A DNA stretch of 39,975 nucleotides from Candidatus Zixiibacteriota bacterium (lineage in GTDB: Bacteria > Zixibacteria > MSB-5A5 > GN15 > PGXB01): assembly GCA_900498245.1 (NCBI GenBank), contig LS998015.1, forward strand, positions 2,805,506 to 2,845,480. Direction: 5' to 3'. Every line of letters starts with the position of its first letter. Position 1 is the stretch's first letter. The notes under the pieces are model-generated. The model did not search any database. It was not told the DNA's origin and worked only from the letters and a program-made list of their open reading frames with translations. The position numbers and the translations under genes were made by a program. Shown piece by piece: positions 1-39,975 of this stretch.

Positions 1-627
1 ATAGGCGCGTTCGATTCCCAGCATGACCTTCAAAGCGGTAGCAACCGCCCCGAGACCAAGGCCAATGATAATGGCCCGCTTGGCCGCCAGATTGGGAACG
101 TTAAGAAGCCACGATGTTGTCTTCTCGAGATAAATTCCGACCGGACCCAGATAGGGATTGAAGCGAAGCATCACGATAAGGGCCGCTAGAAGCAGAACCG
201 TGGCCAGCACGGAACGAGCCCGGAACGCCCGATAGGCGGCGGAAGCGATATAGAAGGCCAGAAGGGAAAACATGGTGGCCTGAATCGGGATGATGATGTA
301 CTGGAACAGATGGGTGAACATGTAGTTCTCGAGACCCTCCTGGGTATAAAAGTGTCGGCCGTAGTCAAAGCCAAAGAAAATCATGGCCGCCAGTCCAAGA
401 AGGGTAGCAATGGGATATTGCCATCCCGGGACGCGCCGGCGAATTTTCTCGTATGACACCCGAATCAACGACCAGATGCCCAGGGCCATAGCGAAGATAC
501 CGATGATAATGATCCATTTTAGAAGGAATTCATTGGTATCTAAGGAGAAGTCATTCGGAACAAAGTACTGGATAATCATCACCAATGACAGGGTGAAAAC
601 CAGCATTAACGGAACTTGTCTTTTCAT
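1..627 (-). CDS. Module A gene 2: polytopic membrane protein, 3' end cut off by the window edge
   Basis: I found this by translating the minus strand from the ATG at 625-627; it is open for 209 codons to the window edge. It begins MKRQVP, like the 225-aa protein at 3615-4292, and carries the same late blocks: SLLAFYIASAAYRAFRAR, then KRAIIIGLGLGAVATALKVM and ILGIERAY in slightly varied form. By alignment with the 217- and 225-aa paralogues, which end about five to eight residues after this point, only the last few codons are missing. About six hydrophobic segments are visible, so it should be an inner-membrane protein. It lies 16 bases downstream of the DUF6754 gene of the same module, with a purine-rich GGGAGGAAACC stretch before the start. 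The function is unknown; identification as a paralogue is firm. Confidence 0.9.
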   Translation of the reverse strand, partial: MKRQVPLMLVFTLSLVMIIQYFVPNDFSLDTNEFLLKWIIIIGIFAMALGIWSLIRVSYEKIRRRVPGWQYPIATLLGLAAMIFFGFDYGRHFYTQEGLENYMFTHLFQYIIIPIQATMFSLLAFYIASAAYRAFRARSVLATVLLLAALIVMLRFNPYLGPVGIYLEKTTSWLLNVPNLAAKRAIIIGLGLGAVATALKVMLGIERAY

Positions 628-642
628 GTTTGGTTTCCTCCC

Positions 643-1875
643 TTAATTTCCGGCCCTAAACAGTTCAAGAAACCAGGACCAGTGGAATTGCGCCGCGATT
701 ATTCCCAAAATGGAAATAATTATTATAGCCGCTTTGCCATAGTCCTGAGCCTTTAATGATCCCAGTAGAATTGGCTCTCTGCTGAGATACGCCGAGGCGG
801 CGTATAATTCCTCGCCGATAAGAGTATAATCGCAGGCCACGACGAAGAAGGGAATCTGCGCCACCTGATCGGTGCCGGAAATCTGCACCGATCCGGCGAG
901 GGCACCGGTTTCGGCCAAGAGCAGCGATTCGGCGTAGAAAGTGCCCATGTAGATATTGGTCGCAGGCAATTGACGAAGCATGGTTCCATTGACCGCCGCC
1001 ACGTAGGCGAACTGGTTGGATGTTACGTAATAGACCATGTCGTCGTTGTAGGCGTCGGGACGCCCGGCATCGAGATAGGCAGTGCGGACCGTCTCCTGCG
1101 CGACCGTCATGACAATGGCGTCATAGCAGGGGACAATCAAGCCGGTCTGATACTCGGCGACCTTCTTGGCGACCCGTCCGAGAATGGTGAAGGAGGCGAT
1201 GGTAGCGATATCGGCGGCCGTTCCCAAACCAAGGACATAGAGAATCGGCTTGCCCATTTCGGTGGCGCGCCCGATAGCCTCATCGACCGCTTCGATTCCG
1301 GCCAGACGGCGCACGAAGAGATTCGCCCCGCCACGGGCTTTTCTGATGAAGAAAAATGTAATGATCGCGAAGCAGAGAACAAAGACCAGCACCAGAGTCC
1401 GGCCGACATTGTACAATTGCCCCTTGGCCTGAACCGGCCCAATAACAGGGGAATCGGCATAGACATTGCTGTCGGCGGTAATCGTGCGAATGATGTAATA
1501 ATAATTCGTATCATTAGGCATAAATTTCGGTTCTTCCGGCTTTCGTCCGCCATTGTCGATATATTCACTGCTTCCGGAAGGGGCCAAAGCGTCCTTGAGA
1601 AGAACAAAGCCACTGTCGGGGAAAAATGAGCGGAGGAATTTGTACCCGAGAACCGACTTTTGCCCGGCGCCATCGTCCGCTGACGGGGTCCAGCGAAGGG
1701 TAATGGAATGACCATTATCATTCGGGGAATCCTTGGCGGTGGCATCGGTCACCGGAGCCGGGGGTGAAATGGAAGGGGCAATGGTTGCCTCTGTGGTTCC
1801 GGTACTATCCTGCGCGACGGCGGGAAGGGCCAGGGCCAGCAAGAGACAGCCGAGAATCATTATTTTAAATTTCAT
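643..1875 (-). CDS. Module A gene 1: signal peptide, fibronectin III-like and DUF6754-type membrane protein
   Basis: The protein has 410 aa from the ATG at 1873-1875, chosen because GAGG sits six bases upstream; a GTG two codons earlier is possible. MKFKIMILG followed by a hydrophobic run and PAVAQ is a signal peptide. A fibronectin III-like domain follows at roughly 40-150, then a membrane segment. A cytoplasmic domain of about 200 aa, which I believe is Pfam DUF6754, comes next, then a C-terminal membrane segment. It shares with the two paralogues the blocks AIGRATEMG, AGRPDAY, PFFVACDYTLIGEEL (in variant form), AASAYLSREP and GSLK.QD. Copy A is the most divergent of the three, for example LGTAADIATIASF where B and C have DMD(D/N)VQTIAGIT. 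No enzymatic function can be assigned. It heads the third copy of the module. Confidence 0.88.
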   Translation of the reverse strand: MKFKIMILGCLLLALALPAVAQDSTGTTEATIAPSISPPAPVTDATAKDSPNDNGHSITLRWTPSADDGAGQKSVLGYKFLRSFFPDSGFVLLKDALAPSGSSEYIDNGGRKPEEPKFMPNDTNYYYIIRTITADSNVYADSPVIGPVQAKGQLYNVGRTLVLVFVLCFAIITFFFIRKARGGANLFVRRLAGIEAVDEAIGRATEMGKPILYVLGLGTAADIATIASFTILGRVAKKVAEYQTGLIVPCYDAIVMTVAQETVRTAYLDAGRPDAYNDDMVYYVTSNQFAYVAAVNGTMLRQLPATNIYMGTFYAESLLLAETGALAGSVQISGTDQVAQIPFFVVACDYTLIGEELYAASAYLSREPILLGSLKAQDYGKAAIIIISILGIIAAQFHWSWFLELFRAGN

Positions 1876-1904
1876 ACACACCTCGCAAAGTTGTATATGT
1901 GCAC

Positions 1905-2708
1905 TTATTTGACGAGTCCCAGCCAGTCATGGAAAAGGAAGGTCAGCCTCCCCACCAATAATGAAACGCGCCCCATGACGGTGTATCCGAAGGAGGCGCC
2001 GAAAGTTATCATCAAGACCCAAATTCCCGCCCGGGAGGCAAAACCGAAGGCTCCTTTATGCTCTTTGGAGAAAAAGAAATAAATCAGGCCGCAAAAAACA
2101 CCGATAAAAATAATCCAATTGGAAAGACTCATGGCAAATTGCCCCGAGGCCGAGAGCGACAGATGGGAGAAGAATGGCCCGACGCCTTTCCAGTCGGTCA
2201 CGAGCGGTATGAAAGTATTGCTGACCTGACTAATGAAATCAGAGCGCAGGTAGCGGATAAGATTCAAACCGGCCGTGGTGCCGACAATGAAGGCCAGCGA
2301 CCAGCGCGACAGCCAGCCGGCATTTGCGGACAAACGCATGAGGAGGAAGACGCCGAGAATGAGGGGGACAAAGAAGAAGATGTCGAATCCTTTGTAGGGA
2401 ACACCAAAATAATTGCAGAGAGTCGGGGAAATACGGGGAAGCAGATTCCCCACGAAAGTTGACCAGAATCCGACCGACATCCAGTAGGCGGCAGAAACCC
2501 CCACAAAAAGGTGTTCGGCGAATTTATAGTAAGGGTTGTCTTTATATAAAAAAGAGAGGATCGACAAGGTGAGAAAAGCGGCCAGAGTAGCCAAGAAGGC
2601 CTGGGTTATAGAATTATCGGCATGCGATCCCTTAATTATCCAACTGATACCGAAAATTAATATTACCGCTATGAAAACTATCCAGGATAAAATTCGGGAA
2701 TTTTTCAT
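1905..2708 (-). CDS. Module B gene 4: polytopic membrane protein
   Basis: The protein has 267 aa and six or seven hydrophobic segments. Its ATG overlaps the stop of gene 3 by four bases (ATGA), and GAGAGGG lies just upstream, so the two are translationally coupled. Compared with the module C paralogue (215 aa) it carries an extra N-terminal membrane helix of about 40 residues. The shared core is strong: FLYKDN..YK near the start, SRWSLAFIVG in the middle, and a C-terminal stretch with FFFSKEHKG, GIW, MITFGASFGYTVM and SLL.GR. The conserved C-terminal third is more constrained than the rest and probably carries the working surface. No known family is recognised. Confidence 0.87.
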   Translation of the reverse strand: MKNSRILSWIVFIAVILIFGISWIIKGSHADNSITQAFLATLAAFLTLSILSFLYKDNPYYKFAEHLFVGVSAAYWMSVGFWSTFVGNLLPRISPTLCNYFGVPYKGFDIFFFVPLILGVFLLMRLSANAGWLSRWSLAFIVGTTAGLNLIRYLRSDFISQVSNTFIPLVTDWKGVGPFFSHLSLSASGQFAMSLSNWIIFIGVFCGLIYFFFSKEHKGAFGFASRAGIWVLMITFGASFGYTVMGRVSLLVGRLTFLFHDWLGLVK

Positions 2709-3622
2709 TTGCCCTCTCCCTTTGATTTCAGGACAAAGAACGAAATATTCCCGAAAATAATGAAGGCCATGATGACCAGATGGGCCATGGTCTGAGGACC
2801 CATCATCTTGATTCCCGGTTGCGGGGTCTCGGCAAAACGAGGATATTTTCTTTTTAATTCCGATTCATACTCGGCGGCCCCTTTAATCCCGCCCAGAAGT
2901 CCGATCAACTGATTGGGATAATACGGATAGAGTAGCGGCGCCGAAACGGCGGCGCATCCGCCGACGACCGGAATATGGCCCGGATCGCCTGCGAACAACA
3001 CCCACTCTTTCACCCCGGGTAATCCGCCCCCGACCGATATAAGCAGGTCCATATCCCGCAGAGAACGGATACCGTTCATTATAGGCAAAGAGTCGAGATT
3101 GGCGCCATTGACATCGGTGAGGTACATTTTTCGGATATCCGTAATAATGACATTGAGGACGCCGGTGCCGCCGGCTTTGTATCCTAAATTGACGTAATCA
3201 ACGCCATATTTTTTCTCCGGGAATTCCTTTTTAATGATCTGATCAATGGCGGTGGCCACCATCGGCTGGCCGGTTGCCCAGAGATTCATAAAATAGATGC
3301 GATGCCCCTTGGCCATAGCATGACGGACAAAGGCATCGGTCATGGGATTGACCTCGGGCGCCATCGCCGGATCATAATCATAGGAGATTAATATTTTTGA
3401 ACCGGAAGGAAGATTTTCAATTTTGTCGAAAGCGGCCTTAACGATGGGTGTGGCCTTTTCAGAAAAGGAAATATTGAAAAGTATCGGAACCGCCACGGCA
3501 ACGCCCATAAATAGAAAGATGAAACGACGTTCGACGTCACGTCCCCGAATAGAGAGGATGAACAGATAGAGCAGACCGGCGGCAATCACGGCCAGTGAGA
3601 TAATAAGCCCAATCTTATTCAT
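2705..3622 (-). CDS. Module B gene 3: soluble alpha/beta-looking domain between membrane segments
   Basis: The protein has 305 aa. Two N-terminal hydrophobic segments (about 4-23 and 32-51) are followed by a soluble domain of about 200 residues and a C-terminal membrane helix near 275-300. Shared with the 331-aa module C paralogue are GSK(I/V)L(I/V)S.DYDPA.APE, the pattern D.L(P/L) followed by GG or AG.PG..EWV, and LGGI.GAAEYE. Alternating hydrophobic strands such as KILISYDYDP and HRIYFMNLW suggest a Rossmann-like or periplasmic-binding-like fold, but I cannot name a family. It overlaps gene 2 by eight bases and gene 4 by four, which indicates tight coupling. Function unknown. Confidence 0.87.
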   Translation of the reverse strand: MNKIGLIISLAVIAAGLLYLFILSIRGRDVERRFIFLFMGVAVAVPILFNISFSEKATPIVKAAFDKIENLPSGSKILISYDYDPAMAPEVNPMTDAFVRHAMAKGHRIYFMNLWATGQPMVATAIDQIIKKEFPEKKYGVDYVNLGYKAGGTGVLNVIITDIRKMYLTDVNGANLDSLPIMNGIRSLRDMDLLISVGGGLPGVKEWVLFAGDPGHIPVVGGCAAVSAPLLYPYYPNQLIGLLGGIKGAAEYESELKRKYPRFAETPQPGIKMMGPQTMAHLVIMAFIIFGNISFFVLKSKGEGK

Positions 3623-4292
3623 TATCCGCCCCCAGATAGGTCCGCTCGACGCCGAGAATCAAGCGGAGCGACATTGATATAACACCCAAGGCAATGCCAA
3701 TCATGATGGCACGCTGGCCGGCCAGGTTTGGCGATGACATAATCCAGATGGCCAAATTGGGAATCTGCAGCAGCGAAAACGATTCCGGAATCCATCCGGT
3801 GGCATAAACGCCCAGGGGGGTTCTTCCGAGAAGAATGATAAAGGCCGCTATCAAGAGGATGGTCGCCTCTTTGTTTTTGGCCCGAAAAGCGCGGTATGAG
3901 GCGGAAGCGACATAAAATGCCAACAGGGCGTACATGGTCGAGCCGAGAGGATAAAAGATATTGAAATAAAGGGTCTGAAATAATGATCCTGTCGCGGCCA
4001 CATCACCGGTAATGCCGTTGGGATTGGCAATTTTAAACAATCCGGCCGCCAGCATGACCAAAAAACCGGTGAGGGTGACAATTGAAAAAGGCCAGTCTTT
4101 CCCACGGCGATATATTTTATTACCATGGATTCGGATGAGGTTGCCCCCGCCCAAGAAGAAAGCAAAAACGGCGATTATATCGAAAAAGACGGAGAAATTT
4201 TCGCCCAGCCGTTCGGCGGGCGGAAAGAAGACCGATATAATCAGTACCGCTCCGACGACGAAAGTAATAATTATGGGGACCTGACGTTTCAC
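3615..4292 (-). CDS. Module B gene 2: polytopic membrane protein
   Basis: The protein has 225 aa and starts at a GTG (4290-4292) preceded by AGAAGGA; the start is supported because the paralogues begin with the same residues, M(K/R)R..P. About six membrane helices are seen. Conserved blocks shared with copies A and C are ALLAFYVASASYRAFRA, a GR.P.G stretch in the middle, QRAIMIGIALG and LRLILGVERTYLG at the end. Basic residues follow the ASASYRAFRA helix, so that end is probably cytoplasmic. No catalytic motif is evident. It sits between the DUF6754 gene and gene 3, as in the other copies. Confidence 0.87.
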   Translation of the reverse strand: MKRQVPIIITFVVGAVLIISVFFPPAERLGENFSVFFDIIAVFAFFLGGGNLIRIHGNKIYRRGKDWPFSIVTLTGFLVMLAAGLFKIANPNGITGDVAATGSLFQTLYFNIFYPLGSTMYALLAFYVASASYRAFRAKNKEATILLIAAFIILLGRTPLGVYATGWIPESFSLLQIPNLAIWIMSSPNLAGQRAIMIGIALGVISMSLRLILGVERTYLGADNE

Positions 4293-4308
4293 TGAATTTT
4301 AGTCCTTC

Positions 4309-5505
4309 TCAATTTTGCACCGTAAAGAGCCGTGTCAAAAAGCCAAATAATTCGGTAAATATCCCGGCTCCGCCGACTTGCGAGACGGTCGCCGCCAATA
4401 CGCCCAGGATAATGACAATCATAGCCAGAAGTTTGCCCATATCCTGACCTTTAAGCGAACCCAGTTGTTTCGGTTCGTTGGATAGATAGGCCGAGGCGGC
4501 AAAGAGTTCTTCACCTATCAGCGTATAGTCGCAAGCGGCCACGAAGAACGGCAATTGCGCCGGCTGAGCGGTTCCCGCGATCTGGATGGCGCCGATGGAA
4601 TTTCCGGTTTCGGCAAGAATTAACGATTCGGCGAAAAAGGCCCCCAGATAGAAACAAGTCGCCGGCTTCTGACGAACCATGATGCCGTCGACAGCCGCCA
4701 CATAACCGAATTGCTCATCGGTAATGTAGTTAACCATGTCATCGCTGTAAGCATCGGGCCGACCGGCGCCCATATATGCCTCGCGAATGGTTTCTCGGGC
4801 GGTGGTCATCACAATCGAGCGGGACACCGGCATATTGATTTTTATATCATAATCCGCCACCACTTTGGCGACCCGTCCCAAAAGAGTAATTCCGGCAATC
4901 GTCTGCACATCATCCATATCGTTGATGCCGGGAATGAATAGAATGGGACGACCCATTTCGGTGGCGCGACCGATGGCTTCATCGATGGCTTCGAGTCCGG
5001 CAATTTTGCGGACAAACAATTTCTTGCCGCGTGTAGCATGGGAGATGAAAAATATGACTGACCCGCACAGGAAAAGACCGATGACAAACAGGTTCAAGAG
5101 GTTCCAGTTGACAATCTCCATGTGCGGAACGACCGGCGGCGACACCTCAGAAAAATAAAGGTGGCCGCCCGCGGAAGCCGCCACCTGATAGCGATATTCT
5201 TTACCCTTTTCAACCGATTTGTCGCGGTAGGATGAAATTCCCGCTCCGACAAATGCAATCGAGGAAAAACTATCTGAGGGCATTTCGGCGCGATATATTT
5301 CGTAACCACTCACCCGCCCATCTTTATCATCGGCCGACAGGCGCCAATTGATGTCGACCGCTTCCCCACGATCATATTTATAGTCAGCAGCAACTAAATC
5401 CGTGGGGGGTGATAGAGTCTCCTGTCCGAAAAGGCAAACGGGAAGCAGCCAAATTGCCAAAAGGCAGAGCCCGAGACAGTATGATGATCGCTTGGCCTGG
5501 TGCAT
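4309..5505 (-). CDS. Module B gene 1: signal peptide, fibronectin III-like and DUF6754-type membrane protein
   Basis: The protein has 398 aa when started at the ATG at 5503-5505, two bases after the stop of the preceding gene; an upstream extension would overlap that gene and lacks signal-peptide features. MHQAKRSSYCLGLCLLAIWL to CLFGQ is a signal peptide. The fibronectin III-like domain (about 35-125) has the expected INWRLSADD, GYEIYRA and YRYQVAAS strands. After a membrane helix comes the DUF6754-type domain with AGLEAIDEAIGRATEMG, AGRPDAYSDDMV, FFAESLILAETG, PFFVAACDYTLIGEEL, AASAYLSNEP and LGSLKGQDMGK, then a C-terminal helix and a short tail. Its core is closer to copy C than to copy A. 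Confidence 0.88.
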   Translation of the reverse strand: MHQAKRSSYCLGLCLLAIWLLPVCLFGQETLSPPTDLVAADYKYDRGEAVDINWRLSADDKDGRVSGYEIYRAEMPSDSFSSIAFVGAGISSYRDKSVEKGKEYRYQVAASAGGHLYFSEVSPPVVPHMEIVNWNLLNLFVIGLFLCGSVIFFISHATRGKKLFVRKIAGLEAIDEAIGRATEMGRPILFIPGINDMDDVQTIAGITLLGRVAKVVADYDIKINMPVSRSIVMTTARETIREAYMGAGRPDAYSDDMVNYITDEQFGYVAAVDGIMVRQKPATCFYLGAFFAESLILAETGNSIGAIQIAGTAQPAQLPFFVAACDYTLIGEELFAASAYLSNEPKQLGSLKGQDMGKLLAMIVIILGVLAATVSQVGGAGIFTELFGFLTRLFTVQN

Positions 5506-5507
5506 CC

Positions 5508-6155
5508 TTACCTGATGAGTCTCAACCAGTCCCCGAAAATGAATTCCATTCGTCCTATCAAAAGCGACATACGGCTCATGACGGTATATCCGAACGAAGC
5601 ACCGAAAGTAATCATAATGGTCCAAATTCCGATTCGGGCCGCCCCTCCAAAGACTCCCTTATGTTCTTTGCTGAAAAAGAAATAAACCAGCCCGGTGAAG
5701 GTTCCGCCAGCGACGACCAGATTTCCCACAGTGTCATACAACGTGGCCGAAAATATCGGCTGGCCGTAATGGGGACTGAAAAGGGGAGCCAGAGTGCTCT
5801 GAACCTGAAGCATTACGTTGGAGGAAAAATAATTTATGATATAGAGCCCGGCAGTGGCGCCGACCACAAAAGCCAGCGGCCAGCGGGAAATCCAGCCGAT
5901 CGGGGGGACCAGACGGAGAAGCATCATGAATCCCAAGACACCGCCAATCAGGAGGGTATAATGGGGATCCGGGCCGGTTATGCCGTTCCAAAAGAGATTC
6001 TGAATATTATCAAAAAAGAGCGTCACGAACCAATAGCCGGCCGATATGCCGACAAAAATCGATTCACAAATTTTGTACCAGGCATTATCCTTGTACAGGA
6101 ATGAGATGATGCCCAAAGTGAGAAAGGCGGCAACCCAAATTCCAAAGGTCTCCAT
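5508..6155 (-). CDS. Module C gene 4: polytopic membrane protein
   Basis: The protein has 215 aa. I chose the ATG at 6153-6155, one base after the stop of gene 3, because METFGIWVAAFLTLGIISFL then aligns with the internal region of the module B paralogue; the longer reading to 6209 would overlap gene 3 by about 50 bases. Around six membrane helices are visible. The C-terminal part (FFFSKEHKGVFG, GIWTIMITFGASFGYTVM, SLLIGR, DWLRLIR) is nearly identical to copy B. The N-terminal extra helix of copy B is missing here. Function unknown. Confidence 0.86.
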   Translation of the reverse strand: METFGIWVAAFLTLGIISFLYKDNAWYKICESIFVGISAGYWFVTLFFDNIQNLFWNGITGPDPHYTLLIGGVLGFMMLLRLVPPIGWISRWPLAFVVGATAGLYIINYFSSNVMLQVQSTLAPLFSPHYGQPIFSATLYDTVGNLVVAGGTFTGLVYFFFSKEHKGVFGGAARIGIWTIMITFGASFGYTVMSRMSLLIGRMEFIFGDWLRLIR

Positions 6156-6156
6156 A

Positions 6157-7152
6157 CTATTTCTGCTCCTTTCCCGCTCTTTTCTTTTCCCCGAGGAAAT
6201 AAGCGGCATTGCCTATCAGAATGAAGGCGATGACTATCACATGCGAAAAAGATTGCGGCAACATATAAAAAGTGGCCGTTCCTTCTTTGCCGGTGGCCCG
6301 TTCAAATTCGGCGGCACCGCTCAATCCGCCCAGAAGACCTTTCAATTGGCCGGAGCGAAGGTAAGGATACATACCGGTCGCCTGAACCCCCGTATTGCCA
6401 GCACCTAATTTTAGTCCATAGCGATCCACCGCCACCTGCACCCATTCAACTGTCCCGGGGTATCCGGCCGAAAGGTTGAAGGAATAGTCGATATTGGAAA
6501 AGTTGCGAACGTCACGGAGGAGCGGGATCGAATCATAAGGAATGCCGCGAGTATCGCGGGGAAACATCATGCGGAAATCGGTTCCCATGCGCTGGATGAC
6601 AAATTCATTGCCGGTCTGAAAGCCAAGATCCACGTAATCTATTCCCCGCTGCAGATTCTTTTTGGCAATATCGGGGTCCCGGAGGACAACATCGAGCGCC
6701 AATTCCGCCTGTTGCGGTCCCTGGGGCCAAAGGCCCATGATTATTATTTTAAGATCGTGCTGCAGGCAGAGACGGAAATAGGATTCCGCCATCGGCTGCA
6801 GTTCCGGAGCTGAAGCGGGGTCATAATCAAAAGAAACCAGGACTTTGGAGCCGGGTTTCAACTCGGCCGTAGAATCATAAACGGTTCGAACTTCAGGAGA
6901 AACGTGAATCGGCTGATTAATTTGCATAAAGAACGGCAAGACCACCGCAATTCCGACAAAGAGGAAGACTATTCGTCGCCCCACAAAGTGGCCATTAATG
7001 GTACGTATGAGAATATAGACCAGCGCCAGCAGAATCAGGCCGATGATGATATAAGACACGGTTGGCGAAAAGGCCAACGGTTTGGGAACCACGAGAAATA
7101 TCAGGGCCACGATTACCACAAGGGCGCCAAAGACAATAAGATCCTGTTTCAT
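6157..7152 (-). CDS. Module C gene 3: soluble domain between membrane segments
   Basis: The protein has 331 aa. Three N-terminal hydrophobic segments (about 5-23, 28-49 and 58-77) precede a soluble domain with GSKVLVSFDYDPASAPEL, GIDYVDLGFQTG, SAGYPGTVEWV and LLGGLSGAAEFE, then a C-terminal helix with HVIVIAFILIG. Homology to the 305-aa protein of module B is clear over the soluble domain and the last helix; copy C has one additional N-terminal helix. The start ATG lies two bases after the stop of gene 2, with GGGGGGTGA as a likely ribosome site. No family is recognised. Confidence 0.87.
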   Translation of the reverse strand: MKQDLIVFGALVVIVALIFLVVPKPLAFSPTVSYIIIGLILLALVYILIRTINGHFVGRRIVFLFVGIAVVLPFFMQINQPIHVSPEVRTVYDSTAELKPGSKVLVSFDYDPASAPELQPMAESYFRLCLQHDLKIIIMGLWPQGPQQAELALDVVLRDPDIAKKNLQRGIDYVDLGFQTGNEFVIQRMGTDFRMMFPRDTRGIPYDSIPLLRDVRNFSNIDYSFNLSAGYPGTVEWVQVAVDRYGLKLGAGNTGVQATGMYPYLRSGQLKGLLGGLSGAAEFERATGKEGTATFYMLPQSFSHVIVIAFILIGNAAYFLGEKKRAGKEQK

Positions 7153-7154
7153 GA

Positions 7155-7808
7155 TCAGTCACCCCCCAGATAAGAGCGTTCGATACCGAGGATAATTCTC
7201 AGGGAGGTGGAAACAATCCCCAGAGCAATGCCGATCATGATGGCCCGCTGTCCGGCGGAATTTATAAATCCCATTATCCATATGGTGATTTTTGAGGGCA
7301 TCAGCGATTCGGGAATATGTATCAGGGTTCCGATAGCATCGCCGACCGGAACACGCCCGATCATTACAAAGAAGGCGGCCAGCAGCAGCAGGGTGGCTTC
7401 GAGGTTTCTGGCCCGGAAAGCACGGTACGATGCCGAGGCGACAAAAAAGGCCAGAAGAGCAAACATGGTGGCCGAAAGAGGGGAATAGACCCAGGTATAT
7501 AACCAATCAAAACCGGTTCCCTGATCACGGAAGTGAGTCCCGCTGGCAAAACCGATAATGGCAATAAGTAGAAAGGATGCAATAATGACGGCGGCATATC
7601 CCCAGCCGGACCGGCGGCGATAGACTTTATCGGCCGAGATGCGCATCAGGTTCAGAGCCCCCAGCCAGATGGCACAGGCCCCGATTATGGCGAACCAATC
7701 CGAAAACCACGAGTTGAAACGATTGAACGGTTCATGGGGAATGAAATACTGAATGACAAAAATCACTCCCACCACGGCCGTTATAATAAGTGGAACTTCA
7801 CGTCTCAT
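7155..7808 (-). CDS. Module C gene 2: polytopic membrane protein
   Basis: The protein has 217 aa and six hydrophobic segments. It starts MRREVPLIITAVVG and has a strong GGGAGGAG ribosome site seven bases before the ATG. It shares with copies A and B the blocks MFALLAFFVASASYRAFRAR, LLAAFFVMIGRVPVG, QRAIMIGIALG and LRIILGIERSYLGG. It follows the DUF6754 gene after 12 bases. It is predicted to be an inner-membrane component of the repeated module, with no known function. Confidence 0.88.
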   Translation of the reverse strand: MRREVPLIITAVVGVIFVIQYFIPHEPFNRFNSWFSDWFAIIGACAIWLGALNLMRISADKVYRRRSGWGYAAVIIASFLLIAIIGFASGTHFRDQGTGFDWLYTWVYSPLSATMFALLAFFVASASYRAFRARNLEATLLLLAAFFVMIGRVPVGDAIGTLIHIPESLMPSKITIWIMGFINSAGQRAIMIGIALGIVSTSLRIILGIERSYLGGD

Positions 7809-7820
7809 ATATTCTCCTCC

Positions 7821-9050
7821 CTACCCGATCACCTTGAAAAAGTTGGAAAGCTGGAAGAGGTTGAAGGATTCCAGCAAGACGCCCACCAGGATGGCCGCCA
7901 GTATAATGGCCTTGCCGATATCCTGCCCCTTGAGGGAACCGAGTAATTTCGGCTCACGGGAAAGATAGGCCGAGGCGGCAAAAAGTTCTTCCCCTATCAG
8001 AGTGTAGTCGCAGGCGGCGACAAAGAACGGCAACTGGGAGGGTTGCCCCGTCCCGGCAATTTGAATGGCCCCGATGGAATTTCCGGTTTCGGAAAGAATC
8101 AATGATTCGGCGTAAAAATTGCCCATAAAAAATATCGTGGCCGGCTTTTCGCGCACCACCATTCCATCGATACCGGCCGCATATCCAAACTGATCGTCGG
8201 TAAGATAGTGCACCTGTTCATCCCGGAAAGTATCAGGGCGCCCGGCCTTGGTATAGGCTTCTTTGACAATTTCCTTGGCCGTAACCATGACCAGAGACCG
8301 GCTCACGGGGACCTCAATCCAGGTTTCGTACTCGGCCGCCAATTGCGCCACGCGGCCCAGAATGGTAATGCCAGCAATGGTCTGGACATTATCCATATCG
8401 GAGGTGCCGGGGATATAAAATATTTTCTTACCCATCTCGGTGGCCCGCCCGACCGCCTCGTCGACCGCATCAAGTCCCGCAATTTTTCTGATAAATAATT
8501 TTTTTCCGGATTTGGCCTGGTTGATATAATAAATAATCAAGCCGCAGAGAATAATCATTCCGATAAAGACATTAAGGCGGCGGAAATCGAACCACTGCGG
8601 TTTGGCTTCCACCGGTCCGGCCACATTGGATTCGCTGGAGACCTGCCAGAGCAATTGGCTGTCCTGACGGGCTGAATTCACGGCCAGGACCTTATAATAG
8701 TAAGGAATATTATCGGCGGCATCGTTATCAATATATTGAACTGAGCCGGCCGGAACCTCACCCACCTCCGCAAATCCGCCTTCGCGATTCTGCGAACGGA
8801 GAATTTTATAGGCCGTGACCTTGCCGCCGGGGTGATCGTCCACCGATAAATCCCAAGTTACCACGACCGCGTGACCGGCATCGTCGGGATTATCCCGAAC
8901 CGCCAGATTTCCGGGCATAACCGGAGTGACATCGGGGGGCGGGGTATTTATTTGCGGGACTTGGGCCGAATCGGTGGAGGTTTGAGCGACGGAAAGGGAA
9001 GCCAGGAGCAGCAGGCCAAGGACTAAGAAAACCGCATACTTTGTTTTCAC
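7821..9050 (-). CDS. Module C gene 1: signal peptide, fibronectin III-like and DUF6754-type membrane protein; first gene of the array
   Basis: The protein has 409 aa from the GTG at 9048-9050. That start gives MKTKYAVFLVLGLLLL to SVAQ, a signal peptide matching copy A, and keeps the start outside the hairpin at 9073-9102; the upstream TTG at 9083 would lie inside the hairpin. Fibronectin III-like domain about 45-140, membrane helix about 159-177, DUF6754-type domain about 185-380, C-terminal helix about 381-399. Key conserved blocks are VGRATEMG (200-207), AGRPDTF (269-275), FYAESLILSETG (312-323), PFFVAACDYTLIGEEL (341-356), AASAYLSREP and LGSLKGQDIGK (370-380). The fibronectin domain should be outside the inner membrane and the DUF6754-type domain inside. 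Confidence 0.88.
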   Translation of the reverse strand: MKTKYAVFLVLGLLLLASLSVAQTSTDSAQVPQINTPPPDVTPVMPGNLAVRDNPDDAGHAVVVTWDLSVDDHPGGKVTAYKILRSQNREGGFAEVGEVPAGSVQYIDNDAADNIPYYYKVLAVNSARQDSQLLWQVSSESNVAGPVEAKPQWFDFRRLNVFIGMIILCGLIIYYINQAKSGKKLFIRKIAGLDAVDEAVGRATEMGKKIFYIPGTSDMDNVQTIAGITILGRVAQLAAEYETWIEVPVSRSLVMVTAKEIVKEAYTKAGRPDTFRDEQVHYLTDDQFGYAAGIDGMVVREKPATIFFMGNFYAESLILSETGNSIGAIQIAGTGQPSQLPFFVAACDYTLIGEELFAASAYLSREPKLLGSLKGQDIGKAIILAAILVGVLLESFNLFQLSNFFKVIG

Positions 9051-9063
9051 GCTTCCCACTTTC

Positions 9064-9102
9064 AAAAAAAATCTCACAGACAATTCGAACGTTATCTGTG
9101 AG
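9064..9102 (-). terminator. Intrinsic terminator hairpin in the leader of the membrane-module array (candidate attenuator)
   Basis: On the minus strand CTCACAGATAA pairs with TTGTCTGTGAG: 11 pairs including one G-T wobble, with an eight-base loop (9084-9091). After one A comes a run of eight T (9071-9064). The first start codon of the array is only 13 bases further on. Because a promoter lies upstream at 9211-9239, this looks like a regulated leader terminator rather than a simple gene-end terminator. Confidence 0.75.
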
Positions 9103-9210
9103 GCTGGTTCAAAAAATCCTAGTTTCGCAATATGCCAATTTCATACCTTCATAGCATTCCCGACGGGGGACGATAATTACGTCCCGCCATCTCATCCAAA
9201 TCGGTTTTGA

Positions 9211-9239
9211 AATTTAACCAGATGTTCTCCGAGTGTCAA
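9211..9239 (-). promoter_or_regulatory. Sigma-70-type promoter for the membrane-module array
   Basis: On the minus strand TTGACA (9239-9234) is followed after exactly 17 bases by TAAATT (9216-9211). The -35 box is perfect and the -10 box matches 4 of 6. Transcription would begin near 9203-9205, giving a leader of about 150 nt that ends in the hairpin at 9073-9102. The leader also contains a GGGACG/CGTCCC hairpin (9167-9185). Confidence 0.6.
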
Positions 9240-9265
9240 GTCCAAAATACCGAATTGAAGAGGGC

Positions 9266-9295
9266 TAAAAAGCCGGATGACCTTAGGAGTTCCGG
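9266..9295 (-). terminator. Weak intrinsic terminator after the receiver/kinase genes
   Basis: On the minus strand CCGGA (9295-9291) can pair with TCCGG (9277-9273), with a small inner CCTAAGG foldback, and is followed by C and five T (9271-9267). It lies 38 bases after the stop of the last receiver gene and just before the TTGACA promoter, which is where an operon end is expected. The stem is short, so efficiency is uncertain. Confidence 0.4.
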
Positions 9296-9332
9296 TCTCT
9301 TTTCGATTAGATTTGGAGTGGAATCAATTAAT

Positions 9333-9755
9333 TCAATGCGAGCCGGCTTTGGCCTGAACCATTTGGAAATTTTTCTGATTTGACAGAAAACGCCAATAAG
9401 CACGCTCTATTATGAGGGAAACTTCCGGCCCCTTGAAAGGTTTGGTGATATATTCGTCGGCTCCAAGGCTGAGGGCTTCTTTGACCGAACCGGCATCGCC
9501 ATAGCCGGTCATCATGATAACGCCGACATCGGGGAAGGATTTCTTGACAACCTGCAGAAGTTCAAAGCCATCCATCTCAGGCATTCTGATGTCGGAGACC
9601 ACCAGATCGATCCGGGCGCTTTTTAACTGCTCCAGGGCTTCTCGCCCGCCGCCGACCGCCTTTATGCTATATCCTTTACGCTGGAGAAGTTGCTCCAGGA
9701 CACTTCGTACCAAAGGTTCGTCGTCGACGATGAGAATGGTTACGCTGGTTTTCAT
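9333..9755 (-). CDS. Stand-alone response-regulator receiver protein
   Basis: The protein has 140 aa: one CheY-like receiver domain with a short C-terminal tail and no output domain. Phosphorylation-site residues are all present: acidic pair D11/D12, phospho-acceptor D55 in VVSDIRMPEMDG, T83 in MMTGYGD and K105 in ITKPF. The tail (about 118-140) is helical and polar. The start overlaps the preceding receiver gene by four bases. It is the last gene of the long block. The partner is likely one of the kinase-like proteins nearby or a kinase elsewhere; the DIRMPEMDG and MMTGYGD wording is typical of receivers linked to histidine kinases of the NtrB type. Confidence 0.9.
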   Translation of the reverse strand: MKTSVTILIVDDEPLVRSVLEQLLQRKGYSIKAVGGGREALEQLKSARIDLVVSDIRMPEMDGFELLQVVKKSFPDVGVIMMTGYGDAGSVKEALSLGADEYITKPFKGPEVSLIIERAYWRFLSNQKNFQMVQAKAGSH

Positions 9756-10183
9756 CGGGCCCCGCCGGTTGCACTTTTTTGAAGTGCCAGAGTGACCTCT
9801 TCCACAAAATCTTCAAGCAAAACCGGTTTATAAAGCAGGGAGGCCGCTCCTCTGATTCCGGCCTGATTTATCAGACGCTCCGTGGCGTTACCGGTGATGA
9901 TAATCACGGGGAGATGGGGTTTCAATTCCTTGATTTTCGTGACCGCCTCGACGCCGGCCATTTCCGGCATTATCAGGTCCATTGTAACCAGGTCATAATC
10001 ATTGGCCGCGACTTTTTTGACCGCGTCCAGTCCATTCGCCGCCAGGTCGACTTCGACCGACGGTGTTATGGTACAGAATTCCCTGAAGACATCCTGGACC
10101 CGGGGTTCGTCATCGACTATCAATATTCGGAAGGAACGCCCCCGTTTTTGCGCCAATTCTTCTATTTTGCTCAAATTCATCAT
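9752..10183 (-). CDS. Stand-alone response-regulator receiver protein
   Basis: The protein has 143 aa. An N-terminal helix of about 17 residues precedes a receiver domain with D24/D25, phospho-acceptor D69 (VTMDLIMPEMAG), T97 (IIITGNA) and K119 (LYKPV). No DNA-binding or enzymatic output domain is present. Two adjacent ATG codons open the gene and AGGA lies a few bases upstream. It overlaps the next receiver gene by four bases, so the pair should be made together and could form a relay or act on the flagellar switch. Confidence 0.9.
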   Translation of the reverse strand: MMNLSKIEELAQKRGRSFRILIVDDEPRVQDVFREFCTITPSVEVDLAANGLDAVKKVAANDYDLVTMDLIMPEMAGVEAVTKIKELKPHLPVIIITGNATERLINQAGIRGAASLLYKPVLLEDFVEEVTLALQKSATGGAR

Positions 10184-10202
10184 TATCGGTCCTAACCCTC
10201 GC

Positions 10203-10223
10203 CTGTCGGAGCGGCTCCGGCAG
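10203..10223 (-). other. Intercistronic hairpin
   Basis: An inverted repeat, CTGCCGGAGC against GCTCCGACAG with one mismatch, sits in the 41-base gap between the chemoreceptor-tip-like gene and the second receiver gene. No T run follows on the minus strand, so it is not a standard terminator; it may stabilise or separate mRNA segments. Confidence 0.4.
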
Positions 10224-10224
10224 A

Positions 10225-10608
10225 CTATTTATAGTTATCGACCTTTCCCTTTCTTTTTTTAATATCGGCCACCGTTTTTAATATGCTCTGGCTGAGACTC
10301 AAGATTTCGTTTAGGGATGTCTCAATTCGGTCCAATTTTTCACTCTGTGAGGGGGGAGAATAGACCATTTTTTCCTCGTTCCTGAAGGAACGCATAATGG
10401 CGGCCACTTCCCTGATTACTTCCACTGAACCGTTGATCAGGCGGGTAAATTCGGGCTCCAAATAGGCCAGTTCCGCCGCCTGATTCTTATTGCGGGCCAG
10501 GCTGATGGCCAGATTCAGGGCCAGCATTTTGACCTGGTTGGCCAATTCATCGACCTGCATCGACCAATCGCCGCCTACTTCCGGATTTTTTCCTTCGGGC
10601 TCGTTCAT
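10225..10608 (-). CDS. Small cytosolic helical protein resembling a chemoreceptor signalling tip
   Basis: The protein has 127 aa with no membrane segment. Residues about 19-75 (VDELANQVKMLALNLAISLA and onward to EVIREVAAIM) follow the pattern of the methyl-accepting chemotaxis protein hairpin tip, usually written IA.QTNLLALNAAIEAAR followed by a receding helix with VA.EVR.LA. Several canonical tip residues differ: QTN is QVK and the E of AIEAAR is S. A second helix at 90-115 follows. There is no sensor or HAMP domain. It overlaps the receiver gene upstream by four bases (ATGA). It may be a scaffold that borrows chemoreceptor-style helix packing. This reading rests on pattern similarity only. 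Confidence 0.6.
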   Translation of the reverse strand: MNEPEGKNPEVGGDWSMQVDELANQVKMLALNLAISLARNKNQAAELAYLEPEFTRLINGSVEVIREVAAIMRSFRNEEKMVYSPPSQSEKLDRIETSLNEILSLSQSILKTVADIKKRKGKVDNYK

Positions 10609-10958
10609 ATCTTCACCAGTTCGTTGATTTTCTCTTTCAGAGGGACCATATTTGAGGATTTGACTATATAGGCGTCGGCCACCCAGGTATGAAAATCCGA
10701 TTTATAGGTCGAATACGCGGAATTCAAAATAACCGGAAGAGCCGGATATTTTTCTTTTAACGTCTTTAAAACTTCCAAACCAGTAGTCTCCACCAATTCA
10801 ATATCCAGAACGACCAAATCGGGAGCCGCTTCGGCGACGACTTTCATGGCCTCGTCGGCCGAAGCCGCCGTAACCACTTCATACCCTTCGCGCGTAAGAT
10901 AATCCCGATATAATTTTCGGATATGATCTTCATCATCGACAATCAGAAGTTTATGCAT
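10605..10958 (-). CDS. Stand-alone receiver protein of the LNSAYS..K type
   Basis: The protein has 117 aa. D8/D9, phospho-acceptor D52 (VVLDIEL) and K100 are in place; the usual T is S80 in ILNSAYSTYKSDF. The stretch SAYSTYKSDFHTWVADAYIV followed by KSS is a signature of an orphan receiver subfamily I recall from deltaproteobacteria and relatives, which usually has no output domain. It overlaps the kinase-like gene upstream by eight bases and the chemoreceptor-tip-like gene downstream by four. Confidence 0.9.
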   Translation of the reverse strand: MHKLLIVDDEDHIRKLYRDYLTREGYEVVTAASADEAMKVVAEAAPDLVVLDIELVETTGLEVLKTLKEKYPALPVILNSAYSTYKSDFHTWVADAYIVKSSNMVPLKEKINELVKI

Positions 10959-12723
10959 CCTGCCCTCCTTTAAATTGAGGCAACTCTATATATATTCTCG
11001 GCAATCCTTCGTCGGAACTTTCAAGACCATAATTGCCGCCGTGATAGCGAAGAGTTTCTCCGGCAACTATAATCGAGAGTTTCTGGGTGCCGGTAGAATT
11101 GCCGAATACCTGTTTCATCGTTTTTAGGACCTTAGTTCGCGATTCGTCGGAACCGTTGAATCCAACCGTGAACTTTATCATGCCTTCATGAATGCCGGTT
11201 GTCAACTCCATCAGACACTCATCAGTCATTTCATCGAGAACCGCCAGCAGGAACTGCAAAAGGGCATGCTGCAACTGGTCGGGATTGCCCCAAACTGCGA
11301 GGCGGTCATGGCTCAATTTCATAAACGGCGCGCGATGTCGGATCCGGGTCTTGGAGGGAAGCAGTCCGGCCGTCTGGACGACGAGGCGATTAAAATCGAC
11401 TTCCTGAGTTTTGGTCCGGCTGGCCCGTGAAAAATCGAGCACATGATGAAGAACCGTTTCGGCCCGCTTCGTTTCGGAGATGATAATATTCAAGTATTCC
11501 GTATTGGCGTCGCCGCCGCCGGAAGAGAGCATCAGATTGGCAAAACCGCCGATAACGGTCAAAGGGTTCCGGAGTTCATGAGCGATGGAGGAAGTCAGTT
11601 CGCCGATGACCGACATTTTCTCCACGCGGATAATCTGTTCCTGAGATTCCGCCAGTTGCCGGTTCATTTCCTCCAATTCCTGAGCATGCTCGAGAAGATT
11701 GTCATAAAGACGGGAACGTTCGATGGCGACTGCGGTATGATTGGCAAAGATCTGAAGCAGTTCCACTTCGGATGAGACAATTCTCTTGCCGGTGATGCGA
11801 TTATCGGCCGCAATGATGCCCAAGACCTTACCTTTGCCGATGATCGGCACGATAGCGAGATGTTCCGAATCGAGACGAGTCATTATATCGCGCGAAGTGG
11901 CCGACAAATCATCCCGGCCGTAAACATTGACGCCGCATTTTTCCCGCGCGGCCCGAGCGAAAAAGGAATCGTCGGCCAATGCGATTCTCCACCCGGAGAT
12001 AAGAGAACTGAGGGTGTAATTCGAGGAATTTTCCCGTTCGCTGTAATCATCAAGAAGTTCCTTGAGAGTTTTTTTCTGGCTGTCCAGTCGGGACCAGATC
12101 TGTCCGGCCTCATCGGGATTGCGCGGTCCCACCGCCAATTGGCCCTCGAAATATTCCCCTGAATCATCGGCCAGAAACAGGAAAGCCCGGTTAAAGCCCA
12201 GCCCCTGATTGGCGGTCACGCCGGTCAGGATTATTTTTAGAACCTCGTTCAGATCGGCTGTCGATGACAGGGCCTCCGAAACCTGCGACAAAATAGACAG
12301 CTCCAGAATGGCTTCTTCAAGGTCGGCCTTTCTTTTGGATATATCGGTGACATCCTGCACAATGCCGACGACGCCGGTAATTTCTCCCGCAGCGGTGCGA
12401 AAAGGACTGCCAAAAATATTGAGAATGGCGAAATGCCCCTGACGGTTGGTGCAGCGATGTTCCTTTTTTTCGAAGGAGCGTCCGCTCAAAATGGCATTAA
12501 AGCAGTCGCTCAGATCGCAATTAATTACCGATTCAATTTCCTGTAGGGGTGCGCCGCAGGCTTCTTCAGCGGAGCCGAAACCGATTATGCGGGCGGCGGC
12601 AGGGTTGATATAATCTATCACCCCCCGCCGGTTAATCATAAAAAATCCCAGCGGGGAAATATCAAAATGACTTTTCAAAAAAGAAGTATCATTTGCTGTT
12701 GTCGGAGTACTGACATATTCCAT
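10951..12723 (-). CDS. PAS-GAF histidine-kinase-like protein with an eroded ATP-binding domain
   Basis: The protein has 590 aa and is cytosolic. PAS domain about 18-130 (FFMINRRGVIDYIN, then GIVQDVTDISKRK), GAF domain about 145-335, a coiled coil about 340-370, and a HisKA dimerisation domain with the H-box SSIAHELRNPLTVIGG containing H382. The C-terminal part should be a HATPase_c domain, but the N-box is HALLQFLLAVLDEM without the essential Asn, the D.G.G box is replaced by FTVGFNGSDES, and the GTGLGL box by GTQKLS. The catalytic function is therefore doubtful; the protein may be a pseudokinase, a phosphotransfer platform or a phosphatase. It starts four bases after the stop of the preceding kinase-like gene. 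Confidence 0.85.
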   Translation of the reverse strand: MEYVSTPTTANDTSFLKSHFDISPLGFFMINRRGVIDYINPAAARIIGFGSAEEACGAPLQEIESVINCDLSDCFNAILSGRSFEKKEHRCTNRQGHFAILNIFGSPFRTAAGEITGVVGIVQDVTDISKRKADLEEAILELSILSQVSEALSSTADLNEVLKIILTGVTANQGLGFNRAFLFLADDSGEYFEGQLAVGPRNPDEAGQIWSRLDSQKKTLKELLDDYSERENSSNYTLSSLISGWRIALADDSFFARAAREKCGVNVYGRDDLSATSRDIMTRLDSEHLAIVPIIGKGKVLGIIAADNRITGKRIVSSEVELLQIFANHTAVAIERSRLYDNLLEHAQELEEMNRQLAESQEQIIRVEKMSVIGELTSSIAHELRNPLTVIGGFANLMLSSGGGDANTEYLNIIISETKRAETVLHHVLDFSRASRTKTQEVDFNRLVVQTAGLLPSKTRIRHRAPFMKLSHDRLAVWGNPDQLQHALLQFLLAVLDEMTDECLMELTTGIHEGMIKFTVGFNGSDESRTKVLKTMKQVFGNSTGTQKLSIIVAGETLRYHGGNYGLESSDEGLPRIYIELPQFKGGQDA

Positions 12724-12727
12724 ATTC

Positions 12728-13603
12728 TTATACTCCCGCCGTAGATTTTTGAAGATTTATCATTTTAATCTTATTGCCGTTGCCGATATAGGTCTCCGAG
12801 ACAAGGTCCTCGATCTTGAGCAGACGGCGGTTGATTTCGGCGATTTTGAGAGATTCCTCTTCCACTTTCTTCAGGCGCGCCGCGACTTTTTCATCCAGAT
12901 TTTTTTCAATGAAGAGCAAATATTGAATGTTGCCGACAATTACCGAAAGGGGATTATTGATTTCATGGTTTATGGATACCGCCAATTGACGCACGGCCTC
13001 CAATTTTTCGCTGTCAATACGGCTCTTTTGAACGGCTTTCAGTTCTTTTTGTATTTTCAGAAGCGCCTGATTCTTATTCTCCAATTCCCGTTGATATAAA
13101 AGCCGTTCGATGGAGACTGCAAGCTGATCGCCGACGACCAAAAGCAGCTTTTGGTCCTTTTCCTGAAAGAACGCGGCCTGACTATGGGCGTAACTAATGG
13201 TTCCGATAATCTTATCTTCGACCAGCAGAGGAATGATCAGGAGCGAGCTTTTGGCTTCTTCCGGCGGGCGATCCTGATTTCTCAGGTTGGACAGAAGGAT
13301 CGGCTTTTTCTGCTGGGCCGCCCAGGCATTTAGGCCGCTGCCGGCGTCAAATTGCACGAAATCGATCGGATCGATTTTCGGACCGAGGGTAACAATTTCC
13401 TCGAGTTCTTTCTTTTTTTTGTTGAAAAGATATAGTGTCGAAGATTCGAAGGGAATGACAGACTGGATAATCTCGAGAATTCTCAGGAAAGTGGTTCTGA
13501 CGGGCGGATCTTTCCTCAAGACGGCCGCAATTTCATTGACCAGATTAATCTTGGTCCAGAAACGGCTGACCGGTTCCTCGTTTCTGTCATTTTTGCGTGT
13601 CAA
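12728..13603 (-). CDS. GAF-HisKA protein with no ATPase domain
   Basis: I chose the TTG at 13601-13603 (291 aa) because GAGGGA lies eight bases upstream; a TTG seven codons earlier is possible, and no ATG occurs near the beginning. A GAF domain occupies about 20-170, then a coiled coil, then a HisKA-type H-box VSINHEINNPLSVIVGN with the phosphorylatable His near residue 213. The protein ends about 75 residues later without any HATPase_c motif, whereas ordinary kinases need another 110-150 residues. No downstream remnant of an ATPase domain is seen, since the next gene starts four bases later. It could act as a phosphotransfer protein. Confidence 0.8.
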   Translation of the reverse strand: MTRKNDRNEEPVSRFWTKINLVNEIAAVLRKDPPVRTTFLRILEIIQSVIPFESSTLYLFNKKKKELEEIVTLGPKIDPIDFVQFDAGSGLNAWAAQQKKPILLSNLRNQDRPPEEAKSSLLIIPLLVEDKIIGTISYAHSQAAFFQEKDQKLLLVVGDQLAVSIERLLYQRELENKNQALLKIQKELKAVQKSRIDSEKLEAVRQLAVSINHEINNPLSVIVGNIQYLLFIEKNLDEKVAARLKKVEEESLKIAEINRRLLKIEDLVSETYIGNGNKIKMINLQKSTAGV

Positions 13604-14189
13604 AGTGGTTCCCTCGGGTGTCAATTTTTATCTGCTCAAATAAGCCTTCTGCGGCTTTCTCCTCGAGCGAATCGAATAGAATAATCTTTTCATCGGCGGG
13701 GAGATTCAGGGCCGGGTCATCGGGTTCGTCATCAATCAGTTGCCATTGGTCCGATCCTTTTGATTCCCATTGAAAACGATTCATTTTGACCACCCGCTTT
13801 TTGACCACGTCGATGATGCGGATATGACCCGAGATGACGGCATACACCTGGTAGCGATAAACCGCCAATGGTACAACCGTGATTTTCCTCTTGGCCAGAT
13901 CGAGTTTATCGACATAAATATCAACCAGAAAGCGGGCCTTCTGGGTTTGACCGCGATCGACAATCTGGTTCAGATTTTCAAATTTCTCGGGAAGAACGGC
14001 ATCCTTATGAACCGCAAGGGGCAGCCGGTTCAGTGTTGAGAGTTTATATTCGAGTCGCTCGGCCAGATGAGAGTCGGCATATGGACAGACGACCGGACTT
14101 ATATTTACAATTACTGAATCCTGAGGGTAGGCCGTTGCCGCCAAAATCAGCAGGCCACAGGTGAGAATTATTGTCATAATGGTTCTCAT
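13587..14189 (-). CDS. Secreted or periplasmic protein of unknown function
   Basis: The protein has 200 aa. MRTIMTIILTCGLLILAATA followed by YPQ is a signal peptide. The mature part contains RLEYKLSTLNRLPL, a strand-rich centre (RFLVDIYVDKLDL, KITVVPLAVYRYQVYAVISG) and a C-terminal helix. The organisation recalls small periplasmic proteins of the CsgG/FlgT/LPP20 kind that bind envelope structures, but no signature is strong enough to name it. Its ATG immediately follows the stop of the PilZ gene upstream, and its 3' end overlaps the GAF-HisKA gene by 17 bases. Confidence 0.75.
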   Translation of the reverse strand: MRTIMTIILTCGLLILAATAYPQDSVIVNISPVVCPYADSHLAERLEYKLSTLNRLPLAVHKDAVLPEKFENLNQIVDRGQTQKARFLVDIYVDKLDLAKRKITVVPLAVYRYQVYAVISGHIRIIDVVKKRVVKMNRFQWESKGSDQWQLIDDEPDDPALNLPADEKIILFDSLEEKAAEGLFEQIKIDTRGNHFDTQK

Positions 14190-14711
14190 TTAGCGATTTT
14201 CCCGACTGACTCTTTTGCGATAAACATATTTGTTGAGCATTTTCTTGATGCCTTCGTCGAACGATGTCAGAGTTGGCGGCAACACATCCATTTCGGCGCC
14301 GCTGAAAATATCGCGCAAATATTCCTTGGAAATGAATTCCACGCCTATCAGCCATTCATCGCCGTCGGCGTCGGCCCGTTTCACCAGTCCGACGACATGG
14401 TCGATTATTTCGATATCCTGAAGCGAAAAACGAAGCAGTATAACTGAGCCTTCTTCGATCGGTTCGCCGGCGGCAATCAGCACCCCTCCGGCGGAGATAT
14501 TCAGGACGGAGCCGTTGAAAGAGCGGCCGTCGCCATCGGGCCAAAATCCGCCGTCGCGATTCCTGAGCACCGTGTATGCTACCGGTTCGGCGACCTGCAG
14601 ACGAACGTAACGGCGTTGTTTATCCTGATGGACGGAAAAAGGCGGTTTCAATCCGATGACATCCCTGTCAGTCGCCATGTCGGAAATTACCTTCACGCGG
14701 AATTGGTTCAT
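14190..14711 (-). CDS. PilZ-domain protein
   Basis: The protein has 173 aa. A PilZ domain spans about 30-135 with both c-di-GMP-binding motifs: R33-R34-Y-V-R37 (RxxxR) and N71-I-S73-A-G-G76 (D/NxSxxG). The short N-terminal segment lacks the flagellar-brake domain seen in the next two genes. A basic C-terminal tail (MLNKYVYRKRVSRENR) follows. Probably a c-di-GMP effector acting on the flagellum given the context. It overlaps the upstream PilZ gene by four bases. Confidence 0.87.
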   Translation of the reverse strand: MNQFRVKVISDMATDRDVIGLKPPFSVHQDKQRRYVRLQVAEPVAYTVLRNRDGGFWPDGDGRSFNGSVLNISAGGVLIAAGEPIEEGSVILLRFSLQDIEIIDHVVGLVKRADADGDEWLIGVEFISKEYLRDIFSGAEMDVLPPTLTSFDEGIKKMLNKYVYRKRVSRENR

Positions 14712-15466
14712 ATGATATTCCCTTCTATGGAAATTATTTTGTTGTATTTTTCAGTGAGATATTCAGCCAGGGTCATCCGGCCGGCTTTATCAAAATCGAA
14801 CATTTTCAAAGGCAGATTACGAATTAGATTCCTGGGGAGCTTTTCGGCGCAACTTTCTCTGATAATGAATTCGACGCCGACCTGATTATGAGTGTTCTCG
14901 GGATGCTGGCGATGCCGAATTCGGCCCACGAGCAGGGTCGGCAATTCGATTTCATTCAAACCGAGATGCAAAGCCATATAACCTTCGGAACCAATAAAGG
15001 TCGGAATTCTGACCAGCATGCCGCCGCCGCCGATATTGACCGTCGAGGTTTCCAGCCATTTCAATTTATTGAGCCGGACATGTCCGATATTGGTCTCATC
15101 GAAAAATGTCAGACGGACATCGTGCTCCATTCTGAGGCGCAGGAATTGCCGCTGCAGTTCAGGACAGACTTCGCCGGCAATCGGGATCTGAAGACGCCCG
15201 ATTCGGGGAATCAGCAACACGGACTGAAATTTGACCGGTTCCCCCTTATAGTCAAAAAGAACTTCAATCTTCTGACCGGCGACCAATTGATCAATTCGTC
15301 CACAGGAGCCGGAACGGTCGATGACAAGATAATTATCGGTCAGGGCCATCACTCTTGTCGCCAGAAGATGCGAAGGAAATTGTTCCGTACGGAGATGAAT
15401 TTCCCGTCCCACGAGGCGGGAGTAATCGATGTGCACACTGCTGATAACAATATTTTCGGCGTCCAT
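14708..15466 (-). CDS. YcgR-like protein with a variant PilZ domain
   Basis: The protein has 252 aa: an N-terminal beta-rich domain (about 5-100) like the flagellar-brake region of YcgR, then a PilZ domain. The RxxxR motif is intact (R106-Q-F-L-R110), but the second motif reads N144-I-G-G-G-G149, with Gly where Ser is usual, so c-di-GMP binding may be weaker or lost. The C-terminal FDKAGRMTLAEYLTEKYNKI resembles the tails of the two neighbouring PilZ proteins. Start and stop are shared with the preceding gene (TAATG). Confidence 0.83.
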   Translation of the reverse strand: MDAENIVISSVHIDYSRLVGREIHLRTEQFPSHLLATRVMALTDNYLVIDRSGSCGRIDQLVAGQKIEVLFDYKGEPVKFQSVLLIPRIGRLQIPIAGEVCPELQRQFLRLRMEHDVRLTFFDETNIGHVRLNKLKWLETSTVNIGGGGMLVRIPTFIGSEGYMALHLGLNEIELPTLLVGRIRHRQHPENTHNQVGVEFIIRESCAEKLPRNLIRNLPLKMFDFDKAGRMTLAEYLTEKYNKIISIEGNII

Positions 15467-16215
15467 TAGATCAGGCCTTTCTGACGTTCCTTGATTTGAC
15501 GCTCGAAAATGTATTTCACTATTTTGTTCTGAACGTTATGGTCGAAGGCTTTTATCTGGCTCGGGAGGAGCGCGATTTCGTTCTGAGTGAAATGTTTCGG
15601 CAGACTCCGGTCGAGAATAAATTCAATTCCGGCGAAGCGATCTTCGTCGATACGCACAATCCGGCAACAGATTGCCGCCACCAGGCGCGGGATACCGAGA
15701 CTTTCATATTGCGAAATCTTCAGCAGAAGGAGTTCGCCTTTGGAAAGGTTATCGCCGGCTTTCATGAGAAGGCCCCCGGCCGATACATTAGCCGTATAGG
15801 AATCCTGCCAGGCGAGGCCGCTCAAGCCGCTTTCGATCGACACATTTTTAAGGGGAGCAAATTTCAGATCGAGCCGCAGGTCCAGCCGAACGAACTGCCG
15901 TCTCTGAACGCGTTCCACTCCGCCGATATTCTGCAGTTGAATAAATCTGTCATCCTGTCCCGGGCGCATCCGCAATTGTGCGGAAAAGCGATAAAGGGCA
16001 TCGGGACGCATGAAATGCACATAGACCGCCGAATTGGCCGTCAGGAGTTTGTTGCCGCCGATAAAATCCGGTTTCGTTATCAGGACACCGTCTTTAGTGA
16101 CATCTTCAATGCGCGAGACATAGATACCTCTCTCCATTCCATCACCGACAATTACCTCAATCCTCTCCCATGGTTTGAGATGAAAAATGTCATTTGTCTG
16201 TTTAGTGCCCAACAT
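15466..16215 (-). CDS. YcgR-like flagellar brake protein, PilZ domain
   Basis: The protein has 249 aa. The N-terminal YcgR-type domain (about 15-100: GIYVSRIEDVTKDGVLIT, VYVHFMRPDALYRF) is followed by a PilZ domain with R106-Q-F-V-R110 and N143-V-S145-A-G-G148, both consensus. In YcgR-type proteins, c-di-GMP binding reorients the two domains and slows or biases the flagellar motor. It is the first of three PilZ genes in a row, all tightly linked to the flagellar genes upstream. Confidence 0.87.
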   Translation of the reverse strand: MLGTKQTNDIFHLKPWERIEVIVGDGMERGIYVSRIEDVTKDGVLITKPDFIGGNKLLTANSAVYVHFMRPDALYRFSAQLRMRPGQDDRFIQLQNIGGVERVQRRQFVRLDLRLDLKFAPLKNVSIESGLSGLAWQDSYTANVSAGGLLMKAGDNLSKGELLLLKISQYESLGIPRLVAAICCRIVRIDEDRFAGIEFILDRSLPKHFTQNEIALLPSQIKAFDHNVQNKIVKYIFERQIKERQKGLI

Positions 16216-16223
16216 ATCGTTCT

Positions 16224-17408
16224 CTAGGACGTCTTGGCCGCAGCCAGATTGCTCCGCCCCTGTTCTATAGCCAATTCCAGAATTTTCCGGGCCATGGCGG
16301 TCCGGCTCTGATCACCTTTATGTTTATAGATAAATTCCTGCCCGTTCCTGATGGTGGTATTGAAGTACTCCCGGGCCAGATCGAAATTGCCAACGCGTCG
16401 GGAGAGTTCCGCAATCAGGTACGAGGCCTGGATTTGCTGATTGCCTTCCCCGATATCCCGTCCGTCTTCATAGGCTCGCTTGTAGTATTTGACGGCCAGT
16501 TCCAGGGCCTCCTTTTCGTTCCGCGGAATGCCGCTCCATTTTTCGGCCAGCCGCGTCAGAAAATCGTGAAAAGAGGGATACTCGTGAAAACCGAGCGGGG
16601 TTTCCCCGTCGAGCGAGCCGACGGCGAGGCGTTTGTGTTCTGTAAAGATGTCCTGCACGGCGTCGAGTTTGGAATCGGCCAGGGTCAGCAGTTCCCGGAG
16701 GGAATTCAATTCCGCCTCATACTTGTCTCGGATCGGATACAAGGATGATTTCAACTCGGCCGATATTTTCTCATCCTCGAATTGGGCTCCGGCGCCTTTT
16801 TCAAAATCGAAAGTTTTCTCCCGGAAATTCACCAGTGACTGGCGCAAAATCTCAAGGATATCGCCCATTTCGGTAAGGTGCCCCTTGAGGGCCTGCTGAT
16901 TAGTATTCTCCCCCGAATTCATTTCCCGGAAAATCCAAGCAATCCGCAGATAGAAGCGCCCCAGATCGAGATCGACCTGTTTGTCGTTCAGTGTCTCATC
17001 GACGATGGCGAGAATAATTTTCAAAATGGCGGTCTCGTTCGGATAGCGGTGCGGGGCGAGACGCTCACCGATTATCTTTAGAATTGAGTCGGGCTGAGCC
17101 AAGAGGTCGAGATGCTTTTCTTTGACGGTTTTCAGGCGGTACGTCTTGAAGTATTGATCCTCTTTCCATTCCTTAAAACTGTTGGTGAATTCCCTGGTAT
17201 AGTGGCAGCCGGTGCAGGCGGCAGTAAAGAACAGAAGCGGATTGTAGGCCTGATACCGCGGGTTGCGCCACTTTCGTCCGGTCGGGCAAAAATCGGTATC
17301 CCGATCGGATTCGGTATAGGCCCCCATTTTGAGTGTCTCAAATTCGTTAATGGTTTTGCAGATGGGACACTCGACTTTAGTCAGAAAAACGGGTGTTTCC
17401 GTTGCCAT
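16224..17408 (-). CDS. DUF2225 family zinc-ribbon and TPR-like protein
   Basis: The protein has 394 aa. The N-terminus holds C14-P-I-C17, C41-P and C65-T-G-C68, a pattern expected for a bound zinc and typical of DUF2225. The remainder is helical: a central region (about 85-250) and a C-terminal tetratricopeptide-like part (LAVKYYKRAYEDG, SYLIAELSRRVGNFDLAREY and a third helix pair). DUF2225 proteins have no established biochemical role that I know of; several sit near flagellar or envelope genes. The start shares its first base with the stop of the upstream gene. Confidence 0.82.
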   Translation of the reverse strand: MATETPVFLTKVECPICKTINEFETLKMGAYTESDRDTDFCPTGRKWRNPRYQAYNPLLFFTAACTGCHYTREFTNSFKEWKEDQYFKTYRLKTVKEKHLDLLAQPDSILKIIGERLAPHRYPNETAILKIILAIVDETLNDKQVDLDLGRFYLRIAWIFREMNSGENTNQQALKGHLTEMGDILEILRQSLVNFREKTFDFEKGAGAQFEDEKISAELKSSLYPIRDKYEAELNSLRELLTLADSKLDAVQDIFTEHKRLAVGSLDGETPLGFHEYPSFHDFLTRLAEKWSGIPRNEKEALELAVKYYKRAYEDGRDIGEGNQQIQASYLIAELSRRVGNFDLAREYFNTTIRNGQEFIYKHKGDQSRTAMARKILELAIEQGRSNLAAAKTS

Positions 17409-17842
17409 TATCTGTTCCTCGCTATTCCCTGAAGATTCATATTTTGTTTAAGAAAGGAGAGCTCCCCGTCGGTCACTTTCAGCACTTTCCGAATTTCCGA
17501 ATTCGATTTCCGTGCCGACAGCATTTCCTTGGCCAGACGAATGATTTCCTGACGATCCCTGGTCCTGTTGTCGACCGGGGCGGCATCAGCGGCACGTCGG
17601 CCGCGGCGAGGCCGGGAGGAATTCTCTCTCAAACTTATAAATTCGATATTTGTATCGGTGTCTTTGTTGGAAGGCGCGACGGGGATATTTGACGCGCCCG
17701 CAAGAGCGGTTCCGGAGTCGCCGATCCTGGAGGTGCGGCGCTCTGTCCAGAGCGAATAGACGACGGCGGTCAGCAGCCCGGCCGTCAGAAATCCGGCGAA
17801 ATTCAATCCTATCTGAATTAATTGATCCGATGAAAATCCCAT
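17408..17842 (-). CDS. Small membrane-anchored protein in the SwrB position
   Basis: The protein has 144 aa. One N-terminal membrane helix (about 11-31) is followed by a disordered basic linker (about 35-95, with RPRRGRRAAD) and a C-terminal helix-turn-helix-like segment: EIIRLAKEMLSARKSNSEIR then KVTDGELSFLKQ. Bacillus carries swrB, which has the same layout, just after the sigma-D gene, and related DUF2802/DUF6115-type proteins occur near flagellar genes elsewhere. I infer a role in flagellar basal-body maturation from layout and position only. Confidence 0.6.
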   Translation of the reverse strand: MGFSSDQLIQIGLNFAGFLTAGLLTAVVYSLWTERRTSRIGDSGTALAGASNIPVAPSNKDTDTNIEFISLRENSSRPRRGRRAADAAPVDNRTRDRQEIIRLAKEMLSARKSNSEIRKVLKVTDGELSFLKQNMNLQGIARNR

Positions 17843-17860
17843 TTTATGTTTATCCTTTCC

Positions 17861-18172
17861 TCAGGCAGTTAAATCAAGATGCTCCTGCGGAGGTGATGGA
17901 TCCTCCTCTTTCTCATCCGCGCCTGATTCTTCCTCTTTCTCTTTATCTTTTTCCTTATCTTTCTCTTCCTGATTTTGTTTATCTTTGCTGATAATCACTA
18001 AGTCGCTTTTTTCTGTTTCGTGCGTCCGTTCGGCCTCGACGTTGATTTTTTCTTTCAAGGCCGCGGCAAATTGCCGCTGTTCCATTTCGGAATGGGCCTT
18101 CTGCATTTGATTCAGTTTTCCTGTCACCTCCGCCTTGGAGAGGGCATCGGAAAGCTCCACCGGCCGAATCAT
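17861..18172 (-). CDS. Small charged protein downstream of fliA
   Basis: The protein has 103 aa. The N-terminal half (MIRPVELSDALSKAEV then a helix with QMQKAHSEMEQRQFAAALKE) looks folded and alpha-helical. The C-terminal half is a low-complexity Lys/Glu tract (KDKEKDKEKEEE) ending in an acidic tail. No family is named. It lies 14 bases after fliA and 18 bases before the SwrB-like gene, so it is almost surely expressed with the flagellar genes. Confidence 0.65.
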   Translation of the reverse strand: MIRPVELSDALSKAEVTGKLNQMQKAHSEMEQRQFAAALKEKINVEAERTHETEKSDLVIISKDKQNQEEKDKEKDKEKEEESGADEKEEDPSPPQEHLDLTA

Positions 18173-18186
18173 GACGCTAATCCTTT

Positions 18187-19068
18187 TTAACCGCTCAAAG
18201 CGAATCTCTCACGAATCATTCCCCGCAATTTCAGAACCGCTTTGGTGTGTATCTGGGACACGCGTGACTCCGAAATCGACATCACTTCCCCGATTTCCTT
18301 GAGCGTCAGTTCCTCAAAATAGTACAGGGCGATAACCAGTTTTTCCTGTTCGGTCAGACGGTCAATGGCCGTCACCAGAAACGCCCGGAGTTCATCTTTT
18401 TCCAGTTCACCAAGAGCCGTGGCCCGATGTTCATCGCGCACCGTTTCAATACGCGGCACCTGATGGTTATCGTCTTCGCGATAAATGGTCTCGTCAAGTG
18501 ATAGGAGGGATGAACCGGTCACGTCGCCGATGGCGAGCATCAGCTCCTCCACGGTACACCCCAGTTTTTCGGCCAATTCGGAGTCGGTCGGCGGGCGGCC
18601 GTAATCATTCTCCAGCGACAAAAGGGCCCGTTCGATTTCCCGCGATCGCGCCCGGGTTGACCGGGGGACCCAGTCCAGCGCACGCAACTCATCAAGAATG
18701 GCGCCGCGGATCCGGGGAACGGCGTACGTTTCAAATTTGACACCGCGCCCGGGATCGAAATTGCGGAAAGCTTCCACCAGACCGATGACACCGGTATTGA
18801 TCAAATCGGATAATTCCACGGAACGGGGAAAGCCGATAGCCATTCGGCCGGCGACGTTGCGGACCAGCGGCAGATACCGTCGGAGCAAACGCGCCCGCAC
18901 CATAGGATTGCCGTCCCGTTGATAACGGATCCAATCGACGGTCAATTCCGTGACTTTCCTCTCGGCTTTGACTTCCTCTTCGGGAGCCTTATAGACTGAA
19001 ATCCGACGGGCTCTTTCCGCTTTCGCTTCGACCCGTTTAACTTTTGGTTTTCGCGTCGTAGTAATCAT
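18187..19068 (-). CDS. fliA: Flagellar sigma factor sigma-28
   Basis: The protein has 293 aa. Region 2 (about 60-132) contains DLINTGVIGLVEAFRNFDP, FETYAVPRIRGAILDELR and ALDWVPRS, hallmarks of the FliA/WhiG/SigD group; region 3 is about 142-218; region 4 (about 225-285) includes LTLKEIGEVMSISESRVSQI. A basic N-terminal extension of about 40 residues makes it longer than E. coli FliA (239 aa). It directs late flagellar genes. It follows flhG by seven bases with GAGGAA near the upstream stop. No anti-sigma factor FlgM is in this window. Confidence 0.95.
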   Translation of the reverse strand: MITTTRKPKVKRVEAKAERARRISVYKAPEEEVKAERKVTELTVDWIRYQRDGNPMVRARLLRRYLPLVRNVAGRMAIGFPRSVELSDLINTGVIGLVEAFRNFDPGRGVKFETYAVPRIRGAILDELRALDWVPRSTRARSREIERALLSLENDYGRPPTDSELAEKLGCTVEELMLAIGDVTGSSLLSLDETIYREDDNHQVPRIETVRDEHRATALGELEKDELRAFLVTAIDRLTEQEKLVIALYYFEELTLKEIGEVMSISESRVSQIHTKAVLKLRGMIRERFALSG

Positions 19069-19075
19069 AAAAGCG

Positions 19076-19951
19076 CTATTCCTCTTTTATATCGGCTAAA
19101 ACCTTGGGTGTATTTATCTTCGTGACCTGGTTTGTTTCATCCGGCCAGTCGCGGCCGGTCTTCTCTTTCCAGAGACGGTTCCGTAAATACAAAAACCGTT
19201 CCGTTTGGGGACCTTTCGGGTCGATTTCAAAAATTGATTTTTGCGCCGCGACCGCCTCGATAACCATTTTGTCTTCAAGGAGATAACCGGCCTCAAAAGG
19301 AACCTGACCGAGGAAGGTTTCAGATAAAGCGGCAATCTTTTGATAGATAAAAGCCGCTTCACTGTAGTTTTGAACACGATTGATCAAAAGATGAACAGAG
19401 ATCTTTCTATTCGAATTAATGAGATACTTGAATAATCCATAGGCATCGGCAAGCGAAGTTAATTCGGGATTAAGAACGATGAAGTTCATATCCGAGGCGC
19501 CGGCGGCGAGGGATATCAGATTAACCAGGCCCGACGGCGTGTCAATAATGATGAAGTCATAGGCCGCGAACAGTTCCCTTATGTCCGAGAGGAAACGCGC
19601 AAATTGCGTTTCATCGAAGGCGCTATCATTGACGCCAACCGACGGAGAGGCGATAAATGAAAGATTCGGTTGCACGGTAATAGTTGCGCGGACCGCCGCT
19701 TGATTTCCGGCGATAATATCGGAGAAGGAATACTCCGGAATAAAATTCCCCAATATATGCTGATTTCCAAAATACCAATCGGCATCGATAACCAAGCACT
19801 TCGCCCCAGATCGGGCGATCGCTACGGCCAGATTGTACGCCGAAACCGATTTGCCCACGCCGCCTTTACCGGACAGGAATGAAACCACCAGGGGTTTTCT
19901 GACATCGCCGGAGGAGCGACCCGTAATTTCGGTCAAACGATTATTCAGCAT
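19076..19951 (-). CDS. flhG: FlhG/FleN MinD-like ATPase controlling flagellar number
   Basis: The protein has 291 aa. Deviant Walker A S27-GKGGVGK-S35, followed by D56-A-D58 and a Walker B-like IIIDTPSG (D137). FlhG normally stimulates FlhF and limits flagellar number through its ATP-dependent dimer. The N-terminal DQA..LR motif with which many FlhG proteins activate FlhF is not seen in the first 20 residues, which is notable because the FlhF GTPase here is also degenerate. The C-terminus has an added tail of about 25 residues. The start overlaps flhF by 11 bases. Confidence 0.92.
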   Translation of the reverse strand: MLNNRLTEITGRSSGDVRKPLVVSFLSGKGGVGKSVSAYNLAVAIARSGAKCLVIDADWYFGNQHILGNFIPEYSFSDIIAGNQAAVRATITVQPNLSFIASPSVGVNDSAFDETQFARFLSDIRELFAAYDFIIIDTPSGLVNLISLAAGASDMNFIVLNPELTSLADAYGLFKYLINSNRKISVHLLINRVQNYSEAAFIYQKIAALSETFLGQVPFEAGYLLEDKMVIEAVAAQKSIFEIDPKGPQTERFLYLRNRLWKEKTGRDWPDETNQVTKINTPKVLADIKEE

Positions 19952-21074
19952 GGCTCTCTCCTTCTATTCTGAGAATGCGGCGGGCCAGGAATTCGCTTTT
20001 CGGTTTTTCCAGACGACCATTTCCCCCGGATGAAGAACTTATAAAAGCCAGAGGAATTTCAAGATATTCGGCCATGGTGAGCATTCCTCCCCACCTTTTG
20101 GTTTCATCGCAATGACCGGCGATCAGGTAGTGGGGGCGCAACGATTCGAAATGAATCATGCTGTCGATTAAATCTCTCGATCTCGTGCAGGCCGAATAGA
20201 CCAGAAAGACGATATCCGGTTTCAATTGCATCAACCGTCGGGCCAGTGCGGATACTTGGGCGCCGTCACACGAAAGAGATGGAGTATCTATCAGCATAAT
20301 AGAATCGGCCGATCCCTTTTTTCTCAGGCTGAGGGAATTGGCCAGCGGAACATTGAGCATCTCGGCATAACTTCCAATCTCCTCAAAAGCGGCGACCTTG
20401 AGATTATCAAGCGAGACCAAAGTTACTTTCTTCTTTTCCTCGACCGTCAGACGGGCCGCCAATTTTGCCAGAGCCGAGGTCTTTCCGGCGCCGCTCGGCC
20501 CGACGAAAGCCACTTTCATTCCCGGCTCTATGGTGAAGTCCGGAGCGAGGGCGTTGGCGATTTTTTCGCGCAGGATTTCCAACGCAACCTGTTCGATACT
20601 TTCCTCTGCGGCCACTCTTTCTTCGATGGATTTGGTCAAATGGCGCGCCACTTCAAGCGGGACATCGGCATCAAGCAGGTTCAGATATAGGGGGGTAATG
20701 AAGCCGGAAAAATCGGCACTCGATTCTGTCGAATACTGGGCGTTTAAGATCAAATCGAGTTTCTTTTCAAGTTTAGCCGCGAAATTCTGAACCTTCTTGG
20801 GGATTTGGCCTGCCGGTTTCGCGGCCGGGATATCCGCATTTTGCATGACCGGAATCGGCTCAGGTATTATCGATTTGACCGCCGCGTTTGGCCCCTTGGG
20901 GACGACCGCTTTTTCGTCGACGCAAGCCGTCACCTCGACCCGATTGCCGGTGAGCGCCGTCTCGGCGGGAATGCAGGGGCGGGTTTTGAGAATAATGGCG
21001 CTTCCCCCCATTTCCTGTCGAATGACCTTCAGGGCGCCGGCCACCGTATCGGCTGTGAATGATTTAATTATCAT
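19941..21074 (-). CDS. flhF: FlhF, SRP-type GTPase with degenerate nucleotide-binding motifs
   Basis: The protein has 377 aa. An N-terminal FlhF domain (MIIKSFTADTVAGALKVIRQ) is followed by a disordered linker, a helical N domain (about 95-180) and an SRP-type G domain. The P-loop G192-PSGAGKTS is good, but the later motifs depart from the family: DTYR.AA.EQ is D223-NLKVAAFEE, DTAG is D263-TPS, and TK.DE is GHCDE at 320-324. FlhF normally marks the pole for flagellar assembly by forming a GTP dimer. The position between flhA and flhG confirms the identity; GTP hydrolysis may be altered. Confidence 0.92.
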   Translation of the reverse strand: MIIKSFTADTVAGALKVIRQEMGGSAIILKTRPCIPAETALTGNRVEVTACVDEKAVVPKGPNAAVKSIIPEPIPVMQNADIPAAKPAGQIPKKVQNFAAKLEKKLDLILNAQYSTESSADFSGFITPLYLNLLDADVPLEVARHLTKSIEERVAAEESIEQVALEILREKIANALAPDFTIEPGMKVAFVGPSGAGKTSALAKLAARLTVEEKKKVTLVSLDNLKVAAFEEIGSYAEMLNVPLANSLSLRKKGSADSIMLIDTPSLSCDGAQVSALARRLMQLKPDIVFLVYSACTRSRDLIDSMIHFESLRPHYLIAGHCDETKRWGGMLTMAEYLEIPLAFISSSSGGNGRLEKPKSEFLARRILRIEGESHAE

Positions 21075-23139
21075 TTCCCAATCTCACTGTTCCGGAGGAA
21101 ATGACCTCCACGTTACTGGAAATTTCATTGTATGACAGGACCACCAGCGAGGGATGCGCCGCTTCCGTCAGCCGTTTCAAGGCCAGCCGAATGTTGGGCG
21201 AACAGAGGCAGATGGGAGTATGCCCGGCCGCCGAAATATTTTCAATTTCTCTTCCGATTCCTTTCAGAAGGTGTTCCGTATCGGCCGGAGCAATGACCAG
21301 CATCAATCCCTGTTTGGTGTTCTGAACCGCATCCGACAGCATCTGTTCGATAGTCGGATCGATGGTGAATACATGGATACGGTTTTCCTTGTCTTTATGC
21401 ATATTCGTTATTTGCCGTTTCAGTGACATCCGCACATACTCGGCCAAAACATCGGTCTCCTTGGTGGCCGGATAGTAATCAGTGACGGTTTCCATAATGG
21501 TCACGAGATCGCGGATGGAGATTCTTTCGGATAGAAGCGCCTGAAGAACTTTCTGAACCGCCGAAAGCGGCACCACGGTCGGGACAACATCGTTCACCAG
21601 TGAGGGGTAATCTTCCTTGAGAGTTTCCATCAGGTGCGAGACATCCTGGCGGCTGAGCAGTTCCGAGGCGAAATTTTTAATTACTTCGGTTAAATGGGTA
21701 GCCAATACGGCCGAGGGAGCCACGGCGGTATAACCCCGGCTTTCGGCAATCTCTTTCAAATTGGGAATGACCCAAATGGCCGGTAAACCAAAAGCCGGCT
21801 CATGAGTCTGAAAGCCCTCAATTTCATCATTGGCATATCCCGGATTAATGGCCAGAATATGATCGAGCATCAATTCATAGGCGGCTACCGCAATACCCTT
21901 GACTTTAATGCGATATTGATTCGGCTTCAATTGGACATTATCGCGGATACGAACCGGCGGTACAATTATGCCCATCTCCTGGGCCAACTGGCGGCGAATG
22001 ACGGTAACACGATCGAGCAGATCGCCGCCCTGGTTGGTGTCCACCAGCGGGATTAAGCCGTAACCGATTTCCACTTCCAGGGAATCGACTTTCAGAAGAT
22101 CTTCGGTTCGTTCCGGAGGCGGGGCCGCTTCTTTGGAAGCCTTATGACGTTCTTCCTCAATCTGTTTTTTCCGGGCGCTTTCTCGGGTCAGGTATCCGAC
22201 TGTTCCGACAGCGGCGCCGAGGAGGAGAAAAGGTATGGTCGGCATGCCCGGAACGATGCCGAAGACCGCCAACATTCCGGCGGCAATCATGACGGCACGG
22301 GGCTGTTTGGATAACTGCTTGGCAAGATCGGCGCCCATGTTCGAGGTCGAGGCGGCCCTGGTGACAATAATGCCGGCCGCAGTCGAAACAATCAGGGCGG
22401 GAATCTGGGTCACCAAACCATCGCCGACAGACAGGAGTGTATAGGTCCGCAGGGCCTCGGAAACCGATTTACCCTGCATGAGAATTCCAATTATAAAGCC
22501 GCCGACAACATTTATCATAGTGATTAATATCCCTGCGACGGCATCGCCACGGACAAATTTGGAGGCACCGTCCATAGCGCCGTAGAAGTCGGCCTCGCGG
22601 GCAATTTCCTCGCGGCGGCGGCGGGCTTCCTGATCATCTATGATGCCGGCGTTCAGATCGGCGTCGATGGCCATCTGCTTGCCCGGCATGGCATCGAGAG
22701 TGAAACGGGCGGCGACTTCCGAGATTCGTCCGGCGCCCTTGGTAATGACGACAAACTGTATGATGACGAGAATGATGAAGATAATAAAGCCAACCACATA
22801 ATTGCCCCGCACCACAAAATTCCCGAAAGAATTGATGACTTCACCGGCGTATCCGGAACTCAAAATAAGGCGGGTCGAGGCCACATTGAGGGACAAGCGC
22901 ATCAGTGTGACAATCAGAAGCATTCCCGGAAAAACCGATAATTCGAGCGGTCTGGTGATATAGAGGGTTGTCAGAAGAATCACCAGCGAGAAGGTGATAT
23001 TGAAGGCCAGAGCAAAATCGAGGAATCCGGCTGGTACCGGTATTATCAAAACCCCAATAATGGCCACAACAAAGACGGCCAGAACGATATCGGAACGCTT
23101 TGTCAGATTGGTCAAAAAGGAATCGTTACCAAGAGCCAT
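21064..23139 (-). CDS. flhA: FlhA, flagellar export gate protein
   Basis: The protein has 691 aa, the usual length. The N-terminal half holds about eight membrane helices with the FHIPEP-family signature RFTLDAMPGKQMAIDADLNA at about 145-164. A large cytoplasmic domain follows from about 330 and forms the nonameric ring that docks chaperone-substrate complexes. Sequence match is good throughout. It overlaps flhF by 11 bases and begins three bases after flhB ends. Confidence 0.97.
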   Translation of the reverse strand: MALGNDSFLTNLTKRSDIVLAVFVVAIIGVLIIPVPAGFLDFALAFNITFSLVILLTTLYITRPLELSVFPGMLLIVTLMRLSLNVASTRLILSSGYAGEVINSFGNFVVRGNYVVGFIIFIILVIIQFVVITKGAGRISEVAARFTLDAMPGKQMAIDADLNAGIIDDQEARRRREEIAREADFYGAMDGASKFVRGDAVAGILITMINVVGGFIIGILMQGKSVSEALRTYTLLSVGDGLVTQIPALIVSTAAGIIVTRAASTSNMGADLAKQLSKQPRAVMIAAGMLAVFGIVPGMPTIPFLLLGAAVGTVGYLTRESARKKQIEEERHKASKEAAPPPERTEDLLKVDSLEVEIGYGLIPLVDTNQGGDLLDRVTVIRRQLAQEMGIIVPPVRIRDNVQLKPNQYRIKVKGIAVAAYELMLDHILAINPGYANDEIEGFQTHEPAFGLPAIWVIPNLKEIAESRGYTAVAPSAVLATHLTEVIKNFASELLSRQDVSHLMETLKEDYPSLVNDVVPTVVPLSAVQKVLQALLSERISIRDLVTIMETVTDYYPATKETDVLAEYVRMSLKRQITNMHKDKENRIHVFTIDPTIEQMLSDAVQNTKQGLMLVIAPADTEHLLKGIGREIENISAAGHTPICLCSPNIRLALKRLTEAAHPSLVVLSYNEISSNVEVISSGTVRLGNDN

Positions 23140-23142
23140 TTC

Positions 23143-24210
23143 TTATACCCCCACCCCTTTGAGTCGATAGACATAAGCCAGGACTTCAGCCACGGCCCGG
23201 TACAACTTGGCCGGGACATAAGAACCGATCTCACACATGCTGAATAGGGCCCGCGCCAGCGGCTGATTTTCGACCACCGGGACACCGGCATTGCGGGCAA
23301 TTTCCTTTATTTTTTCGGCGACCAGCCGTTCACCCTTGGCCACCACCATGGGGGCTTCCATCTCATCGGGGTTATATTTGAGAGCGACCGCCAGGTGGGT
23401 CGGGTTGGTCACGACGACATCGGCCTTGGGAATGTCCTGCATCATCCTTTTGCGGGAGACTTCACGCTGGATCTGCCGCACGCGGGCCTTAATCTGCGGC
23501 GAGCCCTCCGTGTCTTTGTATTCATCCTGAATTTCCTGACGGCTCATCTTAATAGATTTTTCGAAATCGTACTTCTGATAGGCATAATCGAGGACGGCAA
23601 TAAGGAGCATAACGATACCGATTTGAAGAGATGTCTTGAGGGCCATTTTACCCATGGCGCCGGCGAAAACCGCTACCGAGTTATCCGAGAGCAAAAAGAA
23701 GGAATCGAGTTGCGAAGTGATGGCCTTATATCCGACAAATCCGATGACAATCAATTTTAAGGTGTCACGCGTCAATTCCATAAGGGAACGGACCGAGAAC
23801 ATCTTTTTGATGCCATTGGCGATATTCAATTTGTCCAGTTTCGGTTCCAGCGGCTTGCCGGTAAACATGAAGCCGACCTGCATGACATTGATGCCGTAAG
23901 CAACCAGGGAAAGAACCAGCAGTATCGGCCCCAGGAGGAAAAAGAAAGTCAAAATTTTCGAGGAAAACAAACTCACCAGAGTATCGAAGCCGGGATTCAT
24001 TTTGGGGGCTTCACTGAAGGTGAAGATCATATAGTCTTTTAACTGCCCCACCAGGAGCGGCCCCATGAAATAGAGGGCCACGGCACCCAGGCATAAAATG
24101 ACGGCCGAGTTCAGTTCCACGGAGCGGGCGACTTTTCCTTCCTCGCGGGCTTTCTGGCGCCGGCGCGGGGTCGCTTGTTCGGTTCGTTCCTGGAATTGCT
24201 CGTCGGCCAT
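23143..24210 (-). CDS. flhB: FlhB, flagellar export switch protein
   Basis: The protein has 355 aa. The basic N-terminus (ERTEQATPRRRQKAREEG) is typical. Four membrane helices follow, then the cytoplasmic autoprotease domain with the cleavage motif N269-P-T-H272. Self-cleavage between N and P switches export from hook to filament substrates, working with FliK, which is encoded 8 kb upstream in the same block. Order fliR-flhB-flhA is conserved. Confidence 0.97.
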   Translation of the reverse strand: MADEQFQERTEQATPRRRQKAREEGKVARSVELNSAVILCLGAVALYFMGPLLVGQLKDYMIFTFSEAPKMNPGFDTLVSLFSSKILTFFFLLGPILLVLSLVAYGINVMQVGFMFTGKPLEPKLDKLNIANGIKKMFSVRSLMELTRDTLKLIVIGFVGYKAITSQLDSFFLLSDNSVAVFAGAMGKMALKTSLQIGIVMLLIAVLDYAYQKYDFEKSIKMSRQEIQDEYKDTEGSPQIKARVRQIQREVSRKRMMQDIPKADVVVTNPTHLAVALKYNPDEMEAPMVVAKGERLVAEKIKEIARNAGVPVVENQPLARALFSMCEIGSYVPAKLYRAVAEVLAYVYRLKGVGV

Positions 24211-24220
24211 ATCTATCTTT

Positions 24221-25009
24221 CTAAATCGTTCCTATTCCGGCCAGGAGCCGGGCCACTTCGCCATCAAGAAAGACCACCGATTTTTCGACGATGAAGCGAA
24301 AGACCGGCAGAGAAACGGCGATGATTAAAAAGCCGACCCCGATTTTCAAGGGGAGTCCGACAATAAAAATATTCATCTGGGGAACAGTCCGAGCCACGAC
24401 GCCCAGCGCCACTTCGGTCAGGAAAAGTGTGATTATAACCGGAGCCGCGATTTTCACGGCCATGACAAAGGAATAAGCCGTGAAACGAATTATGAATTCC
24501 TGCACTGTCCCGGAGAAATTGAAGACTCCGACCGGGATGAGGCGATAACTGTCGGCAAAGGCCGAGATGATAGCATGATGACCGTCAATCGCCAGAAAAA
24601 GGAGAGCCGCGACAATAAACCAGAATTCGCCGATGATGGAAACTTCGGAGCCGGCCTCGGGATCCAAAACATTGACAATGGCCAGCCCGATTTGATATCC
24701 CACGATGCTTCCTGCCATCTGAATGGCGATGAAAAGCAGGGAGAAGAAAAAGCCGATGACAAATCCGGTCAGAACTTCCTTTGCCGCCAGAATGGCCAAG
24801 GTCCAAATTGAGGCGATCTGCAACGGTTGTGTCTTGGCCGCCAGGGGTAAAAGAATGATGGCCAGGATTATGGCAAATCCAGCCTTTATCATGGCGGGGA
24901 TATTTCTGTTGCCGAGGATGGGTGCGCTGATGAAAAGCCCCCCGGCCCGAAACATGACCAGTAGGAAGGTTTCCAATTTGTCGGCGCTATATGTTACAAA
25001 TTCGAACAA
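24221..25009 (-). CDS. fliR: FliR, flagellar export gate subunit
   Basis: The protein has 262 aa and starts at a TTG (25007-25009), supported by the family-typical opening MFEF and the lack of a better start. Six hydrophobic segments; R..G.....P near residue 21-30 (FRAGGLFISAPILG) and the DPEAGSEVSIIGEFW region match FliR. It assembles with FliP and FliQ into the export pore. It is separated from fliQ by 200 bases, unusual in this tightly packed block. Confidence 0.95.
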   Translation of the reverse strand: MFEFVTYSADKLETFLLVMFRAGGLFISAPILGNRNIPAMIKAGFAIILAIILLPLAAKTQPLQIASIWTLAILAAKEVLTGFVIGFFFSLLFIAIQMAGSIVGYQIGLAIVNVLDPEAGSEVSIIGEFWFIVAALLFLAIDGHHAIISAFADSYRLIPVGVFNFSGTVQEFIIRFTAYSFVMAVKIAAPVIITLFLTEVALGVVARTVPQMNIFIVGLPLKIGVGFLIIAVSLPVFRFIVEKSVVFLDGEVARLLAGIGTI

Positions 25010-25209
25010 GTCTTTTTACCTACAGTACGGGTTATTCGTCAAGACTTTAATCAAGTCTTATGCCAACCCTGAAGGCTACTTGTCTGAAATTGTAAGTCGC
25101 TTAATTACAACTGATTACGTTGCGGCATCGAAAGCCAAAGAAGACCGAAATTTGGGGTGGATGGAAAAGTTTGCCCGGCCCCGTAGAAATCTTTTCAATC
25201 GGCTATTTC
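25010..25209 (-). other. 200-base gap between fliQ and fliR with an inverted repeat
   Basis: This is the only sizeable gap within the fliL-fliA region. It contains a perfect inverted repeat AAGACTT-TAATC-AAGTCTT (25041-25059, plus-strand reading) and, overlapping it on the minus strand, TGGCATaagacTTGA, close to the sigma-54 pattern but lacking the C of the -12 GC. No convincing minus-strand gene is present. It may hold an internal promoter or an mRNA processing site. Confidence 0.35.
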
Positions 25210-25473
25210 TCATAGCGTAGGAATCATGGCATACATGCGATTGGTGAAATCGACAATGGTATTGATGATCCAGGGTAAAAAGAGCAGAAGCGACAGGGCC
25301 ACGACAATGATCTTGGGGATGAAAGTCAAAGTCATTTCATGAACCTGGGTGATAGCCTGAAGAATGGAGATTATCAAACCGATCAGAAGTCCCGAAATCA
25401 GCATCGGTGCCGAAACCAGAAGCATTGTCAGAACGGCATCACGGGCAATAGCCAAAACAACTTCAGGAGTCAT
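25210..25473 (-). CDS. fliQ: FliQ, flagellar export gate subunit
   Basis: The protein has 87 aa and two membrane helices, matching FliQ in length and sequence (ISILQAITQVHEMTLTFIPK is the diagnostic turn). Four copies surround the FliP-FliR core of the export gate. It lies 12 bases downstream of fliP. Confidence 0.97.
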   Translation of the reverse strand: MTPEVVLAIARDAVLTMLLVSAPMLISGLLIGLIISILQAITQVHEMTLTFIPKIIVVALSLLLFLPWIINTIVDFTNRMYAMIPTL

Positions 25474-25485
25474 ATATCATTTCCT

Positions 25486-26235
25486 TCAATGGAACGATTC
25501 CACCAGTGATTTGACCAGCAGGTACCAGCCGTCCACCAGAATAAACAGCAAAATCTTAAACGGCAAAGCAACAATAGTGGGCGGCAGCATCATCATACCC
25601 ATGGCCATGAGGACCGAGGCCACAATCATGTCAATTATCAAAAACGGGACAAAAATCAAAAAGGCTATCTGGAACCCCGTCCGCAATTCCGACAAGACAA
25701 ATCCGGGAATCAAGATATGGAGCGGGACATCATCGGGCGAATTCGGCTTCGGCTGATGCGCCAGATTGACAAACAGAGCCAGATCTTTTTCGCGTGTCTG
25801 CGCCAGCATGAATTTGCGAAACGGCTCCATCCCCTTTTGAAAGGCCACTTCTTTGGTAATTTTTTCGTCCAAAAAGGGCTTTAGACCGTCATTATAGGCC
25901 TTATTGGCCATCGGACTCATTATAAAAAAGGTCAGGATAAGGGCCAATGATATCATTAATTGATTGGGGGGCAACTGCTGCGTCCCGATGGCCTGCCGAA
26001 GGAATCCCAGAACAACGATGATGCGGATGAACGATGTGACCATCAAAATAATGGATGGAGCCAGTGTCAGCACGGTCAGAAGGAGAACGATTTGTAATGT
26101 GCTTGAGAGCTCGTTCGGCTTGGTGGTCTGGCCGACTTCGACCGATATTTTGGGGACGCCTTGCCCCTGAGCGGAGGCGGCTATAAGAGACGCCAAAATT
26201 ACGGCAAATATAGCTAGAGCAACTTTTCTTTTCAT
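25486..26235 (-). CDS. fliP: FliP, flagellar export gate subunit
   Basis: The protein has 249 aa. The cleavable signal peptide (MKRKVALAIFAVILASLIAA) is followed by four membrane helices, with the family signature SFIRIIVVLGFLRQAIGTQQ and PPNQLMISLALILTFFIMSP. FliP forms a pentamer at the core of the export channel. The gap to fliO is 53 bases and contains a small GC hairpin without a T run. Confidence 0.97.
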   Translation of the reverse strand: MKRKVALAIFAVILASLIAASAQGQGVPKISVEVGQTTKPNELSSTLQIVLLLTVLTLAPSIILMVTSFIRIIVVLGFLRQAIGTQQLPPNQLMISLALILTFFIMSPMANKAYNDGLKPFLDEKITKEVAFQKGMEPFRKFMLAQTREKDLALFVNLAHQPKPNSPDDVPLHILIPGFVLSELRTGFQIAFLIFVPFLIIDMIVASVLMAMGMMMLPPTIVALPFKILLFILVDGWYLLVKSLVESFH

Positions 26236-26288
26236 ATCCTATGAAAAAGCAAATCCTATTTTCGACGGCGTCCTGCCGCCATATTCAA

Positions 26289-26897
26289 TTAGACCGTCTG
26301 TGGACTTTTTATTTCATCCGTCAATTCCGTAGATTTTATTTTCCTCGCATTAAAAGAGCTGAATTTTCCCCGCGCCTCGCGAAGCAAACTCTTAAAGCCA
26401 ACAGGCCGTTTCTCCGGGGCGAGATCGCCGAGCATCTGGGTCGTCTCATCTTTATCGAGTTCGGTCAGAGGAGTGATGTTCTCTTCCGTGATGCCGACCA
26501 GAACCGACCGTTCAGCCACCCGAATCAAGGCCACCGACTTTTTCTGGGAGATGTATGTAGTTTCCAGTACTTCCAGAAGGCGATGCTCCCGATTGGACGA
26601 TAATTTGGCGCCCATCATTCTCTTTAACAGGTATAGAAATCCGTAAATGCAGCCGACCACGAGTGTCAGCGCTCCGACAAGTTTCACCAGCGGCCAGAGC
26701 ATCGATTCTTTTTCCACGACGCCACTATCGGTTACGGTTGATGTTTGAGAAGCAACTGCGGAGTCGGCGGCATAGAGTGCGGCGTCACCCCCCGGAGCGG
26801 TCGTTTTAATACCGGACAATTGCGTGGTCACCAGCAGGACCGCCAGGACCGCCATTAAAAGAAATCCAAGTATCAGTGATTTCTTCTTCGGACTCAT
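26289..26897 (-). CDS. fliO: FliO, flagellar biosynthesis protein
   Basis: The protein has 202 aa. Two hydrophobic segments (about 8-28 and 70-92) flank a periplasmic stretch, then comes the conserved FliO cytoplasmic domain: LLEVLETTYISQKKSVALIR and VLVGITEENIT. It helps assemble the FliP ring. A C-terminal basic tail of about 50 residues is extra. It overlaps fliN by four bases. Confidence 0.92.
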   Translation of the reverse strand: MSPKKKSLILGFLLMAVLAVLLVTTQLSGIKTTAPGGDAALYAADSAVASQTSTVTDSGVVEKESMLWPLVKLVGALTLVVGCIYGFLYLLKRMMGAKLSSNREHRLLEVLETTYISQKKSVALIRVAERSVLVGITEENITPLTELDKDETTQMLGDLAPEKRPVGFKSLLREARGKFSSFNARKIKSTELTDEIKSPQTV

Positions 26898-27433
26898 TGG
26901 AGATTCTTAATTCTTTCTTCGGGTGACATTAACTGCGTTATACGCAACCCGAAACTTTCTTCAACCACGACCACTTCGCCGCGGGCGACACATTTTTGAT
27001 TGACAAGCAGATCGACCGCCTCGCCGACCAATTTATCCAGTTCCACAACCGAACCGGGTCCAAGGGCCAGGATATCGGCTATTTTCATCCTGGTTCGTCC
27101 CAATTCGATCGATACCGGAAGGTCGACATCCATCAAGAGGTCGATATTTTTGGGATCCCGCTTTTCATTCCCGATAGATAATTGCTGAAAATCGGCTTTA
27201 TTTACGGTCGGACCTTCCTCCCCGGCATCTTCCGGGGTTTCGTCCGCCTGCCCCATACCGGCCATATCGCGAAGGACATTATCGATGGCATCCTGGCTGA
27301 TCATCGAAGGATCATCGGCTTTTTCAGGCGGTGAGGCCTCGGCATCGGGCGAACCCATTTTGGGTTCATCGCCGGTATCATCCTTGATATTTTGGTTCGG
27401 CGGCATTTGCCGCAGATCGTTCTCATCTCCCAT
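26894..27433 (-). CDS. fliN: FliN, flagellar switch protein with a long N-terminal extension
   Basis: The ATG at 27431-27433 (179 aa) is preferred because AAGGAG lies eight bases upstream; ATG or GTG codons two and three codons earlier are too close to that site. The C-terminal SpoA domain (about 95-170: LLMDVDLPVSIELGRTRMK, LGPGSVVELDKL and VARGEVVVV) is canonical. The N-terminal 90 residues are acidic and include ISQDAIDNVLRDM at about 45-57, which resembles the EIDALL CheY-binding motif of FliM and FliY. No CheC-type phosphatase domain is present, so it is FliN rather than full FliY. Confidence 0.93.
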   Translation of the reverse strand: MGDENDLRQMPPNQNIKDDTGDEPKMGSPDAEASPPEKADDPSMISQDAIDNVLRDMAGMGQADETPEDAGEEGPTVNKADFQQLSIGNEKRDPKNIDLLMDVDLPVSIELGRTRMKIADILALGPGSVVELDKLVGEAVDLLVNQKCVARGEVVVVEESFGLRITQLMSPEERIKNLQ

Positions 27434-27438
27434 TGACA

Positions 27439-28431
27439 TCACTCCTTTTCTAAGTACGGAAAAATTTCGGTAATCTGGCAGGCTCGCCGTTTACCGAAAA
27501 GTCCCGGTCGGCAAAGAAATTTTTTGCGCTGTGCCACCAGCAAATCGACCGAGTCGTTAATCTTTTGATCCGTTGTGATTACATCTCCGACGCGAAGATT
27601 AAGGAAATCACGCATTTTCAGTCTGGTATTTGCCAAAACCGCGGCCATTTCCACCGGTGTATTTTTCAGGTTTTCTTCATTCAATTCCCGACTGCTTCCG
27701 ACCGCTTTCTTCTTAGTCGCATCGATCCAGTTCTGAGCCGAAAGTTTCGAGAGGACGCCTTCGAGCGAAACATACGGATAGCAGATTGTCAGGAGACCGG
27801 TAGTGCTGAAAAGTTTCAACTGCAGGGAGACGACTATCACCGTTTCGTTGGCCGGCACCACCTGGATAAATTGGGGATTGGTTTCAAAAGAATTTTGCTC
27901 GATATTAATCGGCACGATATTTTGCCAGGAATCCTCCAGATCACGATAAATACGCAGGGCAATTTTGGACATGACCGATTTCTCAATCCCGGTCAGTTCC
28001 CGCTCGATTTCCAGAATCTTCTCCCCGCCTCCGAACATCCGATCGATAAAGGAGAACGTCAGGGACGGATTGAAATCCATTATACAGAGCCCTTCCAGGG
28101 GCGGGGCGCCAAAAGTATAAGTGCAAGACGGGGAAACCAGTGACATTATGTACTCAGAATAGTTGATCTGGTCGACTGAGATTAGATCGACATCGACCAT
28201 AGTTCGCAACATCGCCGAAAGGGTCGAGCCGATGTGCCCGGAGAAGTTGTCGTGCATGTTCTCCAGAGTCCGCACCTGGTCCTTGGAAACCCGGTTGGGA
28301 TGCTTGAAGTCATAGGTCACAACCGAGCGGGTCTGTTCCGATTTAGCCTGCGCCGGATCCTGAACCGGCTCGCTGGCCGAGACCGTGCTCAGCAGGGCAT
28401 CGATTTCTTCTTGCGATAATATTTTTGCCAC
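27439..28431 (-). CDS. fliM: FliM, flagellar motor switch protein
   Basis: The protein has 330 aa. The N-terminal peptide LSQEEIDALLS binds phospho-CheY in studied systems. The middle domain (about 45-230) and a C-terminal SpoA domain (about 250-320) are present at normal length. It connects FliG to FliN in the C-ring and sets rotation direction. Its stop lies within the start region of fliN. Confidence 0.96.
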   Translation of the reverse strand: MAKILSQEEIDALLSTVSASEPVQDPAQAKSEQTRSVVTYDFKHPNRVSKDQVRTLENMHDNFSGHIGSTLSAMLRTMVDVDLISVDQINYSEYIMSLVSPSCTYTFGAPPLEGLCIMDFNPSLTFSFIDRMFGGGEKILEIERELTGIEKSVMSKIALRIYRDLEDSWQNIVPINIEQNSFETNPQFIQVVPANETVIVVSLQLKLFSTTGLLTICYPYVSLEGVLSKLSAQNWIDATKKKAVGSSRELNEENLKNTPVEMAAVLANTRLKMRDFLNLRVGDVITTDQKINDSVDLLVAQRKKFLCRPGLFGKRRACQITEIFPYLEKE

Positions 28432-28452
28432 GTTTCTCTTCCCTGCACTCGC

Positions 28453-28986
28453 CTACTGTATGATGAAATCGGTAAAATATACCGCCGCCAGATCATCAAG
28501 TTGCAGCAATTGCTCAATCCGTTTCTTGATCTGAAAACGGGTTATTTCCTTTTGCCTGGGATCCGATAACTGCTCGATGGTTTTCGACCCCAGAATAGTT
28601 ATCAGGGCATCTCTGATAAGGGGCTGTTTGTCTTCGAATATCCGCATGGTCTCCTGCGAACCGACTTCGAAGGCCATGGAAACCGACAGGTACCGGGTGC
28701 CGCCCGTTCCGGACGGGTTGACGATAATATTATCAACCTTGAATACCGTCGAGGCCCCTTCCTTTTCTCCGCCGGCTGTTTTCTTCGGCTTTTCTTTTTT
28801 CTCAGTCGCCGGGGCATTACCGGCCGAGCCAAAAAAGGACTTACCGGCGAAAAAACCGGCCCCAATGACAACTAGGCCGATGACAGCATAAAGCACCACC
28901 GGTGGCAGTCCCTTCTTTTTGGGAGTCGCTTCTGCCTCGGGAACAGGAGCCTTGTCCGGGGCTTTGGCATCATTTTTATCAGCCAT
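28453..28986 (-). CDS. fliL: FliL, flagellar basal-body-associated protein
   Basis: The protein has 177 aa: a charged cytoplasmic N-terminus, a membrane helix at about 29-50, a Lys-rich linker, and a periplasmic FliL domain with FKVDNIIVNPSGTGGTRYL, PLIRDALI and the C-terminal AAVYFTDFIIQ. FliL forms rings around the stator units. It sits 17 bases downstream of flbD and 21 bases upstream of fliM. Confidence 0.93.
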   Translation of the reverse strand: MADKNDAKAPDKAPVPEAEATPKKKGLPPVVLYAVIGLVVIGAGFFAGKSFFGSAGNAPATEKKEKPKKTAGGEKEGASTVFKVDNIIVNPSGTGGTRYLSVSMAFEVGSQETMRIFEDKQPLIRDALITILGSKTIEQLSDPRQKEITRFQIKKRIEQLLQLDDLAAVYFTDFIIQ

Positions 28987-29003
28987 CTTGACTTTCCTTC
29001 CCG

Positions 29004-29216
29004 CTATTCCTGCTTCCGATCCGATACGGGATCAATCCCTGCGGCCAGCCGGCGAAAGGCGGCCACTTTGCGGATCACTTCGTCCGGACTCTCTTTGACC
29101 ATAATTTTCTTACCGTCAGTAAAACTGATTATGGTGTCCGGAATCGCTTCCACAAATTCAATCAGATCGTCATTAATAACAATTTCGCTGTTATTCAATT
29201 TGGTTAACTTTATCAT
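29004..29216 (-). CDS. flbD: FlbD/SwrD small flagellar protein
   Basis: The protein has 70 aa. It opens MIKLTKLNNSEIVINDDLIE, then IPDTIISFTDGKKIMVKESP and VIRKV, all matching the FlbD (SwrD) family found between flgE and motility genes. SwrD in Bacillus increases flagellar torque. The gene lies 14 bases after flgE. Confidence 0.93.
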   Translation of the reverse strand: MIKLTKLNNSEIVINDDLIEFVEAIPDTIISFTDGKKIMVKESPDEVIRKVAAFRRLAAGIDPVSDRKQE

Positions 29217-29230
29217 TTAAAAGTCACCTG

Positions 29231-31201
29231 TTATCTCTTCAGATTCACCAATTCGTCCAGCATGTTGTCGGACGTCGTGATGATGCGGGCATTGGCCTGA
29301 AAACCGCGCTGGGCCGTGATCATATTGGTAAATTCCTGGGCGATATCGACCGAAGAGGCCTCAAGAGCGCCGGAGGAAAGTGTTCCCGATATGGTCTCAC
29401 CTGCTACGCCTTCAATCGGTTGGCCGGAGTTGGCCGATACCTGATAGAGCGACCGGCCGGCCTTCAATAAACCGCCATGATTATTGAAATCGGCCAGTAT
29501 AATCTGGGCCAGAACGCGGCTGACACCATTGGTGAAAATACCTGAAATATTGCCATTGGCATCGATGGATATCTTGTCCAGAATACCCAGGCCATAGCCA
29601 TTTTGGTTCATAATTGAGGCGGTATGGGCCGAGGCAAAACCGGTCAGGCCATCATATCGTCCGGCGGTGCCAGCATTGATATCCAAATTCACGGTCGCGG
29701 CCCCATTATTAGGATCAAAGGAGAGTCCCGTAGAACCACCGTTATAGCCGAATGAGAGAAGGGATCCGTCCTGGTTGAAGCGGACCGTTCCGGTTCCGCC
29801 GCCGAGAATTATTTCATTGCCGGTAAAAGCGGCCGACCAGGTCCATTCATTCGGATTCACCGATTTGGTGAATTGAATGGTCATGGTGTGTTTTCCGCCC
29901 TGTGAGTCAAAGACCGTTATCGAAGTAGAGTGGGTGGTATCGGCGGTATTAATAATAGACGTTCCGGCGCTGAGGCCATTAAGACTGCTGATTTCGACAC
30001 CTCCACCGCCGAGGCCGGCGATACCGGTGGCGAGGCCGGTGTTATCATCGACTTCAATATCAAGCATTTCCGGATCCAACGCCACGCCGCCGGTCGGAGT
30101 GAAAACATCATTGCAGACAAAGGAATGATTGGACCCGTTGTTGGCGGCCAGCGTACTGCCGTCGGCGACACCAAAAACCACGCCGACAATATTGCCGGCC
30201 GTAGCCGCGCCGTTGGCGTTAAGCGTCACGGATGACGCCGAGGAAGTAATATTATAATCGGTGCCGGAACCGGCCTTTTCGCGGGTCAGTTGAATCTGAC
30301 CACCGACCAGTTCGGCCCTGATACCGTCGATCTGATTGATAGCGGTAATTAAATCGTTTATACTAGAATTAAGGGTTAAGCCGGAGACCGTATCTACGAT
30401 AGCCCCATTATCGCGCGACAACGTGAAACCGGTGACGTCGGTCACACCGAGTGATCCCAAAGTCATATTTCCGGATAAAGCGACTACCGGATTCCCGGAA
30501 CCGTCATCGCCCACGGAAGTTCCGGTAAAAGTGGAATTGGTTGCCTGGGCTCCGGTAAGTGTCAAGGTATGAACACCTCCGGCGCCGTTAATGGCCGTTC
30601 CTGAAACCGTATTAATGTTGGTGGTACCGCTCGACTGCAAAGTCGCCGTAGATTCGGTGGCCACGGAGTTCAAATTATTTCCAAGATTGACGCGGGTGGT
30701 GGCGCGAGCCGGATCCTGCTGACCGAACGGAAGAGTTATATTTCCGACTGTGGCGGTGCTGAGGATATTTCCATCGGCGTCAGCCATTTTCCCCTGCACG
30801 AACATACCGGTTGACGGGTCAACCAGATTGGAATTGGCGTCAAATCCAAAGGCTCCGGCGCGGGTATAGAAGCGGCCGGTCCCGTTCGAAAGCACAAAGA
30901 ATCCCGAGCCCTGAATAGCCAGATCGGTTATCTGCCCGGTCGTCTCCAGGCCGCCCTGCTGGAAGAGATTATCGATGGTCGCCACACTCATACCCAATCC
31001 CAACTGAACGGGATTGGTGCCGCCGTTCAATGACGACGGCCGCCCGGCACCCTTGTACGATTGCACGAGCGCTTCCTGGAAAGTCACCCGACCGGCTTTG
31101 AAGCCGATGGTGTTGACGTTGGCGATGTTATCGCCGATTACATTCATCTTAGTCTGGTGGTTCCGCAGTCCCGAAACCCCGGCAAAAAGCGATGCCATCA
31201 T
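29231..31201 (-). CDS. flgE: FlgE, flagellar hook protein with a large inserted region
   Basis: The protein has 656 aa, versus about 400 in E. coli. The N-terminal rod/hook core (MMASLFAGVSGLRNHQTKMN, IGDNIANVNTIGFKAGRVTF) and C-terminal core (VDIAQEFTNMITAQRGFQAN) are canonical. The extra length lies in the centre (roughly 190-430) as Thr/Ser/Gly-rich, strand-forming sequence such as TTNINTVSGTAINGAGG, expected to be exposed on the hook surface. AAGGAGG lies ten bases before the first of two adjacent ATG codons. The 3' end of a 34-codon open frame overlaps this start. Confidence 0.96.
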   Translation of the reverse strand: MMASLFAGVSGLRNHQTKMNVIGDNIANVNTIGFKAGRVTFQEALVQSYKGAGRPSSLNGGTNPVQLGLGMSVATIDNLFQQGGLETTGQITDLAIQGSGFFVLSNGTGRFYTRAGAFGFDANSNLVDPSTGMFVQGKMADADGNILSTATVGNITLPFGQQDPARATTRVNLGNNLNSVATESTATLQSSGTTNINTVSGTAINGAGGVHTLTLTGAQATNSTFTGTSVGDDGSGNPVVALSGNMTLGSLGVTDVTGFTLSRDNGAIVDTVSGLTLNSSINDLITAINQIDGIRAELVGGQIQLTREKAGSGTDYNITSSASSVTLNANGAATAGNIVGVVFGVADGSTLAANNGSNHSFVCNDVFTPTGGVALDPEMLDIEVDDNTGLATGIAGLGGGGVEISSLNGLSAGTSIINTADTTHSTSITVFDSQGGKHTMTIQFTKSVNPNEWTWSAAFTGNEIILGGGTGTVRFNQDGSLLSFGYNGGSTGLSFDPNNGAATVNLDINAGTAGRYDGLTGFASAHTASIMNQNGYGLGILDKISIDANGNISGIFTNGVSRVLAQIILADFNNHGGLLKAGRSLYQVSANSGQPIEGVAGETISGTLSSGALEASSVDIAQEFTNMITAQRGFQANARIITTSDNMLDELVNLKR

Positions 31202-31302
31202 AGATGTACATCCTCCTTACTTAAAAGCAAGGCCCCCCCGTCTTTGAACGGGGTCCAGCCCACTCCATGGTTTATTGTTATTATTTTCATCGTTTTCATC
31301 AT
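31198..31302 (-). CDS. Possible 34-residue protein between the flagellar-operon protein and flgE
   Basis: Starting at ATG 31300-31302 the minus strand is open for 34 codons and reads MMKTMKIITINHGVGWTPFK and then DGGALLLSKEDVHL. Its start overlaps the stop of the upstream gene (ATGA) and its stop overlaps the flgE start (ATGA), so it exactly fills the gap. Its own ribosome site is not visible; translation would depend on coupling. The frame also contains a GC hairpin (31236-31253). No family is recognised; it could be a coincidental frame. Confidence 0.35.
   Translation of the reverse strand: MMKTMKIITINHGVGWTPFKDGGALLLSKEDVHL
31236..31253 (-). other. GC-rich hairpin upstream of flgE
   Basis: CCCCGT and ACGGGG (31236-31241 with 31248-31253) form a six-pair stem with a six-base loop, about 35 bases before the flgE start codon. 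On the minus strand the sequence after it is GGGCCTTGCTTTT, a poor T run, so it may pause transcription or affect mRNA stability rather than terminate. Confidence 0.45.
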
Positions 31303-31688
31303 AGTATTATGGCCGAATCGATAGAAGTGAAGACACCTTCGCGAAGATTCTCCTTTCCGAAGGCCGTGATGACGGTACGATTGGGCACCGAGACGACATA
31401 AGCGGAGCTTTCGTCGAGTATCAAAGTCTCCTTGGAGCCTTTCACCGACGCCTTATCGATGGCCTGCGACAACTGATTTAATTTGCTGTCCGATAATTCG
31501 ATGCCTCGGGAGAAGAGCCGCTCGCGGGCATGCTTAGAAAAATTGATTTCGCGGGCCTTGGCCAATTCCTGGGCAAAGTTTTCTTTTTTCCCCAAGTTGG
31601 AATTTATTTTGTTCACCACAGTTTTGGCTTTGTCGCCCTGGACAATGTCCAGCAACTTCACTTGCGAATTGAAACTATTTATTCTCAT
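31299..31688 (-). CDS. Flagellar operon protein, TIGR02530-like
   Basis: The protein has 129 aa. The core INFSKHARERLFSRGIELSD, then LNQLSQAIDKASVKGS and AYVVSVPNRTVITAF, matches the family annotated simply as flagellar operon protein (TIGR02530, as I recall it), always found beside flgD and flgE. A role in hook assembly is inferred from position; the biochemical function is unknown. Confidence 0.85.
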   Translation of the reverse strand: MRINSFNSQVKLLDIVQGDKAKTVVNKINSNLGKKENFAQELAKAREINFSKHARERLFSRGIELSDSKLNQLSQAIDKASVKGSKETLILDESSAYVVSVPNRTVITAFGKENLREGVFTSIDSAIIL

Positions 31689-31711
31689 TATAAACCTCTC
31701 ACCTTCCCATG

Positions 31712-32383
31712 CTATGCGATAATTTCCCGGACGTCACTCAAGGAAATTTCCTCGTCATTCACCTGCAGATAGGCCTGGCCGTCCCGGTAAACAACGCCTT
31801 TAACTTTTCCTTCGATATAAGTCGACGGGGTAAAACTCTTTCCCTGCGCATCGGTGGCGCTCAAAGTTACGGTATAAAATCCTTTGGCCAGGCGATTGCC
31901 ATTCTCATCCTTACCGTCCCAGTCAATCGATGACTGCCCCGGGGCCACCCCGGATTGTGTCAAGGTCCGGACAACCGTCCCGTCCGAGGCCTTGATTGTG
32001 ATGGTCACGTTTTGGGCGTACTGATCGGTAGTGAAACTGATTTTGGGTTTGTTATTGTCGGACAGATAATATCCGGTGGTCTCGGCTTTAACCTGGCGGC
32101 CAATTAATGAAGTCGCCATGGTATTATTAATGGTCTGATTCTGGAGAAAATCCCATTGCAGGGAAGTCGAGAGCGAGCCGTTGAGATTCTGCAATTGCTC
32201 CAAAGACGAAAACTGCGCCAGTTCGGCGATAAAAGTTTCATCATCGGTCGGACTCAGCGGATCCTGATGGGACATTTTGGTGATCAGCAGTTTCATGAAA
32301 TCATCTTTATCGAGCGTATTTTGAGCGGCCGCCGTCATGGCCCGGCCATTACTGTCAACCGCGATAGGTGATATGATTCCCAT
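31712..32383 (-). CDS. flgD: FlgD, hook capping protein
   Basis: The protein has 223 aa. The N-terminal part DFMKLLITKMSHQDPLSPTD and ELAQFSSLEQLQNL is the FlgD signature. The C-terminal half holds the FlgD Ig-like/Tudor region (TITIKASDGTVVRTL, WDGKDENGNRLAKGFYTVTL). FlgD scaffolds FlgE assembly and is later replaced. It follows the fliK gene by ten bases. Confidence 0.95.
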   Translation of the reverse strand: MGIISPIAVDSNGRAMTAAAQNTLDKDDFMKLLITKMSHQDPLSPTDDETFIAELAQFSSLEQLQNLNGSLSTSLQWDFLQNQTINNTMATSLIGRQVKAETTGYYLSDNNKPKISFTTDQYAQNVTITIKASDGTVVRTLTQSGVAPGQSSIDWDGKDENGNRLAKGFYTVTLSATDAQGKSFTPSTYIEGKVKGVVYRDGQAYLQVNDEEISLSDVREIIA

Positions 32384-32393
32384 TTTTTCCTCC

Positions 32394-33953
32394 TTACGCC
32401 ATCCAATTCACGCCGGCGGACCCGATATACATCCGTCCCCGGGGGACCGACGGAGCGCTTTGAATTGACGACACATTATCTGGCAAATATTTCCTGGAAC
32501 GTCCCGACGGTTTGGTATCATCGGATGATCGCCCGGAGCCAAATTGCCGGCCGTTCTGACCAGCGTTCAGAGCCACTTCGAAATTTTCCAGGCGAATTCC
32601 CTGCCGGGAGAGCTGGTCATACAGATTGGTCAAATTCGATTCGACCACGGTACGAACGGCATTATTTTCAACAATGAGACGACCATTAATCGTGTCGTGG
32701 TGGGTCGAAAGTATCAGACGCAACTGGCCCAGATTTTCGGGCTCCATCTTGATAACCACAACCTGCCCGTTTTTAATATTTCCTTTTGTCAATTCCGGCG
32801 GGACGATAAAACGAACGGCCGGAGCGGGAGTCTCAACGGTGGCCGAACTGGTTTGAGACGGAGCGGGCAAGGGCGAGGATGTTTTGTCGAGAGCCACATT
32901 TGGACCTGTAGTTTTAATGGATCCGGTCTGCAAATCGACAGGGTTCTTAATTTTATCCGAATCATGCGATTTCGGGTCGATATTTTCATTAGTTCTTGAA
33001 ATAGGCACCTCAGTCGGGGCATTTTCAATATTGGATGCAACCTGAATATTATTATTGGATGGGCTATCTTTTTGGGGCTTCTGACCTTCCCTGGGAATCG
33101 GTTGTACCCCTGCGCCATCAAGCAAAGGGGGAAATACCTTCAAATCCGCGGCCCCGCTATTATTAACCATTTGGGGTGATTGCGGGATGGCGGTTTTGCC
33201 GCCTTCATTATATATATATGTTTCGCGGACATTCAGTCCGGCCGCCACTTCATCCAAACCGTCGAGCGGTTTCAAACCGGCAAACTGCGAATCCAGAGTG
33301 GTCCGCAAGATTGCCGGTTTGCCAATTATGTCTGAACGGAAATTTTTGGAAAGCCCACTTTCTTCAATTTTTTTAGATTCACCGGCTGTGATACTTGCGC
33401 CGTTATTCAGCATCTGCTCATCCGGTATATTTTCCTGCAACATATTTAATGAGAGATTTTCCGGCGAATATTGGGTCAGAGAGCTCGTAGGCTGCATTAC
33501 AGGTAAATTGTTAATTGAATTTGAGTCTTGCGGAAGGATACTATTTGGCCCGGCCATTAAATCCTGATTGTTCAGCAATAATCCCGAGGGGTCCAGTGAT
33601 AACTGGTCCTGGCCCGCGATAAGGCCCGACTTATTCAAAAGCGACAATAATTCGCCATATATAACCGGTTGATTACATTTGAGATTTTGTGTAGTCAAGC
33701 CATTCCCAGGATTCTCCTCAGAAATAGGATCCATGATATTCAAATTTAGAGGCATCGCGGCATTGACGGGAAGGGCTATTAGGCCGTCCGGGGCAGACTT
33801 TCCGGAATCATCTTTGAGAGTTGCACCAAAAATATTATTGAAGCTTTTATTATTTTCAGCCTCAGCAGATTCAGTCGGGGAGCCGGCGGCGCCTTTGACT
33901 GGCGACGTGGCAACCAGGGACGCGATATTGAGTATTTGATGGTTGGTTTCCAT
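32394..33953 (-). CDS. fliK: FliK, hook-length control protein
   Basis: The protein has 519 aa. The first 390 residues are low-complexity, rich in Asn, Ser, Pro and Gln, as in other FliK rulers. The C-terminal Flg_hook domain (about 395-490) contains GQVVVIKMEPENLGQLRLIL and VVESNLTNLYDQLSRQGI. It measures hook length and triggers FlhB switching. AT-rich codon use in the middle is consistent with a fast-evolving linker. It starts one base after the MotE-like gene ends. Confidence 0.88.
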   Translation of the reverse strand: METNHQILNIASLVATSPVKGAAGSPTESAEAENNKSFNNIFGATLKDDSGKSAPDGLIALPVNAAMPLNLNIMDPISEENPGNGLTTQNLKCNQPVIYGELLSLLNKSGLIAGQDQLSLDPSGLLLNNQDLMAGPNSILPQDSNSINNLPVMQPTSSLTQYSPENLSLNMLQENIPDEQMLNNGASITAGESKKIEESGLSKNFRSDIIGKPAILRTTLDSQFAGLKPLDGLDEVAAGLNVRETYIYNEGGKTAIPQSPQMVNNSGAADLKVFPPLLDGAGVQPIPREGQKPQKDSPSNNNIQVASNIENAPTEVPISRTNENIDPKSHDSDKIKNPVDLQTGSIKTTGPNVALDKTSSPLPAPSQTSSATVETPAPAVRFIVPPELTKGNIKNGQVVVIKMEPENLGQLRLILSTHHDTINGRLIVENNAVRTVVESNLTNLYDQLSRQGIRLENFEVALNAGQNGRQFGSGRSSDDTKPSGRSRKYLPDNVSSIQSAPSVPRGRMYIGSAGVNWMA

Positions 33954-33954
33954 T

Positions 33955-34665
33955 TTATTGTCCTGCGACCGTTATCAGTTGCGTCGAAATGCTGGCGGCC
34001 CGTTTGGGGGGCAGAAGCGCCAGAAGTTTCGCGGCATTAGCCGGCTTCATTCGCGGCAAAATCGCCACGACCAGCGTATCATCAAGATTTTCAAATAATT
34101 TGGCGACTTCATCGGGTCGCATACCGTCGTAGAGACGGGCCAAAGCGACAATTCTGGTGGCCTCGGCCTGGTCCAGGCGATTCAAGCCGGCGGCAATTCT
34201 CTGATTTAAAGAATCAAGATCTCTTTTCTTCTTATCGAGTGCGGCCTGCTCCTCGACGATCTTATTGAGGGTTTTCTCAAGTACGGATAGTGTATCGGAC
34301 ATATTTGCTTCCGGTACCCTGCTCGAATCGGTCGGCTTATTTTCCGGAAGCCCTTCCAAAGCCGCCAATTCCTTGAGGGCTTCAGCAGTATCGAATTCAA
34401 TCGTGGCAAACGTATCGGACAGACTAAAGGCCGCGTCTTCGGCAGAAACAGAGTCAACCGTTGATATCTCGGTTGAAGGGGGCTTTATTTCCGCCGGCTT
34501 CTTATTAAAAATAAGAGGGGTGACAGCAGCCGCGGCCGCAAAAACGATTGCACCGAAAAGAGCGGGAAGAATGAATCGTTTCAGGCTCGATGACGATGGC
34601 GGGTTCTGGACTTCGTCATCCAATCCGACCACTTCGTTTTCATCTTTTTGTTTATCGTTTGCCAT
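33955..34665 (-). CDS. MotE-like flagellar protein with coiled coil and MgtE_N-type domain
   Basis: The protein has 236 aa from the ATG at 34663-34665; an upstream TTG at 34674 is less likely. A cytoplasmic N-terminus is followed by a membrane helix (31-53), a linker, a coiled coil (about 124-166: VEEQAALDKKKRDLDSLNQR) and an MgtE_N-like helical domain (about 170-231: RLYDGMRPDEVAKLFENLD, then ILPRMKPANAAKLLALLPP). This is the layout of MotE/FlbB/YlxF proteins, which support stator or MotC assembly outside the inner membrane. It is the first gene after the sigma-54 promoter. Confidence 0.82.
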   Translation of the reverse strand: MANDKQKDENEVVGLDDEVQNPPSSSSLKRFILPALFGAIVFAAAAAVTPLIFNKKPAEIKPPSTEISTVDSVSAEDAAFSLSDTFATIEFDTAEALKELAALEGLPENKPTDSSRVPEANMSDTLSVLEKTLNKIVEEQAALDKKKRDLDSLNQRIAAGLNRLDQAEATRIVALARLYDGMRPDEVAKLFENLDDTLVVAILPRMKPANAAKLLALLPPKRAASISTQLITVAGQ

Positions 34666-34707
34666 TTCAATCAATAGACATAGTTACATTTTTCCAGAAA
34701 CTGTTTT

Positions 34708-34723
34708 AGCAAGGGCTGTGCCA
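34708..34723 (-). promoter_or_regulatory. Sigma-54 promoter for the flagellar block
   Basis: On the minus strand TGGCAC (34723-34718), five bases, then TTGCT (34712-34708): an exact match to the -24/-12 consensus TGGCAC-N5-TTGC. Transcription should start near 34697, about 32 bases before the MotE-like start codon. The -24 element is part of an inverted repeat CTGTGC-N8-GCACAG (34717-34736), and two further palindromes lie upstream. Confidence 0.88.
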
Positions 34724-34742
34724 CAATTAGCACAGAGAGTCT

Positions 34743-34771
34743 AAGTGCCGATGGCACAATAAATTGTGAAA
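34743..34771. promoter_or_regulatory. Paired palindromes upstream of the sigma-54 promoter
   Basis: Two adjacent dyads lie 20-50 bases upstream of the -24 box: GTGCCgatGGCAC (plus-strand reading, about 34743-34755) and CACAATaaATTGTG (about 34754-34768, plus-strand reading). Sigma-54 activators of the NtrC/FlrC kind bind dyads upstream of such promoters. The distance is shorter than the usual 80-150 bases, so they could instead bind a repressor. Confidence 0.4.
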
Positions 34772-34868
34772 ATTATTTATTGGTTCGGACCGCGAATTAA
34801 TAGCAATCGTTCAGAAAACTTTTCCGATGGATACGGTAAATTCTTCTAAGAAGAGGCAGACTATTATG

Positions 34869-34888
34869 AATTCCGAGGTTCCGGAATT
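34869..34888 (-). other. Hairpin at the end of mtaB
   Basis: AATTCCG and CGGAATT (34869-34875 with 34882-34888) pair perfectly around a six-base loop, overlapping the mtaB stop. There is no T run after it on the minus strand, so termination would be weak or factor-dependent. Confidence 0.35.
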
Positions 34889-36161
34889 ATTCCGGCCGGC
34901 CGACCATGTAATCGTCCACGACCCCGGTGACCTGCAGTTTAATTATATCTTTACCACAATTTGAATTGGCCGGCATCTGGATCTTCAAAAAGTTGTCGGT
35001 AATTCCGAAACTGAGTTTGTCATTTGGCGCTCGATGTTCTGAAATGGCCCCGTGCCAGTGGCCGATTTCCCTCTCCAGCGCCCGACGATGAATATCCCGG
35101 GAGACCCGGTGCAGGACTTCATTTCTTTTCTTGATTATGCTGGAATGGATTTTCTCTTTCAGGCGAGAAGCCTCGGTTCCGAGGCGATCGGAGTATGAAA
35201 AGACATGCAAATAATCAATCAATCCCGATGATGCCGTCGCCACTGATTTTTCAAAATCATCATCAGTCTCTCCGGGGAAACCGACAATTATGTCTGCCCC
35301 GATGATCAAGCCCGGAATTCTCCTCTTCATTTCTTCCGCAGCTTCCAAATATTTTCGTACGGTATAAGGACGGTGCATCAAATTCAGTATGCGGTCAGAG
35401 CCCGATTGAAGTGGAATATGAAGATGGCGGCAGATACGGTCTCCGGCACCGGATATGGTTCGACCCAGATTCTCAGTGATTTCCTGAGGCTCGATTGATG
35501 ATAGCCGAAGGCGGGCCAGAGAGGTCCGTTCGAGAATTTGTTCCACCAGGTCGGCCAAAGACGCTACTTTATCATAGCTGTATCGCCCTAAATGCACCCC
35601 GGTCAGGACTACTTCCTTATAGCCGCTCAAGATTAAGTTGTTAATCTCCGCAATTATCTCGTCCGGCGCCCGATTGACAATACCGCCCCGGACCATAGGA
35701 ACGATACAATAAGAGCAATTTTGATTGCAGCCGTCGCCGATTTTGACCCAGGCCCGATTATGGCGGTGAAAATCGGAAATCGGCGGCGTTTCTAATGAGT
35801 GATAGGGATCATTGAACAGATCCGGGAAATACTGCTGAAGGAGCTGCGGAGTCCTCTCTTTTTCCTCGTTATTGATGACCAGATCGACGCCATTGAGGGT
35901 TGCGACTTTATCCGGATCGGCGGTAACATAACAGCCGATGACTACCACTTTGGCGCGCTCATTTTTACCGGCTCTGATAATGGCGCGGCGGCAACTGGCG
36001 TCGGCCCGTCCGGTCACGGTGCAGGTATTAACAATATAAAGATCGGCCGCGTCTTCGAAATCGACGCGAGTAAGGCCAAGTTTCGCCAATTGTCCGGCCA
36101 GCCGCTCCGTTTCATATTGGTTAAGGCGGCATCCGATTGTCTCCAACGCCACTCTTTTCAT
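34887..36161 (-). CDS. mtaB: MtaB, tRNA ms2t6A37 methylthiotransferase
   Basis: The protein has 424 aa. The N-terminal UPF0004 domain carries the auxiliary cluster cysteines C11, C47 and C77; the radical SAM motif is C145-NQN-C149-SY-C152; a TRAM-like domain ends the protein. MtaB adds a methylthio group to t6A at position 37 of ANN-decoding tRNAs. NTCTVTGRAD and the spacing of the cysteines favour MtaB over MiaB or RimO. It sits between rpsA and the flagellar block and probably is not functionally tied to motility. Confidence 0.93.
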   Translation of the reverse strand: MKRVALETIGCRLNQYETERLAGQLAKLGLTRVDFEDAADLYIVNTCTVTGRADASCRRAIIRAGKNERAKVVVIGCYVTADPDKVATLNGVDLVINNEEKERTPQLLQQYFPDLFNDPYHSLETPPISDFHRHNRAWVKIGDGCNQNCSYCIVPMVRGGIVNRAPDEIIAEINNLILSGYKEVVLTGVHLGRYSYDKVASLADLVEQILERTSLARLRLSSIEPQEITENLGRTISGAGDRICRHLHIPLQSGSDRILNLMHRPYTVRKYLEAAEEMKRRIPGLIIGADIIVGFPGETDDDFEKSVATASSGLIDYLHVFSYSDRLGTEASRLKEKIHSSIIKKRNEVLHRVSRDIHRRALEREIGHWHGAISEHRAPNDKLSFGITDNFLKIQMPANSNCGKDIIKLQVTGVVDDYMVGRPE

Positions 36162-36186
36162 ATTTACACTTTACGCAAATATACCC

Positions 36187-36217
36187 AAAAAATCAGAGCC
36201 CCGAACGCGGGGCTCTG
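36187..36217 (-). terminator. Intrinsic terminator of rpsA
   Basis: CAGAGCCCCG pairs with CGGGGCTCTG (36194-36203 with 36208-36217), ten pairs with an AACG loop. On the minus strand it is followed by A and six T. It begins 29 bases after the rpsA stop. The mtaB start is 26 bases beyond, so mtaB needs readthrough or its own promoter. Confidence 0.9.
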
Positions 36218-36246
36218 CAAAAAAAGACAACTATATCAAAAGAACT

Positions 36247-38262
36247 TCAAGATGCCTGACTATCTTCGGCCGGGCTCTCAGATTCGGGTGCCATCCCGCT
36301 CTCCGCTTTCTCGCCAAGGGCCTCACCCATCGAAATGGTCCGAGTGGGATGCTTGGCCAGAAATTCTTCATGCTCGGATTTCTCCCTATTTTTATAATAG
36401 GCCGATACCGAAAGCACGATTTTGTGAGCGGCTTTATCCAGTTCAATGACCTGCAGTGGCAACTGATCGCCCTCATTGAAGACATCGGCGGGATTCGCCA
36501 AATCCGGCTTGCCCAGCTGGGCGGTCGGGACGAAACCTTCCACTTCACCGTCCAGATCGACTGTCACGCCGCGATCCAACACCCGGCTGATGGTCCCCAA
36601 AGACTCGGATCCAATCGAAAATTTCCGGGCAATTTCCGGCCATGGATCATCTTTCAACTGCTTAAAACCGAGCGAAATTCGGCGATTCTCGTGATCGATC
36701 CGAAGGATTTTGACTTCGATTTTGTCGCCCTTCTTCATCAGTTCCGAGGGATGCTGAATCCTCTTGGTCCAGGACATATCGGAAATATGAATCAGACCGT
36801 CGATCCCTTCCTCCAATTCGATAAAGGCACCGAAAGCGGTCAAATTGCGAACTTTTCCGGAGACAATTTTGCCGACCGGATATTTCCGTTCGATGGTCTC
36901 CCACGGATCCGGTTCCATCTGTTTGATACCGAGAGATATTTTCTCATTCTCTTTATCCACGGAAAGAACCACGGCGTCAATCTTGTCGCCGACATTCATG
37001 ATTTTCGAAGGATGTTTGATATGTTGAGTCCAGGACATTTCAGAAATGTGAATAAGTCCTTCGACACCCTTTTCCAGTTCCACGAATGCACCGTAATCGG
37101 TGATGGAAACCACCCGTCCGGTGACTTTCTTCCCGATCGGGTATTTCTCTTCGATATTTTCCCAAGGATACGGGGTGAGCTGTTTCAGGCCGAGCGAAAT
37201 GCGGGAAGTACGGTCATCAAAATCGAGTATCTTGACCGAAATCTTATCTCCCAAAGAGACCATCTCGCTGGGATGCTTGATTCTTCCCCAGGACATGTCC
37301 GTAATATGAAGAAGGCCGTCGACACCGCTCAGGTCAATAAAGACTCCGAAGTCGGTAACATTTTTGACAATACCTTCGCGGACCTGCCCCACTTGAATTT
37401 CTTTAAGAAGGGTCGCTTTTTTCGATTCCCGCTCTTCTTCCAAGACGACTCGACGGGAGACGACGATATTGCGGCGATTCTTATTCAACTTTATGATTTT
37501 GAGGTCCATCATGCTGTTGATCAAAGCATCAAAATCGGGCACCTGACGAAGGGCAATCTGGGATCCGGGCAGGAAGGCATCCACGCCCATAATATCAACC
37601 ACGACTCCGCCCTTGATGCGGCGCATCACACGGCCCTGAACCAGTTCGCCGGAATCATGGGCATCCTGGATTCTGTCCCAGACCCGCATGAAATCGGCCT
37701 TTTGCTTCGAAAGGACCAGTTGACCATTTTGATCTTCAATCTGTTCCAGATAGACATCGATTTTTTCACCAACGGCAATGTTGATCGGCTCCGGGAATTC
37801 GCCAATCGGGATGATTCCTTCGGATTTGAATCCGACATCGACGATAACATCATCACGGGTGACACCGAGCACCGTTCCGCTTACGATTTCACCTTCTTTA
37901 ATATCCTTGATGGTACCTTCATACATTTCCAGGAGCCGTTTGTATTCGTCCTGAGAATATTCCCGACTGTTGATGTCGGTCAGTTTCATCGAGGCTACCG
38001 CTTCCGGTTCCGGTCTGGCGGGGGGCTCTTTGCGAGTTACGACACGCTCTGCCAGCCGCTGGCGGCGAGCCGTGACTATTTGTTCGGTAGGTTTTTCTTC
38101 TTGAGTTGTCTGGGCGGCGGTGTCAACATCCGTCTTCTTAACCAATTTGACTTTCTTGGTTTTGGTTTTCTTGGCTAACCCGGCTTTCCTCTTGGTCAGC
38201 TTCGGCTGTTCACCTCCTGTCGATTCAACATTTTTCTGCGCACGATTTTGGGCATCGGCCAT
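36247..38262 (-). CDS. rpsA: Ribosomal protein S1, six S1 domains
   Basis: The protein has 671 aa. Six S1 RNA-binding domains are visible at about 122-188, 206-270, 291-359, 376-447, 463-533 and 548-620; numbers 3 to 5 have the classic FGVF/YGAF/FGAF and HISDMSW elements. A Lys/Thr/Glu-rich extension occupies residues 1-90, upstream of where most S1 proteins begin, and the acidic C-terminal tail is disordered. The start is fixed by AAGGAGG 11 bases before the ATG. S1 binds mRNA leaders on the 30S subunit. Confidence 0.96.
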   Translation of the reverse strand: MADAQNRAQKNVESTGGEQPKLTKRKAGLAKKTKTKKVKLVKKTDVDTAAQTTQEEKPTEQIVTARRQRLAERVVTRKEPPARPEPEAVASMKLTDINSREYSQDEYKRLLEMYEGTIKDIKEGEIVSGTVLGVTRDDVIVDVGFKSEGIIPIGEFPEPINIAVGEKIDVYLEQIEDQNGQLVLSKQKADFMRVWDRIQDAHDSGELVQGRVMRRIKGGVVVDIMGVDAFLPGSQIALRQVPDFDALINSMMDLKIIKLNKNRRNIVVSRRVVLEEERESKKATLLKEIQVGQVREGIVKNVTDFGVFIDLSGVDGLLHITDMSWGRIKHPSEMVSLGDKISVKILDFDDRTSRISLGLKQLTPYPWENIEEKYPIGKKVTGRVVSITDYGAFVELEKGVEGLIHISEMSWTQHIKHPSKIMNVGDKIDAVVLSVDKENEKISLGIKQMEPDPWETIERKYPVGKIVSGKVRNLTAFGAFIELEEGIDGLIHISDMSWTKRIQHPSELMKKGDKIEVKILRIDHENRRISLGFKQLKDDPWPEIARKFSIGSESLGTISRVLDRGVTVDLDGEVEGFVPTAQLGKPDLANPADVFNEGDQLPLQVIELDKAAHKIVLSVSAYYKNREKSEHEEFLAKHPTRTISMGEALGEKAESGMAPESESPAEDSQAS

Positions 38263-38373
38263 TGTTAAAAAATCCTCCTTAAACAGTATATTTATCCTAA
38301 AGGCAGAAGGCCGCCGTCGGGATATTCAAAATTATGTACAGGCGTTAAATTAATATCGACCTGGCCCGCAATT

Positions 38374-38399
38374 ATTATACAATATTTCTCAAAAGTCAA
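38374..38399 (-). promoter_or_regulatory. Candidate promoter for rpsA
   Basis: On the minus strand TATAAT (38379-38374) is a perfect -10 box. TTGACT (38399-38394) lies upstream with only 14 bases between; CATTGA with 16 bases is an alternative -35. It lies about 110 bases before the rpsA start, overlapping the plsC stop. The resulting leader would allow autoregulation, as is known for S1 in other bacteria. Confidence 0.45.
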
Positions 38400-39025
38400 T
38401 GGCCCGTTTGAGATTTCATATAGTCTTCTTTCAGCAATTTTATACGATCCAGAATCACCGCAGCAAGCCGCCGATAGCCTTCCTTGTCGCGGGCAAAGGC
38501 CGAGATTTCGGCCGCAGTCATCGGCCGCCCGAATACAATGGACATTTTGGCACGACCAAGAAAGCAGGCCCTTAGATTATTGGAACCGGATAGAAAGGCC
38601 GGCACCACCGGGACCCCGGCCGCCCGGGCGATCATGGCGATTCCCGGGCGCGGCGGCAGGAAATCATCTCCTTTGGCGCGGGTTCCTTCGGGGAAAATGA
38701 CAACATTTCGGCCCTTTTTAAGCAGGGTCACCACAGTCTCGATGGCCGATTTATCGAAGCCGCCCCGGTTGATCGGATGGGCATTGAAATGTGCGATCAG
38801 GGCGCCGAACAGCCAATTGCGGAACAATTCCTTCTTGGCCATAAAGTGCATTTCGCGCCTCGTGAAACTTCCGACTAAAGGCGGGTCGTAATAAGAAATA
38901 TGATTACTAGCCACAATGAAACCACCTTCACGAGGGATATTATCCTGCCCGGAGATCCTGATGTGGAAAAGGACCCGTGTCAGAGTTCGGATGAGAATGG
39001 CGGCCGCGCCATAGGTGATCTTCAT
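38396..39025 (-). CDS. plsC: 1-acyl-sn-glycerol-3-phosphate acyltransferase (PlsC family)
   Basis: The protein has 209 aa. The catalytic NHISYYDP motif (H-X4-D) and the substrate-binding FPEGTRAKGD are present, with GVPVVPAFLSG near the C-terminus. An N-terminal amphipathic/hydrophobic segment anchors it at the inner membrane. It transfers a second acyl chain to lysophosphatidic acid. The ATG overlaps the cmk stop (ATGA). The cmk-plsC-rpsA order recurs in several phyla. Confidence 0.93.
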   Translation of the reverse strand: MKITYGAAAILIRTLTRVLFHIRISGQDNIPREGGFIVASNHISYYDPPLVGSFTRREMHFMAKKELFRNWLFGALIAHFNAHPINRGGFDKSAIETVVTLLKKGRNVVIFPEGTRAKGDDFLPPRPGIAMIARAAGVPVVPAFLSGSNNLRACFLGRAKMSIVFGRPMTAAEISAFARDKEGYRRLAAVILDRIKLLKEDYMKSQTGH

Positions 39026-39726
39026 ATTTTGGAAAAACGGGACTTTGCCAGTTTTATGATTCTATCAACTTGTTCTTCAATAGTAAGGTTGGTGGTATCG
39101 ATTACAATCGAGTCGCCGGTCCGGGTCAGAGGCGAAGCGCTTCGGCCGCTGTCAAGGGCATCCCGTCGTGTCAATTCCCGGTTTTGCTCTTCGATTGTGG
39201 TAGGAATATTCATCCGAGCGAAGTCAAGAAGGCGACGGCGGGCCCGTTCGGAGATGGAAGCATCGAGATATATCTTCAAATCGGCTTCCGGGAACACCAC
39301 CGAAGTCGTATCGCGCCCCTCAGCCACAACATTACCTTTCTTTCCGATTTCACGCTGCAGTCGGACCATGGCCTCCCGTACCCCCGGATGGGCCGATACC
39401 GCTGAGACCGCCTTGGTCACCTCGGGCGTTCTTATTAAATAGGTAACGTCCGCGCCATTCAGATAGACTTTATTGATATCCTCTTCCACCCGGAATTCTA
39501 TGATTAATTTTTTGGCCACTTCGGTCAGAGCCACGCCATCCTCCGGCATTATGTTATTCTTCAGGGCATACAGGGTGACTGCCCGGTACATGGCTCCGGT
39601 GTCCAAATAAATATAGCCCAACCGCGAGGCCAGGAGTTTTGAGGTAGTCGATTTGCCCGAGCCGGCAGGACCGTCAATGGCAATTACTTTCCCCTCAAAT
39701 ACCGATAGCCGATATGGTTTTGACAT
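39022..39726 (-). CDS. cmk: Cytidylate kinase
   Basis: The ATG at 39724-39726 (234 aa) places the P-loop G19-PAGSGKS at the usual distance; an upstream TTG at 39756 would add ten residues without family support. DTGAMYR (42-48) and GRDTTSVVFPEADLKIYLDA with the following RARRR lid are typical of bacterial Cmk. It phosphorylates CMP and dCMP. No strong ribosome site is evident. Confidence 0.95.
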   Translation of the reverse strand: MSKPYRLSVFEGKVIAIDGPAGSGKSTTSKLLASRLGYIYLDTGAMYRAVTLYALKNNIMPEDGVALTEVAKKLIIEFRVEEDINKVYLNGADVTYLIRTPEVTKAVSAVSAHPGVREAMVRLQREIGKKGNVVAEGRDTTSVVFPEADLKIYLDASISERARRRLLDFARMNIPTTIEEQNRELTRRDALDSGRSASPLTRTGDSIVIDTTNLTIEEQVDRIIKLAKSRFSKI

Positions 39727-39791
39727 GCGGCGATAAAAAAAGTGAAAACTCGACAAAAATCAATCGATTTTTGGCGGATGTTCAAAAAGGA

Positions 39792-39815
39792 AAGGCCGCC
39801 GGAGAAGGCGGCCTT
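39792..39815 (-). terminator. Intrinsic terminator before cmk
   Basis: AAGGCCGCC pairs with GGCGGCCTT (39792-39800 with 39807-39815), nine pairs around GGAGAA. On the minus strand TCCTTTTTG follows. It lies 23 bases after the stop codon of the partial gene at the right edge and ends that transcript. Confidence 0.85.
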
Positions 39816-39838
39816 GCTACCGGACGGATGGGACATTC

Positions 39839-39975
39839 TCAATAGCGATCTATTGAGAGATGTTGCAATTTATTGCCCAGTGTCAGTATAATCTGCACTC
39901 TGGAACTGTCAAAGCCGTCTGAGAAGAAAAGGCCGTTCTGTTCAATTAACCCGAGAGACTTCAAATATGTTATAT
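39839..39975 (-). CDS. C-terminal fragment of an unidentified gene at the right edge
   Basis: The minus strand is open from the edge to a TGA at 39839-39841, giving 44 residues (ITYLKSLGLIEQNGLFFSDG, then FDSSRVQIILTLGNKLQHLS and IDRY). The stop is followed after 23 bases by a strong terminator on the same strand, which supports a real gene end. The fragment is too short for me to assign a family. Confidence 0.6.
   Translation of the reverse strand, partial: ITYLKSLGLIEQNGLFFSDGFDSSRVQIILTLGNKLQHLSIDRY

Follow-up and report, generated by a model that had tools for sequence, protein, structure and literature searches.

In Escherichia coli the leaders of ampC and pyrBI (pyrL) attenuate transcription without need of an antiterminator: a ribosome that sits near the terminator, or inside it, keeps the hairpin from forming, in response to growth rate at ampC and, by way of U-rich pausing, to UTP at pyrL. 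The trp and his attenuators also set a leader ORF and a terminator before their operon. Defined antiterminators and anti-antiterminators operate in Firmicutes, where vmlR (PMC9226507) and hflXr/rli80 (PMC6310831) answer an antibiotic signal, the small ORF of rli80 specifying 14 amino acids with an RLR motif (PMC6310831). A DUF1127 gene of Sinorhizobium meliloti has a uORF-dependent attenuator that PMC12218461 proposes as a monitor of translation, not of a metabolite; according to the same paper, reporters prove the uORF dependence and C-rich codons at the start of the uORF are the key element.

The leader described here, which precedes a DUF6754 operon of Zixibacteria, shares with those of vmlR and hflXr a promoter, a small ORF (putative here) and an intrinsic terminator close to the gene; it differs in that no conserved alternative pairing was found over 11 DUF6754 leaders and in that the operon does not count among the known resistance genes. 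With the S. meliloti leader it has in common a short ORF between promoter and gene and premature termination, both putative here, whereas the hairpin sequences and the genes are unrelated. The ribosome logic that we propose would resemble that of ampC and pyrBI. Unlike the trp and his leaders, DUF6754 leaders carry neither regulatory codon runs nor a conserved peptide in the families examined, and an amino-acid-sensing leader peptide of that type was rejected on these grounds. If the proposal is right, the DUF6754 leader would work in the manner of uORF-dependent attenuators.

The DUF6754 cassette and its leader

The window, by which we mean the whole stretch of DNA analysed, comprises 39,975 nucleotides of a single-contig, 3.5-Mb genome. 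Its minus strand carries, at 643-9050, a membrane-protein cassette in three tandem copies ordered A-B-C-D, A-B-C-D, A, in which A is DUF6754, B is a multi-helix protein, and each of the four genes shows 35-55% identity between its copies; no Pfam family was found for the B, C and D proteins. The first-gene protein consists, in order, of a signal peptide, an FN3-like beta domain (residues 47-147 or thereabouts), a transmembrane helix (156-180) and an alpha/beta domain; its AlphaFold model has a modest mean pLDDT of 65.7, with low confidence in the DUF6754 part. DUF6754 cassettes occur in 91 of the 97 Zixibacteria genomes searched with a strict cut-off, and no mention of DUF6754 was found in the literature searched. 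The operon is uncharacterised, and a leader recurring before its first gene would imply that the dose of the cassette matters, besides providing a handle on the timing of its use. Two more tandem DUF6754 genes, elsewhere in the genome (G000:C1:1645610-1647281), align with the query from around residue 150 onward only and lack the N-terminal part.

The initial annotation had placed a promoter, two hairpins, a T8 tract and a GTG start 13 bases further on at the head of the array; all of these lie where it put them, on the minus strand (Table 1), and the weak terminator-like hairpin it had remarked before the promoter is present too. From promoter to terminator the leader measures about 140-150 nt. 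The terminator stem contains G+C and is followed by an A and then by T8, as in an intrinsic terminator. A local scan for terminator patterns returned 9 sites where 7.3 were expected, which is unconvincing by itself.

Table 1. Features of the DUF6754 leader and operon (positions in the window)
Feature	Positions	Strand	Basis or remark
Weak hairpin CCGGA...TCCGG-CTTTTT, 5' of the promoter	near 9294-9266
Operon promoter TTGACA-N17-TAAATT	9211..9239	-	Pattern, kept in relatives; TTGACA 9239-9234, 17-nt spacer, TAAATT 9216-9211
Predicted transcribed leader	9064..9204	-	Start placed some 7 nt beyond the -10 box, from promoter position
GGGACG/CGTCCC hairpin, present, not conserved	9167..9185	-	GGGACG 9185-9180, CGTCCC 9172-9167; differs in L010 and other relatives
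Putative mini-ORF ATG...TGA, MKLAYCETRIF then stop, 11 codons	9109..9144	-	ATGA position in f1 leaders; stop ends 6 nt before the stem
Terminator hairpin, 11 pairs	9073..9102	-	Pattern, covariation, covariance model
Terminator U-tract T8	9064..9071	-	T-run in every f1 member with the hairpin; 13 nt to GTG (9050-9048)
First gene, DUF6754, 409 aa, GTG start	7821..9050	-	Pfam PF20539, 1.3e-127
Remainder of array, B1-C1-D1, A2-B2-C2-D2, A3	643..7808	-	Copy-to-copy identity

Conservation and recurrence of the terminator

For comparison we gathered the sequences that precede orthologous first genes within the family (f1), the order and the class. Of the 14 readable f1 leaders, 12 have the succession of promoter, leader and terminator; in the 11 that were aligned, the promoter (consensus G[C/A]CTTGACA...TTARATT), an ATATGAA-like element and the terminator are similarly spaced, and across most of the phylum the promoter recurs as CTTGAC-N-TAGATT. 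Conservation of the hairpin in relatives, a check put forward in the initial annotation, was borne out in f1, where the hairpin is kept with covariation: the stem scores 0.263, as against 0.166 +/- 0.030 after shuffling (1/500) and at most 0.139 in slid controls. The outer part of the stem is alike in sequence across the family (CCTCACAG...CTGTGAGG), and the compensated changes run from A-U to G-C and from C-G to A-U, with several more in the inner part.

An RNA covariance model, R1, was built on the stretch from ATATGAA to the T-run (the last 84 positions). In the window's genome R1 finds exactly one site, the leader with the hairpin of Table 1 (62.4 bits, E 7e-8), and across f1 it gives a single convincing site per genome in 12 of the 15 genomes. 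Among the genomes matched is G009, whose leader (L189) lay outside the training set; there a promoter, ATGAAA and a terminator follow one another correctly, ahead of a gene that starts with GTG. When R1 served as a regulon search of the f1 genomes it gave one site per genome, apart from a weak second match in G014 (E 0.19); no other operon, therefore, clearly has the leader.

Only in the genus of the window does a response-regulator cluster lie 5' of the promoter; the remaining f1 genomes have another small ORF there, on the same strand, or else a divergent gene (L015, L018, L021). Since the upstream neighbour changes or diverges while the terminator stays, the terminator belongs to the DUF6754 operon, and its assignment to the end of the upstream operon was ruled out. 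The wider supposition, that the hairpin closes that operon, or else an independent small RNA, with a separate promoter for the first gene further on, could appeal to the response-regulator cluster lying upstream on the same strand in this genome; the 13 nt between T8 and GTG are too short for a promoter, and with the changing neighbours this leaves the supposition scarcely credible.

Beyond f1, at least seven families (f6, f7, f10, f11, f12, f13 and f17) place a terminator in the stretch from promoter to start, in hairpins whose sequences are unrelated to those of f1; the same holds of L099, L105 and L109, which are related loci. By a simple terminator criterion, 27 of 88 distinct DUF6754 first genes have a terminator just before the start, compared with 6 of 121 other genes taken from the same contigs and preceded by gaps of 150 nt or more (Fisher p 5.5e-7); an earlier count against an opposite-strand control, duplicates included, gave 24 versus 3. 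Families f2, f16 and f18 are without the terminator, and so are the greater part of f4 and, in f1, genus g2, whose leaders L018 and L019 have the promoter. The recurrence of position and function in hairpins of unrelated sequence points to selection for premature termination as such. Conservation, covariation, recurrence and changing upstream genes together make it well supported that the leader is a genuine, recurrent transcription attenuator, one of two readings that the initial annotation had offered.

Two side observations concern the families with losses. In L018 and L019, pairing of GGTGTAAA...TTTACACC could form the base of a large hairpin in the leader, one that no T-run follows. In L024 (G045, f4) a GCCGAA...TTCGGC-T7 hairpin, apparently a leader terminator, ends directly at the ATG.

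Riboswitch and antiterminator readings

The same annotation had offered a new riboswitch as the alternative to an attenuator and had thought a c-di-GMP sensor tempting. Neither idea fared well. Rfam gave no match to the leader at gathering score, nor any at E up to 5, GEMM included, and none to the leaders of eleven relatives; no conserved aptamer or antiterminator was found. Folding of the region 5' of the terminator is no different from that of shuffles (mean z -0.57, 11 leaders), and the best pairing to the 5' arm of the terminator, by duplex energy, is likewise random-like (mean z +0.41 against shuffles, 11 leaders). A GGTGAG/CTCACC pairing in L021, considered as an antiterminator, failed to generalise to other leaders. 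The GGGACG/CGTCCC hairpin, though really there, is not a conserved element: in L010, the nearest relative, a different hairpin replaces it.

A small-molecule riboswitch, for c-di-GMP or of a new class, with the terminator as its expression platform, would fit the order promoter-leader-terminator, and the 155-nt leader does fold somewhat better than its shuffles (z -2.13), mainly owing to the terminator. With Rfam blank for leader and relatives, upstream folding and alternative pairing at random levels, and sequence and first hairpin unconserved even between L009 and L010, we consider it very improbable; a metabolite aptamer changing so fast would be very unusual. No paper on Zixibacteria and riboswitches together was found in the literature searched.

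That neither a conserved sensor nor a conserved antiterminator was found suits another arrangement, in which the hairpin is a constitutive partial terminator allowing a fixed, low read-through, with no sensing, and the ATG and short frames are incidental. The loss of the terminator with retention of the promoter in L018, L019 and most of f4 fits it too, as does the lack of conservation of the mini-ORF peptides. We take it as a serious rival, unlikely on the whole in view of the ORF geometry described next.

A putative short leader ORF and the proposed switch

The best clue to mechanism, unmentioned in the initial annotation, is the mini-ORF. ATGA stands 33-45 nt before the stem in 11 of 11 f1 leaders, where 1.9 would be expected, and again in L189 (12 of 12); TATGA stands 37-46 nt before it in 9 of 11 (0.4 expected). 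The first stop read from this ATG falls at most 8 nt before the stem in 5 of 12 leaders as against 1.25 expected (p 0.008), and earlier still in only 2 as against 6.5 (p 0.005); these, like all our ORF tests except those on L178 and L189, were designed after the pattern had been seen. The ORF has 11 codons in L009, L010 and L189, and elsewhere in f1 its length varies, from 5 to 26 codons overall. Its peptides are not conserved: codon changes counted by hand number 5 nonsynonymous and 1 synonymous between L009 and L010, and all those between L013 and L014 are nonsynonymous. Shine-Dalgarno sites in f1 are weak (L009, p 0.38), enrichment of such a site plus a start, combined over families, is not significant (p 0.18), and stops in frame 0 (3/112, discounting the TGA inside ATGA) are not clearly depleted relative to the other frames (4/111 and 7/114). 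For f1, then, the indications that the mini-ORF is coding are only suggestive.

The invariant ATGA is something for which a terminator of fixed read-through would need another reason. It could be accounted for by a protein or transcription factor controlling read-through, whether an RNA-binding protein or pausing of the NusA/NusG type at the ATATGAA element, with TATGA as the binding or pause site and perhaps the TTGAAC-like stretch that lies 5' of the stem in several f1 members. The element is not seen in other families, whose leaders are unrelated, and no regulator gene accompanies the operon in the loci examined; we judge control of this kind distinctly unlikely.

Family f10 provides the sharpest case. 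Three of its leaders, with only 20% of columns in common, each have a GTG start and 13 codons in the same frame, closed by a TGA that leaves 16 nt to the stem; column shuffles produced any shared ORF in 0.0005 of trials. A fourth f10 genome (L178), sought afterwards as a test of the 13 codons, has the terminator and an ORF of exactly that length, MLIAVIVDCLVIF followed by a stop 15-16 nt before the stem; its start is ATG, not GTG as expected, and the expectation was put on record together with the result. All four leaders thus have exactly 13 codons, with unrelated peptides. We regard the f10 leaders as strong evidence for a predicted leader ORF, and this fixed geometry, confirmed out of sample, is the second feature for which a constitutive terminator would need another reason. 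The four also make a clean test case for attenuation by ORF geometry, and not by peptide or codon identity.

Both members of a pair of f13 leaders show AGGAG and then a frame of 11 codons opened by TTG (MIFIVKNIWKT and MFFAVKKISKT), with the stop 13-14 nt before the stem, which is suggestive of a leader ORF in that family as well. L099, L105 and L109 share a 7-codon frame, M[KR]I[RK]IFK, ending 13 nt before the stem; in these close relatives the shared frame alone is not significant (0.37, column shuffles).

We propose, as a prediction from these comparisons, a cis-acting attenuator of the DUF6754 operon whose most likely switch, at about an even chance, is a ribosome on the short leader ORF. 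Transcription would start at the conserved promoter and run for some 140 nt, and much of it would stop by default at the intrinsic terminator before the first gene, the operon being made only when RNA polymerase reads through. Between promoter and terminator would lie a short leader ORF of variable sequence, which in f1 would begin at the invariant ATG(A), some 40 nt from the stem, and in most cases be open to the stem or into it. With the stop only 6 nt from the stem, a ribosome finishing there would mask the beginning of the 5' arm and favour read-through, so that the operon would report translation of its leader. The conserved layout is observed; actual termination (at 9064-9070) and its regulation are what we infer from it.

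Stops in f10 and f13, at 13-16 nt from the stem, would be beyond direct cover by the ribosome, and the geometry or even the sign of the response may differ by family. Tentatively, we extend the proposal to the phylum: the length and position of the ORF, not its peptide, might gate the DUF6754 operon throughout, having been rebuilt repeatedly with unrelated hairpins. If this were true, an uncharacterised membrane cassette would be tied to translation status across Zixibacteria.

Two further families offer minor observations on leader ORFs. In L170 and L171 (f7) the GGGGAGG of the leader ORF is complementary to a CCCCAC further downstream that both leaders have, and may be a sequestered ribosome-binding site. 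L159, L160 and L163 (f11) have GGAGG, then 6 nt, then a CTG from which a frame of similar residues stays open (two of the three read LKK..RR.FEIE.RATHFS), a possible CTG-started leader ORF.
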